Assembly (NCBI RefSeq): GCF_011046735.1
Contig: NZ_CP049258.1
Span: 7,086,001 to 7,150,000, forward strand
DNA from: Nordella sp. HKS 07
GTDB taxonomy: Bacteria; Pseudomonadota; Alphaproteobacteria; Rhizobiales; Aestuariivirgaceae
Reading direction: 5' to 3'
DNA length: 64,000 nucleotides
Numbering within the stretch: the stretch's first letter is position 1; the number at the start of each line of letters is the position of its first letter. The notes below the pieces were generated by a model that made no database searches, had not been told where the DNA came from, and was given only the letters and a program-made list of their open reading frames with translations. A program made the position numbers and the translations under genes. Positions 1-64,000 of this stretch are shown piece after piece.

Positions 1-69
1 AAGGTGCAACATCTCGTCTCCGTTCGTCAGGACCAGATCCGCAGGGCGTTCGTGAAGCTCATGTGCCAT
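1..69 (-). CDS. Possible 5' end of a gene running off the window
   Basis: An ATG at 69 on the minus strand opens a frame that stays open to the window edge, giving 23 residues that begin MAHELHERPADLVL. It would overlap the end of the CapA-type gene by 11 bases (ATGGCACATGA), a usual arrangement for coupled operon genes. The Shine-Dalgarno match upstream is weak and there is too little protein to recognise a family. It may simply be chance coding potential. Confidence 0.3.
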   Translation of the reverse strand, partial: MAHELHERPADLVLTNGDEMLHL

Positions 70-1555
70 GGGGAGCTTCGCTCGAGAAGGCAGCCGCACT
101 CTTCGATTGCAGGATCAGCAGTGTGAAATGAGGAAGGCGATGCCGCGCCACCTTACCTTCGGGACCGAGTAGCATCACCGAAAGCTGAAGTTCGACATTC
201 TTCAGCTGCGAGATGGGCGGCGGGCGCAGACCATAGAAGTCGCGGTATATCGTCCCGGGAGACCAGCCGCTGGTCGGAACCCGCCAATCGCAGGGATCAT
301 GGTCCATGCTTCGCCCCCAGGCGGGCATGGCTCCCTTGATCACGGGCTCGGCCAGGAAGCCGATCCTGTAGTCGGCATCCGGCCGTTCGGCAGCATCCCA
401 GAAACTCTCCACCCAGAGCATCTGGCGTTCGGTCATTCGCCTTGGATTGAGCCGTATCCCCAGCAGCCGCAGCGGCCCGAGCCTCAAGGGTTCAATTTCG
501 GCATCCGGCGGTACCCTGTCTGTCGTGCATCCGACCGGCAAAGCCGACGGTTTGATTGCGGTGCGGGCATCCGGGCGGACCTCTACGAGCCCATGTCCCT
601 CCGGCGTCACCGCGAGGGTCGTTCCGAACTTCGCGCATTTTTCCGCATAGGCTCGGGTCGCTGCCGTGGCCTCTGCACCCTCCAGCTGTTTGCAGAAGCC
701 GTAACCCGCGCCGACGGGAACGAATTCCACGCTGTTTACCCCGCCCGCTCCCAGGCGCAACGCGAAGATGCCGCTCGGTTCCAGTGACTGACTGACGCGG
801 TCGAACAGAAGATCGCCGGCATCGTGAATGATCGGGCGGCCTCGATAGACCTCGATCCCCTGCAGCTTGTGCGCCGACGTGCCAAGAACGGCGTCGGCCC
901 CGGCATCGATCAGCCTGTGACCTACCTTGACCTCTGCGGCTCCCGGGACCTCCTCACCGTTCGCCCCCCAATGGACCGCGACCAGGACATGGTCGGCGAC
1001 GCTGCGCACTGAGGCAATGCGCGGCACGAAAACTTTGGTCCATGCATCCGGATCCTTCAGCGGAAGGAATGCGTTTCCCGGACGCGTCGCGGATGCGGCA
1101 AAGAGCGGCTGAGTGGCATCAACCGAGAACACGGCGATCCTTGAATTGCCGACACGACGAACAATGGGGCGAAATGCTTCTTCCTGGGTTTCGCCCGAGC
1201 CCACTGACCCGATACCGACGGAATCGAGCCACATCTTTTGTTCCGCGATGGCGTCCGGGCCATAATCGCCGCTGTGGTTATTCGCCGTCGTGACGATGTT
1301 GCATTCCGCCAACTCCAGAAGTCGCAGCATGTCCGGCCTGGCGCGGAAGTAGAAGGGTCCGCCCTCCCCCTTCGGACTGCCCTGTTCACCGGCAAGTGCC
1401 ACCACACATTCGAGGTTGAAAATTCTCAGATCCGCCTCTCTGAGCCGGGGGATCCTGATCACATTCTCGAAACCGAGCTCGACGGCACGGAAATGCTGAC
1501 GCCTGCCCAGATTGACGTCACCACCCCATATGATCTCGACTTGGGATCCATCCAT
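59..1555 (-). CDS. CapA-family (poly-gamma-glutamate/capsule type) metallophosphatase-like protein
   Basis: The 498-residue protein has the CapA/PgsA (PGA_cap) domain over about residues 5-255. Visible motifs are GGDVNLGR (11-18), NLEC (47-50), ANNHSGDYG (91-99), VHWGANGEE (194-202) and GTSAHKLQGIE (225-235), which match the metal-site loops of this calcineurin-like fold. The remaining 240 residues are not recognised. CapA proteins take part in making or anchoring poly-gamma-glutamate capsules, but many relatives have other or unknown roles. No signal peptide or membrane segment is seen, unlike classical CapA. No capB/capC ligase genes lie nearby, so a polyglutamate capsule is not implied. 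It is divergent from an alpha/alpha-barrel gene, with a repeat element in between. The family is clear; the function is not. Confidence 0.8.
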   Translation of the reverse strand: MDGSQVEIIWGGDVNLGRRQHFRAVELGFENVIRIPRLREADLRIFNLECVVALAGEQGSPKGEGGPFYFRARPDMLRLLELAECNIVTTANNHSGDYGPDAIAEQKMWLDSVGIGSVGSGETQEEAFRPIVRRVGNSRIAVFSVDATQPLFAASATRPGNAFLPLKDPDAWTKVFVPRIASVRSVADHVLVAVHWGANGEEVPGAAEVKVGHRLIDAGADAVLGTSAHKLQGIEVYRGRPIIHDAGDLLFDRVSQSLEPSGIFALRLGAGGVNSVEFVPVGAGYGFCKQLEGAEATAATRAYAEKCAKFGTTLAVTPEGHGLVEVRPDARTAIKPSALPVGCTTDRVPPDAEIEPLRLGPLRLLGIRLNPRRMTERQMLWVESFWDAAERPDADYRIGFLAEPVIKGAMPAWGRSMDHDPCDWRVPTSGWSPGTIYRDFYGLRPPPISQLKNVELQLSVMLLGPEGKVARHRLPHFTLLILQSKSAAAFSSEAPHGT

Positions 1556-1600
1556 CTTGCCAGTCCCATAGCAAACATCGGCAAATGTACATTTCGTCCT

Positions 1601-1723
1601 TAGAGCGCTTCCCGCGAAAGTTGCTCGACTTTCGCGACAAGGAAGCGCTCCAAATATATGTAGTCGAGCCTTTTATCCCATTTTGATCGAATCCATTGAT
1701 TCGATCAAAATGGGAAAGGCTCT
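1601..1723. repeat. Repeat A, copy 1 (two-hairpin palindromic element)
   Basis: This is one of three full copies of a 123-127 bp element (others at 26971-27097 and 48222-48346). It holds two hairpins joined by an AT-rich linker (CAAATATATGTAGTC). Hairpin one has outer arms GAGCGCTTCC/GGAAGCGCTC and inner arms CGCGAAAGT/ACTTTCGCG. Hairpin two has outer arms GAGCCTTT/AAAGGCTC and inner arms around TTGATCGAATC/GATTCGATCAA. This copy lies between the divergent CapA-type and alpha/alpha-barrel genes. Confidence 0.9.
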
Positions 1724-1815
1724 GGCTGACCAGTCCTTAACTGAACAAGACCCTCCTTCTGGATTCGGGACCCTGGGGCTGTTACGGAGTGTCTTCGTTC
1801 TATGAGGTAAAACCC

Positions 1816-2868
1816 ATGGTTCCAGCCGTGCGCAACCCCACGACAATAGACCCATTGTCGGTGGCACGCAGAGCCGCTGACCGCCTTGCTCAGCTCACCC
1901 GCAAGAATGGCCGCTTCACCTATCGCTACCAGTCGGACACGATGGAAGTGTCCAGCGGCTACAGTCTGCTGCGTCACTGCGGGGCGATCTGGGCGATGAC
2001 CGAGGTCTCGAACAGTTTGGGCCCGATGCCTCATGTCGTCGATGCCGCCACCCGGGCAATGGAATGGCTGATAGCCGAGAAGATTCTGCCCTATCGTGAC
2101 GGGCAGGCCCGCTGCATGGTGGAAGAAGACAGTGTCAAGCTTGGCGGCGGCGGCCTCGCCATCCTAGCTTTGGTCGAGTTTGCCAAAGCGAAGTCCGAGG
2201 AACGCTTTATCAAACTGGCGCGCGACCTCGGCGATTATATTCTCCTTCAGCGCAAGGCCGACGGGGATTTCATCCACAAGCGCAATTACTGGACCGATAA
2301 ACCCGATGCCTTCGTTTCGGACCATTATACCGGCGAGGCGCTGTTTGGGCTGCTGAAGCTCTGTGAAGCGACCGGTGATCGACGCTGGTTCGACGAAGCG
2401 AAATCAAGTGAACTTCGCCTGGCCGAACGGGATTATGGCGTAGCGCAGCACAGTCACTGGATGCTTTATGCGCTCGAGCAGTTTCACCGCATGGATCCGC
2501 AGCCAGTCTACCGCGAGCACGCTCGGCGGATCGTCGACAATATCATTCACTCGCCCGGCTACCGTGACACCCGTCTCAGCACGCCGCTCGCCTGCCGTTC
2601 GGCAGGTCTTCTGGCCTATGTGCGGATTTGCCGTCACCTGCCGGCATCCGCATCGACGGAGGACGAGATCGAGAAGTGCCTCGCGGTAGTGCGCGACAAC
2701 CTGCAGCTTCAACTGGCCTATCGGCTGTCCGATGGCGGATTTGCCCGGGGCAGCGACAGCAACGAGGTACGGATCGACTATATTCAACACAATATTTCGT
2801 CCTTCCTGGCATACGGCCTTATGCCAAACTCCCCACCACTCATTACCGGAAAGAAGCGAAGCCGATGA
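1816..2868 (+). CDS. Alpha/alpha-barrel (six-hairpin-like) protein of unknown activity, shorter paralogue
   Basis: The chosen ATG at 1816 gives 350 residues and is preceded by GAGG at a good distance; a GTG at 1789 in the same frame has no such site. The protein is rich in paired helices with recurring Gly/aromatic turns (SDHYTGEALFGLLKL, HSHWMLYALEQF, SNEVRIDYIQHNISSFL). This pattern is typical of alpha/alpha toroids such as glycoside hydrolases, lyases and epimerases. Its end (NEVRIDYIQH) matches the end of the longer protein on the opposite strand at 2927-4543 (NEIRVDNVQH), so the two are homologues arranged tail to tail. There is no signal peptide. Linkage to a CapA-type gene suggests a part in making or modifying a surface polymer, which is inference. 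No catalytic residues can be assigned. Confidence 0.65.
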   Translation: MVPAVRNPTTIDPLSVARRAADRLAQLTRKNGRFTYRYQSDTMEVSSGYSLLRHCGAIWAMTEVSNSLGPMPHVVDAATRAMEWLIAEKILPYRDGQARCMVEEDSVKLGGGGLAILALVEFAKAKSEERFIKLARDLGDYILLQRKADGDFIHKRNYWTDKPDAFVSDHYTGEALFGLLKLCEATGDRRWFDEAKSSELRLAERDYGVAQHSHWMLYALEQFHRMDPQPVYREHARRIVDNIIHSPGYRDTRLSTPLACRSAGLLAYVRICRHLPASASTEDEIEKCLAVVRDNLQLQLAYRLSDGGFARGSDSNEVRIDYIQHNISSFLAYGLMPNSPPLITGKKRSR

Positions 2869-2926
2869 GGCAGCGGGTCGGGAAGCGCACTGGGGCTCGG
2901 CTCGCCAGCTGACGATCGGCGCCACC

Positions 2927-4543
2927 TCACCAGGGAAAATCGGATTCGTGCTCAATCTTCAGCAATGCCATGAGACAATGCTGGACGTTATCGACACGAA
3001 TTTCGTTGTTGTAGGTTTCCGTTCGCAGCCCACCCATGACAGCCGCCTTACGGTGCACGTAGAATGCATCAATTTCGGGATCCACGAACTGCAACTGCCT
3101 GACATTCCGTAACCCACGCCGCAAGGCTAGCGCGAAATTCTCCTCCCGCCTGTCTCCGTGGGATCTGGCAAGTCGCCAGGCATCGGCGAGCCCCTCCATA
3201 TAGACGCCGGTCGCCGAGGCATGAGGTGGACCGTATTCCGGATGCCGGGGGTCATAGAATCGCCCGCGAAAATCGGGCGCGATCGTCATATCCCATTGCT
3301 GCATCGCCAGAAGCCACTCATTCCGGTCGAGCACGAACGTCGCCAGCTCCGCATTACTGGTATCTTCATACAGCATGACATAAGCCTGACTGTGCCACGG
3401 GACGAAGGCCGGGTTCGGCTCCCTCAGATGCCAGTCCCGGTAATAGCTGAAACTTCGAATGCACTTTCCGAGGAGCGCATCATCTTGGTTGGCCCTGTAC
3501 AGACTGGCCCAGAACAGCAACGCTTCACCGGGATAGAAATTCTGATTGTCGTTCCGTTCAGCCGGAACCAGGAAAGTTCTGAAACTGCCGTTTGCCTGCC
3601 ATAGCGCATCGACTGCCCGGCAAAGCCCATCAAACTCGTCTCTGTAATGTCGGGGATCAATCAGGCCGGCCTGACGAAATTCAAGGATCGCGAGCGCGGC
3701 CAAGGCGATGGCACCGAGTTTTGCCTTGTCGTCCCAGATGATCACCCCCACGCCCTCGATTTCGCGATAGAAGGCCGAGAGATTATAGCCAAGATTGCGC
3801 CGCGCCGCTTCGGCATCAGATGCACTCTGGGATCGCGCGGCGATCCTGCCCAAGGCAACCGTCGCCATGAACTGCCTGATCGTATTATTGGCCTGAGATT
3901 CCTCTCCGCTGCTTGGCCAATACTTATAGGTCATCCGGCCATCGCGCTTCAGGTTCTCCCTGAGCCATGTGCAAAGATCCGAAATCGTCGCCTGCAGCAA
4001 GTCGCGATCGACCTCCTGAAAGGCAACAATCCTGCTTCCCCGATACAGCTCATGTACCTTGCCTGGTGCCGAGAGCGTAATCAGGAACTGTCTTGCTTCG
4101 AAACTGCGGATCCGCGCTGCCTGAAGCAGATTTGCGGAACTTTCGCCGGATCGCATGGCAAAGCGATCAAGCTCTCGACGGAAACCCCGATTGGTTGCGA
4201 TAGTCCGGGTGGGCGCAATCCGAAGGAGCGCCTCGCGGTGTCGGATCTCCAGCCCAAGACGACCTCGCGCGCTTGCCGGAAATCGGACGTCAAAATCTTT
4301 ACCCGATACCTCGCGGTAGCCATCGGTCAGGCAGAGCTCGAGATGAGTCGCCTGCGCGCGAACACCTTCTTCCGCCTGCGCGATGGCGGCGCGAAGCGTT
4401 TCGACCTCATGCCAGCCCGATTGCAGTGCCCTGCCGTTTTCCCGCCAGACCAGCCAGAACGGGTTGCCGAGCCGGGGCCCATCGCCTTTGCCGAAGAGCA
4501 CCGCGCCGATCTGATTCTCAAGCATGCTTGTCTGGAGTTGCAT
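2927..4543 (-). CDS. Alpha/alpha-barrel protein with unassigned N-terminal domain, longer paralogue
   Basis: This 538-residue protein has two parts. Residues 1 to about 190 form an unrecognised mixed domain with no signal peptide. Residues from about 195 to 538 form a helical-toroid domain with motifs parallel to its neighbour at 1816-2868: a DGRMTYKYWPS start matching NGRFTYRYQS, then NFYPGEALLFWASLY, WHSQAYVMLYE, ASATGVYMEGLADAWR and the shared end NEIRVDNVQHCLMALL. The two genes converge with about 58 bases between their stop codons. Their matching start and end motifs show common descent of the toroid domain. Activity is unknown. Candidate roles are a polysaccharide lyase, an epimerase or an enzyme acting on the same polymer as the CapA-type protein. 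Confidence 0.65.
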   Translation of the reverse strand: MQLQTSMLENQIGAVLFGKGDGPRLGNPFWLVWRENGRALQSGWHEVETLRAAIAQAEEGVRAQATHLELCLTDGYREVSGKDFDVRFPASARGRLGLEIRHREALLRIAPTRTIATNRGFRRELDRFAMRSGESSANLLQAARIRSFEARQFLITLSAPGKVHELYRGSRIVAFQEVDRDLLQATISDLCTWLRENLKRDGRMTYKYWPSSGEESQANNTIRQFMATVALGRIAARSQSASDAEAARRNLGYNLSAFYREIEGVGVIIWDDKAKLGAIALAALAILEFRQAGLIDPRHYRDEFDGLCRAVDALWQANGSFRTFLVPAERNDNQNFYPGEALLFWASLYRANQDDALLGKCIRSFSYYRDWHLREPNPAFVPWHSQAYVMLYEDTSNAELATFVLDRNEWLLAMQQWDMTIAPDFRGRFYDPRHPEYGPPHASATGVYMEGLADAWRLARSHGDRREENFALALRRGLRNVRQLQFVDPEIDAFYVHRKAAVMGGLRTETYNNEIRVDNVQHCLMALLKIEHESDFPW

Positions 4544-5016
4544 TGCCGCGAAGACATCCTGAGGCTATGTCCCATGCCAGCTTGGCACGTTTTTCTCAGA
4601 TTGTAATATCTGGGCTACTGGCTGCCGGATTTTCTGTCGTCCCGGCAAGGCCGTCATCCGAGTAAATACTTGCGAGTAAATACTTGGGCCGCGAATTCAG
4701 CGTGACCTTTCGGCCACCCGTGTAAGCCACTGTTAAAAATAGTGAATTCGTTCGGCCATTCGCCAGCGAACGTCTTCGACCACCCGGTCCGGCGGCCGCC
4801 GAAGAACCGCAGGGGGTGATGAACCGACGGGCGGCGGAAGAATAAGAACAAAAGCGCGCGAGGCAAAACGCTCGGCCGAGGTCCATGCCCCGGCCACATC
4901 CTCATTAGCCAGCCAATATGCCTGAGCGATTGATTTTGCTCTGCCCCTTCAGTAGCCTCGCGGAGATGTTTGCGGCGATTACGCCCCTGAAACTCACAGG
5001 TTGTAGATACGCGCCA
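4544..5016. other. Intergenic region, 473 bp, without a convincing gene
   Basis: No frame here has the neighbours' codon use and no RNA structure is evident. It contains the upstream regions of the genes at 2927-4543 (minus) and 5017-5928 (plus), and a perfect 14-bp tandem repeat at 4659-4686. Confidence 0.6.
4659..4686. repeat. Perfect 14-bp direct repeat, possible operator
   Basis: Two adjacent identical copies of CGAGTAAATACTTG lie in a divergent intergenic region. Each contains the partial dyad AGTA-AA-TACT. The copies are spaced 14 bp centre to centre, which is not a whole helical turn. It could be a regulator site for either flanking gene, or a chance duplication. Confidence 0.5.
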
Positions 5017-5928
5017 ATGAATAGCTGCCTGCGCGTGACATTTTTGCTCTTGTTCGCTGTGTTGCTCGGCCAGGCGGCACTGGCAAGGGATGCTGTCGTC
5101 GTCGTCACGATGGCTGGCGAGGCCTATGACGGAGCGCCGCAATTTCGTCTCTATGCCGATGATCAGCTGATCGGATCGGGAGAACTTACCCGCGCGTTCG
5201 ACACGGCCAAGGGCGAGAAGCTGAATCTCAAGAAGCTTCGCAAGCGCAGGAATTCCGAGAGATTTTCGTTCGACATCCCCAATATTGACGCGGTCTCCCG
5301 CCTCGATGTCGAGTTCATCAATGACACCCTCGCCGGTGACGGCAAGCCGGGCAACAGGAATCTCTATGTTCTGGCACTTTCGCTCCGCACCGTGATTGAA
5401 GGTCCGGCCGACTCGATTGTCACGATCCACGAGTTCCGCCCCACGGCACTTGAACCGGTAATGCCAACGAGCAAGGGCGCCAGGATCAGGCCCAGATACG
5501 CGGCGCTTTTCAGGAATGGACGGCTGAGACTCGATCGGCCGGCCGGTGGTTGGCAGACTTTGGGGGAGAAGGCGGCGGGATCCAAGATGCCGGAAATTGC
5601 GAACGCGCCCAAGGCGGAGAAATCATCGGCGGCGTGTAATGTTCCGCCGCTGGAACTCGCCGGTTTCGAAAAGAATGCAAGCGAGCTTTCGGAGGCCATG
5701 CGGGAGCAACTGGCTCGGCTGAAGGGCAGCTTGGCGGGCACGTCGTGCAGAGCGCGGGTGACGGCGTTTACCGGCGGCGGTCCGTCGCAAGCTTTTCGTC
5801 ACTCTCTCTCGCAGGCGCGTATGCAGGCGGTCGCCAAGGAACTGGCCGGTTTGGGGATAGGTGCCGAAAAAATCACAATGGAAAGTCAAAAAGGGTACGG
5901 CCGTCGCATAGTCGTCACCTTCCACTGA
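5017..5928 (+). CDS. Secreted CBM60-like carbohydrate-binding / OmpA-like domain fusion
   Basis: The start at 5017 places a clear signal peptide (MNSCLRVTFLLLFAVLLGQAALA) at the N-terminus of a 303-residue protein; upstream in-frame starts would bury it. Residues about 26-130 resemble the calcium-dependent CBM60/xylan-binding fold: a GAPQFRLYADDQLIGSGEL strand pair and the late motif VEFINDTLAGDG...NRNLYV, where the ND and NRNLYV residues sit where this family coordinates calcium and sugar. Residues about 210-303 resemble an OmpA C-terminal domain (LSQARMQAVAKELAGLGI, final RRIVVTF), although the usual TD motif before it reads TGG, so peptidoglycan binding is uncertain. A periplasmic or outer-membrane adaptor that ties a glycan to the wall would fit. 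The domain assignment is by eye. Confidence 0.65.
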   Translation: MNSCLRVTFLLLFAVLLGQAALARDAVVVVTMAGEAYDGAPQFRLYADDQLIGSGELTRAFDTAKGEKLNLKKLRKRRNSERFSFDIPNIDAVSRLDVEFINDTLAGDGKPGNRNLYVLALSLRTVIEGPADSIVTIHEFRPTALEPVMPTSKGARIRPRYAALFRNGRLRLDRPAGGWQTLGEKAAGSKMPEIANAPKAEKSSAACNVPPLELAGFEKNASELSEAMREQLARLKGSLAGTSCRARVTAFTGGGPSQAFRHSLSQARMQAVAKELAGLGIGAEKITMESQKGYGRRIVVTFH

Positions 5929-5980
5929 TCGCTCGCCCGCGGGAATCCGAAGAACCGCCGCTTGGAGGAGTCTGCAGGCT

Positions 5981-6298
5981 TCATCCGCCGGCAGAGACGC
6001 CGTCGGACAGGGGCTCGGCATCGTCCATGCTGTTCTGCTCCGCCCCCCCTTCCTCGTTGGGCACACCCAGAGCGGCGCAGGCGGTGGTGCTGCCCCCGGC
6101 GCTTGTGCTTTGCGGATATTTCTTGAGAAATGCTTCCAGCGCCTCGATCGTATTCTGCTTTAACGCCTCTTCACAGGCACATTCCTCGCTCGCGCAGGAC
6201 CGTTTCGCCGCCTGCGCTGCCAAGACACTTCCGCTGACGCTAAGCGTCAACGCACAGAGTATCCATAGGGTGGAATTTCTCGCCATCATCGCCGTCAC
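5981..6298 (-). CDS. Small exported protein, function unknown
   Basis: A GTG at 6298 lies eight bases after AGGAG (6307-6311) and gives 105 residues; an ATG pair at 6289/6286 is the alternative. Residues 1 to about 28 form a signal peptide (STLWILCALTLSVSGSVLAAQA). The mature part has three cysteines in SCASEECACEEA, followed by a short helix ALEAFLKKYPQS that resembles a lone TPR-type half-repeat, another Cys and an acidic tail. The clustered cysteines suggest disulphides in the periplasm. It is convergent with the CBM60/OmpA-like gene. No family is recognised. Confidence 0.5.
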   Translation of the reverse strand: MTAMMARNSTLWILCALTLSVSGSVLAAQAAKRSCASEECACEEALKQNTIEALEAFLKKYPQSTSAGGSTTACAALGVPNEEGGAEQNSMDDAEPLSDGVSAGG

Positions 6299-6478
6299 GC
6301 CAATCACTCCTGCCCGGTTAACCCTCTATTAACCAAAATTCTACCCAAAGGTAAAGTCATGGTTACCGGGCCGACCCTGCAAGCAGCAGGCCAGAAGCGA
6401 AACGCGCGAGCTTTTGGGTCTCGCGGGAGCCCACTCGTGAAATTGCCGGACTGGTTAGCCGTCCACGTCCGGGCGGGA

Positions 6479-6976
6479 TTATCGCCGGGCGACCACCGAT
6501 CCGCAGGGCTTGATGAAACGACTGGCATAGCCATAGCCCATCGTCTTCATCCGGCCGGAAAGGCCGCCTTGCGAGCGTATCCAGGAACGCACCCAGCCAG
6601 GATAATTCCGCATCATGAAGTCCCCGGCGATCTGGTTCCCGCGCTTCGAGGAGCCATAGGGCAGGTGGAAGCTGAAGGAAGCGCCCGGACTGATGCAGGT
6701 CTGGCGCGACGCGAGCCCGAGATAGAGCGTGCAGGCCGACTGGCATTTTCCGCTGAACTTGACCTGTGTGCCATTCTGGCGCCAGCGCAGCATGCGCAGG
6801 CCGTAATTGATGACATAACCGCCCCGATCCGAGCCGATCGACACCGTGCGTGGTGACAGATCGTTATTCGGCGCGAGGCTCGCATATTTTTTTGGTCCCG
6901 CCATGGCCAAGTCACTGACCAATGCCATGGCGCAGGCCGCGAATAGCAGAGTAGGCACGACTCTATGACAAAGCAT
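6479..6976 (-). CDS. Exported ClpP/crotonase-fold-like small protein
   Basis: The ATG at 6976 follows AGGGGAG by seven bases, and the 165-residue product starts with a signal peptide ending near LAMA. The core (GGYVINYGLRMLRWRQNG, then SGKCQSACTLYLGLASRQTC, then PGASFSFHLPYG) follows the pattern of periplasmic ClpP-like proteins in alphaproteobacteria. In those, a Ser in an S/ASAC turn and a following His in a GFH/SFH motif occupy the positions of a serine peptidase pair. The paired cysteines of the core are kept. The length is close to that of the small members of that family. Whether it is a peptidase is not known; proteolytic activity is not proven for these proteins. Confidence 0.5.
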   Translation of the reverse strand: MLCHRVVPTLLFAACAMALVSDLAMAGPKKYASLAPNNDLSPRTVSIGSDRGGYVINYGLRMLRWRQNGTQVKFSGKCQSACTLYLGLASRQTCISPGASFSFHLPYGSSKRGNQIAGDFMMRNYPGWVRSWIRSQGGLSGRMKTMGYGYASRFIKPCGSVVARR

Positions 6977-7285
6977 ATCCAACTCCCCTCTTCCGAATGG
7001 GCCAAAACTTAGTCGCGCCGTCGGTACTTGGAGTTAGAAAAACCGCTAAAATTCAAGGCAATCCCGAATGCAGGAACGTCCGTACTTAAGAGGCGCTTGC
7101 CGTACGCGCTCAAATTTGCCGGAAATTTTCAATTATCTTTCTCCATCAAAGTGGAGAAAACAAGACCGTAAAGACCATCGACACGGTCAACGATATGGTG
7201 CTTGCGCTTATCGGGATCGACCCGCCCCCATGACTGCGACCGATCCCTTGCGTCAAGGCAAGACGAAGCGCCCGGTCTACGCGGC
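6977..7285. other. Intergenic region, 309 bp, with one hairpin
   Basis: No gene is seen. A perfect 8-bp stem (TTTCTCCA at 7138-7145 and TGGAGAAA at 7152-7159) lies about 130 bases past the GH3 stop codon. It could end that transcript, but it has no long T tract on either strand. Confidence 0.4.
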
Positions 7286-9440
7286 TCAATCGGCGAGATG
7301 GATCTGCATCTTCAGCAGCGTGTCGTGCTTGGCCGATGGTCCAACGAAAATCTCGAAGACGCCGGCTTCCAGCTTCGGCATGAAATCGGCGTCCGGGTAG
7401 CTCAGATCGTCGGTTGTGAGCGTGAAGCGCGCTCGCTTCGACTGTCCGGGGTCGAGGATGAGCTTCACCACACCTCTGAGCTCGAGCACCGGGCGCGACA
7501 CGCTCGCCACCGGATCGCGGATGAAGAGGAGTGCTGTCTCCTCGCCCACAAGCTCGCCATCGTTGGTAACGGTCGCTTCCACGATGATCTTCTCGCCGGC
7601 GCGCACTTCGCTCGGGCTGACGGTCAGATCGCCATAGGTGAAGCGGGTATACGAGAGGCCGTGCCCGAAGGGGGAACTGCGGCTCGTTCGGCAGATCGAG
7701 ATATTTGCTCGAATAGCGGAAGTCCGGCGCGGCCGGCCGGCCGCTCGGCTTCTGCCCATAGAAGACGGGAACTTGCCCGACGTCGAGCGGCCAGGAAACC
7801 GCAAGCTTGGCGGACGGATTCCACTTGCCGGTCAGCACATCGGCCACCGCATGTCCAGCCTCGCTGCCGAGGAACCAGGTGGCGAGAACCGCATCGGCAC
7901 GCTCGAAGAGCCAGCTCACCATCAGCGGGCGCCCTGAGGAGAGCAGCACGACCACCGGCTTGCCGGTATCGAGCACGGCCTTGGCGAATTCCGCCTGCAA
8001 CCCCGGCAGATCCGGCACCGCCCGGCTCCCCGCCTCGCCGCTCATGAAGCGCTGCTCTCCGAGACAGAGCAGCACGAGGTCGGAACGGCGCGCCAAGTCA
8101 ACCGCGGCCGCGACACCGTTTGTATCACCGCCTTCGATCTCAACACCCGGCGCGTGCAGGATCTCGCTTCTGGGCCACGCGGCCCGGATGCCGGGCAGGA
8201 ACGGCACCATGTCCTCGATGAGCCCTGCTCCCGACCATGGACCCAGCATCTCAGCCTGGGCATTGGCGAGCGGTCCCAGGATGGCGACGCGCTGCGGCGG
8301 CGTGGTGACGGGCAGCAGCTTGTTGCGGTTGGCGAGCAGCACGATCGAGCGGCGGGCGGCATCGAGCGCGATATCGCGATGCTCGACACGTCTCGCTCTG
8401 TGATCGAAGGTGGCCGCCGCCTCGCGATAGGGATCGTCGAACAGCCCCAGTCTCTCCTTGAGCATGAGCACGCGCGAAGCCGCCTGGTTGAGCTCTTCGA
8501 CGGAAATCGCACCTTGTTGCAGGGCGGGCGCCAGGCCTTGCACATAGGCCAGCCCCATAAGATCGATATCGACGCCGGCCTTCAGCGCCAGCGCCGAAGC
8601 TTCGATGAGATCGCTTGCGATGCCATGCGGGATGAGCTCGGAAATGGCGTTGTAGTCGCTGATGATGACGCCCTCGAAACCCCACTTCTGGCGCACCAGG
8701 TCGCGCAGGATCGGCACATGTGCGGTCAGCGGCATGCTGTCCATATCAGTGAAGGCCGGCATGATCGCGGCCACGCCCGCCGTGATCGCGGCCTTGAAGG
8801 GCGGCAGATAGACTTCGTGCAGCGTGCGTTCCGAGACCTCGACCTGCGCGTAGTCGCGCCCCGCGATCGAGGCGCCATAGGCCGCGAGATGCTTGGCGGT
8901 GGCAGCCAGCGACAGGGGCGATTTCAGATCGTCGCCCTGGAAGCCATGCGTCTTCGCCTTGGCGAAAAGTTCCGTGAGCCAGGGATCTTCCCCCGCTCCC
9001 TCGGCGATCCGGCCCCAGCGCGGATCGCGCGCCACATCGAGCATAGGCGCGAAAGTGAGATTCAGTCCCTCGGCCGCGCCCTCGAGCGCCGCCACGCGGG
9101 CGGTGCGCTGCCACAGTTCGGCATCGAAGGCGCCCGCCTCGGCGAGAGGGATCGGGAATATCGTCCGATGGCCATGGATGATGTCATAGCCGAAGAGCAG
9201 CGGGATGCCGAGGCGCGTCTCCTCGATCGCAACGCGCTGCAGATCGCGCACCTGCCCGCGCCCGAACATATTGAACACCCCGCCGAGGCGCCCCGCCTTG
9301 AGCGCTGCCATATAATTCGCAGGGTCGCCGGGGCCGGTCACCACCTGGCCGGCGGTCAACATGTTCAGCTGGCCGATCTTTTCATCGACACTCATGGTGC
9401 TAAGAAGCCGCGCCACGCGATCGGTCAATCTCATTGACAT
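7286..9440 (-). pseudogene. GH3 beta-glucosidase (BglX-like), broken by a +1 frameshift
   Basis: The start at 9440 (MSMRLTDRVARLLSTM) follows GGAG at five bases. The protein has the GH3 N-terminal barrel with GVIISDYNAI (Asp nucleophile in SDY), the alpha/beta sandwich domain and, in another frame, the C-terminal fibronectin-III-like domain ending LLKMQIHLAD. The frame changes at a run of five G on the plus strand (7670-7674). Four would read through NEPQFPFGHGLSYTRFTYGD, the usual GH3 FGxGLSYT signature; with five the protein runs into nonsense up to a stop near 7146. This is a real disruption or a homopolymer error. The intact enzyme would be about 718 residues and lacks a signal peptide, so it would act on imported glucosides. 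The nearby GH144-like gene suggests beta-1,2-gluco-oligosaccharides as a possible substrate. Confidence 0.8.
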
Positions 9441-9704
9441 AATATCTCCGGGTTGTTCAGCGGCCATTCACATCAACTACGGCATGCTAATTGCCTGACA
9501 AATACTAGAGTTCCAATAATGGAACCGGTCTGGCTGTGGCTTTACCGTCACAGTGGCTTGAATAATCGAGATTTTGGCCTTGCGCACCAGATTTACATAA
9601 AGCGTTTACTAGCTAGGCCGATGATCTTCGATTAAGATTCAAAATGGGCAGGAATCAACGACAAGAAGAAAGACAGAAAACGCACAAGGGGCTGTAACGG
9701 ACCC

Positions 9705-11558
9705 ATGGTTGCTAATAAAACGTCGGAGACGGCACAGACTCCGGCGTGGAAGAAATTCTGTGTCGAAAATAATCAGCGCCGCTTCTGGGCGCAAGCACTG
9801 CCTCTGTTGCGAGACCTCAACATCTCGCCCCAGCGCAACAGGCTGCTTCTGATGGTCGGTGGCCTCGTCCTGGTCATTCTCGTCAACACATTCGGACAGA
9901 TCAAGCTCAACGCCTGGTTCGGCGCTTTCTACGACACGCTGCTCCAGCGATCGGTCTCTCTCCTCGTCAATGAGGTCGTGACTTTCCTCATCATTGTCGG
10001 CGGCCTGCTCTGTCTCGTGGTGGCACAGACCTGGCTCCAGGAGACGATCAAGGTCCGCCTGCGCGAGTGGCTGACCCACGATCTCATGGATAAATGGCTG
10101 AAGCCCGGGCGTGCCTATCACCTTTCTCAGGCCGGCGAAGACGGCGCCAATCCCGATCAATACATCCAGGCCGATGCCCGCCATCTCGCCGAAATGTCGG
10201 CGAGCCTGACCATCGGCCTGTTCCATGCGTCCCTGCTGCTGGTCAGCTTCGTAGGCGTGCTGTGGACCCTCTCGAACCAGGTCGTGTTCAGCCATGGCGG
10301 CACATCCTTCACCGTCCCGGGCTACATGGTCTGGTGCGCGCTCGCTTATGCGTTCACCGGGTCCTGGCTTACCTGGTTCATCGGCCGGCCCCTGATCAAG
10401 CTCAATGCCGAGCGCTATGCCCGCGAGGCGGATCTGCGCTTCACCATCATGCGCATCAACGAGACGGTGAAATCGGTCGCGCTGGGGCGCGGCGAGGCAC
10501 ATGAACGGCGTACCGCCAACGGCTCCATCGTCCACGTCATCGATCTCGGGCAAAAGCTCGCCAATGGTCATTCGCGCCTCACCTGGATAACCTCGGGCTA
10601 TGGCTGGCTGGCGTTGCTTGTGCCGATCCTTCTCGCCACCCCGGGCTTCTTCAGCGGCAGCCTCACCATCGGCGGCCTGATGATGGTGGTCGGCGCCTTC
10701 AGCCAGGTCCAGAACTCGCTGCGCTGGTTCGTCGACAATTTCCCAGGTATCGCAGACTGGCGGGCAACGCTGCTGCGCGTATCGCGCTTCCGCAACGGCC
10801 TGTCCCATCTCGATCCCGCTCCCGAAACGGCCGGCCCGGGCAGCCTTGTCCTCGAGTCGCACCCGCAGGGCGCCATGAGCTTTGACAATGTGGCGATCGG
10901 CCCGAGTGACAGCCCGCTGACCTTCGCCACGGCATCAATCGAGATTAGGTCGGGTGAGCGCGTTTCGGTCGACGCCGCCACCGATGGCGACCGCTCCCTG
11001 CTGTTGCGCACGCTCGTCGGGCTCTCGACACAAGGCTCGGGCACTATTCTTTTTCCGGCGGCAGCCGATGTCATGTTCGTCCCGGCGCGGCTCCACTTCC
11101 GCATCGGCACCTTGCGCGAGGCGCTGATCTATCCGGCGAGTCCGGCCGAGCTCGACGACACCCTGGTCTCGGCCGCGCTCGTGCGCGCTGGCCTCATCCA
11201 TCTGCTTGGCCGGCTCGACGACAAGGAGCGCTGGGACCGGACGCTTCCGGTCCTCGACCAGCAGCGCCTGATGCTGGCGCGTTTCATTCTCCACCGCCCG
11301 GCCTGGGTGCTGTTCGAGGATATGGCCGCCACCGCCAATGATCAGGATCTGCGGCTGTTCCGCTCAATCTTCGCGCGCGAGCTTGTCGGCACGTCGGTCA
11401 TCGGCATCGGCGCCTGCACCGCCCTCAATGGGTTCTTCGGCCGCAAGCTGCGCCTGTCGCGCAGGCTTGAAACCGCCCCAGCGCCGGTGACTTATGACGC
11501 GGGAACAGCTGACGCTGGGACAGCGCGTCCGCGGCCAGGCCTCGAAGCCGCCGAATAA
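9705..11558 (+). CDS. BacA/SbmA-YddA type ABC transporter with degenerate ATPase domain
   Basis: This 617-residue protein has the ABC_membrane_2/SbmA-BacA membrane domain in about residues 1-370, with the motifs FGQIKLNAWFGAFYDTL, REWLTHDLMDKWL, NAERYAREADLRF and NSLRWFVDNFPGIADWRATL. A C-terminal nucleotide-binding-like domain follows. That domain is visibly degenerate: the Walker A position reads DAATDGDRS with no Lys, the signature reads VLDQQRLMLARF without SGG, and the Walker B region reads WVLFEDM with the acidic pair swapped. The next gene is its close homologue with a good Walker A, so a heterodimer with one working site is likely. The family moves peptides and very-long-chain fatty acid-type substrates in rhizobia; the substrate here is unknown. 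About 70 bases separate it from the next gene. Confidence 0.8.
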   Translation: MVANKTSETAQTPAWKKFCVENNQRRFWAQALPLLRDLNISPQRNRLLLMVGGLVLVILVNTFGQIKLNAWFGAFYDTLLQRSVSLLVNEVVTFLIIVGGLLCLVVAQTWLQETIKVRLREWLTHDLMDKWLKPGRAYHLSQAGEDGANPDQYIQADARHLAEMSASLTIGLFHASLLLVSFVGVLWTLSNQVVFSHGGTSFTVPGYMVWCALAYAFTGSWLTWFIGRPLIKLNAERYAREADLRFTIMRINETVKSVALGRGEAHERRTANGSIVHVIDLGQKLANGHSRLTWITSGYGWLALLVPILLATPGFFSGSLTIGGLMMVVGAFSQVQNSLRWFVDNFPGIADWRATLLRVSRFRNGLSHLDPAPETAGPGSLVLESHPQGAMSFDNVAIGPSDSPLTFATASIEIRSGERVSVDAATDGDRSLLLRTLVGLSTQGSGTILFPAAADVMFVPARLHFRIGTLREALIYPASPAELDDTLVSAALVRAGLIHLLGRLDDKERWDRTLPVLDQQRLMLARFILHRPAWVLFEDMAATANDQDLRLFRSIFARELVGTSVIGIGACTALNGFFGRKLRLSRRLETAPAPVTYDAGTADAGTARPRPGLEAAE

Positions 11559-11631
11559 TTTTTACTCCCGCCCGCCGGTCAGGAATGCGAGGATGGTGTT
11601 TCGTCCTCTAGATTCCAAAGGTTAGTCCGCC

Positions 11632-13458
11632 ATGACCGATCAGTCCGCCCAGCTCGCCGATGCCGCGACTGACATTGACGAGGCGGCCCATCAGGGCCTC
11701 GTCCCACAGCTCTCCATGATGATCGGCGCGCTCTTTGCCTCCCCGGTGCGCAACACCCTGCTGCTCCTGGGCTTCGGTCTCGTCGCCGTCATCCTCATCA
11801 CCGCTTATGGGCAGATCCGCCTCAACAGCTGGAATCAGCCCTTCTATGACGCGTTGGCGCGACGCGACCTCGGCGACTTCATGACCCAGCTCGGCGTCTT
11901 CGGCATCATCGCCGGTAGCCTCCTGGTCCTCAACGTCCTGCAGACCTGGCTCAGCCAGATGATCAAGCTCAAGCTCCGCGAGGGGTTGGTTCTCGACCTG
12001 GTCGGACAATGGCTCCAGCCTCTGCGCGCTTTCCGCCTCGCCAGCGCCGGCCCGATCGGTGTCAACCCGGACCAGCGCCTGCATGAGGATGCCCGCCATC
12101 TCAGCGAGCTTTCGGCCGATCTCGGCATCGGGCTGTTCCAGGCGACAATCCTGCTGGCGAGCTTCATCGGCGTCTTGTGGTCGCTCTCTTCCGGCTTCAT
12201 CTTCACGCTGGGCGGGCGTACCTTCGACATTCCGGGCTACATGGTCTGGGCCGCGATCATCTATGCGGGCTCGGCCTCGCTGATCAGCTATTGGGTGGGC
12301 CGGCCACTCGTCCAGCGCAATGCCGAGCGCTATGCCCGTGAGGCCGACCTGCGCTTCTCGATGATGCGCGTCAACGAGCATATCGATGCCGTCGCTCTTT
12401 ACAGGGGTGAGGCCGACGAGAAGCGCCGTGTCGAGGTCGACCTCCAGTCGGTGCTCGACGCCACGCGCGCCATCATCGCGCGTATCACCGGCCTCACCTG
12501 GGTGACCGCCGGCTATGGATGGTTCACCATCGTGGCGCCGATCCTGGTGGCGGCACCCGTTTATTTCGCCGGCGATCTCTCCTTCGGCGGCCTGATGATG
12601 GCGGTCGGCGCCTTCAACCAGGTGCACAACTCGCTGCGCTGGTTCATCGATAATTTCAGCGCCATCGCGGACTGGCGCGCCACGTTGCTGCGTGTCGCGA
12701 GTTTCCGCAGCGCCGTGCTCAGGACCGATGTGCTGCACACCGTCGAAAGCCGCATCGAATTCTCCGAGGGCGCGCCCGGAAAACTGACCATCGACAACCT
12801 CGAGATCGCCTCGCCGACCGGCTGCACCATGCTCCAGGAGCGCCATGTCGAGATCAAAGCCGGCGACCGCGTCCTGATGGTGGGCGAATCCGGCGCCGGC
12901 AAGACGCTCCTGTTCCGGACCCTGTCTGGCCTGTGGCTGTGGGGTGATGGGCGCATCACCTGGCCCAAGGGCGAGAGCATCCAATATATGCCGCGCATCC
13001 CTTATCTGCCGCCCGGCGCCCTGCGCGAAGTCCTCGCTTATCCTTCTGCCGTCGGCGACTTCGAGCCCCAAGAGTTCGAGGAGGCCCTGAAAAGCGTCGG
13101 CCTCGACAATCTCGTCGCCAAGCTCGATCTGCGCAAACGTTGGGAGAAGAAGCTCGACGATGACGAACAGCAGTCCCTCGCCTTCGCCCGCGTTCGGCTG
13201 CACAATCCAAAATGGCTGCTGATCGACGAAGTGCTCGATTCGATCGATGACGAAACCCATGAGCGCATCGTCGCCATGCTGGCCCGCGACTTGAAGCAAA
13301 CCGGGATCATCCACGTCGGCAAGGCCGAAGCGCATGACCATGTCTTCACGCGCGTCCTGCATCTGGTGAAGGATCCGGAGACCCGCTGCCTGGCGCCGCG
13401 CAAGCAGATGCCCGATATCAGACCCAAGACCGTTCGCCCTCTGGAAGCCGTTAAATGA
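11632..13458 (+). CDS. BacA/SbmA-YddA type ABC transporter (fused permease-ATPase)
   Basis: The 608-residue product parallels its upstream neighbour throughout (YGQIRLNSWNQPFYDAL, NAERYAREADLRFSMMRVNEHID, NSLRWFIDNFSAIADWRATLLR). Here the ATPase domain keeps Walker A (GESGAGKTLLFRTLSGLW) and a Walker B (WLLIDEVLDSIDD), although the signature motif is relaxed (LDDDEQQSLAFAR). It probably supplies the catalytic site of a heterodimeric inner-membrane transporter. Its stop overlaps the start of the GH144-like gene by four bases (ATGA), which points to co-translation and a link between transport and glucan processing. Confidence 0.85.
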   Translation: MTDQSAQLADAATDIDEAAHQGLVPQLSMMIGALFASPVRNTLLLLGFGLVAVILITAYGQIRLNSWNQPFYDALARRDLGDFMTQLGVFGIIAGSLLVLNVLQTWLSQMIKLKLREGLVLDLVGQWLQPLRAFRLASAGPIGVNPDQRLHEDARHLSELSADLGIGLFQATILLASFIGVLWSLSSGFIFTLGGRTFDIPGYMVWAAIIYAGSASLISYWVGRPLVQRNAERYAREADLRFSMMRVNEHIDAVALYRGEADEKRRVEVDLQSVLDATRAIIARITGLTWVTAGYGWFTIVAPILVAAPVYFAGDLSFGGLMMAVGAFNQVHNSLRWFIDNFSAIADWRATLLRVASFRSAVLRTDVLHTVESRIEFSEGAPGKLTIDNLEIASPTGCTMLQERHVEIKAGDRVLMVGESGAGKTLLFRTLSGLWLWGDGRITWPKGESIQYMPRIPYLPPGALREVLAYPSAVGDFEPQEFEEALKSVGLDNLVAKLDLRKRWEKKLDDDEQQSLAFARVRLHNPKWLLIDEVLDSIDDETHERIVAMLARDLKQTGIIHVGKAEAHDHVFTRVLHLVKDPETRCLAPRKQMPDIRPKTVRPLEAVK

Positions 13459-14729
13459 AGAAGACTGACACGACGCCCGACCGAAAGCTCGCCGATGAGG
13501 CACTGCTCGAAACCATCCAGCGTGAGACCTTCCGCTACTTCTGGGAGGGCGCTCATCCGGTGAGCTTCATGGCGCTCGACCGAACCTACCGCGACAGGAC
13601 GCCTGACGACGACAAGGTAACGATCGGCGGCACCGGTTTCGCGGTCATGGCGATCATCGTGGCGGTGGAGCGCAAATGGGTAACGCGCGAAGCGGCGATC
13701 GAGCGACTCAGCCACATGCTCGAGATCTTGGAGCGCGGCCCCTGCTATCACGGCGCCCTGCCGCATTTCATCAACGGCCGCACGGGGGCCACTATTCCCT
13801 TCTGGCGCAAGGATGACGGCGGCGATCTGGTCGAGACGTCGCTCCTCTTCCAGGGCCTGCTATGCGCCCGGCAATACTTTAGCCGCGACACGTCGGTGGA
13901 AAGGCGCCTGCGCGGACGCATCACCTGGCTGTGGAGCGAGATCGAGTGGAACTGGTATACGCGCGACGGGCGCAAGCTGCTCTACTGGCACTGGAGCCCG
14001 AATAATGGCTGGGCTCTCGACCACGGCATCCGCGGATGGAGCGAGTGCCTCATCACTTATGTGCTGGCGGTCTCAGCACCCCGCTACGCGATTTCGCCCG
14101 ACACCTATCACGAGGGCTTCGCCGCGAGCCGCGACTTCCTGAACGGCAAAAGCTATTACGGCATCGAGTTGCCGTTGGGGCCTTCCTATGGCGGCCCGCT
14201 GTTCTTCGCGCATTATTCCTTCTGCGGCCTCGATCCCCGCGGACTCAAGGACCGCTATGCCGATTACTGGGCCCAGAACCTTGCTCATGTCCGCATCAAT
14301 TACGAGCATTGCCGGCGCAATCCAAAAGGTCACAAGGGCTATGGCCCCTCGAGCTGGGGACTGACCGCGAGCGATGACCCAGACGGCTACAGCGCGCATG
14401 CGCCCGAGAACGACAATGGCACGATCTCACCGACCGCGGCGCTCGCCAGCATGCCCTACACGCCCAAGGAATCGATGCGGGCACTGCGCCACTTCCTCAA
14501 AGCGAGGGACAGGCTGTGGGGACGCTTCGGCTTCGTCGACGCCTTCAACGAGACACGCGACTGGTATGCCGACACTTTCCTCGCGATCGACCAGGGCCCC
14601 ATCATCGTCATGATCGAGAACCACCGCAGCGGTCTCCTGTGGAACCTGTTCATGAGCATTCCGGAGATCCAGACGGGCCTCCGGAAGCTCGGCTTCGAGA
14701 GCCCGCATTGCGACGGCAAGATTGCATGA
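13455..14729 (+). CDS. GH144-like (glycoamylase-domain) beta-1,2-glucanase candidate
   Basis: This 424-residue protein matches the glycoamylase/GH144 pattern: an ETFRYFWEGAHP opening, then GGTGFAVMAIIVAVERKWVTREAA, WHWSPNNGWALDHGIRGWSECLITYVLA, SYGGPLFFAHYSF and NDNGTISPTAALASMPYTP. Known GH144 enzymes are endo-beta-1,2-glucanases with an alpha/alpha-six barrel; many relatives are uncharacterised. No signal peptide is present, so it appears cytoplasmic. It starts inside the stop of the upstream ABC gene. Together with the GH3 gene on the other strand it suggests handling of beta-1,2-glucan fragments, which Rhizobiales make as cyclic periplasmic glucans. The family call is good; the substrate is inferred. 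Confidence 0.75.
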   Translation: MKKTDTTPDRKLADEALLETIQRETFRYFWEGAHPVSFMALDRTYRDRTPDDDKVTIGGTGFAVMAIIVAVERKWVTREAAIERLSHMLEILERGPCYHGALPHFINGRTGATIPFWRKDDGGDLVETSLLFQGLLCARQYFSRDTSVERRLRGRITWLWSEIEWNWYTRDGRKLLYWHWSPNNGWALDHGIRGWSECLITYVLAVSAPRYAISPDTYHEGFAASRDFLNGKSYYGIELPLGPSYGGPLFFAHYSFCGLDPRGLKDRYADYWAQNLAHVRINYEHCRRNPKGHKGYGPSSWGLTASDDPDGYSAHAPENDNGTISPTAALASMPYTPKESMRALRHFLKARDRLWGRFGFVDAFNETRDWYADTFLAIDQGPIIVMIENHRSGLLWNLFMSIPEIQTGLRKLGFESPHCDGKIA

Positions 14730-14743
14730 ACCGGTTTCCAATG

Positions 14744-15024
14744 ATTTTCCCTTCTCCCGCTTGCGGGGCGAGGCGCGGCGGCGAAGCCGACAAAAAGGTC
14801 CAGTGGTCCTTTTTGAGCGACGAGCGCCGGAGCGCAAGCGAAGGCCGGCAGTGGCCGACAGGCCGGATGAGGGTGTTGGGACGACGATCACAAGCTTCGG
14901 CTGACGAGTTCCGATATCAGCACGGTGGATCCCTCGACTTTCTGGGAAATCACCGACGTTGCAAGAACACCCTCATCCGCCCTTCGGGCACCTTCTCCCG
15001 CAAGCGGGAGAAGGGAAATGAGGG
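14744..15024. repeat. Repeat C, inverted pair of RIME-like palindromes
   Basis: Two oppositely oriented copies of a palindromic unit flank about 90 bp of unique sequence. The left one runs 14744-14880 (CCCTTCTCCCGCTTGC ... GGATGAGGGTGTT) and contains an inserted segment with its own AAAAAGGTCC/GGTCCTTTTT-like hairpin. The right one runs 14966-15024 (ACACCCTCATCC ... GGGAGAAGGG). A further single copy is at 55424-55496. The sequence matches the common Rhizobiales intergenic mosaic type. It fills the 334-bp gap between the GH144-like and GH15 genes, where no gene is seen. Confidence 0.8.
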
Positions 15025-15063
15025 AGAGAACTCGTCTGGCACGTGATCCTGCCTGGAGCGCTC

Positions 15064-16368
15064 ATGTCTGAAACACTCGAAAACTGGATCTCCCGCCAAT
15101 ATCGCTTCTCTGCCCGGTCCATTCTGGAGGTCGTCTCCGCGTCGCACATCACCCAGATACGTCCGGGCTTCGGCCAGAGTGTGACGCCCGTGCCCGGCTC
15201 AGTCGTGGCGTCGCCCGTGCTCGCCGCCTGGGATCCGGATCCCGATTATTTCTTCCATTGGTTCAGAGATTCGGCGATCGTCATCGATGCCCTCAGACTG
15301 CTGCACGAGGACGGCACGCTCGGGCCTGAGGCCCTCAGCCATTTTCACGATTTCGTCCGCTTCTCCCTGTCTCTGCCGCGCCGGACACCGGTGACGGACC
15401 GCGCCAAGACGCGTCCCGATTTCCTGCAATATCTGAGACCCGAAACCGAGCTCGCCTCGGTCCGGCCGCAGGACGTCGCCGCCGAGACGCGCGTCAATCC
15501 GGACGGCACGCTCGATATATCGCGCTGGTCCAGGCCGCAGCATGACGGACCGGCTTTGCGCCTCCTGACTGTCTTGCGCTGGCTCTCGAGCGACGCTCCG
15601 CTCACTGCCGCATGCCGCGAAGACGCGGCGCGCCTCCTGCTCGAAGATGTCGATTTCCTCCTGCGCCATCTGGGCGAGCCGGCCTTCGACATGTGGGAGG
15701 AGGAACAGGGTCAGCATTATTACACGCTGAGGGTGGAAGCGACGGCGCTCGCCAAAGCCGCGTCCTGGCTGGGGAGCAAGGATGAAGCAAAGGCTGCAGC
15801 CTGCCGCCGGGCGGCGTCCGGCCTGAACGATGAGCTCGACTCCTTCTGGCTTGAGCGGGAGGGTTTCTATCGGTCCAGGCTTGACGGCGATCCCGGCAAG
15901 TATCTCGACATGTCTGTCATCTTCGCCGTCATCCACGCCGATGATGAAGGCCCCCTGCACACGCTGCGAGATGTGCGCATGCTCGCGACGCAGAGCAAGC
16001 TCGAGGCGCTGTTCGATCGCGACTATCCGATCAATCACGGGCGCTCCAGGGAACGCGCCCCGGCCATGGGGCGGTATGCCGGTGATATCTATTTCTCAGG
16101 CGGCGCCTATTACTTCTCGACACTGGCCGCCGCCGAGTTCTATTTCCGCCTGGCTTCCGAATGCACCGGCGAGATCGCCCGTGGTTATTTCGCGCAAGGC
16201 GATGCCTTTCTCGAAACGGTGCGCGCCTTCACACCCGAAAGCGGCGAGCTCTCCGAGCAATTCGACCGCCAGACCGGCCGGCAGACCTCGGCCAAGAAGC
16301 TGGCCTGGAGCTATGCCGCCTTCATCACGGCGATCGCGGCGCGCAATTCATGTGATGAGGTTCAATAA
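15064..16368 (+). CDS. GH15 glucoamylase-like enzyme
   Basis: The ATG at 15064 gives 434 residues; an upstream GTG at 15043 is less likely. GH15 features run in order: WDPDPDYFFHWFRDSAIVIDAL near the N-terminus, RPQHDGPALRLL, FDMWEEEQGQHYYTLRVEATALA (Glu of MWEEE in the general-acid position), GDIYFSGGAYYFSTLAAAEF, and GELSEQFDRQTG followed by AKKLAWSYAAFITA (Glu of SEQ in the general-base position). Both catalytic Glu are therefore present. It has no signal peptide and lacks the starch-binding domain of fungal enzymes. It probably releases glucose from alpha-linked oligosaccharides inside the cell. The end overlaps the convergent tamB gene by seven bases. Confidence 0.85.
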   Translation: MSETLENWISRQYRFSARSILEVVSASHITQIRPGFGQSVTPVPGSVVASPVLAAWDPDPDYFFHWFRDSAIVIDALRLLHEDGTLGPEALSHFHDFVRFSLSLPRRTPVTDRAKTRPDFLQYLRPETELASVRPQDVAAETRVNPDGTLDISRWSRPQHDGPALRLLTVLRWLSSDAPLTAACREDAARLLLEDVDFLLRHLGEPAFDMWEEEQGQHYYTLRVEATALAKAASWLGSKDEAKAAACRRAASGLNDELDSFWLEREGFYRSRLDGDPGKYLDMSVIFAVIHADDEGPLHTLRDVRMLATQSKLEALFDRDYPINHGRSRERAPAMGRYAGDIYFSGGAYYFSTLAAAEFYFRLASECTGEIARGYFAQGDAFLETVRAFTPESGELSEQFDRQTGRQTSAKKLAWSYAAFITAIAARNSCDEVQ

Positions 16369-19300
16369 TCCCATTCGGCGCCGACGCCGACCTCGGTGCT
16401 GCCGTCGGCCCCCGCCGCCCCTTGCGCGCGGATATTTCTGGTGATGTCGAGGTCGATCGTGACCTTGCTCGAATTGGGCTGCGCCCCCTGCTTCACGCCG
16501 AGATAGACGCGGTCATTGATCCGCTTGCCCATGCCGACGCTGCCACCATTTTCGGTGTCGACATCGAGGCTGTCGACGCCGAGCGACTGGCGCAACTTGT
16601 CGAGCATGCCGGGGCCGGAGCCCGACAATTGCGCGATCGTCTGCGCAAGCTGCGCCGCCTGGCTCATGGTGAGTTCGCTCGCGCCGCGATTGAACAGGAG
16701 CCGGGCAATCACCTCGTCCTGCGGCAAGGTGGGCGTCGAGGCGAAGCTGATCCTGGGCTGCGAGGCCGGCCCCGTGATCAGAACCTTGGCGGTGATGCCG
16801 CCGCTCACGGTCTGCGCGACGAAATCAAGCTCGGGATCGAGCGAGCCGTTGAAGGAAATGATCCCTCGCGAAAAATCGAGCCTCTGGCCGAAGCCGTCGA
16901 AGCGGCCGCGCCGGAACTCGAAGCCGCCCAGCGAGCGCGGCTCGGCGCTGGTGCCCCTGAGCGACAGATTGCCGCCGAGCTCCGCTTCAATCCCCATGCC
17001 GCGCACGAAGATACCATTGGGGGCCGAGAGTGTCAGGTCGAGATCGGCGATAAAAGCCCGCGCCGGCCTCGCGGGCCCTGCCTTCGCCGCCGCTCCGGGC
17101 CTGGCGCCGGCGAGCCTCCTGCCGGGTGGGGCGCCAATGTGGCGCACCTCGATCGGCCTGGCGGCGCCGGACAGTCTGTCTGGGAGATTGATGTCCAGAC
17201 GGCGCACCTGAACGCGGCCCGCAATCTTGGGACGCAACATAAGGGGTCCGCTCGCCTGCAGACGCCCATCGGCCACCAGCCGCGCCGTATCGCTCGAAAT
17301 GAGGGTGGCCTTGTCGAATGCGATGGCGATATCGGCGGGAAGGCCGGCCGCCGGATCGACGGTCACCCTGCCAGTCAGCGTGACTCTGCCGCCATTCACC
17401 GTCTGGCCCCTGATATTCTGCAGGACCAGCGACCGCCCGCTGCCGACGATGTCGCCATTGATCTTCGAGATGCTGACGCCGTTGACCACGTCGTCGAAGC
17501 GCGCATCGACGAGCCGTATCGTGCCACCAAGATTAGGCTCGCTCGCTTTGCCTGTCACAGTCGCATTGATCTGCGCCCTGCCCGCCAGCCGGTTACCGGA
17601 CGCGGCCAGCATAGGATTGGCGAGCGACAGTTGCACTCCGCCCACAACTCTGAGGTCGAGCAACATCTGCGGTAGCGAGATGGACCCGGTCACCCGTGCA
17701 TCCTGGATTTGCCGATTCCTGATCGTCATGTTGATCATGGCGCGCTGATCGCGCAGATCGCCATTGGCCGATATGTCAAAGGGCCCGGAGCCGCTGCGCA
17801 CAATGTCGGGATTGCTGAGGCCCGCGATCCTGATGTCATAGCGCCCGGTGGGCGATGTCGGCGAGCCCGCCACCGTGATCGTGCCCTCAAGCGTTCCGTT
17901 GAGCTCGCCTTGATAGCCGCCGAGCCTGGCGAGAGATAAAGGCAGGGCAGCAAGCCTCACATCGAGCGCCAGCCTGTCCTTGCCGGCCCGGCCGGATACC
18001 GCGGCGCGGCCCCTGCCGGTCACGAGCACGAAATTGTCTATCGCCACATCGCTGCCCGTGATCTCGATCCGGGATGGTCCGGCGAGATTGGCGCGCACTC
18101 CACCTTTCGCCAGAGCAAGCGAGCGCAGATCCACGACCGTCGTGGCCCCTGATGGCCTGACGCGCGCTTCGCTGGTGACGTCGGTACCCTCGACGCGCGC
18201 GGCGAGACGGATCGTGCTGTCGGCGGCAGTGCCGCTTCCGTCGATGTTCGCGCGTTCGATCCGGACACCACCCGCTGTGCTATCGGCGACCACGATGGTT
18301 CCGACGAAGCCGGGCGTACCGAAAGCGTCGCTGACCGTTCCGTCGACCGTCGCTCTGCCGATCCCCTGCTCGGCGACGCGCACGGCGGATGCCGTCGCCT
18401 TGACGACCGCGGCCTGCTTGCCGCCCTCTGCCGACAGCTTGACCGTGCCCTTGAGCGAACCCGCCATCGGCGTCAGCGCCAAGGCCGAGAGATCAGAGAG
18501 ATCCGGGGCATCGACGACGAGATCGCCAGTGATCAGGCTGCCGGCGGTGCTGAGTGTGCCCTTCACTTGATTGGCGCCGACCGTGATGTCGATCGGATCG
18601 AGCCGATAGGCGTTTTCGGGCAGCGTGGCAAAGCGCACCAGCCCCTTTGCCGGCTTGCCGGCGACGCGGCCGTCGAAACTGAGATCGCCTTGCGGCGCGC
18701 CGGTCAGATCGGCGGCGGTTACGATCACCTCCAGGCCTTCGACCGGCTTGCCCATCGCCGTGCCCGACGCGATGCTGAGCTTGGAATTGAGGGCGAGCTT
18801 GTCGAGCGTGCCGGAGAAGGCGGCGGTCGCTTGCACCTTGCCGCTCACCCGCGGATCGATGAGCGCCATATCCGCCAATGTGAGATCGGCCTTGAGATCG
18901 GCGGCGCTGCGGTCGATGCGCCCGCCCACCGCGAGCGCCAGATTCTTCGCGCTGAGATTGGCGTCCTTGACCACCAGCACGCCGTCGCTGCCGCGCTCGA
19001 CACTGCCGGTGAGCTCGGTCGCTCCGTTGAGCAGACCATCCACCGCCGCGATGCCGGTAACGATGCCGGTCGAACTGCCTTTCCCCGTCACGCGTAATAT
19101 ATCGGCCGTCATGTCGAGATCGGCTTCGGCCGTGATCTGGCCGCCGAGGCTGCGTCCGGCGAGTGGCGAAAGGGCTGCGAGATCGAGCCGGTTCAGACGC
19201 AGCTTGCCTTGCGCGGTTACCGGCGTCGCACGCCCGGTGAATTCCGCGGCAAGCGGTGCCAGCTTGATCGTGGCGCCCGTCAATTGCGGCTTGCCGTCGC

Positions 19301-22300
19301 TGCCGAGCGCGCCCGCGATGACGAAGTCGAGCGTGTCGCCCAGCGCCTCAGTCACTTTCGGATCGGCGGCCTCGAGCCCTCTGGCATTGCCGTCGGCGGT
19401 GATCGCGAAGGCGCCGTCCGTTTGTGGGAGGGCCTCGATCGTCGCGCTGACCACCTCGGCCCCATAGCCTTCGGCGCGCGGCATGTTCAGCGTGACGGCG
19501 GCCTTGACCGCCGGCTGGCCGAGCGGCCCGGTGAGCGAGCCATCGACGAACCAGTCCTGCCATTGGACCCCGGGCGCCAATGTCGCATAGCGCGCAGCAT
19601 CGCCGCCGATCAGCCTGAAGCGCAATTGAGCCGTGTTGCCGTTGGTATCGACGCTGCCCTTGAGCGTGGCGCCGAGACCCGCCGCCTGCAGCTTCACGTC
19701 ATCGACGCGCACAACCTTCGCGTCATCGACATGGAGGCGTGCGTTCAGCGTGGTGTCGCCCTCGAACAGCGGACGCAGATTGCCAGGCAGCAATCCCGCG
19801 AGCGCTCCCTTCAGATCGAGCAGGACGGCCCGCCCCGTCTGATCCCGCTCGATGCTGGCGCTGCCCTGCGCCGTGATCGTCTCGCCCGCCGCCAAGGAAA
19901 GTGTCGCATTCGCGACTGCGGCCTGCTTGCCGCCCTCTGCCGACAGCTTGACCGTACCCTTGAGCGAACCCGCCATCGGCGTCAGCGCCAAGGCCGAGAG
20001 ATCGGAGAGATCCGGGGCATCGACGACGAGATCGCCAGTGATCAGGCTGCCGGCGGTGCTGATCGTGCCCTTCACTTGATTGGCGCCGACCGTGAGGTCG
20101 ATCGGGTCGAGCCGGTAGGCGTTTTCGGGCAGCGTGGCAAAGCGCACCATACCCTTTGCCGGCTTGCCGGCGACGCGGCCGTCGAAACTGAGATCGCCTT
20201 GCGGCGCGCCGGTCAAATCCGCGGCGGCCACGATGACCTCCAGGCCCTCGATCGGTTTGCCCATCGCCGTACCGGACGCGATGCTGAGCTTGGAATTGAG
20301 AGCGAGCTTGTCGAGCGTGCCGGAAAAGGCGGCGGTCGCGTGCACATTGCCGCTCACGCGTGGGTCGATCAGCGCCATATCCGCCAGCGTAAGATCAGCC
20401 TTGAGATCGGCGGTGCTGCGGTCGATCCGCCCGCCCACCGCGAGCGCCAGATTCTTGGCGCTGAGATTGGTGTCCTTGACCACCAATACGCCGTCACTGC
20501 CGCGCTCGACACTGCCTGCGAGCTCGGTCGGTCCATTAAGCAGACCGTCCACCGCCGCGATGCCGGTAACGATGCCGGTCGAACTGCCTTTCCCCGCCAC
20601 ACGCAACGCGTCAGGCGTCATGTCGAGATCGGCTTCGGCCGTGATCTGGCCACCGAGGCTGCGTCCGGCGAGTGGCGAAAGGGCTGCGAGATCGAGCCGG
20701 CTCAGACGAAGTTTGCCTTGCGTCGCTTCGGGCGTCGCACGCCCGGTGAATTCTGCGGCGAGCGGTGCCAGCTTGATCGTGGCGCCGGTCAGAGCGGGCT
20801 TGCCGTCGCTGCCGAGCGCGCCCGCGATCGCGAAGTCGAGCGTGTCGCCCAGCGCCTCAGCCACCTTCGGATCGGCGGCCTCGAGGCCTCTGGCATTGCC
20901 GTCGGCGGTGATCGCGAAAGCGCCGTCCGCTTGCGGGAGGGCTTCGATTGTCGCGCCGAACATCTCGGCACCATAGCCTTGGGCGCGCGGCATGGTCAGC
21001 GTGAGGGCGGCCTTGACCGCCGGCTGGCCGAGCGGACCGTCGAGCGAACCGTCGACAAACCAGTCCTGCCATTGGACGCCGGGCGCCAGTGTCGCATAGC
21101 GCGCGGCATCGCCGCCGATCAGCCTGAAGCGCAATTGCGCCGTGTTGCCGTTGGTATCGACGCTGCCCTTGAGCGTGGCGCCGAGACCCGCCGCCTGCAG
21201 CTTCACGTCGTCGACGCGCACGAGCTTCGCGTCATCGACATGCAGACGCGCATTCAGCGTGGTGTCGCCTTCGAACAACGGTCGCAGATTGGCGGGCAGC
21301 AATCCCGCGAGCGCTCCCTTCAGATCGAGCAGGACGGCCTGCCCCGTCTGATCTCGCTCGATGCTGGCGCTGCCCTGCGCCGTGATCGTCTCGCCCGCCG
21401 CCAAGGAAAGCGTCGCATTCGCGACCGCGGCCTGCTTGCCGTCCTCTGCCGACAGCTTGACCGTGCCCTTGAGCGAACCCGCCATCGGCGTCAGCGCCAA
21501 GGCCGAGAGATCAGAGAGATCCGGGGCATCGACGACGAGATCGCCAGTGATCAGGCTGCCGGCGGTGCTGAGTGTGCCCTTCACTTGATTGGCGCCGACC
21601 GTGATGTCGATCGGATCGAGCCGATAGGCGTTTTCGGGCAGCGTGGCAAAGCGCACCAGCCCCTTTGCCGGCTTGCCGGCGACGCGGCCGTCGAAACTGA
21701 GATCGCCTTGCGGCGCGCCGGTCAGATCGGCGGCGGTTACGATCACCTCCAGGCCTTCGACCGGCTTGCCCATCGCCGTGCCCGACGCGATGCTGAGCTT
21801 GGAATTGAGGGCGAGCTTGTCGAGCGTGCCGGAGAAGGCGGCGGTCGCTTGCACCTTGCCGCTCACCCGCGGATCGATGAGCGCCATATCCGCCAATGTG
21901 AGATCGGCCTTGAGATCGGCGGTGCTGCGGTCGATGCGCCCGCCCACCGCGAGCGCCAGATTCTTCGCGCTGAGATTGGCGTCCTTGACCACCAGCACGC
22001 CGTCGCTGCCGCGCTCGACACTGCCGGTGAGCTCGGTCGCTCCGTTGAGCAGACCATCCACCGCCGCGATGCCGGTAACGATGCCGGTCGAACTGCCTTT
22101 CCCCGTCACGCGTAATATATCGGCCGTCATGTCGAGATCGGCTTCGGCCGTGATCTGGCCGCCGAGGCTGCGTCCGGCGAGTGGCGAAAGGGCTGCGAGA
22201 TCGAGCCGGTTCAGACGCAGCTTGCCTTGCGCGGTTACCGGCGTCGCACGCCCGGTGAATTCCGCGGCAAGCGGTGCCAGCTTGATCGTGGCGCCCGTCA

Positions 22301-23648
22301 ATTGCGGCTTGCCGTCGCTGCCGAGCGCGCCCGCGATGACGAAGTCGAGCGTGTCGCCCAGCGCCTCAGTCACTTTCGGATCGGCGGCCTCGAGCCCTCT
22401 GGCATTGCCGTCGGCGGTGATCGCGAAGGCGCCGTCCGTTTGTGGGAGGGCCTCGATCGTCGCGCTGACCACCTCGGCCCCATAGCCTTCGGCGCGCGGC
22501 ATGTTCAGCGTGACGGCGGCCTTGACCGCCGGCTGGCCGAGCGGCCCGGTGAGCGAGCCATCGACGAACCAGTCCTGCCATTGGACCCCGGGCGCCAATG
22601 TCGCATAGCGCGCAGCATCGCCGCCGATCAGCCTGAAGCGCAATTGAGCCGTGTTGCCGTTGGTATCGACGCTGCCCTTGAGCGTGGCGCCGAGACCCGC
22701 CGCCTGCAGCTTCACGTCATCGACGCGCACAACCTTCGCGTCATCGACATGGAGGCGTGCGTTCAGCGTGGTGTCGCCCTCGAACAGCGGACGCAGATTG
22801 GCGGGCAGCAATCCCGCGAGCGCTCCCTTCAGATCGAGCAGGACGGCCCGCCCCATCTGATCTCGCTCGATGCTGGCGCTGCCCTGCGCCGTGATCGCTT
22901 CGCCCGCCGCCAAGGAAAGCGTCGCCTTGAAGTCGTCAAGCGATCCCTTGCCCTTGAGGGCAAGATTGACGGGCGGACGGCCTTCGATCTGCGCCAGGCC
23001 GGATATGAGGCCACCGCTCGGCTCATCGGCCACGACGTCGATATCGAGGACGCGCGTATCCAGGATGTAGTTGACTTTGCCGGCGATGCGTCCGGGAAGA
23101 TCGGTGCGGTCGAGCCCGAAGTCGAGTGCCAGGCCTTGCGCCGGATCGACGACATGCGCCGAGCCCGCGAAGGACAATTGCATGGCCTGTCCGAAGACCG
23201 GGGCCGCGATATCGATCTCGGAGAAGGCAAGCCGCTTCAGATCAATTCGCGGCAGCGTCAAGGCCGAGCCCGATGCGTTCTCTGGCGCCGGCGGCAATTC
23301 CGGCAACCTTTGCAGCGAAATCTTGCGCGCCGCGATATTGTCCGCCGAAACGAGACCGCTGATCAGCGCCATGGGCGCCCAGGTAAAATCAATGCCTTCG
23401 ATCGTGGCGAAAGTGCCTTTGCTGTCGGCGAGTTCGATGCGTCCGACTTTCAAGTCCGACGGCACGAAACCATCGATGTCACTGATCCTGACCTCGAGCC
23501 CGTTGCCGGAAGCGAGCCAGCTCGCGGTGCTGGCAAGCAGGCTCTTGCCGGGCGGCGTCTGGATGAAGCCGAACAGCCCCCCGCCGAGGACGGCAAGACC
23601 GAGCAACCCATGGGCGGTATAACGTATGATTCCGCGCGCCATGTTCAA
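16362..23648 (-). CDS. tamB: TamB translocation/assembly module protein, greatly enlarged
   Basis: The 2428-residue product has an N-terminal membrane anchor (about residues 8-30, LGLAVLGGGLFGFIQTPPGK), a very long beta-rich stretch typical of AsmA/TamB lipid-transport grooves, and a C-terminal DUF490 region. The latter includes LRGTSAEPRSLGGFEFRRGRF, FNGSLDPELDFVAQT, LPQDEVIARLLFNRG and an end GVGAEWDY. TamB spans the periplasm and works with TamA. The usual length is roughly 1200-1500 residues. Here three tandem 503-residue units (about residues 240-1748) account for the excess; removing two leaves about 1422. Its start overlaps the tamA stop by four bases, as in a standard tamAB operon. 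The reading frame stays open through all three units, so the enlarged protein is likely made. Confidence 0.9.
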   Translation of the reverse strand: MNMARGIIRYTAHGLLGLAVLGGGLFGFIQTPPGKSLLASTASWLASGNGLEVRISDIDGFVPSDLKVGRIELADSKGTFATIEGIDFTWAPMALISGLVSADNIAARKISLQRLPELPPAPENASGSALTLPRIDLKRLAFSEIDIAAPVFGQAMQLSFAGSAHVVDPAQGLALDFGLDRTDLPGRIAGKVNYILDTRVLDIDVVADEPSGGLISGLAQIEGRPPVNLALKGKGSLDDFKATLSLAAGEAITAQGSASIERDQMGRAVLLDLKGALAGLLPANLRPLFEGDTTLNARLHVDDAKVVRVDDVKLQAAGLGATLKGSVDTNGNTAQLRFRLIGGDAARYATLAPGVQWQDWFVDGSLTGPLGQPAVKAAVTLNMPRAEGYGAEVVSATIEALPQTDGAFAITADGNARGLEAADPKVTEALGDTLDFVIAGALGSDGKPQLTGATIKLAPLAAEFTGRATPVTAQGKLRLNRLDLAALSPLAGRSLGGQITAEADLDMTADILRVTGKGSSTGIVTGIAAVDGLLNGATELTGSVERGSDGVLVVKDANLSAKNLALAVGGRIDRSTADLKADLTLADMALIDPRVSGKVQATAAFSGTLDKLALNSKLSIASGTAMGKPVEGLEVIVTAADLTGAPQGDLSFDGRVAGKPAKGLVRFATLPENAYRLDPIDITVGANQVKGTLSTAGSLITGDLVVDAPDLSDLSALALTPMAGSLKGTVKLSAEDGKQAAVANATLSLAAGETITAQGSASIERDQTGQAVLLDLKGALAGLLPANLRPLFEGDTTLNARLHVDDAKLVRVDDVKLQAAGLGATLKGSVDTNGNTAQLRFRLIGGDAARYATLAPGVQWQDWFVDGSLDGPLGQPAVKAALTLTMPRAQGYGAEMFGATIEALPQADGAFAITADGNARGLEAADPKVAEALGDTLDFAIAGALGSDGKPALTGATIKLAPLAAEFTGRATPEATQGKLRLSRLDLAALSPLAGRSLGGQITAEADLDMTPDALRVAGKGSSTGIVTGIAAVDGLLNGPTELAGSVERGSDGVLVVKDTNLSAKNLALAVGGRIDRSTADLKADLTLADMALIDPRVSGNVHATAAFSGTLDKLALNSKLSIASGTAMGKPIEGLEVIVAAADLTGAPQGDLSFDGRVAGKPAKGMVRFATLPENAYRLDPIDLTVGANQVKGTISTAGSLITGDLVVDAPDLSDLSALALTPMAGSLKGTVKLSAEGGKQAAVANATLSLAAGETITAQGSASIERDQTGRAVLLDLKGALAGLLPGNLRPLFEGDTTLNARLHVDDAKVVRVDDVKLQAAGLGATLKGSVDTNGNTAQLRFRLIGGDAARYATLAPGVQWQDWFVDGSLTGPLGQPAVKAAVTLNMPRAEGYGAEVVSATIEALPQTDGAFAITADGNARGLEAADPKVTEALGDTLDFVIAGALGSDGKPQLTGATIKLAPLAAEFTGRATPVTAQGKLRLNRLDLAALSPLAGRSLGGQITAEADLDMTADILRVTGKGSSTGIVTGIAAVDGLLNGATELTGSVERGSDGVLVVKDANLSAKNLALAVGGRIDRSAADLKADLTLADMALIDPRVSGKVQATAAFSGTLDKLALNSKLSIASGTAMGKPVEGLEVIVTAADLTGAPQGDLSFDGRVAGKPAKGLVRFATLPENAYRLDPIDITVGANQVKGTLSTAGSLITGDLVVDAPDLSDLSALALTPMAGSLKGTVKLSAEGGKQAAVVKATASAVRVAEQGIGRATVDGTVSDAFGTPGFVGTIVVADSTAGGVRIERANIDGSGTAADSTIRLAARVEGTDVTSEARVRPSGATTVVDLRSLALAKGGVRANLAGPSRIEITGSDVAIDNFVLVTGRGRAAVSGRAGKDRLALDVRLAALPLSLARLGGYQGELNGTLEGTITVAGSPTSPTGRYDIRIAGLSNPDIVRSGSGPFDISANGDLRDQRAMINMTIRNRQIQDARVTGSISLPQMLLDLRVVGGVQLSLANPMLAASGNRLAGRAQINATVTGKASEPNLGGTIRLVDARFDDVVNGVSISKINGDIVGSGRSLVLQNIRGQTVNGGRVTLTGRVTVDPAAGLPADIAIAFDKATLISSDTARLVADGRLQASGPLMLRPKIAGRVQVRRLDINLPDRLSGAARPIEVRHIGAPPGRRLAGARPGAAAKAGPARPARAFIADLDLTLSAPNGIFVRGMGIEAELGGNLSLRGTSAEPRSLGGFEFRRGRFDGFGQRLDFSRGIISFNGSLDPELDFVAQTVSGGITAKVLITGPASQPRISFASTPTLPQDEVIARLLFNRGASELTMSQAAQLAQTIAQLSGSGPGMLDKLRQSLGVDSLDVDTENGGSVGMGKRINDRVYLGVKQGAQPNSSKVTIDLDITRNIRAQGAAGADGSTEVGVGAEWDY
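18404..22930 (-). repeat. Three tandem 1509-bp units within tamB
   Basis: The segments 18404-19912, 19913-21421 and 21422-22930 repeat with a period of exactly 1509 bp (503 codons), keeping the frame. The outer two are nearly identical: over 18625-19467 versus 21643-22485 I see one base difference, GCGGCGCTGCGG versus GCGGTGCTGCGG at 18905 and its counterpart. The middle copy differs at many scattered positions. The boundaries are approximate to within some tens of bases. Confidence 0.9.
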
Positions 23649-25624
23649 AAAGCCTGACCGACGCTGACATAGATGCCATAGCCTATGTCGCTGTCGCGTG
23701 GATTGAGCGGCACCGCCGCATCGAAGCGGATCGGCCCGATCGCTGTGTAATAGCGCAAGCCGAGGCCCGCCGCATATTTGAGACCGGAGAAATCAGGCAC
23801 TTCGTCCTCGAAGGCCGCTCCCATATCGACGAAGGGCACGAGCCCTATCGTGTCGGTGATGCGCACGCGCAACTCGGCCGAGGCCTCGAAAAAGCTCAAG
23901 CCCCCGATGATATCGCCGTTGTCGTTGCGCGGACTGACCGATTGATATTCATAACCACGGATCGATCCGCCACCGCCGGCGTAGAAGCGCCGCTGCGCCG
24001 GCACGTCGCTGAGATTTGCGCCGATCATGCTGCCGCTCGCCACGCGGCCGGCAAGAATGAAGCGGTTGCGGTCGTCTACCGCATGATAGGCGGCGAGCGA
24101 TCCCCGCGCGAGCACCGGTCCCGCGCCGGCCTCGCCAAGATAGGCAAATGGCTCGATACGGGCGGACGAGCGGATGCCCCGCGTCGGATCGAGGAGTGAA
24201 TCGGTTGTGTCATAGATGACATCGATCGGAAGGCCAGCCACGAAGTCGCGACGCTTGCCGTCGGCGTCCTCGACATGGCCCTGTTCGAAGTCGACGCCCA
24301 CTTGCACAGAGAGCGTATCGCTGATCCGGCGCCTGACGCCGGCATTGAAGGTCACGGCGTCGCGCACATAGGCATTCGTCACTTCGCGCAGCACCGCCGC
24401 CTCGGCCAGCAAGTCGTCATCGACGGTGAATATGCCCGGCTTGGTGAAGGTGGCTTTCAGCATGTAGCCGAAGGGATCGGCATTGGGTACCGAGTCCGGC
24501 TCGCCGCCGAACCACGACACCTGGCCGTCGATGCGCAAGGTTTCAGCACCGCCGAACAGGTTGCGATGCCCCCAATAGGCATTCGCGGCGGTGCCTTCGG
24601 TCGTCGAATATTTGGTGCCGAAGCCGAAATAGCGCGGCTTGCGCTCGCTGATTTCGACATCGACGGGAAGCCGTCCATTCGGATCGAGCGTCTCGGCCTC
24701 AAGCAGTTTGACGCCGGCGATGATCGGATAGGAGGTGAGCCGCCGGCGCAGCTTGTCGAGGCGTTCCGGCGTATAGGGGTCGCCCTCTTCTATATTGATG
24801 CGGCTTTCGACGAATTCGGGGTCGAGTCCTTCCGTCCCCGACACCGTGAAGCGGCCGAAGCCTGCTTTGGGCCCGCTCTCGACAAAGAGCGAGACCTCGA
24901 GCCGTCGCGTAATATGATTGGCGGCGACATCCTTGCCGTCGATCCGGGCAAAGGGATAGCCGCGCTTTCTCAGATCCGCGACGATGAGGCGCTCGGCGCG
25001 CGCAATGGCCGAGCTCGCCGCTACCTCACCTTCGACGAGGTCGCTTTCCTCGAGATCGGGCACATCCGTCAACGGCCGTCGCGTCTTGGCGTCGAGCACG
25101 CGGATATCGCCGAAGTGGAACAGCGGCCCCACATCGACATTGATCTGCACCGGCACAGGCCCGCGCTTGCGCGCCGCCTCTGCGGTATCGTAGACGCCCC
25201 TATCATTGACATCGACGCCGGCGATCAGAATGTCGATCTCCCCGGCATAATGGCCCTTCTCGTAGAGCGCGGCGGTGATTCGCTCCTGGTCCGACAGCGC
25301 CCGCTGCACGAGCCCCGCCACGCCCGGAGCCGAACTCTCCTGCAATGTCACCAGATTGGAGCTGTCCTCGATCGCCGAGCGCAGGTCGCTGTCGCCGTGA
25401 TCGACCTTGATCGTAACCTTGTAAGGCAGCGCATCGACCATCGGCTCATCGGCCTTTTTCCCCGTGAACCAGGAGGTTATTCCATCAAAAAACGACTGGC
25501 TGTGCCCGGGGGCAGCCATGAAACCCGTGAAGAGCGCACTCGCGGTGAATAACACCCAGAGATTGCTCTTGAATTTATTATCAGCCCGCACAACGCCCCA
25601 CTCACTTACTTCCCCGTGTGCCAT
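23645..25624 (-). CDS. tamA: TamA, Omp85-family outer-membrane assembly protein
   Basis: Starting at the ATG at 25624 gives 659 residues with a signal sequence (LWVLFTASALFTGFMAAPGHS); earlier in-frame starts add a stretch without coding character. POTRA-like repeats follow over about residues 60-300 (ITAALYEKGHYAGEIDILIAG, GPLFHFGDIRVLD, LRKRGYPFARI, RRLTSYPIIAGVKL). A 16-strand type barrel comes next, with the Omp85 motifs RRFYAGGGGSIRGYEY and LRYYTAIGPIRFDAAVPL and the terminal VGQAF ending in Phe, a signal for Bam recognition. It sits in the outer membrane and pairs with TamB, whose gene it overlaps by four bases. It is divergent from the polyamine-type ABC operon. Confidence 0.9.
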   Translation of the reverse strand: MAHGEVSEWGVVRADNKFKSNLWVLFTASALFTGFMAAPGHSQSFFDGITSWFTGKKADEPMVDALPYKVTIKVDHGDSDLRSAIEDSSNLVTLQESSAPGVAGLVQRALSDQERITAALYEKGHYAGEIDILIAGVDVNDRGVYDTAEAARKRGPVPVQINVDVGPLFHFGDIRVLDAKTRRPLTDVPDLEESDLVEGEVAASSAIARAERLIVADLRKRGYPFARIDGKDVAANHITRRLEVSLFVESGPKAGFGRFTVSGTEGLDPEFVESRINIEEGDPYTPERLDKLRRRLTSYPIIAGVKLLEAETLDPNGRLPVDVEISERKPRYFGFGTKYSTTEGTAANAYWGHRNLFGGAETLRIDGQVSWFGGEPDSVPNADPFGYMLKATFTKPGIFTVDDDLLAEAAVLREVTNAYVRDAVTFNAGVRRRISDTLSVQVGVDFEQGHVEDADGKRRDFVAGLPIDVIYDTTDSLLDPTRGIRSSARIEPFAYLGEAGAGPVLARGSLAAYHAVDDRNRFILAGRVASGSMIGANLSDVPAQRRFYAGGGGSIRGYEYQSVSPRNDNGDIIGGLSFFEASAELRVRITDTIGLVPFVDMGAAFEDEVPDFSGLKYAAGLGLRYYTAIGPIRFDAAVPLNPRDSDIGYGIYVSVGQAF

Positions 25625-25765
25625 AGTACGGTGAGGCAAAAATCCGGTTAAAATGTGTTCCGTCTGATTCCGGAAAATTAAGGAAAACAACGAGGAAACA
25701 TCTGTTTCATTTTGGATACAGAGTGATTTCCCAGCCCCCTTCCGTAGAGTCATGCCGTTTCCTGC

Positions 25766-25781
25766 GGACATTTTAGTGTCC
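25766..25781. promoter_or_regulatory. Inverted repeat upstream of the polyamine-type operon, candidate operator
   Basis: GGACATTTTAGTGTCC is a 5-bp inverted repeat (GGACA/TGTCC) with a 6-bp centre. It is followed 10 bases later by an AT-rich TATACT that could serve as a -10 element. It lies about 87 bases before the substrate-binding protein start. The XRE-cupin regulator encoded at the end of this operon is the natural candidate to bind it. No second copy was noticed. Confidence 0.4.
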
Positions 25782-25868
25782 AATTGGTAATTATACTTGC
25801 CAGTCACCGGCTTGTTGGTCAAGGTGACGGTAAGACGGCCCGCCAACAGGGCCGCAAGGGAGCAAACA

Positions 25869-26969
25869 ATGACATCATTTATTCAAGACAGTCTGGCGAT
25901 CGTTGCGGAAAAGGTGCGGACCGGCAAGATGTCGCGCCGGCGCTTCATGCAGGTCCTGGCGGCATTGGGCGCCACCGGCGCCCTGCCGACCTGGCGCGAG
26001 GCCGATGCCCAGACCAAGGAGATCGTCTTCGCTATGTGGGGCGGCGACGCTGAGGAAGTCTACCGCAAGGCCTGGGGCGCTCCCTACGAGGAGAAAGCCG
26101 GCGTCGCCATCCATCTCGACGGTTCGGGCCCGACCCGCGGCAAGATCCGCGCCATGGTCGAATCAAAGAACGTCACCTGGGACGTCTGCGACAGTGGTCT
26201 CGGGACCCAGGCCTCTCTCGGCCTCGAGGGCATGCTCGAGCCCATCGACTACTCGATCGTCGACAAGAACAAGATCATTCCCGGCCTCGCCTATAAATGG
26301 GGCCCCACCGGCTACATCTATAGTTCGGTGCTGACCTGGGACAGCAAGGCCTTTGGCGGCGAGGAACCCAAGACCTGGGCCGATTTCTGGGACCTGAAGC
26401 GATTCCCGGGCAAGCGCGTCGTGTGGAAATACATGGTCGGCGTGCTCGAGGCCGCCCTGATGGCCGATGGCGTCGAGCCCGACAAAGTCTATCCGATCGA
26501 CATGGATCGCGCCTTGAACAAGATCAAGGAAATCAAGGAGCATCTGGTTCTGTGGGACAGTGGCGCCAGCAGCCAGCAGGTCTTCCGCGATGGTGAGGTG
26601 ACGATGGGCCAGATCTGGCACACGCGCTCCACCATGCTGGCGGACGAATCGGAAGGCCGTTTCAAATACACCTTCAATCAAGGGGTCGTGCAGCCGGGCG
26701 TCTGGGCCGTGCCGAAGGGCAATCCCGCCGGCAAAGCGGTGTTCGACTTCCTCGCTTCCATGCAGGACCCCGAGAAGCAGCTCATCCTCCTGAAGGAACT
26801 GAGCCAGGGGCCGGCCAATCCGGAAACGGCCAAGCTCGCGCCCGAGCTCGCTTCCCGCAATCCGGGTTCGCCCGAAAATCTGGCGATCCAGGTCTTCGAA
26901 AATGAGGAATGGTACGCCAAGAACCATCAGGAAGCGGAGAAGCGCTTCCTCGACGTGGTTTCTTCCTGA
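25869..26969 (+). CDS. PotD-like periplasmic substrate-binding protein, Tat-exported
   Basis: The ATG at 25869 follows AAGGGAG. The 366-residue protein carries a twin-arginine signal (MSRRRFMQVLAALGATGALP, Ala-x-Ala-like cleavage near EADAQ). The mature part resembles extracellular solute-binding proteins of the spermidine/putrescine type (EIVFAMWGGDAEEVYRKAWGAPYEEKAG, GTQASLGLEGMLEPID, WADFWDLKRFPGKR, NPAGKAVFDFLASM). It would deliver a small cationic or amide ligand to the two permeases downstream. A repeat A element separates it from those permeases, so its mRNA may be processed or terminated there, giving more binding protein than permease. Confidence 0.8.
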   Translation: MTSFIQDSLAIVAEKVRTGKMSRRRFMQVLAALGATGALPTWREADAQTKEIVFAMWGGDAEEVYRKAWGAPYEEKAGVAIHLDGSGPTRGKIRAMVESKNVTWDVCDSGLGTQASLGLEGMLEPIDYSIVDKNKIIPGLAYKWGPTGYIYSSVLTWDSKAFGGEEPKTWADFWDLKRFPGKRVVWKYMVGVLEAALMADGVEPDKVYPIDMDRALNKIKEIKEHLVLWDSGASSQQVFRDGEVTMGQIWHTRSTMLADESEGRFKYTFNQGVVQPGVWAVPKGNPAGKAVFDFLASMQDPEKQLILLKELSQGPANPETAKLAPELASRNPGSPENLAIQVFENEEWYAKNHQEAEKRFLDVVSS

Positions 26970-26970
26970 T

Positions 26971-27097
26971 CTAGAGCGCTTCCCGCGAAAGTTGCTCGAC
27001 TTTCGCGATAAGGAAGCGCTCCAAATATATGTAGTCGAGCCCTTTTTATCCCGTTTTGATCGAATCTATTGATTCGATCAAAACGGGAAAGGCTCTA
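26971..27097. repeat. Repeat A, copy 2, inside the ABC operon
   Basis: This is a full copy of the two-hairpin element, starting CTAGAGCGCTTCC immediately after the binding-protein stop and ending GGCTCTA 19 bases before the permease start. Both hairpins are intact. In this position it may act as an intercistronic mRNA stabiliser or attenuator, as palindromic elements do in other bacteria; that is inference. Confidence 0.9.
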
Positions 27098-27116
27098 ACG
27101 CCCCGGGAGCGCCGCC

Positions 27117-27938
27117 ATGTATCTGCTGTTCGTAATGCCGGCGGCGTTCCTGCTGTTCTTTCTCTATCTCGTGCCGTTGGCGCGCATCCTGGTGATCAGC
27201 GCCACCGACGGCCAGGGCTTCGCCGCCAATTACGGCGCGGTGCTCACCTCAGAACCCATCCATCGCATGGTTTGGACGACGATCGAGATCTGCGCCATCA
27301 CCACCGCGGCGACTCTTCTTATCTCCTATCTCATCGCCTATGTGCTGGTGCAGGCATCAGAGCGCACGCGCACCTGGATGATGCTCTGCATCCTGGTGCC
27401 GCTCTGGGTGTCGGTGCTGGTGCGCGCCTTCGCCTGGATCGCGGTTCTCAACAACAACGGCCCGGTCAACGGCCTGCTGCAATGGTCGGGCCTTGTCGAT
27501 GAGCCGGTGCAGCTCGTGCGCAACCAGTTTGGCGTGATGCTTGGCATGGTCCATTACATGCTGCCTTTCGGCATATTGCCGCTCTATGCCGCGATGAAGG
27601 GCATCGATCCCAGGCTCATCTCGGCGGCACGCGCCGTGGGCGCTCGTCCCTTCACTGCCTTCCGCCGGGTATTCCTGCCGCTCAGCATACCGGGCCTCTA
27701 CAGCTCCTTCGTCATCGTCTTCATCTTCTCGCTCGGCTTCTATGTCACGCCCGCCATTCTGGGCGGCGGCCGCATCGTGATGATCGCGGAATATATCGCG
27801 CTCCTGATCTCGCAAGGCTATGACTGGGGCATCGCCGCGGCACTTGCCACCATGCTCCTTTCCGTCGTCTTCGCCGTCGTCTTCATCGCCGGCCGTTTCG
27901 CCGACTGGGATGCGGTGCTCGGAGGCTCCCGTCGATGA
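27117..27938 (+). CDS. ABC transporter permease, PotB-like
   Basis: This 273-residue integral membrane protein begins directly with a hydrophobic segment (LLFVMPAAFLLFFLYLVPLARILVI) and has about six membrane helices. The coupling loop with the EAA-type motif is visible as ISAARAVGARPFTAFRRVFLPLSIPGL, where it contacts the ATPase. It belongs to the spermidine/putrescine type binding-protein-dependent importers. It ends in an ATGA overlap with the second permease. Confidence 0.85.
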   Translation: MYLLFVMPAAFLLFFLYLVPLARILVISATDGQGFAANYGAVLTSEPIHRMVWTTIEICAITTAATLLISYLIAYVLVQASERTRTWMMLCILVPLWVSVLVRAFAWIAVLNNNGPVNGLLQWSGLVDEPVQLVRNQFGVMLGMVHYMLPFGILPLYAAMKGIDPRLISAARAVGARPFTAFRRVFLPLSIPGLYSSFVIVFIFSLGFYVTPAILGGGRIVMIAEYIALLISQGYDWGIAAALATMLLSVVFAVVFIAGRFADWDAVLGGSRR

Positions 27939-28732
27939 CACTGCCCAAGTCTCTTCCCGGCAACGTTCTGCGCGGCCTCGCCTGGGCCGGTGTCCTGTTC
28001 CTGATCGCGCCGCTTCTGGTCGTGATCCCTGTCTCCTTCACGCCCGAGCGCTATCTGTCTTTCCCGGATGAGGCGCTGTCCCTGCGCCACTACGAAACGC
28101 TGATCTTCGACCGGCGCTGGTCGGGCGGGATACTGACAAGCCTGTTGATCGCCAGCGTCACCACCGTGCTCTCCGTCGTCATCGGCACCCTCTGCGCCGT
28201 CGGCATGTGGCGCATCGGCGGTCGCCGCATGCAGCTGTTGCGCCTGATGATCCTGGCGCCTTTGATCGTTCCTTCGATCGTCCATGCGCTGGCCTTCTAC
28301 AAGAGTTGGATCGACCTCGGCTGGCTCGACACCATATGGGGCGTCATCATCGCCCATACGACCATCTGCGTGCCATTGGTGATGATCACTGTCTCCGCCG
28401 CTTTGTCGAGCTTCGACTACCGGCTCGAATATGCCGCCCGCTCGCTCGGCGCCCGCCCTTCCACGGTGCTGCGCCGCATCATCCTGCCCAATATCATCCC
28501 CGGTGTGGTCTCAGGCGGCATCTTTGCCTTCATCACCTCCTGGGACGAGATCATCGTCGTCCTCTTCATCACCGCCCGCAAGATCCGCACATTGCCGCAG
28601 ACAATATGGTCGAGCATCATGGAACGTGTGGATCCCGCGGTCGCTGCCGTCTCCTCGGTCATGATCGCCGCGACGCTCGCGGCCGTCATCATCAAGCTCA
28701 TGCTCGCGAGGCGAGCGTCCGCACAATCCTGA
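27935..28732 (+). CDS. ABC transporter permease, PotC-like
   Basis: This is the second permease, 265 residues with about six membrane helices. Its EAA-type loop reads LEYAARSLGARPSTVLRRIILPNIIPGV, followed by ITSWDEIIVVLF, typical of PotC. It overlaps the first permease by four bases and lies 21 bases before the amidohydrolase gene. It forms the membrane pore with the PotB-like protein. Confidence 0.85.
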   Translation: MTLPKSLPGNVLRGLAWAGVLFLIAPLLVVIPVSFTPERYLSFPDEALSLRHYETLIFDRRWSGGILTSLLIASVTTVLSVVIGTLCAVGMWRIGGRRMQLLRLMILAPLIVPSIVHALAFYKSWIDLGWLDTIWGVIIAHTTICVPLVMITVSAALSSFDYRLEYAARSLGARPSTVLRRIILPNIIPGVVSGGIFAFITSWDEIIVVLFITARKIRTLPQTIWSSIMERVDPAVAAVSSVMIAATLAAVIIKLMLARRASAQS

Positions 28733-28753
28733 GAACCAAACTAGGAGCGCCAA

Positions 28754-30391
28754 ATGGTCAAGAGCCGGCCCATCCAGCAGATCGTCATCAATGGCAAGAT
28801 CGCCACCATGGAAGGCGATGGTGTCTTCGTCGAGGCGCTCGCCATTCGTGACGGCCACATCGCCGCGCAGGGCTCGACGGCCGATATGCGCGCTCTGGCG
28901 CCGCATGCCGAGGTGATCGATTGCGGCGGCCGCACCGTTCTGCCGGGTTTCATCGACAGCCATTGCCATCCCGACATGCATGGTGCCCGGCTCGGCCGCT
29001 GGACCGATCTGTCGGAGGGATTTTCGAGCAAGGAGGAAGTGCTTCAACTCGTCCGCAAGGCGACCGAAGGCACGCCGCAAAGCCGCTGGTTCGTCGGCTT
29101 CCGCTATGACGATCTGCGCCTCGGCGGCTATCCGACGCGGGACGAGCTCGACGCCGCCGCGGGTGGCCGGCCGGCCTTCCTCTACCGCCGCGATGCGCAT
29201 CTGGGCTTTGCCAACAGCGCCGCGCTGAAGATCGTCGGCTACACGAAGGATAGCCAGGATCCGCCCTTCGGCCGCCTCGACCGCGACCCTGCGACCGGCG
29301 AGCTGACGGGCCTGCTGCGTGAGACGGCCGCGCATGAGGTGGTTAATTACAACCAGGCGGATTTCACCTCCGACGATTTCGCCGCGGGTCTCGTCAAGGT
29401 CTTCGCCGATTTCGCCACCTACGGTATCACGTCGGTGCACAACAGCCTGTGCTCGACCCACGGCATCGTCGCCTATCAGAAGATGCGCGAGGCCGGAAAT
29501 CTCAAGATGCGTGTCGGCCTGCTGGCCTCCGGTCGCGAGGACGAGCTCATCCAGGCGATCATCCGCTCCGGCTGGCGCACCGGCTTCGGCGATGAATGGG
29601 TGCGGCTCACCGGCGTCGAATGGTGCCCGGACTGCTCGACCAGCGGCCGCACCGCCGCCTATTACGATCCCTATGTCGGGCCGAAGGTGCTGGGCGAGCC
29701 CGAGGATAATCGCGGCATGCTTCTCTACGAGCTCGAGGACTTCAAGCGGCGCGTCCTGCAGGCGCATCAGGCCGGACTTCTGGTCGGCGCCGACGGCGTC
29801 GGTGACCGCGGCATCGATTTCGTGCTTGACGCCTATGAGCACGCGCTCGATCGACACCCCGTCGAGGATCATCGCCTGCGCGTCGAGCATTGCTGCAACG
29901 TGACGCCATCGATCCTGCAGCGGCTCAAGCGTCTCAAGGTCATCTGCTCCTCCGCCACCGGCTTCGCCTATGACCTCGGCGACGCCTATCGCCGCAATCG
30001 TGGGCCCGAGGCGATGCGCTATATGTGGCCGCATCGCAGTATGATCGATGCAGGCGTGGTGGCGCCCGGCCATTCGGATTCGCCCGTCTGCCATCCCAAT
30101 CCGCTGCGCGCCATCCATTCGCTCGTCAATCGCGTGACCGACAGCGGCGCCGATCTCGACCAGAGCGAGGCGATCAGCGTCTATGAGGCGATCGAGGCCT
30201 ATACGACGCTCGGCGCCTATTGCGGCAAGGAAGAGCACATGAAGGGTGATCTCAGCCTTGGCAAGCTCGCCGACTTCATCGTCCTCGAGGAAGACATCTT
30301 CACCATGGACAAGAAACGACTCGATCAACTGAAGATTCGCGAAACCTATGTCGGCGGCGAACCGGTCTTCCGGCGCAGCGGAGCAGCATGA
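28754..30391 (+). CDS. Amidohydrolase of the YtcJ/Amidohydro_3 type
   Basis: This 545-residue cytoplasmic protein is a metal-dependent amidohydrolase. Near residue 70 it has the first metal motif GFIDSHCHPDMHG (His-x-His). The barrel shows GADGVGDRGIDFVLDAYEHAL and RLRVEHCCNVTP, then late APGHSDSPVCHPNP, and the small beta domain closes with LSLGKLADFIVLEEDIFTM. The family hydrolyses amides and cyclic amides; exact substrates are hard to predict. It sits between the permease and ATPase genes of an importer and overlaps the ATPase gene by four bases. The imported ligand is therefore probably its substrate, such as an N-acylated amine. Confidence 0.8.
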   Translation: MVKSRPIQQIVINGKIATMEGDGVFVEALAIRDGHIAAQGSTADMRALAPHAEVIDCGGRTVLPGFIDSHCHPDMHGARLGRWTDLSEGFSSKEEVLQLVRKATEGTPQSRWFVGFRYDDLRLGGYPTRDELDAAAGGRPAFLYRRDAHLGFANSAALKIVGYTKDSQDPPFGRLDRDPATGELTGLLRETAAHEVVNYNQADFTSDDFAAGLVKVFADFATYGITSVHNSLCSTHGIVAYQKMREAGNLKMRVGLLASGREDELIQAIIRSGWRTGFGDEWVRLTGVEWCPDCSTSGRTAAYYDPYVGPKVLGEPEDNRGMLLYELEDFKRRVLQAHQAGLLVGADGVGDRGIDFVLDAYEHALDRHPVEDHRLRVEHCCNVTPSILQRLKRLKVICSSATGFAYDLGDAYRRNRGPEAMRYMWPHRSMIDAGVVAPGHSDSPVCHPNPLRAIHSLVNRVTDSGADLDQSEAISVYEAIEAYTTLGAYCGKEEHMKGDLSLGKLADFIVLEEDIFTMDKKRLDQLKIRETYVGGEPVFRRSGAA

Positions 30392-31497
30392 CCGTGTCGA
30401 CGGGCTTCCTCGAGATACGCAACCTGGTCAAGCGTTATGGGTCGGCGGTCGCCGTCGACGGTGCCTCACTGTCGATTGCCAAGGGGGATTTCCTCACCTT
30501 GCTCGGGCCCTCGGGCTCGGGCAAGACGACCATCCTCATGGCGATTGCCGGCTTCGTGAAGCCGACCACGGGCGAGATCGTGCTGTCGGGACGCGATCTG
30601 GTGCCGCTCGAGCCCGAGGAGCGCGACCTCGGCATCGTGTTTCAGGGCTATGCGCTCTTTCCGCATATGACGGTGGCGCAGAATGTCGCCTTCCCGCTCG
30701 AATTGCGCAAATGGAAGCCCGACGCCATCGCCAGAAGGGTCGAGGAGACGCTGGCGATGGTCGATCTCGCCCGTCTCGCCGATCGCCGCCCGGCGCAATT
30801 GTCGGGCGGCCAGCAGCAGCGCGTCGCGCTGGCCCGCTGCCTGTCCTACCAGCCCGACCTCCTTCTGCTCGACGAGCCGCTTTCCGCCCTCGACCGGCAG
30901 TTGCGCGCCCGCCTCCAGGACGAGCTCAAGAGTCTGCATCAGAAGGTCGGCGTGACCGTGGTCAATGTCACGCATGACCAGGACGAAGCGCTCTCCATGT
31001 CCACCCATATTGCGGTGATCAATGGTGGCCGGATTGTCCAATACGGCACGCCCGACGACATCTACGAGAATCCGGCGACGCGCTTCGTCGCCCGTTTCAT
31101 CGGCCGCAGCAATGTCGTTGCGATCGAGCGGCTGGAGGCGAAAGGCGACACGGCTTCCGCCTTGATCGCCGGCAAATGGCTGCCGGTCACCGGCAATCCC
31201 GCCATCACCGGCAAGGCGGCTCTGTCGCTCCGGCCCGAAATGATCGAGATCGGGGCCACGGACAAGGACGGCGCAACCGGACGGCATGTCGCCATGGACG
31301 CTCATATCGAGAATTGTGTATATCATGGGGGGACCACGGCGCTCGATCTCAGGACGGCCATTGGTCCCTTGCGGGCCGAGATGCCGACCAGCCGGCTGGG
31401 CATAAAACCGACTCCCGGCTCCGTTGTGCGGGCCTCCTGGCCTGTGCACGCCGGCCGGATCGTAAGCGAGGATGACACCGCCCTTGATCAACAGTGA
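30388..31497 (+). CDS. ABC transporter ATP-binding protein, PotA-like
   Basis: The 369-residue ATPase has Walker A GPSGSGKTT (about residues 39-47), Q-loop VFQGYALFPHMTV, signature LSGGQQQRVALARCL, Walker B LLLLDEPLSALD and switch NVTHDQDEALSM. A C-terminal regulatory TOBE-type domain (about residues 280-360) follows. It powers the PotD/B/C-like import system whose genes precede it. Its last 26 bases overlap the start of the XRE-cupin regulator gene. Confidence 0.9.
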   Translation: MTVSTGFLEIRNLVKRYGSAVAVDGASLSIAKGDFLTLLGPSGSGKTTILMAIAGFVKPTTGEIVLSGRDLVPLEPEERDLGIVFQGYALFPHMTVAQNVAFPLELRKWKPDAIARRVEETLAMVDLARLADRRPAQLSGGQQQRVALARCLSYQPDLLLLDEPLSALDRQLRARLQDELKSLHQKVGVTVVNVTHDQDEALSMSTHIAVINGGRIVQYGTPDDIYENPATRFVARFIGRSNVVAIERLEAKGDTASALIAGKWLPVTGNPAITGKAALSLRPEMIEIGATDKDGATGRHVAMDAHIENCVYHGGTTALDLRTAIGPLRAEMPTSRLGIKPTPGSVVRASWPVHAGRIVSEDDTALDQQ

Positions 31498-32041
31498 GTT
31501 CGATGTCGGGACGGCGCTCAGGCTCAAGCGCGAGCAGGCCGGACTGTCACAGCGACAGCTCGGCGAACTTGCCGAGCTCACCCACGTAACCATCGCCAAT
31601 GTCGAGAACAACCGCACCGCTCCATCGGTGGCGACGCTGGCGCGCATTCTCGACGTCCTGAAGCTCACCTTCTCCGAATTCTTCACGCCCGACCTGCCGA
31701 GCATGGACAAGGTCTTCTACCGCAAGAGCGACTTCGTGCAGCTGGCCTCCGGCGACTGCGAGATCATGCAGGTGGGTCCCGGCCGTGGCATCGCCAAGCT
31801 GCAGGTCCTCAAGACGCGCTATCGCCCGGGTGCCGAGACCGGCCCTGAAATGCTGAAGCACGAAGCGGAGGAAGGCGGCGTCATCCTGTCGGGCCAGATC
31901 GAGCTCACCGTCGGTGACCGCACCGAGATCCTCGGGCCCGGCGACGGCTATCTCTTCCGCTCCAATCAGCCGCATCGTTTCCGCAACGTCGGCGACGTCG
32001 ACTGCGTCATGGTGGCCTCCTGCACCCCGCCCTATCTCTGA
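31472..32041 (+). CDS. XRE-family regulator with C-terminal cupin (PuuR-like)
   Basis: The protein has 189 residues. Residues about 12-68 form a helix-turn-helix (LRLKREQAGLSQRQLGELAELTHVTIANVENNRTAPSVATLARILDV in register with XRE domains). Residues about 110-185 form a small cupin barrel (EEGGVILSGQIELTVGDR, GPGDGYLFRSNQPHRFRN). This architecture is that of PuuR and related sensors of polyamines or other small ligands, which repress catabolic operons until the cupin binds its effector. It overlaps the PotA-like gene and is probably the operon's own regulator. Confidence 0.85.
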   Translation: MTPPLINSEFDVGTALRLKREQAGLSQRQLGELAELTHVTIANVENNRTAPSVATLARILDVLKLTFSEFFTPDLPSMDKVFYRKSDFVQLASGDCEIMQVGPGRGIAKLQVLKTRYRPGAETGPEMLKHEAEEGGVILSGQIELTVGDRTEILGPGDGYLFRSNQPHRFRNVGDVDCVMVASCTPPYL

Positions 32042-32054
32042 TCGAGGCGCTTTG

Positions 32055-32172
32055 CGAGCGCGTGATGCGAAATAGTGGGTACCGGTTTTTCGCAAAAATC
32101 ACGCGCTAAAATATTGAAGCTGATCACGTTTATGAGTTTGGATTGACTCAATCCAAACTCAACGTGATCTAG
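32055..32172. repeat. Repeat B, copy 1 (two-hairpin palindromic element)
   Basis: This is a 118-bp element with a second copy at 45209-45325. Its first hairpin has arms like AGCGCGTGAT/ATCACGCGCT enclosing GCGAAA...TTTCGC. After a short AT-rich linker a second hairpin has arms TGAGTTTGGATTGA/TCAATCCAAACTCA set inside GATCACG/CGTGATC. It ends CTAG. It fills most of the gap between the XRE-cupin and LysR genes. Similar palindromes are very common in Rhizobiales. Confidence 0.85.
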
Positions 32173-32228
32173 CGACGGCGTAAACAGCAGCTACCCTTTC
32201 GTTTCTCCTGGCTCTATCCTCCCGGACC

Positions 32229-33191
32229 ATGACATCGCTTCGCCGCCTCCTGCCCTCCGCCGGCGCGCTTTTCGTCTTCGAGGCGGCGGCGCGTTATCTG
32301 AGCTTCACCCGTGCCGCGGCTGAGCTCAATGTCACGCAATCGGCGGTGAGCCGAATGATCGCCAGGCTCGAGGGGCATCTCGACACCAAGCTCTTCATCC
32401 GCACCACCACCGGCCTTGAGCTCAGCGAGGACGGCCGCCATCTCTACAATGCGGTGACCGGCAGCTTCCAGCATATGGAGATCGCCATCGAGGACATCCG
32501 CGCCCGTCATGGCGACGCCGGCACGGTCACCTTGTCGCTCTCATCGGCCTTCGCGATGCATTGGTTCATGCCGCGCCTCGATCGCTTCCAGAGTCGCTTT
32601 CCGAATATCGATCTGCGTTTCCAGCTGGTGCGCGGCGAACCGACCGGCCCGATCGAGGATGTCGATCTCGCGATCCGCTACAATCTCTCCGAGGACGATG
32701 ACCAGCAGCGCTGGCCGCTGATGGAGGAACTCGTCGTTCCCGTCTGCAGCCCCGCTTATCTTAGCACCCATGGCGGGCTCGATGACTGCCCCGACCTGAG
32801 CGGCCACACGCTGGCGCATCTCTCGGGCTCGATCCGCATTCCCTGGTCGCGCTATCTCTCCGAATTCAATTACCCCTCGCCCGCCGGCAGCCGCAGCCTT
32901 ACTTTTTCCGACTACACGCTGGTGATACAGGCCGCTGTCGCCGGCCGCGGCATCGCCTTGGGCTGGTGGCATGTCGTCGCTCACGAACTGCTTCAGAAGG
33001 AACTGGTGCCGGCTGCTCGCAACCCGCTGAAGACCGGACAGTTCTACTATCTCGTGGCGACATCGCGCCGGCCCTTGCGCAAGCCGGCCGCGCTGGTGCG
33101 CGACTGGCTGCTCGGCGAAATGGCTAGCCTGCGCCACGAAGTGCTGGGGGAAATCCCAGTTCAGCCTAAATTAAATCATGAAAATCAGTAG
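32229..33191 (+). CDS. LysR-family regulator, GcvA-like
   Basis: This 320-residue protein has an N-terminal winged helix-turn-helix (FEAAARYLSFTRAAAELNVTQSAVSRMIARLEGHLDTKLFIRTTTG, about residues 15-62). An effector domain follows with VTLSLSSAFAMHWFMPRLDRFQSRFP and AVAGRGIALGWWHVV, typical of the GcvA/AmpR branch. It stands between the ABC operon and the acyl-CoA ligase gene, both on the same strand. It may control the downstream ligase-dehydrogenase-oxidase genes; no divergent target is present. Confidence 0.85.
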   Translation: MTSLRRLLPSAGALFVFEAAARYLSFTRAAAELNVTQSAVSRMIARLEGHLDTKLFIRTTTGLELSEDGRHLYNAVTGSFQHMEIAIEDIRARHGDAGTVTLSLSSAFAMHWFMPRLDRFQSRFPNIDLRFQLVRGEPTGPIEDVDLAIRYNLSEDDDQQRWPLMEELVVPVCSPAYLSTHGGLDDCPDLSGHTLAHLSGSIRIPWSRYLSEFNYPSPAGSRSLTFSDYTLVIQAAVAGRGIALGWWHVVAHELLQKELVPAARNPLKTGQFYYLVATSRRPLRKPAALVRDWLLGEMASLRHEVLGEIPVQPKLNHENQ

Positions 33192-33332
33192 CATAGACGA
33201 GAAATAGCGCACTCTCCTTACGGCAAGGGGTATTCCCGCAGATCATGCCGACTTGATCATTGCGTGCGTGCGTCGCGCACCCTGAGCCCCTACTCTCCGG
33301 GCAAAGACACAAGCCGTCCCGGGAGGACAGAC

Positions 33333-35486
33333 TTGAATACGCCTGACTCGATGACTGCGCGCCTTTCCCAGACTGCGCCCGCGCATCGTCTCGATCCACT
33401 GCTGAAGCCGCGCTCCATCGCCTTTGTCGGCGCCTCTACCCGCCCCAACACGCCGGGCAACTCGATGATACGGGCGGCGCGGCGCGACGGCTTCTCAGGC
33501 GCCCTCTATGCCATCAATCAGAAATACGATGAGGTCGAGGGCGTCGCCTGCTTTCCGGATCTCGCCGCCCTGCCGCAACGCGTCGACCATGTTGTCCTAG
33601 GTCTTGCCAATGAGCATCTGGAAGCAGGCCTGAACGACGCGATCCGGCACGGCGCCGCGGCTGTAACCATTTTTGCGAGCTGCAACCTGCCCGGCGCCCA
33701 TGATACGCTTGCCGACCGTCTCCAGGCCGTTGCGCGCGAAGCCGGCATCGTCATCTGCGGCGGCAACAGCATGGGCTTCGTCAATCCGCCCCTTGGCCTC
33801 GTCGTCTCGGGTTACATGGCCAGGCACCGCCTGGCGCCGGGCGGCGCCACCCTCATCACCCAGTCGGGCTCCGCCTTCAGCGCGCTTGCCTACAACGACC
33901 AGCGTCTCAAATTCTCGGCTGCCATTTCGAGCGGACGCGAGCTCACCGTCACCACCGCCGATTATATCGACTGGGCGCTGGACCAGCCCGAGACACGCGT
34001 CATCGGCTTGTTTCTCGAAACCGCGCGGGATCCGGAAGCCTTCAAAGCGAGCCTCGCCAAGGCGGAACGGCTCCGTATCCCGGTCGTCGTGCTCAAGGTG
34101 GGCCGCACCGAGATGAGCGCCGCCTTCGCCGCGAGCCACAGCGGCGCCATTGCCGGCGACAACGCCGCCTATGAAGCGCTATTCGCCAAGCACGGCGTGC
34201 TGACCGTCGAGACGCTCGACAGCCTCGCCGCCAATCTTCTGCTCTTCTCGACTGTCAAACCCGCCGGCCAAGGCGGTCTCGCCAGCATCCATGACTCGGG
34301 CGGCGAGCGCGAAATGGTGGCCGACCTCGCGACGAAGCTCGGCATTCCCTTCGCGCGCATCAGCAAGGACACGCAAGACCGCCTCGCCCGCCATCTCGAC
34401 GATGGGCTGAAGCCCGACAACCCGCTCGATGTCTGGGGCACCGGACGCGACTTCGAAACTCATGTCGAAGCCTGCCTTGACGCGCTGGTCGATGACCCCG
34501 ACACCGCCATCGGCGTGATGTTCGAGGACATCCGCAACGGTTCCTATATCACGGAAGGCTTCACCGCCGCCGCCATCCGCGTGGCGAAACGCAGCGCGAA
34601 GCCGGTGGCGCTCGTCACCAATTATTCCGCCCTCGATCACCGCGACGTCGCGCTCAAGGTGACCGAGGCGGGCGTGCCGGTCATCGACGGCACCGAGGAA
34701 GGCCTTGGCGCCATCCGCAATCTCCTCGCCTTTCGCGATCACGCGCCGGTTGCGCCCTTGCTCCGTCCGGCGAACCCCAAGCGCGATCAATGGCGCAGCC
34801 GTCTCGTCAAGGGCGCATTGAACGAGAGCGAAGGCCTCGCTCTCCTGGCCGACTACGGCATCCGCGTGCCCCGCCACTACAGGGCGGAAACTCTCGAAGA
34901 CACTCTCGCCGCTGCTGGCGCCATCGGCTTCCCGGTGGCGCTCAAAACGGCGGCGCCCGGCATTCAGCACAAGAGCGACCCGCAGGGCGTTTTGCTGGGC
35001 TTGCGCAACCAAGACGAGCTCCGTGCGGCCTATCAGGACATGGCTTCGCGCCTCGGTCCCGCCGTGCTCGTCGCCGAAATGGCGCCCAAGGGCGTGGAGA
35101 TCGCTCTCGGCCTCATCCGCGATCCGCAATTCGGCCCCTATCTGATGGTCGCCTCGGGCGGCATTTGGATCGAGGTGCTGAAGGACCGCGCCGTCGCCGT
35201 GGCGCCGCTCGATCATAGGTGGGCGCAGCACCTCATCGACAGTCTGCGCATCCGTCCCCTGCTCGACGGCAAGCGCGGCGCCGCTCCGACGGATATCGAC
35301 GCCCTCGCGCGCGCGATCTTGAGCCTCTCGGACATTTCCGGAGAGCTCGGCGATCTCATCGCCGAGATGGACGTCAATCCTTTGATCGTTTCCGCATCGG
35401 GCGCCTTCGCCGTCGATGCGCTCGTCGTAACACAGCGCTTCCCGCCGAAGTTACCCGGCTTTGGCGATAAGGAAGCGCGCAATTAA
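33333..35486 (+). CDS. NDP-forming acyl-CoA ligase/acetate-CoA ligase-type protein
   Basis: A TTG at 33333 sits five bases after GGGAGGA and is the best-supported start (717 residues); an ATG at 33351 is the alternative. The order is a CoA-binding Rossmann domain (RSIAFVGASTRPNTPGNSMIRAA), a succinyl-CoA-ligase-like domain with GNSMGFVNPP and the phospho-His motif AASHSGAIAGDNAAYEALF, and a C-terminal ATP-grasp domain (GFPVALKTAAPGIQHKSDPQGVLLGL, GVEIALGLIRDPQFGPYLM). Such proteins make acyl-CoA from acids, or the reverse with NDP. It is followed by an acyl-CoA dehydrogenase, so it probably activates an acid for beta-oxidation-like breakdown. Its last 16 codons lie in a repeat A-like hairpin. 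Confidence 0.85.
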   Translation: MNTPDSMTARLSQTAPAHRLDPLLKPRSIAFVGASTRPNTPGNSMIRAARRDGFSGALYAINQKYDEVEGVACFPDLAALPQRVDHVVLGLANEHLEAGLNDAIRHGAAAVTIFASCNLPGAHDTLADRLQAVAREAGIVICGGNSMGFVNPPLGLVVSGYMARHRLAPGGATLITQSGSAFSALAYNDQRLKFSAAISSGRELTVTTADYIDWALDQPETRVIGLFLETARDPEAFKASLAKAERLRIPVVVLKVGRTEMSAAFAASHSGAIAGDNAAYEALFAKHGVLTVETLDSLAANLLLFSTVKPAGQGGLASIHDSGGEREMVADLATKLGIPFARISKDTQDRLARHLDDGLKPDNPLDVWGTGRDFETHVEACLDALVDDPDTAIGVMFEDIRNGSYITEGFTAAAIRVAKRSAKPVALVTNYSALDHRDVALKVTEAGVPVIDGTEEGLGAIRNLLAFRDHAPVAPLLRPANPKRDQWRSRLVKGALNESEGLALLADYGIRVPRHYRAETLEDTLAAAGAIGFPVALKTAAPGIQHKSDPQGVLLGLRNQDELRAAYQDMASRLGPAVLVAEMAPKGVEIALGLIRDPQFGPYLMVASGGIWIEVLKDRAVAVAPLDHRWAQHLIDSLRIRPLLDGKRGAAPTDIDALARAILSLSDISGELGDLIAEMDVNPLIVSASGAFAVDALVVTQRFPPKLPGFGDKEARN
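35433..35481. repeat. Degenerate repeat A first hairpin forming the 3' coding end of the acyl-CoA ligase gene
   Basis: The segment starts CAGCGCTTCCCGC and ends GCGATAAGGAAGCGCGC. It aligns without gaps to the first hairpin of repeat A, with outer arms GCGCTTCC/GGAAGCGC kept and about eight substitutions over 48 positions. Some inner changes keep pairing (AAGTTACCCGGCTTT). It is in frame and encodes the last residues QRFPPKLPGFGDKEARN. The second hairpin of repeat A is absent. Confidence 0.75.
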
Positions 35487-35501
35487 GAAACAGAGGAAAT
35501 C

Positions 35502-36671
35502 ATGAATTTCGAGCTGACACCCCGGCTCAAGGAGCTTTCCGCACTCGGCCACAAATTCTGCGATGAGGTCCTCGTGCCTCTCGAACAGATTGCCGACGAG
35601 CATGGCGAATTGCCGATGGACCGGCGCGATTCGGTAAAGGATCAGGTGCGCGCCTGGGGCCTCGCTGGCATCAATCACAGCAAGGAGCATGGCGGCCTCG
35701 GATTGACGATGCTGGAGCAGACCGCCATCGAGGAGCAGCTCGGCCGTGTCACCAACGGCCTGTGGAGCTGCGTGTGGCGCCCGCCCGTCAGCCTCAGATT
35801 CGGAACCCCCCAACAGATCCATGACTATCTGGCGCCATCTTGCGCCGGCCATCGTCGCGGCTGCTTCGCCATCTCCGAGGAAGGTGCGGGCTCCGATCCG
35901 CGCCAGGTCAAGACCACCGCCACGCTCAAGAACGGCAATTGGCAGCTGAACGGTGAGAAGTGGTTCGTCACGTCCTACAACGCCTCGGACTTCATTATCG
36001 TCCACGCCCATGTCGACAATGACCCCGACAAGCCTACGCTTTTCCTCGTCGACAAGCCGGCCCGCAATCTCGTGCATCTCCGCTCGCCTAAATTCATGCA
36101 CAATTTCGCTTTCGACCATGCGGAATTGCGCTTCGACGACGTGAGCGTGCCGGAAGACCGCATGCTGGGCCAGATCGGCCAGGGCTTCGAGCTCACCAAG
36201 GATTGGTTCGTCGAGGCCCGCCTGCAGATCGCTTCCCATGCGCTGGGTGCCGCCATCCGCGCGGCCGAGCTCGCCAATGACTATGCGACGACGCGCCATC
36301 AGTTCGGCCGTCCGATCCGCGACTTCCAGGGTGTGGAATTCATGCTGGCCGACATGGCGGTCGAGATCTTCGCCACCAAGACGATACTCTATCGTGTCGC
36401 CTGGGAGATCGACAACGGCCTCGACCGCAAGCAGATCCATGCCCATGCGAGCGCCTTGAAGCTTCATTCCTCGGAAATGGCCGGCCGCGTCATCGACAAG
36501 GCGCTGCAGGTGCTGGGCGGGCGCGGCTATATGCGCGAGAATCCGGTGGAGCGTCTCTATCGCGACATCCGCGTCGATCGCATCTGGGAAGGCACCTCCG
36601 AGATCCAGCGCGTCGTGATCGCCGGCCAGATCCGCAAACGCGGCCTCGGTGTCTTCAGCGAGTGGCTGTGA
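35502..36671 (+). CDS. Acyl-CoA dehydrogenase
   Basis: This 389-residue FAD enzyme has the family order: an alpha-helical N-terminal domain (LGLTMLEQTAIEEQLGRV), a beta domain with FAISEEGAGSDPRQVKTTA and NGEKWFVTSY, and a C-terminal helical domain with TTRHQFGRPIRDFQGVEFMLADMAVE and LQVLGGRGYMRENPVERLYRD. The C-terminal RIWEGTSEIQR is the region of the flavin/substrate site. It would oxidise an acyl-CoA made by the ligase encoded 15 bases upstream, passing electrons to ETF. The specific substrate is not evident. Confidence 0.9.
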   Translation: MNFELTPRLKELSALGHKFCDEVLVPLEQIADEHGELPMDRRDSVKDQVRAWGLAGINHSKEHGGLGLTMLEQTAIEEQLGRVTNGLWSCVWRPPVSLRFGTPQQIHDYLAPSCAGHRRGCFAISEEGAGSDPRQVKTTATLKNGNWQLNGEKWFVTSYNASDFIIVHAHVDNDPDKPTLFLVDKPARNLVHLRSPKFMHNFAFDHAELRFDDVSVPEDRMLGQIGQGFELTKDWFVEARLQIASHALGAAIRAAELANDYATTRHQFGRPIRDFQGVEFMLADMAVEIFATKTILYRVAWEIDNGLDRKQIHAHASALKLHSSEMAGRVIDKALQVLGGRGYMRENPVERLYRDIRVDRIWEGTSEIQRVVIAGQIRKRGLGVFSEWL

Positions 36672-36714
36672 CGATGGCGCGCATTCTCACTGATACGGAA
36701 GCCAATAAGCAGCT

Positions 36715-38064
36715 ATGATGACTATGAAGAAAAACGGAACCAGCTCGTGCTCTACTGACGCAGCGTTCACGAGCTCCTCTCTGCCGCAAAGCCTGTGGGC
36801 GGCGACCGCCACGGCACCCGCGGACTACTCCCGCCTGTCGGAATCCGAGACCTGCGATGTTGCCATCATCGGCGCCGGCTTCACCGGCCTGAGCACCGCG
36901 ATCCACCTGGCTGAGCGCGGCCACAAGGTCATCGTCCTCGATGCGGCCGAGCCGGGCTGGGGTGCCTCGGGGCGCAATGGCGGCCAGATCATCACCGGCC
37001 TCAAGCACAATCCTGACGACCTCATCGCCGCTCTCGGCGACGAGATGGGCAATCGCGTCATCCGCGCCATGGGTGGGGCCGCCGATCTCGTCTTCTCCCT
37101 CATCGACCGCTACGGCATCGACTGTCACGCCCAGCAGAGCGGCTGGATCCAGGCCGCCCACGGGCCGAAGCCCTATGAGGATCTCGTCGTGCCGCGCTGC
37201 CGGCAATGGCAGGCGCGCGGCGTCGATGCCCGCCTCCTCGATCGCGCTGAGATTTCGGCGATGATCGGCTCGGCGCCAGAGGCCTATTTTGGCGGCTGGT
37301 TCGATCCGCGCGGCGGCCTGCTGCAACCCTTGAGCTACGCCCGCGGCCTCGCCAAAGCGGCGCTGGCTGAGGGCGCGAAAGTCTGCGCTCGCAGCCCCGT
37401 TTTGTCCCTGTCGCGCGACGGTGATCACTGGATCCTGAAGCTCGCGCAGACGGCCATTCGCGCGAGGCAGGTGGTGATGGCCACCAATGCCTATACGGGC
37501 GACCTGTGGCCGGGCCTCGCCCAGACGGTGATCCCGGTTTCGAGTTTCCAGATCGCCACAAGACCGCTCGACGAGAAGACACGGGCGCGAATTCTTCCGG
37601 GCGGTCAGGGCGTCGCCGATACGAGACGCCTGTTGCTCTATTTCCGGCTCGATCATCAGGGCCGCTTCGTGATGGGCGGCCGTTCGCCGGTCGACGACAA
37701 TCCGAGCAAAGCCGATGGCGCGCCGCTTCAAGCCGCGATAAGGCGCCTGTTCCCGATGATCGATCCGAGCCATATCGACTATGTGTGGAGCGGCAAGGTC
37801 GGGATCACCAGGGACTCGCTTCCGCATCTGCATCTCTTGGGCCCGGGCCTCATCGCAGCACTTGGCTGCAACGGCCGCGGTGTCGCCATGTGCACCATGA
37901 TGGGCAGGATCATCGCCGATCTCGCTTCCGGCGTGGCGCCGGCCGATCTCGCCTTTCCGGTGACGGTGCCGAACGCTTTCCCGTTCCACCAGTTCCGCAA
38001 AATCGGGGTCTTCGCGATGAGCCAGTATTATCGCCTGCTCGATCGACTGGAAGCCGGCTTGTAG
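36715..38064 (+). CDS. FAD-dependent amine oxidoreductase (DAO fold, PuuB-like)
   Basis: The 449-residue protein carries a Rossmann FAD motif at about residues 46-75 (CDVAIIGAGFTGLSTAIHLAERGHKVIVLDA), followed at once by GWGASGRNGGQI, the signature of the PuuB/gamma-glutamylputrescine oxidase group. The C-terminus has MGGRSPVDDNPSK and the second flavin contact LGCNGRGVAMCTMMGRIIADL. It likely oxidises a secondary or primary amine in the cytoplasm. It lies 43 bases after the acyl-CoA dehydrogenase and fits a polyamine-related pathway. Possible starts are the ATGs at 36715, 36718 or 36724. Confidence 0.8.
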   Translation: MMTMKKNGTSSCSTDAAFTSSSLPQSLWAATATAPADYSRLSESETCDVAIIGAGFTGLSTAIHLAERGHKVIVLDAAEPGWGASGRNGGQIITGLKHNPDDLIAALGDEMGNRVIRAMGGAADLVFSLIDRYGIDCHAQQSGWIQAAHGPKPYEDLVVPRCRQWQARGVDARLLDRAEISAMIGSAPEAYFGGWFDPRGGLLQPLSYARGLAKAALAEGAKVCARSPVLSLSRDGDHWILKLAQTAIRARQVVMATNAYTGDLWPGLAQTVIPVSSFQIATRPLDEKTRARILPGGQGVADTRRLLLYFRLDHQGRFVMGGRSPVDDNPSKADGAPLQAAIRRLFPMIDPSHIDYVWSGKVGITRDSLPHLHLLGPGLIAALGCNGRGVAMCTMMGRIIADLASGVAPADLAFPVTVPNAFPFHQFRKIGVFAMSQYYRLLDRLEAGL

Positions 38065-38186
38065 ATGACTTAATTCCTGTACACACAACCCAACATCGTA
38101 GTAGCAGAACCAATACGTAGTCCTAGCGACTACACGCAAGATTCGGTAAATATCGGAGGAATCGTCCTACTTCAACGGAGCGGTAT

Positions 38187-40720
38187 GTGATCAACTTCGA
38201 CAAGCTAACGCGGCCGACCTCAACCTCTGCCCCCTTAGATCCCGTTGAAATATTCAAGAGAACACCCAATCTCAAAGACGCACCAAACGACTTATGGAAA
38301 GGTCAAGCAGAAGCGCTGGCGAGGTGGCATAACAACCGTGATGCGAGCGATAACGCTATTATCCTAAACACGGGCGCTGGGAAATCGCTTGTCGGTATTC
38401 TAGTAGCGCAAAGTCTAGTAAACGAGCAAATTGGCCCTGTTGTATTCGCATGTAGCACAATTGATCTCGTTTCTCAGACATCTAGAGAGTGCGATCGAAT
38501 TGGAATAAAATACTCAACTCGCATACAGAAGGAATTCAGCAACGACCTATTTGAAACGGGTCGTGCGTTCTGCATAACCACTTATCAAGCGCTTTTTGCA
38601 TCCATAAGCACATTCAAGGGACAGAACGCCCCCAAGTGCCTTATTTTTGATGACGCTCATGTTGCTGAAAGGCTCATACGGGACTCCTTCACTCTGAGCA
38701 TTTCGAAGCACAAGTTTCCAGATCTGTTCGACAAGATTACTCAGATTGTGAGGCCCGAGTTCCAAGCCTTAGGCAAAGGTGCGCATCTGAGCTACATCTT
38801 GAGTGAAGTAGGACAACAATCAGTCACTCTTTGTCCGCTGGCCACATCACACCGCTGTCGAGAACAAATAATTCAAGCCCTAAAGGATGCAAACTACAAA
38901 GCTAGCTCCTTGTTCTTCCCCACCGTCCAGCTTTACGAACACCTTCACTATTGCGCCATTTTTGTCTCCTCCACTCACATAGAGATTACGCCCCCGTTCA
39001 TTCCAACTGGCGTCTTTCCGTTTCTCGGCGAAGGAGTACGTCGAGTGTATTTGTCGGCAACCTTGGAATATGAAACTGATTTCGTTCGGGGGTTTGGAAG
39101 AAAAATTCCGAATCCTATTGTGCCAGATAATGATGCTGGCAACGGAGAGCGGCTGGTTCTGCTGGCAAGTGATTTCGATGAGAAGTCGACTAAACTCTCT
39201 GTGGCAAAATCGATCTTGGCTAAGCGGAAACTGCTAATTTCGGTCCCATCATACACCAGGCCAAAGCCTGGGAAGAAACTGCAACGCCTCCTGATCAGGC
39301 CACATTCAGCCAGCAATTGAACAACTTCAGACAGGCGAGCTCCGGAGCATTCATTCTCGTGTCCAGAATTGATGGCATCGATCTCCCGCAAGACACATGC
39401 AGAGTTATGATTATCGATGGCGCCCCATCCGGATCCAGTTTAATGGAAAAGTACCTACTCTATCAGTTGCAACTAAGCAACTTATTCTCAACAAAACTGG
39501 CAGGACGAATAACACAGCTTCTTGGCCGCATAAATCGAGGGCGGAGCGACTACGGCGCATTTGTCATTTATGGCAAAGACATCAACGTCTGGATCAAGCG
39601 TGAGGCTAATATCGCTCTTTTGCCTCCGCTGATACGTAAACAGATCATTCTTGGTCAGTCCTTGCAGAAGGATATTGGGAAGAGTAAGTCGAGCGATGTC
39701 GCCGGACTTGTGGACCAAGTCTTGGCACGTGACGAGGGATGGCTAAACTTCTACCGCGACACCATTGATGGGCTAGAGGTTTCGTCGGAAGCGCTAGACA
39801 GAGTGCGCAAGCGCGAAGCGACCCTTGCAACCTCAGCGATTGCGGAATGCTCATTCATGACCAGGTTATGGCAAGAAGATATTGAAGAGGCGCGAAAAGC
39901 CCTACTAGATGTCCTCGATAGCACGGCTATTGCGGACGCGCGATTGGCCGGATGGTATTCGCTTTGGCTTGGCATGACGTACGATGTTCAAGGAGACACT
40001 GAAACAGCTATAGCTCATTACAAAAGAGCGAGATCACGCTTATCTCACTGGCTCAATATCCCATTCCGAAGCGATGGTGATTTGCAAGCCACTAGGGGCG
40101 ACCCCAAAACAAAACTCCAGGAACAGTTACTTACAATAAACCACCATGGCGCTCAATCGTTAGGCAATTTAATTACGAAGCTACGTGGCCAAGCAAAAAT
40201 ACTAAGGGATCAAGGAGCCTCTTCAAACCAACATGAAGAAGCCCTCCGAATGTTTGGCGAGTTGATGGGCTTTAGCGCTAGCAGGCCAGATAATGAGGTG
40301 GGCGCCGGGCCGGATGTAATGTGGCTAGATGAACATACAAAGTACATGATACCTTTTGAGATGAAAACCAAGAAGGATGCGCCAGCCAACTATAAGAAGG
40401 AAGATGTTGGGCAAGTCCACAACCATCAACAATGGCTAAAAGACGAATATCCCGAACACAAATGCGAGGGGGTACTGATAGTTGGCCCTCCTGGTACCTG
40501 TAGTAAGGATGCAAGTCCCTCCGACGATATCTTTTTGGTGGAGACCGCCGTAATTGTTCACCGGATGGAGGAATTTGTAGCCAAAATAGAGGACACAAGA
40601 GGTCGAACAGTCATCGAGAGATGGACAGCGTTGAATGCGTTCGGCGGTCTACCAGAATGGCAGTTAGACGGCTGGTTTAAGGTACTTGCACAGGCCCCAT
40701 TGAAGGCGCTCAGAACTTGA
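38187..40720 (+). pseudogene. SF2 helicase with C-terminal PD-(D/E)XK nuclease, one frameshift; putative defence gene
   Basis: A GTG at 38187 follows ACGGAG. The 5' part encodes helicase motif I NTGAGKS (residues 61-67), motif Ia VFACSTIDLVSQT, motif II DDAH (155-158) and motif III YLSAT. The 3' part encodes motif V SRIDGIDLPQDTCRV and motif VI LLGRINRGRSDYG. A C-terminal nuclease motif follows: GAGPDVMW, then IPFEMKTKK and EDVGQVHNHQQWL, i.e. D...ExK of the PD-(D/E)XK fold. The two parts are in different frames. At 39259-39261 ACCAGGCCAAAGCC lacks one G: with AGGGCC the frame would read SYTRAKAWEE and run straight on. The joined protein is about 840 residues. G+C is visibly lower than in neighbours (about 46-48% by eye), so it was acquired. 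Helicases of this family occur in anti-phage islands; activity is not shown. Confidence 0.75.
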
Positions 40721-40769
40721 GCGCGCTCCTAAGCCACTAGGCCGCAGATACACCATCTTATCTCTTCGA

Positions 40770-41310
40770 CAGCGCTGTCGGGTTATGGAAATCACCACTC
40801 CCAATAATCACGAAGCCTGTAACATCTCGGGAAAGACGCTCTCCTCCGCCGGAGCACCGCGCATAGGCGAGGGCCTCGTCGCGCAGTGGATCGAAGCGGG
40901 CGCGCAGAATGACGGCCGGCGCCGCTCCCTTGATGCGGACGCGAACAACGGCGAGACGCCAGTCGGTCGAATCGTGATCCGAATGTGGTTCCGGCGATAC
41001 CGCGCATAGAGTTCGCGGGTGAGGACGCATCCTTCCGCCACCTCGCGAAGCGAAAGATAGCTCGCCGTGAGATCGGGGCAGGGATAGATCAACTCCTGGT
41101 GCCTGAAACGCTCTCCACATTCGCCGTGCCGATTGGGCGCCGCCACAACTGTCGCGATATTGGCACCCGCGTGGTCGGCGATTAGCGAGAAGCGATCTCG
41201 TGGAAGACCGAGTGCTTCGCATGTTCGATGAACCAGAACGTGGCGGCGAGCCCGAGAAGTGTGAAGCGGTTTTCAGGCAATCCGATGCACAAACGGAGCA
41301 TCGTAGCGAC
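40770..41310 (-). pseudogene. Decayed HSL/GDXG-type alpha/beta-hydrolase (esterase) remnant
   Basis: Read on the minus strand with frame changes, the region gives pieces in the order of a hormone-sensitive-lipase-like esterase: LPENRF...AATFWFIEHA, then EALGLPRDRFSLIADHAGANIATVVAA, then QELIYPCPDLTASYLSLREVAEGCVLTREL, then a piece with AVILRARFDPLRDEALAYA. The nucleophile motif GDSAGG has become ADHAGA, so the Ser is lost. The HGGG part expected upstream is missing. At least two frameshifts separate the pieces. It fills the gap between the helicase-nuclease gene and the PQQ dehydrogenase gene. Confidence 0.65.
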
Positions 41311-41361
41311 GGGTTCGAAGCCGCCTTCGGACATTCCGGATGCGCAACGAGGCCGACTATC

Positions 41362-43308
41362 TCAATCAGGCAAGGTGAAGGCTACGATCTCGTCGCTCAC
41401 CCTCGGTGTGAGGATCGAATTGCCGCCTGCGGTGAACACCACATACTGCTTGCCCTTGTACTGATAGATTGCCGGCAGGGCGACGGCGGGAGCCGCCACC
41501 AACGCCTTCCACAGGACCTCGCCGGTCTTCACATCAAGCGCCCGCACCATTGAATCCATCGAAGCGCCGATGAAGATCAGGCCGCTCGCCGTGATGGCGG
41601 GTCCGCCAATGGTGATCGTTCCCCAGGATTCGGGCATATAGAATCCCCATTTCTGGACCTGGCCGAAGGGCCGGTTCCACAAGCGCTCTCCCGTCTTGAG
41701 ATCATAGGCCGCGATCGTTCCATAGGGCGGTTTCCAGCAAGGCATGCCGAGCGGGTTGAGGAAGGTCGTCAGATTGAGGCCAAAGGGTCCGCCCGACATC
41801 GGAAACAAGCCGCCCGTTTCCGATCCGCCGCTCGCCGCCTTGTCGTAGTCGGCGCGCGCCAGCAGCTGATAGATCTGTACGGCGCTCGAGCTGTTGACGA
41901 TGAATATCTGGGTCTTTGGATCGACCGCGCCACCGCCCCATTCGGTGCCGCCGATCGTCGCCGGATAGATGAGCGAGCCTTCGAGGCTGGGCGGCGTGAA
42001 ACGGCCCTCATAGCGCAGTTTCTTCAGCGTCCGGCTGCAATAGCCGAAGCTGGCCAAGTCAGCGAGATCGAATATCCCCGGCCATTCATCTTCAGTGACC
42101 GGTTTCGGCAAAGCGACATAGGGTTGGGTCGGCGCCGCCTTCTCGCCGGGAACGGTCGAGGCCGGCACCGGGCGCTCTTCGATCGGATAGACGGGTTCGC
42201 CTGTGCTGCGATCGAGCACATAGAGGAAGCCCTGCTTCGAGGTCTGGACCAGCGCCGGTATCACCTTGCCGTCCTTGCTGATATCGACCAGCGTCGGTGC
42301 CGCGTTGGTGTCGAGATCCCAGATGTCGTGATGGACGAGTTGCCGGCTCCAGATAACCTTGCCGGTGCCGACATCGAGAGCCGTCACCGAGGTGACGATC
42401 GGCAGATCATTGGGATAGGCGCCGCCGAAGAAATTCGGGCTCGGCGAGCTGACCGGGATATAGAGGATGCGCCTCTCGCGATCGACCGACATGCTCGCCC
42501 AGACATTGGCGGTGCCGGTCTTGGGCGCGATGTCGGGCGGCAGTGAATGGAATGTCCAGCGCAGGGCGCCGCTGCGGGCATCGAGCGCATAGATCGTGCC
42601 CGGTGAATCCTGGCTCTCGGCCCAGTCCTTACCGGCCCAGCCGACGAACAGGTAATCCTCGAATACGGTCGGCGGCTGCAGGATCGACAGCGGCCATTTG
42701 GCATTCTGGGTATTCCATTGGTTGATGTCGACCACGCCATTGCTGCCGAAATCGGCGCAGGGCGCACCCGTATCGGCATCGACCGCATGAAGCTTCGCAT
42801 CCATCGTCCCGATATAGACACGCTTCTGGCAGGCCTGGTCTGGGACCGGCGCATCAGCCTGCCAATAGGCCACGCCACGATTCTTGAGATCGGGCTGCGT
42901 CAGCGCCTCGAGCGTCGATTTGGTGTCATAGGTCCATTTCACCTTTCCCGTATCGGGCTCGAGCGCGAAAATGCGATAGAAGGGAGTTCCGAGATAGACC
43001 GTGTCATTGACGAAGAGCGGCGTTGCCGACCACACCGTCGCCGGGATATTTGGAATCTTGCCATTGGCGTCGGGCTTCATATGCATGCCGGTGGGCGGCG
43101 GCCCGCCGGACGAGACATCGCCCGTATGTGTGCGCCAGGCGACTTTCAGCTTCCCGACATTATCCGGTGTGATTTGAGTCAGCGGTGAATATTTCTGCGC
43201 CGCGAGATCACCGTTGAACGTCGTCCAGCCATCCTCGGCATGAGCGCGAGTGCCGACCATCGCGGCAACGAGCAAACAGAGGCAGACTGGTAGCGATCTG
43301 GTCCACAT
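41362..43308 (-). CDS. Periplasmic PQQ-dependent dehydrogenase (quinoprotein, glucose dehydrogenase-like)
   Basis: This 648-residue protein has a signal peptide (SLPVCLCLLVAAMVGTRAHA) and an eight-bladed PQQ propeller. Blades show the tryptophan-docking repeats (DGWTTFNGDLAAQKYSPLTQI, LDARSGALRWTFH, LDVGTGKVIWSRQ, YDLKTGERLWNRPFG, LDVKTGEVLWKALV). The sequence pattern KYSPLTQITPDNVGKLKVAWRTHTGD is close to the periplasmic domain of membrane glucose dehydrogenase (Gcd) rather than to methanol dehydrogenase. The N-terminal five-helix membrane domain of Gcd is absent. A small membrane protein is encoded just upstream and may supply the quinone contact. The sugar or alcohol substrate cannot be fixed from sequence. 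Confidence 0.85.
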   Translation of the reverse strand: MWTRSLPVCLCLLVAAMVGTRAHAEDGWTTFNGDLAAQKYSPLTQITPDNVGKLKVAWRTHTGDVSSGGPPPTGMHMKPDANGKIPNIPATVWSATPLFVNDTVYLGTPFYRIFALEPDTGKVKWTYDTKSTLEALTQPDLKNRGVAYWQADAPVPDQACQKRVYIGTMDAKLHAVDADTGAPCADFGSNGVVDINQWNTQNAKWPLSILQPPTVFEDYLFVGWAGKDWAESQDSPGTIYALDARSGALRWTFHSLPPDIAPKTGTANVWASMSVDRERRILYIPVSSPSPNFFGGAYPNDLPIVTSVTALDVGTGKVIWSRQLVHHDIWDLDTNAAPTLVDISKDGKVIPALVQTSKQGFLYVLDRSTGEPVYPIEERPVPASTVPGEKAAPTQPYVALPKPVTEDEWPGIFDLADLASFGYCSRTLKKLRYEGRFTPPSLEGSLIYPATIGGTEWGGGAVDPKTQIFIVNSSSAVQIYQLLARADYDKAASGGSETGGLFPMSGGPFGLNLTTFLNPLGMPCWKPPYGTIAAYDLKTGERLWNRPFGQVQKWGFYMPESWGTITIGGPAITASGLIFIGASMDSMVRALDVKTGEVLWKALVAAPAVALPAIYQYKGKQYVVFTAGGNSILTPRVSDEIVAFTLPD

Positions 43309-43329
43309 CGATTGGGTCCTTCCCTTCGA

Positions 43330-43695
43330 TCATGCGACGGCGGGCCTCGACGAGAACGCGTAGAAAATCCAGCCGAGAAACGCGAGGAACATGAGGATCA
43401 CCAGGGATTGGCTGTGCAGCAGATAACCGGCGAGCGCGGTTCCCGCGATATCGAGGATGGCCGCGAGCGCTATGAAGCGGCGCAGGAACCTGGAGCGCAG
43501 CCCGCCACCTTTCATCAGCCAGGCGAGGACGGTCAGGATGGCGGTCGATACGATCACCAGAATTGTTCCGGGCTCACCGGCAATACCGCTTTGCGGATCG
43601 AGGTAATTGAAGCTCGATACGGCGAGACCGGCGAGAGCAGCCGCAAAGATCAACCAGACGCCAATGGACGATGCGCTGAAATCCTGCCGGGCCAT
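43330..43695 (-). CDS. Small four-helix membrane protein, likely partner of the PQQ dehydrogenase
   Basis: From the ATG at 43695 the product has 121 residues and four hydrophobic segments (SIGVWLIFAAALAGLAVSSF, GTILVIVSTAILTVLAWLM, FIALAAILDIAGTALAGYLL, SLVILMFLAFLGWIFYAF). It ends 21 bases before the dehydrogenase start and is on the same strand, so the two are very likely co-transcribed. Membrane glucose dehydrogenases have an N-terminal domain of about five helices that feeds electrons to ubiquinone; here a separate small protein may do that job. This is inference from position and topology. Confidence 0.65.
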   Translation of the reverse strand: MARQDFSASSIGVWLIFAAALAGLAVSSFNYLDPQSGIAGEPGTILVIVSTAILTVLAWLMKGGGLRSRFLRRFIALAAILDIAGTALAGYLLHSQSLVILMFLAFLGWIFYAFSSRPAVA

Positions 43696-43929
43696 CGTTT
43701 CTCTCTCCGAGACGGTTTGAGTATCGGGCGAAAAACCGCAAATGTCCAACGCGCCGGCCCGAGGATCGCCCTATGTCTGACGATCCGGATCATCGACGCC
43801 CCATTACATCGCCAGCGAAGCTTGAGTCTGTGGGTCGTTTGGCGCGCGCAGAATTGGGGCGAGATGGGGAGATTTTCAGCGAGCTTAATCCATCCCCGCC
43901 ATCAGAATATTATGGGACTTCTGAGCCCC

Positions 43930-44064
43930 GTTGTGACTTTCCTCACAGCGCATGGGGAGCAGACCGACTAGATTGGTCCTGCGGTGAATGTCTCGCGCTT
44001 TCCCGCGGGTCATTCCTCCCTAGACTTGCACCCGGTTCGTGCCCTCGGCCGGGTGCATTTTTTT
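43930..44064 (+). ncRNA. Candidate trans-acting small RNA with intrinsic terminator
   Basis: The 380-bp gap between the small membrane protein gene and the LysR gene has no credible coding frame. It shows a run of RNA-like structure: a GACC/GGTC hairpin (43962-43978), a GAATG/CATTC hairpin enclosing CGCG pairs (about 43986-44014), a single-stranded CCTCCC tract (44015-44020) that could pair with Shine-Dalgarno sequences, and then a strong terminator. This order (exposed anti-SD tract directly before the terminator stem) is that of Hfq-bound alphaproteobacterial small RNAs. The 5' end is a guess; no clear promoter was identified. Confidence 0.5.
44027..44064 (+). terminator. Rho-independent terminator
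   Basis: TGCACCCGG (44027-44035) pairs perfectly with CCGGGTGCA (44049-44057) around a 13-base loop and is followed by seven T (44058-44064). No protein gene on this strand ends nearby upstream, so it most likely ends a small RNA. It could also act as an attenuator in the leader of the LysR gene that starts 65 bases later. Confidence 0.85.
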
Positions 44065-44128
44065 GGTTGGCGTCTTATTATATTTACTCTATAAAATTAG
44101 TAGAGATTAATTTTCTGCGAGACGCCCC

Positions 44129-45085
44129 ATGTCCCGTCCCATGCCCTCTCTCAATGCCTTGCGGGCTTTCGAAGCCGTGGCGCGCCATTTGAGCGTGGCC
44201 GGCGCCGCTGACGAGCTCAGTGTTACATCGGCCGCGGTCAGCCATCAGATCCGGCATCTCGAGGATCATCTCGGCATGCCGGTTTTTCAGCGCAATGGCC
44301 GCAGCCTTGCCTTGACCGATGCCGGCCAGGCCGGTCTTCCCGCCATTCGCGAGGGCTTCGCATTATTCTCCGCCGCCATGGACGCGATCGATTCGCTGGG
44401 CGAGACCGGCGCCTTGTCGATCAGCGTCACCCCGTCATTCGCGGCGAAATGGCTTCTGCCGCGTCTCTCGCGCTTCGAGGCACGCCATCCGGATATCGAC
44501 GTGAAGGTGAATGCCTCGATGCAGCTGTGTGATTTCGCCAGGGAGGGCATCGATGTCGCCATCCGCTACGGCGCCGGCGCTTATCCAGACCTCGTCGCCG
44601 AGAAGCTGATCCAGGAATCGCTTATACCCGTCTGCAGTCCCGATCTTCTAAGCTCCGGCCCACTGTTGCGTGCGCCTGCGGATCTCAAGGCGTTTACCCT
44701 GCTTCATGACGACAGTCCGGATAATGACCCCTCCTGCCCGAACTGGGAAATGTGGCTGCGCGCCGCCGGGGTGGACATGCCCGACGCCCATCGCGGTCCC
44801 CGTTTCAACCAGTCGAGCCTGGTGCTCGAAGCCGCGATGCTCGGACGCGGCATAGCTCTTGCCAAATCTACCCTCGCCGCCGCCGATATCGCCAGCGGCC
44901 GGCTGGTGCGGCCGCTGCCCGGCCACAGCCCGGTCGGATTCGCCTATTACCTCGTAGCGCCGAAAGCGAAGCTCAACCTGCCCAAGGTCTCCTACTTCCG
45001 CGATTGGCTGCAGGAGGAGATCACCCGCAAGGATCATCTCCGTCTCGGCCGTCCGAGCGTGACCTTGCACGCCCGGGCCTCCTGA
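44129..45085 (+). CDS. LysR-family regulator, GcvA-like
   Basis: This 318-residue protein has an N-terminal winged helix-turn-helix (LRAFEAVARHLSVAGAADELSVTSAAVSHQIRHLEDHLGMPVFQR, about residues 9-55). The effector domain reads LSISVTPSFAAKWLLPRLSRFEARHPDIDV, then EAAMLGRGIALAKSTLAAADIASGRLVRPLPG, diagnostic of the GcvA branch. The leader is AT-rich with an inverted repeat CTCTA/TAGAG (about 44078-44096) that may be an autoregulatory site. No divergent gene indicates its target; the PQQ dehydrogenase genes on the other strand are the closest metabolic genes. Confidence 0.85.
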   Translation: MSRPMPSLNALRAFEAVARHLSVAGAADELSVTSAAVSHQIRHLEDHLGMPVFQRNGRSLALTDAGQAGLPAIREGFALFSAAMDAIDSLGETGALSISVTPSFAAKWLLPRLSRFEARHPDIDVKVNASMQLCDFAREGIDVAIRYGAGAYPDLVAEKLIQESLIPVCSPDLLSSGPLLRAPADLKAFTLLHDDSPDNDPSCPNWEMWLRAAGVDMPDAHRGPRFNQSSLVLEAAMLGRGIALAKSTLAAADIASGRLVRPLPGHSPVGFAYYLVAPKAKLNLPKVSYFRDWLQEEITRKDHLRLGRPSVTLHARAS

Positions 45086-45208
45086 CGGATGCGGATTTTA
45101 AAATAGACAAAGCTTCGAAAAGGAGCGCTTTTCACATCTTACCCTGTATCTACCCTGTATCTGATAAGGCCGGCTTCGTGAGAGCTCGAGGTGGCGCGTC
45201 CGGAGCTT

Positions 45209-45325
45209 CTAGCGCGGGATGCGAAAAAGTGGGCACCGGTTTTTCGCGAGAATCCCGCGCTAACATATAAGAATCGATCACGTTTATGAGTTTGGATCGA
45301 TTCGATCCAAACTCATCGTTATCTA
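45209..45325. repeat. Repeat B, copy 2, cut off by the mobile element at its terminal CTA
   Basis: The first hairpin has arms AGCGCGGGAT/ATCCCGCGCT around GCGAAAAA...TTTTTCGC. The second has ATGAGTTTGGATCGA/TCGATCCAAACTCAT. The element ends ATCTA exactly where the transposon's inverted repeat begins; the final G of its CTAG end lies on the other side of the transposon, where repeat A continues. Confidence 0.85.
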
Positions 45326-46083
45326 GGGCGTGGACTCATAAGCGCGTAACCAAATGCGGATCGAAGCTAGCTTTATGAAGGCAAGATAGTTTGCTGCGAT
45401 CTTGTCATATCGGGTAGCGATCCGTCGGCACTGCTTGATCTTGTTGAAGAACCGCTCAACAATGTTGCGCGAGCGATAGAGGTAAGGGCTGAAGCAGATG
45501 GGGTCCCTGCGATTGCGCTTGGGCGGGATGTTGGCCCATGCGCCTTGCTCGCTAACGAGCGTCCTGATCCAGTCCGCATTATAGCCACGGTCTGCAAGCA
45601 CCATCGTCTTTGGAAGCAATCCGGCCAGAAGTACCGGGCAGAGCCTGTTGTCATGAGCCTCGCCCGGCGACAGCCCAACGCGCACCGGCAGACCATTGGC
45701 GTCCACTACCGCGTGCACCTTGCTGGTCAGTCCGCCGCGCGAACGGCCCATCTGCTGTTCTCGGTTCCCGGCAATGCAGGCTCCGTGCTGGTGCACCCGT
45801 ACAATGGATGTATCGATCATCTGCACCGCCTTATCGTGAGCGGTTGCCCGTGCTTCCATGATCCGGTCCCAAACCCCTGCACGGCGCCAACGGACAAAGC
45901 GGTTGTAGCAGGTCGTGCGAGGTCCATAGTTTTCCGGCAGATCACGCCAAGGCGCACCTGAGCGCAGGACCCAAAAGTACCGTTGAGGACACGCCGGTCG
46001 TTCACACGCCGCACGCCGCGCGGCTTATTCGGGAGCATCGGCTTGATCGCCGTCCATTCATAGTCACTGAGTTCATAGCGCAT
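45323..46083 (-). CDS. IS5-family (IS427-group) transposase, two overlapping frames
   Basis: The first frame starts at 46083 (MRYELSDYEWTAIKPMLPNK) and the second continues to 45323 with the DDE-type core: AVQMIDTSIVRVHQHGA, LTSKVHAVVDANGLPVRVGLSPGEAHD, TMVLADRGYNADWI, RNIVERFFNKIKQCRRIATRYDK. The switch falls at GGTACTTTTGGGTCC. Reading ACT TTT GGG in frame one and re-reading TTT TGG GTC after a -1 slip restores FWVLRSG-type sequence. This could be programmed frameshifting, as many IS427 relatives use, or a loss of one base. The joined protein is about 253 residues. Its stop codon TAG straddles the element end and the flanking target duplication. Upstream of the start, GATTC..CTCC...GGAG..GAATC can form a hairpin. 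Confidence 0.8.
45326..45346 (+). repeat. Left terminal inverted repeat of the nitrile hydratase element
   Basis: GGGCGTGGACTCATAAGCGC plus G. The transposase gene's last codons (YESTP) are encoded in it and its TAG stop is completed by the TA target duplication and neighbouring C/G. Confidence 0.85.
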
Positions 46084-46148
46084 GATTCGCAGCTCCAGTT
46101 TGGGAGCTTGAATCACGTCCGGGCCGATACTTTCAATGGCAAACCGGC

Positions 46149-46177
46149 ATGTCCGGAAGTATCCCCTAACCGGACAT
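46149..46177. promoter_or_regulatory. Hairpin between transposase and nitrile hydratase genes
   Basis: Perfect 8-base arms ATGTCCGG (46149-46156) and CCGGACAT (46170-46177) enclose 13 bases. The surrounding 310 bp (46084-46393) holds the divergent leaders of the two transcripts and no gene. It may be an operator or a transcript hairpin; there is no T tract to make it a terminator. Confidence 0.45.
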
Positions 46178-46393
46178 CTCAGAGACTCGGCAAAACCGAC
46201 GTGGATGACCCAAAGCGGGCATCTGTCCTGACATAATGCTGCCAATGCCGACCTATGAACCTGGGGGTGGAGGGCAGCTATCACGAGTGCCGATGACTAT
46301 ACCTCGTTTAAATGGTGAGATAAGGTGGGTGGGCACCAGTTTGTGGGTGGATCAGACGGCCGTAGCCATCCTGTAAATTTTCGGGGGTATGGA

Positions 46394-47020
46394 ATGTCGC
46401 AGCACGACGAGCACGAAGGCCACGGTTCAGAGCTGTCCGAAATGACACTTCGGGTCCGTGCATTGGAGACAATTCTCACCGAAAAAGGCTATGTCGATCC
46501 CTCGGTACTCGATTCGATCGTTGAGGCCTATGAGACGAAGATAGGCCCGCGCAACGGGGCAAAGGTAATAGCGCGAGCTTGGAACGATGCTGCATTTAAG
46601 CGATCCCTACTCGAAGACGCGACCAGAGCAGTGACGTCGTTTGGTCACGCTGGCCATGTCGGTGACCATCTTGTAGCTGTCGAGAATACCCCAAAGCTGC
46701 ACAACATGGTCGTGTGCACACTTTGCTCCTGCTATCCGACCGACTTTCTTGGTGTGTCGCCTGTTTGGTACAAGTCGGCTCCCTATCGATCTCGCGCGGT
46801 CAGAGATCCACGTGGAGTATTGGCCGATTTTGGAGTGAGTTTATCCTCTGACACAGAAATCCGGGTCTGGGATTCGACTGCTGAAACCCGTTTTATTGTT
46901 GTTCCCATGCGCCCCAGCGGGACAGACGGATGGGATGAAGAGAGATTGGCGGCTCTGGTGACGCGGGACTCTATGATCGGAACAGGCCTCCCGAAAAAGC
47001 CTGAGGACCTGGGCTCATGA
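46394..47020 (+). CDS. Nitrile hydratase alpha subunit, cobalt type
   Basis: The ATG at 46394 follows GGGGGT and gives 208 residues, the normal length; an in-frame start at 46325 would add 23 residues without family character. The metal claw VCTLCSC is at 107-113: Thr in the third position marks the non-corrin cobalt type, and the two inner Cys are those normally oxidised to sulphinic and sulphenic acid. It continues SCYPTDFLGVSPVWYKSAPYRSRAVRDPRGVL, which is typical except that the usual Trp after YP is Thr followed by Asp. The enzyme hydrates nitriles to amides in the cytoplasm as an alpha-beta dimer. It overlaps the beta gene by four bases. Confidence 0.9.
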   Translation: MSQHDEHEGHGSELSEMTLRVRALETILTEKGYVDPSVLDSIVEAYETKIGPRNGAKVIARAWNDAAFKRSLLEDATRAVTSFGHAGHVGDHLVAVENTPKLHNMVVCTLCSCYPTDFLGVSPVWYKSAPYRSRAVRDPRGVLADFGVSLSSDTEIRVWDSTAETRFIVVPMRPSGTDGWDEERLAALVTRDSMIGTGLPKKPEDLGS

Positions 47021-47676
47021 ATGGCGTTCACGACATGGGTGGAATGGATGGCTTCGGCAAGGTCGAACCGGAGGCCAATGAGCCCGCATTCCACACACCA
47101 TGGGAAGGCCGCGTCATTGCCATGATGCGCGCGATGGGGGCAACAGGAGCTTGGAATTTCGACATGTTTCGCGACGCCCGCGAACACCAGCCTGCCGCCT
47201 ACTACCTAACGGCTTCCTATTACAAGAGCTGGGAGAAGACCATCGAGACACTTCTGTTAGATCACGGACTGGTCACTGCCGAAGAGATCAAGTCTGGCCA
47301 CTCCCTGCATCCACCAAAGCCTTTGCATCGGCCTTCAGTCAAGCCACAAGACGTCCCCCAATGCCTCAAGCGCGCTTCCTATGGCAGGCCCGCACCAAAG
47401 GCAGCCTTATTCAAAATCGGTGACAAGGTTCGAACCAGAAATATTAATCCTGCAACCCACACGCGGTTGCCCCGTTACGCCCGTGATAAGGTGGGGACGA
47501 TCGAACGAATTCACGGATGTCACGTTTATCCGGATAGTTCGGCCCTCGGTCGCGGAGACGACCCACAATGGCTATACACGGTAGTTATTTCTGGCCGCGA
47601 GCTATGGGGAGCGGATGGAGACCCTGCCTTGAAGGTCTCTATCGAGGCATTTGAGCCCTATTTGGAGCCGGCATGA
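47017..47676 (+). CDS. Nitrile hydratase beta subunit
   Basis: This 219-residue protein opens MNGVHDMGGMDGFGKVEPE, the hallmark of beta subunits. It has FDMFRDAREHQPAAYYLTASYYKSWEKTIETLL in the N-terminal helical part and closes with the SH3-like barrel (FKIGDKVRTRNINPATHTRLPRYARDKVGTIERIHGCHVYPD, VISGRELWGADGD). It contributes two conserved Arg to the active site in known enzymes. The ATGA overlaps at both ends show translational coupling alpha-beta-activator. Confidence 0.9.
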   Translation: MNGVHDMGGMDGFGKVEPEANEPAFHTPWEGRVIAMMRAMGATGAWNFDMFRDAREHQPAAYYLTASYYKSWEKTIETLLLDHGLVTAEEIKSGHSLHPPKPLHRPSVKPQDVPQCLKRASYGRPAPKAALFKIGDKVRTRNINPATHTRLPRYARDKVGTIERIHGCHVYPDSSALGRGDDPQWLYTVVISGRELWGADGDPALKVSIEAFEPYLEPA

Positions 47677-48080
47677 GCCTGACAGAACCCAACCCGGTGC
47701 AGCTCCTCGCGAATGTGGGACCAAGCATTCCACGCGATGGGGACGGACCAGTATTCCGCGAGCCTTGGGAAGCGCAAGCCTTCGCCATCGCGCTTGCATT
47801 GGGCGAAAAAGGTGTGTTCAGCTGGAAGGAGTGGACAGCGACACTTGCCGAGGAGATCAACCGAGCGCAGGCTGCCGGGGATCCGGACACTGGCGAAACG
47901 TACTACCACCACTGGCTCGCGGCGTTAGAACGGATCGTAACGTCTAAAGGCATTACGACCGATGCGACGCTCAGGCATTATCACGATGCGTGGGATGCTG
48001 CTGCAGATAGAACTCCTCATGGCCAACCGATTGAATTGAGGCATGAGGATTTCGGACAACTAACTCCAAGCCTGCCATAG
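47673..48080 (+). CDS. Nitrile hydratase activator/accessory protein
   Basis: This 135-residue protein reads PVFREPWEAQAFAIALALGEKGVFSWKEWTATLAEEINRAQ, then GETYYHHWLAALERIVTSKG. This is the pattern of the small nitrile hydratase accessory proteins (p14K type) that resemble the N-terminal half of the beta subunit and insert cobalt by subunit swapping. It overlaps the beta gene by four bases. No amidase or cobalt transporter follows inside the element, so amide hydrolysis must depend on the host. Confidence 0.85.
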   Translation: MSLTEPNPVQLLANVGPSIPRDGDGPVFREPWEAQAFAIALALGEKGVFSWKEWTATLAEEINRAQAAGDPDTGETYYHHWLAALERIVTSKGITTDATLRHYHDAWDAAADRTPHGQPIELRHEDFGQLTPSLP

Positions 48081-48200
48081 GATCGTGTCAGCCCTTGACG
48101 ATGTTCAAGTCGGTTGTTGGCCCTTCTGCGACATGGCGACCGTTATTGATAATGGCTGCTTTCGTCTCGGGAGCAGACATTCGCCCATAGTCGAAGCATC

Positions 48201-48221
48201 CGCGTTTATGAGTTCACGCCC
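48201..48221 (-). repeat. Right terminal inverted repeat of the nitrile hydratase element
   Basis: Read inward on the minus strand it is GGGCGTGAACTCATAAACGC plus G, differing from the left end at two positions (both G to A). TA follows directly at 48222-48223. Confidence 0.85.
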
Positions 48222-48346
48222 TAGAGCGCTTCCCGCGAAAGTTGCTCGACTTTCGCGAGAAGGAAGCGCTCCAAATATATGTAATCGAGCCTTTTTATCC
48301 CGTTTTGATCGAATCTCTTGATTCGATCAAAATGGGAAAGGCTCTA
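48222..48346. repeat. Repeat A, copy 3
   Basis: This is a full two-hairpin copy beginning TAGAGCGCTTCC at the transposon boundary and ending GGCTCTA at 48346. The cupin gene on the minus strand takes its TAG stop codon from the last bases of the repeat. The first C of its usual CTAG start lies on the far side of the mobile element. Confidence 0.9.
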
Positions 48347-48826
48347 GGCTTTGTGGATCGGGTCGATCCAGCGCACCGCTTCCGGCTTCTCGACTGGCTC
48401 GATATCGAGATTGACGACGACCGCTTCGCCGTCGCTGCGCACCAGGACACATTCGAGCGTCTCATCGGGACTGGCATTGATCTCCTGATGCGGCACGAAG
48501 GGCGGAACATAGATGAAATCCCCCGGCCCCGCTTCCGCCACGAATTCGAGCTTCTCGCCCCAGCGCATGCGCGCCTTGCCCTTGACCACATAGATCACGC
48601 TTTCGAGCGGACCATGATGATGGGCGCCGGTCTTGGCATTGGCATGGATGGTGACAGTGCCCGCCCACAGCTTCTGCGCCCCCACGCGGGCGAAATTGAT
48701 CGCCGTGCGCCGGTCCATGCCGGGCGTCTGCGCCGTGTTGGTGTCGAGTGAATTGGCCGGGATGACGCGCACGCCGTCATGCTTCCAGGCCGCCTCGCCA
48801 TGCCGATGATCTTCCTGCCCGCTCAT
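48344..48826 (-). CDS. Cupin-domain protein
   Basis: The ATG at 48826 follows GAGGAAG and gives 160 residues. A single cupin barrel spans about residues 45-140: motif 1 HHHGPLESVIYVVKGKARMRWGE and motif 2 GPGDFIYVPPFVPHQEINAS, with the metal-binding His/Glu residues in place. There is no DNA-binding domain. Such small cupins can be isomerases, dioxygenases or sensors; no substrate is indicated. The stop codon lies in the repeat A element, so the C-terminus may have been reset by the repeat's arrival. Confidence 0.75.
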   Translation of the reverse strand: MSGQEDHRHGEAAWKHDGVRVIPANSLDTNTAQTPGMDRRTAINFARVGAQKLWAGTVTIHANAKTGAHHHGPLESVIYVVKGKARMRWGEKLEFVAEAGPGDFIYVPPFVPHQEINASPDETLECVLVRSDGEAVVVNLDIEPVEKPEAVRWIDPIHKA

Positions 48827-48902
48827 CTTCCTCGCTTCCGCACTGCTAAAGACGGGCGGAACATACCGCCTTTCGACGCCCTGGGGAAACCAAGCAGAAC
48901 AG

Positions 48903-51113
48903 CTATTCCGCCGCGCGCGGGTCGACCGCGGGCGGCGCCATCGCCGCACTGACCGCCGCGCCCGCCAACGTAGACGTTGGTGAACGCACCGTCACGGCAT
49001 TGGACGCGAGCGGCACGCCGGCCTCCTGCAGGGAGCGATAGACTCGCTTCAGCGCGTCGCGCTGCAGCAGGCTGGGATTTTTCGGCTTGGCGGTAAACTT
49101 GAGGCGCACCACCACGGCGGAATCGGTGATATCCTGGATGCCCTGCATCTTGAGAGGCGCGATGAGATCCGGTCCAAGCTCGGGATCCTCCTGCATGGCC
49201 AGGCCGACCTTCTTGATCACCTTGCGCGCCTTCTCGATATCGGCGTCGCGGTCGAGCCGGATCTCGAATTTCACCGTCGCCCAGTCGCGGCTGTAATTGG
49301 TGACCGCATCGAGCTGGCCGAAGGGGACGGTGTGGATCTGCCCGTTCTGGTGGCGCAGGCGCACCGAGCGCAGATGGATCTTCTCGACCGTGCCCTTCTG
49401 CTTGCCGGTCTCGATATATTCACCGACACGGAACGCGTCGTCCGCCATGAAGAAGACGCCGGACACGATGTCCTTGATCAACGTCTGCGACCCGAAGGAA
49501 ACGGCGAGGCCGAGCACGCCGAAACCCGCGAGCAGTGGCCCGATATTGACGCCGATCGCCGAGAGGATGACGAGCGCCGTCAGCGCGACAATCCCGCCCA
49601 GCACGATGTCGCGGATGAGCGGCAGGACGGTGGCGAGACGGCCTTGCCCCATGCTGCCCACATCATCGTCGGCGCCGGCGAGATGCGGCGCCCCGGGGGC
49701 TCGCGGCGCATAGGAGTCGAAATAGGATCTGAAGAATACCCAGATGGTGCAGCCGACGAGAAAGGCGATACCGGCCTGTGCCAGGATGCTCATTCGCGCG
49801 AGCGCCGATTGCGGGTCGTTGCCGGCCACATAGACGGTCCAGATATAGATGACCGCATAGATGACGGCGATCCAGCTGCCGGCGCTGGCGATTGCCCTGA
49901 CCACCGAGCGGCTGGCGGCGCGCACCGGGCTCGCCGGTTCATCATCATGGCGCTTCACCATGGCCGCATCGACGAGCGCCGGAACGCCAAAGCCCAGAAT
50001 GGGACTTATCGCGATGAGCAGCAGCATGATGCTGGCGGCCGTCGACCAGTCGCTTTCTTCCGGGGCCCCGGCGGAGACCCGCGCGGCGCTCCACACCATG
50101 AGAACGCCGATGATGTTCATCGCCGGGAAGATGGCCGCGACCACACGCCTTCCCCACCCTTCCGGATTGGCGTGGCGAATGGCTTGCCGCACATCGTGCC
50201 TCGCGCTCCACACCCACCATAGGGCGAAACCGGCCGTCAGCGTGCTGGTGATGAACAGGCAGCCGATGACCGCGTCGAGATCGGCGTTGACCTGGTCGAG
50301 CAGGTTGATGCTCTCGATGATGAGCGCGACACAGACGGCATAGATCAGGAGATTGCGCCGGTGCCAATCGGCCTTGAGCACCGGCAGGAGTGGCGCTCCC
50401 GTATTGTCGGCCGCCAGCAGGAAACGCCCGACAGCGAGATAGAGCCCGACGATCAGGGCGAATCGGATGATGCTGTGGGCGAAGGCGCGCGCGAAGTCCG
50501 GATGCGGCAGCAGAAAGCGCACCGCCAGCAGACCGGCGGCGGCCATGGCCGCCAGCGCCAGGAGATCGATCAGCAGAACCTTCGCGCGCCACAGGAAGCG
50601 GACGCCCAGATCCGACTCCCGAGCCGCCGGCGGGGTTACCAGATTTCGCCGCCAGCGCAGCGGCACGAAGTAGGCGGCCGCCATCACGAAACCGATGACG
50701 ATAAGCAGGAACAGGGGCGAGAAGCCCGGGGCATTCGCGTTCCAGGCCGTCGAGAATTTTTCGGGGACGCTCCCCAATTTGCCGATGCCGCGGAAGCCCT
50801 GCTCCACGCCGTCGCCAAATTTGTCACGCAGCGCGATGAGCTTGGCATAGAGTCCGTCGCGCGTGACCGCGATGGACGAATGCGCCTCGGGCTCGGCCGC
50901 GACCTTGCCGCTCTCGACGCGAATGGTCACCGGCCGGCTGCCGTCCTTGAGGCTTTTGATGATCGCCTCGACCTGCGCCGAATCCTGGCCGGAGGGCACG
51001 ATGAGGGTGATGCCGGGATCGGTGGTTTGCGCCTGGCCTGCCGTGCCGGGCAAAGCCCAGCACAGCAGAATCAGAAAGAGCTTCACCACGAAGGAAGACG
51101 CTTTGCCGGTCAT
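48903..51113 (-). CDS. Large MscS-family mechanosensitive channel
   Basis: The 736-residue protein has a signal peptide (VVKLFLILLCWALPGTAGQA), a periplasmic stretch of about 120 residues, then about ten membrane helices. The MscS pore and upper beta domain follow: LLAGFGVLGLAVSFGSQTLIKDIVSGVFFMADDAFRVGEYIETG, KGTVEKIHLRSVRLRHQNGQIHTVPFGQL. A C-terminal alpha/beta domain is last. It opens under membrane tension to release osmolytes. It is a long-type member of the family, like the YbdG/MscM-type channels with extra helices. It sits upstream of the cupin gene on the same strand. Confidence 0.85.
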   Translation of the reverse strand: MTGKASSFVVKLFLILLCWALPGTAGQAQTTDPGITLIVPSGQDSAQVEAIIKSLKDGSRPVTIRVESGKVAAEPEAHSSIAVTRDGLYAKLIALRDKFGDGVEQGFRGIGKLGSVPEKFSTAWNANAPGFSPLFLLIVIGFVMAAAYFVPLRWRRNLVTPPAARESDLGVRFLWRAKVLLIDLLALAAMAAAGLLAVRFLLPHPDFARAFAHSIIRFALIVGLYLAVGRFLLAADNTGAPLLPVLKADWHRRNLLIYAVCVALIIESINLLDQVNADLDAVIGCLFITSTLTAGFALWWVWSARHDVRQAIRHANPEGWGRRVVAAIFPAMNIIGVLMVWSAARVSAGAPEESDWSTAASIMLLLIAISPILGFGVPALVDAAMVKRHDDEPASPVRAASRSVVRAIASAGSWIAVIYAVIYIWTVYVAGNDPQSALARMSILAQAGIAFLVGCTIWVFFRSYFDSYAPRAPGAPHLAGADDDVGSMGQGRLATVLPLIRDIVLGGIVALTALVILSAIGVNIGPLLAGFGVLGLAVSFGSQTLIKDIVSGVFFMADDAFRVGEYIETGKQKGTVEKIHLRSVRLRHQNGQIHTVPFGQLDAVTNYSRDWATVKFEIRLDRDADIEKARKVIKKVGLAMQEDPELGPDLIAPLKMQGIQDITDSAVVVRLKFTAKPKNPSLLQRDALKRVYRSLQEAGVPLASNAVTVRSPTSTLAGAAVSAAMAPPAVDPRAAE

Positions 51114-51237
51114 GATGCCGCCTGCCGTCTCTGACTACCACCGGACATGCTACACTAACCTGAAACCGTTCCCAATTTCGCCGTAAGCCGCTATTGGCGA
51201 GAAGGGCCTGGCTGGTCATCCATCCGCCGGCATGTTC

Positions 51238-51253
51238 TTAGAATTACTCTAAA
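51238..51253. promoter_or_regulatory. ICE-like (Irr) box upstream of the sigma factor gene
   Basis: TTAGAATTACTCTAAA is a near-perfect dyad (TTAGA/TCTAA) and closely fits the iron-control element bound by Irr in Rhizobiales. It lies about 110 bases before the sigma factor start. A TTGACG (51257-51262) and TCTAAT (51284-51289) follow; their 21-base spacing is long for a sigma-70 promoter, so the exact promoter is uncertain. The position upstream of the -35 region suits activation under iron limitation. Confidence 0.6.
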
Positions 51254-51361
51254 TGATTGACGTTGCGCGGCTTTTTCGCATCGTCTAATCAGGCGCGCAG
51301 GTAGCCCCCACCCGCAAATCGGGAAACCGAGCGGGTCGCCTCTATCTCATCCTTGCCAGCA

Positions 51362-51925
51362 ATGACGTCACTCACGTCGCCGCACATGACGGCATGCGCG
51401 GCCGGCGACCGGCTTGCCCAGCTCAATCGCGTTTTCCTGCAGCATCGCCGCGCTTTGTGGTTCGCCGCCCTGCGTATCGTGCGCGACCGCCAGATCGCCG
51501 AGGACCTGGCGCAGGAAGCGTATCTGCGCGCCTTTCAGGCCAGCGAAAGTGCCCCTATCGAGCATATCGAGGCCTATCTCTACCGCACGATCCGCAATCT
51601 GGCGCTCGATCACCTGCGCCGGCTGAGGACCCGTGAACGCTATGAGGATCCGCAAGCGGCGGACGGACAGCTGGATGCCATCCCGGCCGACATACCGAGC
51701 ATCGAGACGGCCCTGATCGAGCGTGAGCGTCTGCGCCTGTTCGAGGCGGCGCTCCAGTCGCTTCCCCTGCGCGCTCGCCGCGCCTGGGCCCTGTCGCAGG
51801 TCTCGGCCTGGTCCTATGACCGGATTGCCCGGCACCTCGGCGTTTCGCGCAACACCGTCTACAACGACGTGAAGCTCGTCATGGGCCATTGTGCCGATGC
51901 GCTGGCCCGCTTCGACCGGGAATGA
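51362..51925 (+). CDS. ECF sigma factor, FecI-like
   Basis: The ATG at 51362 gives 187 residues. Region 2 shows RIVRDRQIAEDLAQEAYLRAFQA and EAYLYRTIRNLALDHLRRLRTRERY. Region 4 shows LQSLPLRARRAWALSQVSAWSYDRIARHLGVSRNTVYNDVKLVMGHC. This is the iron-starvation sigma type that is held and activated by a FecR protein in response to a TonB receptor signal. The fecR-like gene follows after 59 bases and the receptor after that, so it very probably transcribes the receptor gene. Confidence 0.9.
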   Translation: MTSLTSPHMTACAAGDRLAQLNRVFLQHRRALWFAALRIVRDRQIAEDLAQEAYLRAFQASESAPIEHIEAYLYRTIRNLALDHLRRLRTRERYEDPQAADGQLDAIPADIPSIETALIERERLRLFEAALQSLPLRARRAWALSQVSAWSYDRIARHLGVSRNTVYNDVKLVMGHCADALARFDRE

Positions 51926-51984
51926 AATATTTCTTTGTGAAGCGAGCCTTGCCCGAACGTCTGAACGAGTGAGTTCCCCGAAAG

Positions 51985-52962
51985 GTGAAGGCGAAGGCCC
52001 GCGTGAGACAGAACAGAACTGCGGATCGAGCGAGCGAAAAGGCGATGGACTGGTTCATCCGCCTCCAGTCGAAGCCGGACGATGACCGAACGAGACATGA
52101 CTTCGCGCGGTGGCGGGACGCACATGTCGCGCATGATGAGGCCTTCCGCCGCATCGAACGCTTGATGGCCATGCCGTCCCTGCACGAAGCGAGCCGGCGC
52201 GATGCCGCGCGACTGGCGAAAAGTCCACGGCCCGAAACACGCCGCTCCTGGACGAAATATGCCGCCGCAATGGCGGCCGCACTTCTCATCGTCGTCGGCT
52301 ATCTCCAGTATCCGGCTCTCCTGCTCCGCTGGCAGGCCGACCACATGACGGCGCCCGGCGAACGGAAGATTCTGACGTTGCCCGACGGATCGCTCATTGA
52401 GCTGAATACGTCATCGGCTGTGGCGCTCGATTTCGCCGGAGGCAGGCGCCGTCTGAGCCTGCTCGCCGGCGAAGTCTTCTTCGACGTGAAGCCCGATTCC
52501 GCCCACCCTTTCACCGTCACGACGCGGTTCAGCGAAACGACCGTCAAGGGCACCGCCTTCTCCATCCGAACCGGGGACGACGAGGACATGATCCTGCTCG
52601 CCCATGGCCGTGTCGCGGTCAGCCGCCTCGCCGACAGATCCAGTATGGTCGAGATCGATCCGGGTCAGTTCGTAACCGCCGATGCCGCGGCGATTTCAGA
52701 GGTGAGGACCGCCGCGCTCGACATGGCGCTCGCCTGGCGCGACGGCCGTGTCGTGTTTCGCGAGGAGGCTTTCGCCAAAGCCCTGTCCGAGCTCGACCGC
52801 TATTATGTCGGCAGCGTCGTCATTGCCAATGAGCAGCTTGAAACGATGAAGATCAGCGGCAGCTATCGCATCGATGATCCGCGGACTGCCATCCTCACGC
52901 TCGCGGCAGCCATCGGCGCGAAGGAAGCACGGTTTCCCGGCGGCCTGATAATTCTTTACTGA
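51985..52962 (+). CDS. FecR-like sigma regulator/sensor
   Basis: This 325-residue protein (GTG start) has a short cytoplasmic N-terminal domain (DWFIRLQSKPDDDRTRHDFARWRDAHVAHDEAFRRIE). One membrane helix follows (KYAAAMAAALLIVVGYLQYPALLL, about residues 92-115). The periplasmic FecR domain reads GERKILTLPDGSLIELNTSSAVALDF, GEVFFDVKPDSAHPFTVTT and VKGTAFSIRTGDDEDMILLAHG. It receives the signal from the receptor's N-terminal domain and controls the sigma factor encoded upstream. Confidence 0.9.
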   Translation: MKAKARVRQNRTADRASEKAMDWFIRLQSKPDDDRTRHDFARWRDAHVAHDEAFRRIERLMAMPSLHEASRRDAARLAKSPRPETRRSWTKYAAAMAAALLIVVGYLQYPALLLRWQADHMTAPGERKILTLPDGSLIELNTSSAVALDFAGGRRRLSLLAGEVFFDVKPDSAHPFTVTTRFSETTVKGTAFSIRTGDDEDMILLAHGRVAVSRLADRSSMVEIDPGQFVTADAAAISEVRTAALDMALAWRDGRVVFREEAFAKALSELDRYYVGSVVIANEQLETMKISGSYRIDDPRTAILTLAAAIGAKEARFPGGLIILY

Positions 52963-53040
52963 AACACTCAACTATTTTTGTGACGCCCTGCCCGCTGGCG
53001 CGTCAGGTCCATGAGGACTGTTGCGGCGTGAGGGGCATGC

Positions 53041-55407
53041 ATGATGACCGGGCGGACGAAGACGAACTTGTTTCAGATCAGGCGGCATCTGCGGCTGCTG
53101 CTGTTGGGCTCCGCTCTATTGGGTTGTCCCGGTGCGTTTGCCGTGACGAAGACGCAGGATCTGCGCTTCTCGATACCGTCACAGTCTGTTGCGGCCGCAC
53201 TCGACGACTTCGCGCGCCAATCCGGCTGGCAGTTCGGCTATGCCAGCGCCGCGCTCGGATCGACCAGGACACGCGCCGTCTCGGGCCTGATGCCGCCGGA
53301 ACAGGCCTTGCGGACGATGCTTGCCGGAACGGGGCTCGAACTGCGCATGACCGGCCCGCGAAGCGTCGCCCTGGTGGTGCCCGAGATCTTCGCCGCCACG
53401 GTGCTGGAAGATGGGTCCGGGCTTCTCGATCCGATTGTGGTCGTCGCCAAGGACGGCGAGGCAAAGGCCGCCGATGCGCCCTATGAGACGCCAGGGTCTT
53501 CGACCCATATTTCGGCGGAGGATATCCAGCGCACGCCGCCGACGTCGGTCGGCGACATGCTGAAGACGGCGCCGGGCGTTATGCCTTCCGGCAACCGGGT
53601 CGGCGCCTCAATGGATGTCAATATCCGCGGCCTCCAGGGCCAGAACCGCGTGAATGTCATGGTCGACGGCACGCGCCAGACCAACAACTCCTATCGCGGC
53701 TATCGCGGCAGCCGCAATGAAGTCTATGTCGATCCCGATTTCGTCGGCGGCATCGATATCGCCAAGGGTCCCGCGGGCGGGATCGGCGGCGTCGGCGCCA
53801 TGGGCGGCGTCGTCAATATGCGCCTCCTCGAAGCGAGTGACATCGTGCGCGAAGGCGAGAGCTACACCGCACGCATCAAGACCGCCATCGGCAACAACAC
53901 GATCGCCCCGAACGACGCGGAATCCACCGGCATTCGCAATGACGGCTCGGAATTCTTCAACGGCGAGGCCTGGATGGGCAATGCCGTCATCGCCACGGTC
54001 AAGGACGACTATGAGCTGGTCGCCGGCTTCTCGCGCCGTAAATCCGGCAACTATTTCGCCGGCTCGAAGGGCAAATCCACCTTTATCGACGACCGCAATC
54101 CGTGGGTCAGGCCCAAGGAGAAGAACATCTCGCCGATTGGACCCGGCGATGAGGTGTTCAACACCTCGCAGGACATCACCTCCTTCCTCGCCAAGGGCAA
54201 CTACAAGTGGGGCGACGGTCATTCGCTTGGTCTTGGCTACACTTTCTACAACAATAAATATGGCGAGTTCGATGAGACCCTGCTGCTCTTCGGCGCCAAC
54301 AGCGCGCGTGCGAAGAACTATGGCGGTGATGCTGCCAATCTGTCGAGCTTCGATACGCCGCTTGGCCTTCTGAGCATGAGCATCGGCACGGAGTTCGTTC
54401 TCGAGCAGGCGCGCGAGGACGATCCCGCTACATCCGGCTTTTTCGGTGTCAATCCGAGTGGCGACCGCCTGCTGCTGAGCGCCTTCAATCAGTCGAAGCT
54501 CGATGTCACCGACTGGCTCACTGTGGCGGGCGGCCTGCGCTATGATTATTACGAATCCGAGGGCAAGGAGGACCTTGCCGATACTCTGGACAAGAACGGC
54601 AGCCGCATCAATCCGTCGGGGAGCCTCACGGTCGAGCCCTTCGAAGGTTTTCAGCTTTTCGGCGCCTATTTCGAGGGCTGGCGTCCGCCGAGCCTGCGTG
54701 AGACGGCATCGCGCCAGACGGACTATCTCGTGCCAAATCCCGAACTCGATCCAGAATTATCGCGCAATTTCGAGTTCGGCCTTAATGCATTGCGCGACGA
54801 CATCTTCTTCGACGGCGACAAGTTCCGCTTCAAGGCGGTGCGCTTCGACAATACCTATGACGACTACATCATTCGCAAGCGCCGCCCCTCGGACGGTCTC
54901 TATAGCTGGGACAATATCGACAAGGCGGAGTTCAGAGGCTACGAATTCTCTGCCGCCTACGATGCGGGCTACGCCTTCCTCGAAGGTACTTTCACCAAAT
55001 ACGATCATATCAGCTATTGCGACGAGGTCCCGGCCAACCGGCCGCGTTGCGACTTCGGTGTCGCCGGCACTGACTACGGCCTGATGGCGATTCCGCCAAA
55101 ATATTCAGGCAGCGTCACTGCCGGCGTGCGTCTCTTCGAGGAGGCGCTGACCTTTGGCGGCCGCGCCTATTTCTTCGGCCAGCGCTATGGCGGTTACAAA
55201 ACCGTCGCCGGCGCCGTCAATTCGCCGATCTACTATGACGCGAAGACCGTCTACGATCTCTTCGGCAGTTACAAGGTCGATGAGACCTTCACCGTCGATA
55301 TCGCCGTCGAGAATGTAGGTGATGAATATTACCTCGATCCTCTGTCGACAGGCCTCGTCCCCTCGCCCGGCCGAACCGTCAGGATGGGACTGACGGCGAC
55401 GTTTTAG
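53041..55407 (+). CDS. TonB-dependent receptor with signalling domain, HasR/haem-type
   Basis: The 788-residue outer-membrane protein has a signal peptide, then a secretin/TonB N-terminal signalling domain (about residues 40-110, RFSIPSQSVAAALDDFARQSGWQFGYAS). The plug follows (SSTHISAEDIQRTPPTSVGDMLKTAPGVM, DVNIRGLQGQNRVNVMVDGTRQ, GGIDIAKGPAGGIGGVGAMGGVVNM), then a 22-strand barrel ending RTVRMGLTATF. The YRGYRGSRNEVYVDPDFVGGID stretch is like HasR/haemoglobin-type receptors, so haem or a haem carrier is the likely ligand. The signalling domain and the neighbouring sigma/FecR pair make it a self-inducing cell-surface signalling receptor. No haem ABC transporter or hemophore gene is adjacent. 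Confidence 0.85.
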   Translation: MMTGRTKTNLFQIRRHLRLLLLGSALLGCPGAFAVTKTQDLRFSIPSQSVAAALDDFARQSGWQFGYASAALGSTRTRAVSGLMPPEQALRTMLAGTGLELRMTGPRSVALVVPEIFAATVLEDGSGLLDPIVVVAKDGEAKAADAPYETPGSSTHISAEDIQRTPPTSVGDMLKTAPGVMPSGNRVGASMDVNIRGLQGQNRVNVMVDGTRQTNNSYRGYRGSRNEVYVDPDFVGGIDIAKGPAGGIGGVGAMGGVVNMRLLEASDIVREGESYTARIKTAIGNNTIAPNDAESTGIRNDGSEFFNGEAWMGNAVIATVKDDYELVAGFSRRKSGNYFAGSKGKSTFIDDRNPWVRPKEKNISPIGPGDEVFNTSQDITSFLAKGNYKWGDGHSLGLGYTFYNNKYGEFDETLLLFGANSARAKNYGGDAANLSSFDTPLGLLSMSIGTEFVLEQAREDDPATSGFFGVNPSGDRLLLSAFNQSKLDVTDWLTVAGGLRYDYYESEGKEDLADTLDKNGSRINPSGSLTVEPFEGFQLFGAYFEGWRPPSLRETASRQTDYLVPNPELDPELSRNFEFGLNALRDDIFFDGDKFRFKAVRFDNTYDDYIIRKRRPSDGLYSWDNIDKAEFRGYEFSAAYDAGYAFLEGTFTKYDHISYCDEVPANRPRCDFGVAGTDYGLMAIPPKYSGSVTAGVRLFEEALTFGGRAYFFGQRYGGYKTVAGAVNSPIYYDAKTVYDLFGSYKVDETFTVDIAVENVGDEYYLDPLSTGLVPSPGRTVRMGLTATF

Positions 55408-55423
55408 CCAGGTGAATTTGATC

Positions 55424-55496
55424 TCTCCGACCATTCCCTTCTCCCGCTTGCTTGTGGGAGAAGGTGGCCGAAGGCCGGATGAGGGTGTCGTCGGAA
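55424..55496. repeat. Repeat C, single RIME-like palindrome
   Basis: CCCTTCTCCCGCTTGC...GGGAGAAGG followed by GCCGAAGGCCGGATGAGGGTG matches the unit found twice at 14744-15024. It starts 17 bases after the receptor gene's stop and could serve as its 3' hairpin. Confidence 0.8.
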
Positions 55497-55828
55497 CACA
55501 GCCCTCAACCACGGCGACGACAGACCCCTGTGGGATAGCGTACTTACTTTCAGTTGAATCCGGATATGGACAATCGCGTTGGAGGCGAGTAACTTAATGT
55601 CGTCCGGCCTTGATCGGACGCCTTTGCATACTCCCCACTCGTGATTGACTGACATAGGTCTTTTTGAGGGCGATCGGTTCGATCGTCCTTTCCCATTCCA
55701 TCCGGTTTCGGATGCGCGTGACAAACTGCTTTGTAAGGAAGAATACCCTGCGGAGCAGCGAAAAGGAGACCGCCCGAGCCGGATTCCAGGCAGCAGCCAG
55801 TTTAGTCTGACAAGATCAGGAGGAGTGA
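55497..55828. other. Intergenic region, 332 bp
   Basis: No gene is seen. It holds the leader of the metzincin-like gene and a dyad AGGGCGATCG-GTT-CGATCGTCCT (55667-55689) with one mismatch per arm, about 140 bases before that gene, which could be an operator. Confidence 0.4.
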
Positions 55829-58045
55829 ATGCCGCCCCTGTCCGACCAGCCTATCGACACCAGCCGCCCGATCTGCCGCAACCTTGAGGCCCAGAGGAAA
55901 CGGTATGCCGAAGATCATGCCCGCTGGCTTCGTCGCCTGCGTGAGACAAGAGATCCCGATGAGCGCGATCGCATCATGGAGACGCTCGAAAGGCTCGAAT
56001 ACCAGATCCAGGATGTCGAGTACCAGTTGACCGAGGCTGGATGCTACTTGCCTGAGGAGGTTCCGCACTCTGTCACGATCAAGATCGAGGGAATGGAGGT
56101 GACGCAGGCGATCCAGTTTTACAGGCAGCTCGGTTCTGGCGGCACTCCGAACAGCGTGCCCCTCGTCGCCAACAAGGCGACCCTGTGCCGGGTATACGTC
56201 CAGAACGGCTACCATCAGGACCTGCGGTTCACAGGCCGCATCCTCGTGATGGCATGGAACAACAACACGTTGAAATATGACATTCTCCGTCGCGAGCTGA
56301 CGCCCCGCAACGAGCGCTCCTTGATCGTGCTCCCGGCGACGGCGACGTCGGATCGGCGCCGCCTCGCCAATACACTCAATTTCGTCCTCGACGCGAGCCA
56401 TTGCAACGAACGGCTGCAGCTGGACGCCGAGGTCTGGGTCGAGGGGCATCGCGGTGACCCGAGCTACACCGGCAAGGGCGGCTGTGAACTCCTCTTCAAC
56501 ACACGGGAGCGGCCGGTTATCCATTGCTACCGCTACAGCCTGACGGGATTCTCGCCAACCATAGCTGAGCCAACGGACGCCGCCTGCCGCACCACCATGG
56601 AGCTCGCGCCACGCATCCTGCCCATCGAGGGTCTCACCATCAGGGATCGGGGTGTCAGGACCTTCGGGGGCGCTTTGGACACCAACAACAAATATGATCA
56701 GATGCGTATCGAGGTCCAGGGGTTGCGCGATGGGACGACGCCCACGCCTCTGGACCACGAGATCTTTGTCGCAATGGTGCCTGCGCACACCCAGGCATCA
56801 GGAGTGACGGCAGCGGGCGCTGCACTGAGCAACAGCTTCTGGTGCCTGGCGGACCGCGAGGACACATTCGCCCATGAGCTTGCTCACCTGATCATTCCCG
56901 GAGACGACCATGTGCTCGATGCCGCCTGCACGACGCCGGAGAATGTGGACACGAATTATCCAGACTATCCGAACACCACGCGCCCGTCCGGCATCGGCGA
57001 GTTCGGCGTCGATCTCGGAACATCTCCGATGGAGATCTTCGGGCCTGACACCTCCGACCTGATGAGTTATTGCAGACCGCGATGGATCTCGCCCTACAAC
57101 TACGCCCGGGCATTCTCCTCACCCATGCTCAATCCGTACGACCGTCTCCTGGTCCGCGCCGGCGAAGCACAGAAGCTACTCGTCCGCTTCACGGTCGAAC
57201 GCGAGGGGACGGCCACGCTGCTGTGGGCGTTTCACCTCCCGGGCGAGGCGCCGCGTCGCGTTGACAAATACGAGACCCCGCTTTCATTGCAGCTGTATCG
57301 CGCCGACGGCGACCTGCTTGTCGCCCGGCGTTGTCACCCCGCCTCTGACGCGTCCATACTCGACCCCTACGCCGATTTCCTCGAGACACTGCCCTGGACC
57401 GATGACGTGACCCGCATCGTCCTCACGCGGAACGGCGAGGTCATCGCGAGCTGGGATGTAGCCGAGGTTCCGTCTGAGCCCATCGCGCGAGATCTCTCCG
57501 CCACGCCCGTCGTCCGGCGGGATGTCGAATCCGGCCTTCGCATCAGCTGGAAACGAGCACGGCGGCGGTCCGAGACCCATCAGATGCTGCGCTACTCACC
57601 TGATGGCGGCGCGACCTGGATACCCTACGCCATCGACATCGAAGGCGACGAGGTTGAAATCCCGCTCGACCTGCTGCGTGGGGCAGGCGACCTCAGGTTC
57701 CAGCTGGCGACATCCACGGGCATCCGCACCACCTTCATTGAGACGTCGGTGCCGCGGCTCGGCAGCGAGGCCGTCCGCGTCGTGGAGATCCTGGCGCCCG
57801 CTGCCGATGCGGTTCTATCGACGCGTCAGCCGGTCCGGCTGATCGGCAGGACCGAAATGTGGCTCGATGGCCGCAGTGACGATCCCCACGCCTACTGGAC
57901 GTCGAACCGCGACGGGTTCCTGGCCGACGGGTTGCAGGCCGAGATTGACGGGCTGTCACGGGGACGGCACGTCCTGCGTCTCGTCGTCGATGACGGGACA
58001 TCGGAAACTTCTGATCGGGTGATCGTCAGCGTCGGGGACGATTAG
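55829..58045 (+). CDS. Metzincin-like putative metallopeptidase with unusual zinc motif
   Basis: The ATG at 55829 follows AGGAGGAG. The 738-residue protein starts with a charged coiled-coil-like helix (about residues 18-68), then IKIEGMEVTQAIQFYRQ, an opening seen in large secreted or surface metallopeptidase-like proteins. Near residue 350 is FAHELAHLIIPGDDH (HExxH with the third His or Asp two residues further than in canonical HExxHxxGxxH). About 60 residues on is TSDLMSYCRPRWISPYNY, which looks like a Met-turn. The C-terminal third resembles Ig/fibronectin-like beta domains (RRSETHQMLRYSPDGGATWIPY, a late VSVGDD end). No signal peptide is present, which is odd for this type. The stop overlaps the convergent kdpD stop by four bases. 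Peptidase activity is inferred. Confidence 0.6.
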   Translation: MPPLSDQPIDTSRPICRNLEAQRKRYAEDHARWLRRLRETRDPDERDRIMETLERLEYQIQDVEYQLTEAGCYLPEEVPHSVTIKIEGMEVTQAIQFYRQLGSGGTPNSVPLVANKATLCRVYVQNGYHQDLRFTGRILVMAWNNNTLKYDILRRELTPRNERSLIVLPATATSDRRRLANTLNFVLDASHCNERLQLDAEVWVEGHRGDPSYTGKGGCELLFNTRERPVIHCYRYSLTGFSPTIAEPTDAACRTTMELAPRILPIEGLTIRDRGVRTFGGALDTNNKYDQMRIEVQGLRDGTTPTPLDHEIFVAMVPAHTQASGVTAAGAALSNSFWCLADREDTFAHELAHLIIPGDDHVLDAACTTPENVDTNYPDYPNTTRPSGIGEFGVDLGTSPMEIFGPDTSDLMSYCRPRWISPYNYARAFSSPMLNPYDRLLVRAGEAQKLLVRFTVEREGTATLLWAFHLPGEAPRRVDKYETPLSLQLYRADGDLLVARRCHPASDASILDPYADFLETLPWTDDVTRIVLTRNGEVIASWDVAEVPSEPIARDLSATPVVRRDVESGLRISWKRARRRSETHQMLRYSPDGGATWIPYAIDIEGDEVEIPLDLLRGAGDLRFQLATSTGIRTTFIETSVPRLGSEAVRVVEILAPAADAVLSTRQPVRLIGRTEMWLDGRSDDPHAYWTSNRDGFLADGLQAEIDGLSRGRHVLRLVVDDGTSETSDRVIVSVGDD

Positions 58046-60702
58046 ACCGTCTGGCGCGGCACCGGCAGTCGGATCGTGATGCGCGTGCCGCGGCCGTCGG
58101 CAATCGGGCTTGCTGCCGTGATGCTGCCGCCCAGCGCCGACACGATGCCGCGGCAGATGGCGAGGCCGAGGCCCACGCCGGCACTGCGCCCGTCGCCCTG
58201 TTTGGCGCGGTAGAACTTGTCGAAGACACGCTCGAGATCGTCAGGCGGAATGCCCTGCCCTTCATCGCTCACCTCGATCAGGATCTCACCGAGGCGCGCC
58301 GCGGCACCGACCTTGGTGGGACTGCCCGCGGGTGAATATTTATGCGCATTGTCGAGCAGATTGAACACCACCTGCTCCAGCAGGCCGCTGTCGCCATGGA
58401 CGAGCGGCAGCCCGGCCGCGATCGCGAGCTCGATCCGCCGCTCGGGCCAGGTCGAGCGGGCACGCGTGACCGCCGCCCGGATGACGTCGGCGAGATCGAC
58501 CCAGTCGCGCCCGATCTCGAGATTGGGGGCCTCGAGGCGCGTCATGTCGAGGAGATTGGTGACGAATTGCGACATGCGCCGCGTCTCCTCCTCGATCGCC
58601 GAGAGAAGCTCGCTCTGGCTCTCCTTCGGCATCTGGCCGCCGAGGCTTCTGAGGCTCGTCACCGCGCCCAGGATCGTGGCGAGCGGCGTGCGCAGGTCGT
58701 GCGAGATGGAGGAGAGCAGCGCCGAACGCAGACGTTCGCTTTCGGCCATGGCCTCGGCCTTGGCCGCGTCCACCGCCAGTAATGTGCGCTCGATCGCCAC
58801 CGTTGTCTGGTCGATCAGCGCCTCGATCACGCGTTGATCCTCACCCGAGACATCGCGCGCGCCGGGCCTGAGGCCGATTACACCGACGATGCCGCGCGGC
58901 GTCGCGAGCGGACGGAAGGTGAAATGCGCGTTGGGCAAGGTCGTGGTGCCGAGCCCCGCCGCCTCGCGATGGTTGAGCGCCCAGCGCGCCGCCGTCCATT
59001 CGCCGGGGCCCATGATGTCTTCCGGCGGAAAGGCCGCCTTGATCTCGAGCTCGCCATTCTCCCCCAGAAGCACGATGCTCTCGCCCTTGATGGCCGACGC
59101 CGTCTGCGAGGCGACCGCCCAGAGCACATCGTCGAGCGCTGCCGTGCCCGAGAGCTTGCGCGAGAAGTCGAACAGCATCTGCGTCTGGAATATGCGCCGG
59201 CCGGCCGCAACCGATTGTTCGCGCACGCGTCCCGACAGGCTGCCGGTAATGACCGCGACCAGCAGGAACACGGTGAGCGCCAGAAGCTCATGCGGGCTTG
59301 CCACGGTCAGCGTGTGGAGCGGCGCGATGAAGAAGAAATTATAGGCGAGAAACGAAAGCAGTGCCGCCACGATGGCGCTGCTAGTGCCGAAACGGTTGGC
59401 GCACAGCAGCACCGCGGCGAGGAAGAACATCGAGATGGCCGGCGCCTGCAACCATTGGATCGCAAAAAGGCCGAGGCCCGTGGCGATCGCCACCGCGACG
59501 AAGGCGCCGATATAGGCGCTTGCCGCCATCACCGGACGCGGCCATTGGAAAGATGGCGCCTTGCCCTTGGGCGGCGTCACGATATGGACGGCTATGCCTT
59601 CCGCCTGGCGCGTGATCTCGTCCGACAGCGAACGGCCGATGAAGCGCTTGAACCAGGAGGCGCGCGAGCGCCCGAGCACGATCTGGGTGATGTTCTCGCG
59701 TCTCGCATAGCGCAGGACTTCAGTGGGCAGATCGCGTGCCGAAAGCCTGGAGATGTCGGCGCCGAGGCGTTGCGCGAGTTTCAGCGCCTCCTCGACCCGC
59801 TTCAGCGCCTCCGGATCGCGCCCATCGCGCCCGATTCGATCGAGATGCGCCGCCACCCAGCCGGCATTGAGTCCCTTGGCGAGCCTCCCCGCCACGCGCA
59901 CCACCGCCTGCGACTGCGCATCCGGCCCGACGCAGACCAGGATGCGCTCTGCCGTCGGCCACGGCCCTTCGATGGCGTTCTGGCGCAGAAAGTCGACCAT
60001 CTCGTCATCGACGCGGTCGGCGGTGCGCCTGAGCGCCAGTTCGCGCAAGGCGGTGAGATTGCCCGGCTTGAAGAAATTGTCGGCGGCGCGCCTGGCATTG
60101 TCCGGCAGATAGACCTTGCCGTCCCTCAGTCTTTCCAGAAGCTCGTCCGGCGTGACGTCGACCACCACGACGTCATCCGCCCTCTCGATCACCGTGTCGG
60201 GCACCACTTCGCGGATGGTGATGCCAGTGATGCCGGCGACGACGTCGGACAGGCTTTCGACATGCTGGATGTTGAGCGCCGTCCAGACGTCGATGCCGGC
60301 AGTGAGCAGTTCCTCGACATCCTGAAAACGCTTCGGATGCCGGCTATCCGGCGCGTTCGTATGCGCGAGCTCGTCGACGATGATGAGGTCGGGCCTGCGC
60401 GCCAGCGCCGCATCGACGTCGAATTCCATCAGCGTCCGGCCCTTATAGGCGACCGGCCGGCGCGGCAGCACTTCGAGGCCCTCAAGCAAGGCCGCCGTGT
60501 CGCTACGCCCATGCGTTTCGACGAGGCCGACCATAACGTCGCGGCCTTCCGCCTTGAGCCGCCGGGCACCCGACAGCATCGCATAGGTCTTGCCTACGCC
60601 AGGGGATGCCCCCAGAAACACCTTGAGCTTGCCGCGCGCTTCACGCCCGGCAAGCTTCAGGAGGGCGTCCGGTGACGGACGAAGGTGAGGACTTTGGACC
60701 AT
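58042..60702 (-). CDS. kdpD: KdpD potassium sensor histidine kinase
   Basis: This 886-residue protein has the full KdpD order. The N-terminal KdpD domain has the ATP-binding GASPGVGKTYAML (31-43) and VDELAHTNAPDSRHPKRFQDVEELL. A universal-stress-protein-like domain follows (ERILVCVGPDAQSQAVVR), then four membrane helices, a GAF domain, the dimerisation/phospho-acceptor helix SSISHDLRTPLATILGAVTSLRS and the ATPase domain (NLLDNAHKYSP, VSDEGQGIPPDDLERVFDKFYRAKQG, GVGLGLAICRGIV). It senses potassium limitation and turns on kdpABC through KdpE. The gene follows kdpC by 15 bases. Its partner kdpE, usually next, is not present downstream; a convergent gene occupies that place. Confidence 0.95.
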   Translation of the reverse strand: MVQSPHLRPSPDALLKLAGREARGKLKVFLGASPGVGKTYAMLSGARRLKAEGRDVMVGLVETHGRSDTAALLEGLEVLPRRPVAYKGRTLMEFDVDAALARRPDLIIVDELAHTNAPDSRHPKRFQDVEELLTAGIDVWTALNIQHVESLSDVVAGITGITIREVVPDTVIERADDVVVVDVTPDELLERLRDGKVYLPDNARRAADNFFKPGNLTALRELALRRTADRVDDEMVDFLRQNAIEGPWPTAERILVCVGPDAQSQAVVRVAGRLAKGLNAGWVAAHLDRIGRDGRDPEALKRVEEALKLAQRLGADISRLSARDLPTEVLRYARRENITQIVLGRSRASWFKRFIGRSLSDEITRQAEGIAVHIVTPPKGKAPSFQWPRPVMAASAYIGAFVAVAIATGLGLFAIQWLQAPAISMFFLAAVLLCANRFGTSSAIVAALLSFLAYNFFFIAPLHTLTVASPHELLALTVFLLVAVITGSLSGRVREQSVAAGRRIFQTQMLFDFSRKLSGTAALDDVLWAVASQTASAIKGESIVLLGENGELEIKAAFPPEDIMGPGEWTAARWALNHREAAGLGTTTLPNAHFTFRPLATPRGIVGVIGLRPGARDVSGEDQRVIEALIDQTTVAIERTLLAVDAAKAEAMAESERLRSALLSSISHDLRTPLATILGAVTSLRSLGGQMPKESQSELLSAIEEETRRMSQFVTNLLDMTRLEAPNLEIGRDWVDLADVIRAAVTRARSTWPERRIELAIAAGLPLVHGDSGLLEQVVFNLLDNAHKYSPAGSPTKVGAAARLGEILIEVSDEGQGIPPDDLERVFDKFYRAKQGDGRSAGVGLGLAICRGIVSALGGSITAASPIADGRGTRITIRLPVPRQTV

Positions 60703-60717
60703 GCGCCTCTCTATGTT

Positions 60718-61287
60718 CTATCCGGCCCCCAGCGCGTCAAGAGCGATGTTGAGGGAAAGCACGCTGACGCGCGGCTCGCCGAATATGCCAAGCACCGGCC
60801 TGTAGATGTGGCTCTCGACCAGCCCTCTCACGCGCTCCTCGGCAAGGTTGCGCGCTTTGGCGACTCGCCCCACTTGCTGCAGCGCATAGGCGGGCGAGAT
60901 TTGGGGGTCGAGCCCGCTCGCCGAAGCTGTGGCGGCATCTGGCGGCAGGCTCTGGACGCCATCAGCGGCCTTGATGCGCTCGGCATCCGCCGCGATCCGC
61001 TCGATGAGCTTCTTCGATGTCGGCCCCAGATTGGCGCCCGAGGATGCCGAAGCGTCATAGCCGGAACCGGCGGCCGAGATGCGCGGCCAGAAATAGCGAT
61101 TGTCGGCGAAGGTCTGGCCTAAGAGAGCCGAGCCCCTCACCTTGCCGTCGAGGACGACCAGGCTGCCATTGGCCTTGCCCGGGAATAGCGCTTGCGCCAC
61201 CCCCGTCATCGCCAGGGGATAGGCGATGCCGGTGATGAGCATGAGAAGAGCGAAGAGGAACAGCGCCGGGCGCAATTGTGAGAACAT
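60718..61287 (-). CDS. kdpC: KdpC, potassium-transporting ATPase subunit C
   Basis: The 189-residue protein has one N-terminal membrane helix (PALFLFALLMLITGIAYPLAMTGVAQALFP) and a periplasmic domain with GSALLGQTFADNRYFWPRISA, SGANLGPTSKKLIERI and ASGLDPQISPAYALQQVGRVAKAR, all standard KdpC motifs. It stabilises the KdpFABC complex and raises ATP affinity. It lies between kdpB (11 bases) and kdpD (15 bases). Confidence 0.95.
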   Translation of the reverse strand: MFSQLRPALFLFALLMLITGIAYPLAMTGVAQALFPGKANGSLVVLDGKVRGSALLGQTFADNRYFWPRISAAGSGYDASASSGANLGPTSKKLIERIAADAERIKAADGVQSLPPDAATASASGLDPQISPAYALQQVGRVAKARNLAEERVRGLVESHIYRPVLGIFGEPRVSVLSLNIALDALGAG

Positions 61288-61298
61288 GGAAACCTCCT

Positions 61299-63353
61299 TC
61301 AGGCGAGTTGAAGCGCCGAAACAATGATGTCGATGGCCTTGATGCCGATGAAGGGCACCACCAGTCCGCCGAAGCCGTAGATGAGCAGGTTGCGGCGCAG
61401 GAGCTCGCCCGCGCCGACGGCGCGATAGGCGATGCCTTTCAGCGCCAGCGGGATCAGCGCGATAATGATCAGCGCGTTGAAGATGACCGCCGACAGGATG
61501 GCGCTTTCGGGCGAGGAAAGCCCCATGATATTGAGCGCGCCGAGCTCCGGATAGGTCGCCACGAACAGCGCCGGGATGATGGCGAAATACTTCGCCACGT
61601 CATTGGCGATCGAGAAGGTGGTGAGTGAGCCCCGTGTCATCAGGAGCTGCTTGCCGATTTCCACGATCTCGATGAGCTTGGTGGGATTGGAGTCGAGATC
61701 GACCATATTGCCGGCCTCGCGCGCGGCCTGGGTGCCCGACTGCATGGCCACACCGACATCGGCCTGCGCCAGAGCGGGCGCGTCATTGGTGCCATCGCCG
61801 CACATGGCGATGAGCCGGCCCTTGGCCTGCTCGGCGCGGATATAAGCGAGCTTGTCCTCTGGCGTGGCTTCCGCAATGAAATCGTCGACTCCCGCTTCGG
61901 ACGCGATGGCCGCGGCGGTCACCGGATTGTCGCCGGTCACCATCACCGTCTTGATGCCCATATTGCGCAGCGCGTTGAAGCGCTCCTTGATGTCGGACTT
62001 GACCACGTCCTTGAGCTGAATGACGCCGAGGAGGCGTCCGTTCTCGGCCACCGCCAGTGGCGTGCCGCCGGTACGTGAGATGCGGTCTACCGCTTCACGG
62101 AAGGCGGCCGGCGCAGCGCTCGCCGCCACGTTGACATGCTTGAGGATGGCATCGACGGCGCCCTTGCGGATGACACGGTCGCCGAGATCGACGCCCGACA
62201 GCCGAGTCAGCGCCGAGAACGGCACCGTCACCGCCTTTTTGCCCTTGAGATCGGGCTCGGCGACATGGTGATTGCCCTTGGCCAGCGCGAGGATGGAGCG
62301 GCCCTCCGGCGTCTCGTCCGACAGCGAGGCGAGGAGCGCGGTCTCGGCGAGCGCCTGCTCTGAAGTGCCCGGTACCGGCAGGAACGCCGTCGCCAGGCGG
62401 TTGCCGAAGGTGATCGTGCCGGTCTTGTCGAGGAGCAGCGTGTCGACATCGCCCGCCGCTTCCACCGCGCGGCCCGAGGTCGCGATCACATTGAAGCGGA
62501 TGAGCCGGTCCATGCCGGCGATGCCGATGGCCGAGAGCAGCCCGCCGATCGTCGTCGGGATGAGGGTGACGAGCAGCGCGGCCAGCACGGTGACCGAGAG
62601 AATGGTCGCCGAATAGCCGGCAATGCCCCACAGCGACACGACGACGAACAGGAAGATGAGCGTCATGCCGGAGAGCAGGATCGACAGCGCCAGCTCATTC
62701 GGCGTCTTCTGGCGTTCGGCGCCTTCGACCAGCGCGATCATGCGGTCGAGGAAGCTGTGGCCGGGGGCCGCGGTCACTTTCACCTTGATCCAGTCGGAGA
62801 GCACCGTCGTGCCGCCGGTGACGGCAGAGCGGTCGCCACCCGATTCGCGGATCACGGGAGCGGATTCGCCGGTAATCGCCGATTCATTGACGGACGCGAT
62901 GCCCTCGATGATCTCGCCATCGGCCGGGATGACCTCGCCCGCCTCGACGATCACGATATCGCCTTCGCTGAGCTCGAGGGCCGAGATCTTCTCGTAGAGG
63001 TCTTTGCGCGCGTCCGGCTGGAGGAGCCGGCGCGCGACCGTGTCGCTGCGGGTGCGCCGCAGCGCATCGGCCTGCGCCTTGCCTCTGCCTTCCGCCACCG
63101 CTTCGGCGAAATTGGCGAACAGCACGGTGAACCACAGCCAGGCGGCGATCTGGCCGGAGAACATCGCGGTCCCGGTGCCAGCGAACAGATCGCGCAGCCA
63201 CATCGCCGTCACCAGCAGGGCGACGACGGCGGTGACGAAGATCACCGGATTGCGCGACAGGGTTTTCGGCCTGAACTTGACGAAGGCCTGCTTCATCGCC
63301 TCGCGCGTGATCTTGCTGTCGAAGAGCGAGGGATTGACGTGTTTGGTGGACAT
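61299..63353 (-). CDS. kdpB: KdpB, potassium-transporting ATPase ATP-binding subunit
   Basis: The ATG at 63353 ([12 protein letters not shown]) gives 684 residues, the family length; an upstream in-frame extension overlaps kdpA and is not family-like. P-type ATPase motifs are present: [17 protein letters not shown], the phosphorylation site [14 protein letters not shown], and the hinge [21 protein letters not shown]. It hydrolyses ATP to drive high-affinity potassium uptake through KdpA. It starts 26 bases after the kdpA stop. Confidence 0.95.
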
Positions 63354-63379
63354 CGAAGTGACTCCGATTAGCGCAACAA

Positions 63380-64000
63380 CTAGAAGGTCTTGCCGGCAAG
63401 CATGGCGAAATGCTCGACGATGGGGCCCAAGGCGAGGGCCGGGAAATATTGCAGGCCGCCGAGGATCAGGATCACGCCGATCAGCAGCCCCACGAAGAGC
63501 GGCCCATGGGTGGGGAAACTGCCCTGCGTCTGCGGGATCTTTTTCTTGGCGGCGAGCGCGCCCGCGATCGCCATCACCGGAATGACATAGGCGAAGCGGC
63601 CCATGGCCATGGCGATGCCGAGCGTCGTGTTGAACCACGGCGTGTTGGCGTTGAGACCGGCGAAGGCCGAGCCGTTGTTGCCGGTGGCCGAGGAGAAGGC
63701 GTAGAGGATCTCGGAGAGACCGTGCGGGCCGCTATTGGCGAGGCTCGACAGCGCCACCGGCAGCATCGCCGAAATGGCGGTGAAGCCCAGGATGACGAGC
63801 GGCAGGACGAGGATGGCGAGTACCGCCAGCTTCATCTCCTTGGCCTCGATCTTTTTGCCGAGATAGTCCGGCGTGCGGCCGACCATCAGACCGGCGATGA
63901 AGACGCCGAGCAGCGCCATCACGATCATGCCATAGAGGCCGGAGCCGACGCCGCCCGGCAGGATCTCGCCGAGCTGCATCAGAAACATCGGGACAAGGCC
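63380..64000 (-). CDS. kdpA: KdpA, potassium-transporting ATPase subunit A (partial, 5' end outside window)
   Basis: The frame stays open to the window edge, giving the last 206 or so of about 570 residues. Visible are [46 protein letters not shown] and the selectivity-loop region [22 protein letters not shown], followed by membrane helices to the stop at 63380. KdpA is the potassium-selective channel-like subunit. Confidence 0.95.

Follow-up and report, generated by a model that had tools for sequence, protein, structure and literature searches.

The 2,896-bp segment at positions 45326-48221 of the window (the whole 64-kb stretch of DNA that was analysed, G000:C1:7086001-7150000) is best explained, with a probability of about 85%, as a passenger-carrying insertion sequence of the transporter IS (tIS) type, which belongs to an IS5/IS427-like lineage and carries nitrile hydratase genes as cargo. 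The extent of the element was determined from its inverted ends, from comparison with empty sites and from a paired-end scan, and it was the only full-length copy of the unit in that genome. The left terminal inverted repeat (45326-45346, forward strand) and the right one (48201-48221, reverse strand), the latter identified by inverted-repeat comparison with the left end, lie within the inverted pair 45322-45346/48201-48225. The two differences read from the sequence bear out the original prediction of a 2,896-bp unit with 21-bp inverted ends that match at 19 of 21 positions. TA flanks the element on both sides (45324-45325 and 48222-48223) within CTA...TAG, and the predicted TA duplication in a CTAG target held both in the sequence and in the empty CTAG of two other loci of the same genome, L130 and L131. 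The GC content was 0.566 for the element, 0.561 for the nitrile hydratase operon and 0.606 for the flanks.

The cargo lies between two arms. The left arm (45326-46222) comprises the end, the transposase and an upstream region ending near ATGACCCAAAGCGGGC; it was 87% identical to sequence in G029, after which the two diverged, and a similar break was seen in relatives. The right arm (48112-48221, about 110 bp) borders different sequence elsewhere in the family. No second transposase gene was found within the 2,896-bp unit, whose right side consists of this arm. A composite transposon was rejected because the unit has no second transposase and relatives have right arms of comparable length. The proposal of a passenger-gene insertion sequence was instead supported by the single transposase, the single pair of ends, exact insertion in CTAG (two paralogous empty sites) and relatives that are built alike.

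The nitrile hydratase cargo consists of three forward-strand genes, all of which are full-length and score above their equivalog cutoffs. They encode the alpha subunit, with the motif CTLCSC (46394-47020; TIGR01323, 291 bits vs. a cutoff of 249.85), the beta subunit (47017-47676; TIGR03888, 246 vs. 152.2 bits), and an accessory (activator) protein (47673-48080; TIGR03889, 99.6 vs. 46 bits). The alpha/beta and beta/accessory junctions are both ATGA overlaps, as had been claimed. The CTLCSC motif presumably marks a nitrile hydratase of the cobalt type. Operons of what we take to be this type have the same gene order and equivalog scores, whereas the operon studied here is enclosed by transposon ends. 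The cargo enzyme shared 65-69% identity in alpha and 47-51% in beta with the other nitrile hydratase of its own genome and with those of G001, G002, and G003, and the accessory protein reached up to 77% identity among the nitrile hydratase loci fetched (the best 80 of 453). Paired ends were absent from around those best 80 of 453 loci; the end pattern with up to two mismatches matched three of the 80, none of them paired, with 4.7 matches expected by chance. No near match to the nitrile hydratase unit was found in plasmids. The suggested search for the same unit at other sites thus gave no second copy in its own genome, in 69 genomes of the family, in plasmids or in the best 80 of 453 loci. 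Because a second nitrile hydratase unit was not found, a vehicle that spreads nitrile metabolism is something we infer, and this part of the original prediction was not borne out. A lone left-type end was observed in a Pseudolabrys MAG (L051:6063), where it lies some 0.7 kb outside a nitrile hydratase locus and points away from it.

The transposase is encoded on the reverse strand in two frames. The DDE frame (45323-45859) matched NF033580 (transpos_IS5_3) at 180 bits vs. a cutoff of 110, and the N-terminal frame (45817-46083; DUF4096/IS5, weak) scored 24 bits, which is below the cutoff when taken alone. The one IS5-type transposase expected at the left end is therefore there, though split. 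The split reflects one base missing near codon 36 relative to relatives; eight aligned relatives (L216, L217, L218, L219, L220, L222, L225, and L237) keep one frame across that place. A larger deletion lies near the same place in L224, and L221, L223, and L227 are broken elsewhere. Since eight relatives are single-frame and the transposase match of five ordinary copies (L234, L251, L264, L294, and L295) breaks near residues 102-112, not 36, programmed frameshifting is unlikely. It is possible that the missing base is an assembly error. As sequenced, the window copy is probably not autonomous. The earlier claim that one transposase now mobilises the operon was not borne out for this copy, whose transposase is frameshifted. 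In the window element (45323-45325) and in relatives, the transposase frame continues across the terminal repeat, and the CTA/TA of the target supplies its stop codon.

The element interrupts a dispersed palindromic repeat of about 240 bp with the CTAG target at its centre. Repeat comparison identified the left half (A) at 45209-45325 and the right half (B) at 48222-48346, and the repeat had many matches in G000, G001, and G003. At L130 and L131 the two halves meet directly at CTAG, and the unit therefore sits exactly in that CTAG, with TA duplicated. Five genomes of the genus, including its own, were searched for the site. The flanking LysR and cupin genes are 20 and 21 bp apart in G001 and G003, which leaves room for neither the repeat nor the unit; G002 has the cupin side only and G004 neither flank. 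The empty site that had been proposed as a check was thus recovered in two paralogous repeat copies, and the congeners G001 and G003 have neither unit nor repeat at this locus.

Related sequences were widespread. The unit was at least partly matched in 41 of the 69 family genomes searched. In G029, element positions 1-897 are present at 87% identity and give way to a Crp/Fnr-type gene; the final 105 bp or so of the element are found without the remainder in G011 and G029. A left-arm search of 397 genomes of the order gave matches in 105. When 13 left-arm copies were read onward, the copy in G117 proved to be an ordinary IS (839 bp) and the others had no right end in the next 330 bp or so; right ends were found downstream in stretches of up to 15 kb fetched beyond the left arms. 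An exact 18-base end pattern had 44 matches, spread over 15 of 20 chosen genomes, and the reversed pattern, used as a control, had none in any of the 20; across 389 genomes of the class, the exact pattern matched in 20 genomes and the control gave two matches. Three (L164, L231, and L182) of the 15 right ends read were not followed by TA, a count that omits L202, a transposase-side end, from the 16 listed.

The ends were also found in pairs. Of 18 transposase-anchored windows (174 kb in all), 11 contained an inverted, TA-type partner end with at most one mismatch, none a direct partner and none a match to the reversed pattern; the window element is one of the 11, and without it the count is 10 of 17. 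The 18 windows exclude L222, which meets contig ends, and L228 and L243, in which the left end was not found, and four of them (L246, L247, L259, and L260) came from end-pattern matches and not from the transposase search. A partner end at this threshold was absent from seven of the 18 (L216, L217, L226, L233, L246, L251, and L259). Pairs left uncounted were L259 (two mismatches, right TA absent), L244, L249, L254, and L245 (weak or without a transposase), and L240 (a transposase relic). A whole, single-frame transposase was seen in only four of the 11 paired elements (L218, L219, L220, and L225); that of L247 was nearly whole and the rest were broken or relics. A second, broken element (L228, G000:C1:5155929 to about 5157600) was observed in the genome of the window; it has a right end with TA, no left end that could be found, a transposase relic and a metallo-beta-lactamase-fold gene as cargo.

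Related elements have in common a left arm of about 0.9 kb with the transposase and often a right arm of about 0.1 kb, set around different cargo that ranges over cupin plus regulator, GH31, porin, GH17, Crp/Fnr, VOC, and other genes. Fourteen pairs of elements were compared. One (L218/L219) matched over its full length, seven matched at both ends only (L280/L224, L280/L285, L219/L284, L218/L284, L247/L281, L225/L240, and L223/L247, where one short internal match was also present) and in six the match was confined to the left arm (L280/L218, L280/L221, L224/L221, L221/L285, L284/L285, and window/L163, with L163, from G029, taken as a 1,200-bp piece). L280, on the Bradyrhizobium japonicum plasmid pS11L-1, carries Crp/Fnr and hypothetical genes, and L224, in G328, an outer-membrane protein gene; the two were 92% identical over the left 909 bp and 94% over the right 110 bp. 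When only the cargo was searched, on both strands, nothing matched for L280/L224, L280/L285, L219/L284, L218/L284, or L247/L281. In many elements the inner border of the left arm falls near ATGACCC..AGC and that of the right arm near TTGGCCC, but the right end of L221 deviates from this shared right arm.

Pfam domains in the cargo included a metallo-beta-lactamase fold (L228), cupin and Trans_reg_C/TPR (L218/L219), GH31 (L220), LysR, two SDR and GST (L221), OMP (L224), SBP (L247), PRISE/epimerase (L225), methyltransferase and amine-oxidase type (L240), ATC hydrolase (L227), RPE65 and TetR_C (L260), GntR/aminotransferase and DLH (L223), glyoxalase (L281), DUF1254 (L282), GH17 (L284), and Crp (L280). 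Other transposase genes were also observed inside cargo, IS66 in L283 and, on our reading, IS110-like in L221 and IS1595-like in L225, so that some long elements may be composite.

Evidence for movement together with cargo came from the pair L218 and L219. Both lie in G277, at about 2.52 and 3.01 Mb, with the same cargo and 84% identity over exactly the element. Joining the flanks of L219 over one TA yields an open gene of 126 codons, and the same gene is whole, at 126 codons, in G542, which alone among 146 genomes matched across the L219 empty-site junction at E 1e-20. The two sites and the whole gene in G542 indicate that cargo units of the lineage insert as units. For L247, a single-flank search of the 146 genomes for an empty site matched only L247 itself.

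A mechanism can be proposed from these comparisons. The transposase would recognise the two inverted ends of about 21 bp and insert the whole unit at TA within CTAG, with the nitrile hydratase genes between the left and right arms travelling as cargo; across the lineage, the arms tend to persist and the cargo varies between elements. The lower GC content of the element and the divergence of its enzyme from the other nitrile hydratase of the genus also favour this reading. Weighing against it are the broken transposases of this copy and of several relatives, the failure to find a second element with nitrile hydratase, the seven windows in which no partner end was seen at up to one mismatch, the six pairs that matched in the left arm alone, the deviating right end of L221 and the three right ends not followed by TA. 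The window copy would have arrived together with its cargo in one step, its transposase having acted in trans or before the frame was lost, and the cargo genes are presumably expressed.

The alternative that fares best is an origin in two steps, in which a short IS entered CTAG, the nitrile hydratase operon came in later between the transposase and the far end, and the unit never moved as a whole. The frameshifted transposase of the window copy, the failure to find a second nitrile hydratase unit and the different cargo that the arms carry in relatives all speak for it. Relatives nevertheless move with their cargo, at two sites in G277, one of which corresponds to a whole gene in G542, and no cargo-less member with both arms was seen among the elements examined. 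We regard the two-step origin as unlikely.

A remnant of a composite transposon is less probable still. Two IS would once have flanked the operon, the right one having decayed to its outer end, as the IS-like end on the right arm and the related relic in the same genome might suggest. Decay of an IS would, however, be expected to produce remnants that differ in length, and the right arms that recur in other genomes are all of similar size (about 110 bp); no IS5-type transposase match lay directly beside a right arm in the stretches fetched. Finally, a chance neighbourhood of an unrelated end-like sequence and an ordinary gene cluster, whose sole support is that no second nitrile hydratase unit turned up, can practically be dismissed, as it is contradicted by the exact empty sites at L130 and L131, by 11 inverted vs. 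no direct partner ends and by the reversed-pattern control of zero.

The passenger-carrying insertion sequence may be one product of a broader system. Tentatively, and with the odds somewhat against it, an IS5/IS427-like lineage of the Hyphomicrobiales may routinely exchange cargo at the fixed inner borders of two constant arms, forming a gene-capture and delivery system for metabolic genes whose capture step would be a process so far undescribed. The motif AGCGGACAT (at most one mismatch, forward strand, 14 elements) had a density per kb of 6.7 in left and 5.1 in right arms vs. 0.09 in transposase and in cargo, an enrichment that may be explained by shared descent of the arms. Bounding of the cargo by imperfect direct repeats was not supported: the end of the left arm and the start of the right arm gave a mean local score of 14.1 over 14 elements vs. 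15.4 (sd 3.3) for windows drawn at random from these elements.

The lineage extends to plasmids. The L219 transposase matched 152 plasmid records at E 1e-60, of which seven were inspected (B. japonicum, Bosea vestrisii, Ensifer adhaerens, two of Bradyrhizobium sp. 195, B. barranii, and Mesorhizobium japonicum). Five of the seven had a partner end with at most one mismatch (in L284 the mismatch falls in TA), L283 had one with two mismatches, and that of L285 was detected by profile only. All but L282 were on plasmids typed conjugative (six of seven). The units were annotated in the plasmid records as at most 'IS5 family transposase' and have therefore been overlooked. A transposase tree (27 of 29 sequences, L137 and L294 being left out as short) split the ordinary copies L234, L251, and L295 together with L286 from all others with a support of 0.949. 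L286 is apparently paired at 1,188 bp, and its transposase groups with the ordinary copies.

The window element's own group is presumably IS427, as defined in ISfinder. Its IS5-type DDE transposase (NF033580, 180 vs. 110 bits) and its TA duplication at CTAG agree with what we take to be the features of that group. In contrast, ordinary copies in G117 (L234 and L264) are 839 bp and carry no cargo, and the transposase match of the five ordinary copies breaks near residues 102-112 whereas the cargo-bearing L218 and L219 are single-frame. Literature searched on IS427 or IS5 elements with passenger or cargo genes, which covered few subscription journals, yielded no cargo-swapping lineage.

Insertion sequences with passenger genes are themselves a known kind, termed transporter IS (PMC7986276, PMC3129680). 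As described there, tIS have one transposase and one pair of ends enclosing genes unrelated to transposition (PMC7986276, PMC3129680), and the window unit likewise has a single transposase, one end pair, unrelated genes inside and a target duplication. The cargo unit occurs at more than one site for the relatives L218/L219, and the nitrile hydratase unit is present in one copy in its own genome. The lineage described here differs from tIS in that one transposase clade with similar arms is found around different cargo. Nitrile hydratase as tIS cargo was not found in the literature searched. A second comparison is offered by IS4-family elements of the Bacillus cereus group, which we take to be the IS231 subgroup. 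They carry extra DNA and putative passenger genes between the left end and the transposase (PMC2266710). Their modular passenger DNA sits, like the cargo here, between the transposase gene and its upstream end and includes metabolic genes (PMC2266710), but the transposase family and the hosts are different.

The element appears to be a simple means of transferring metabolic genes. If arms are retained and cargo is swapped, regulators and enzymes would have an unannotated route in IS-like elements a few kb long; the arm borders make the step of cargo capture testable. Such a route, if real, would link soil and root-nodule bacteria, including by way of plasmids typed conjugative.
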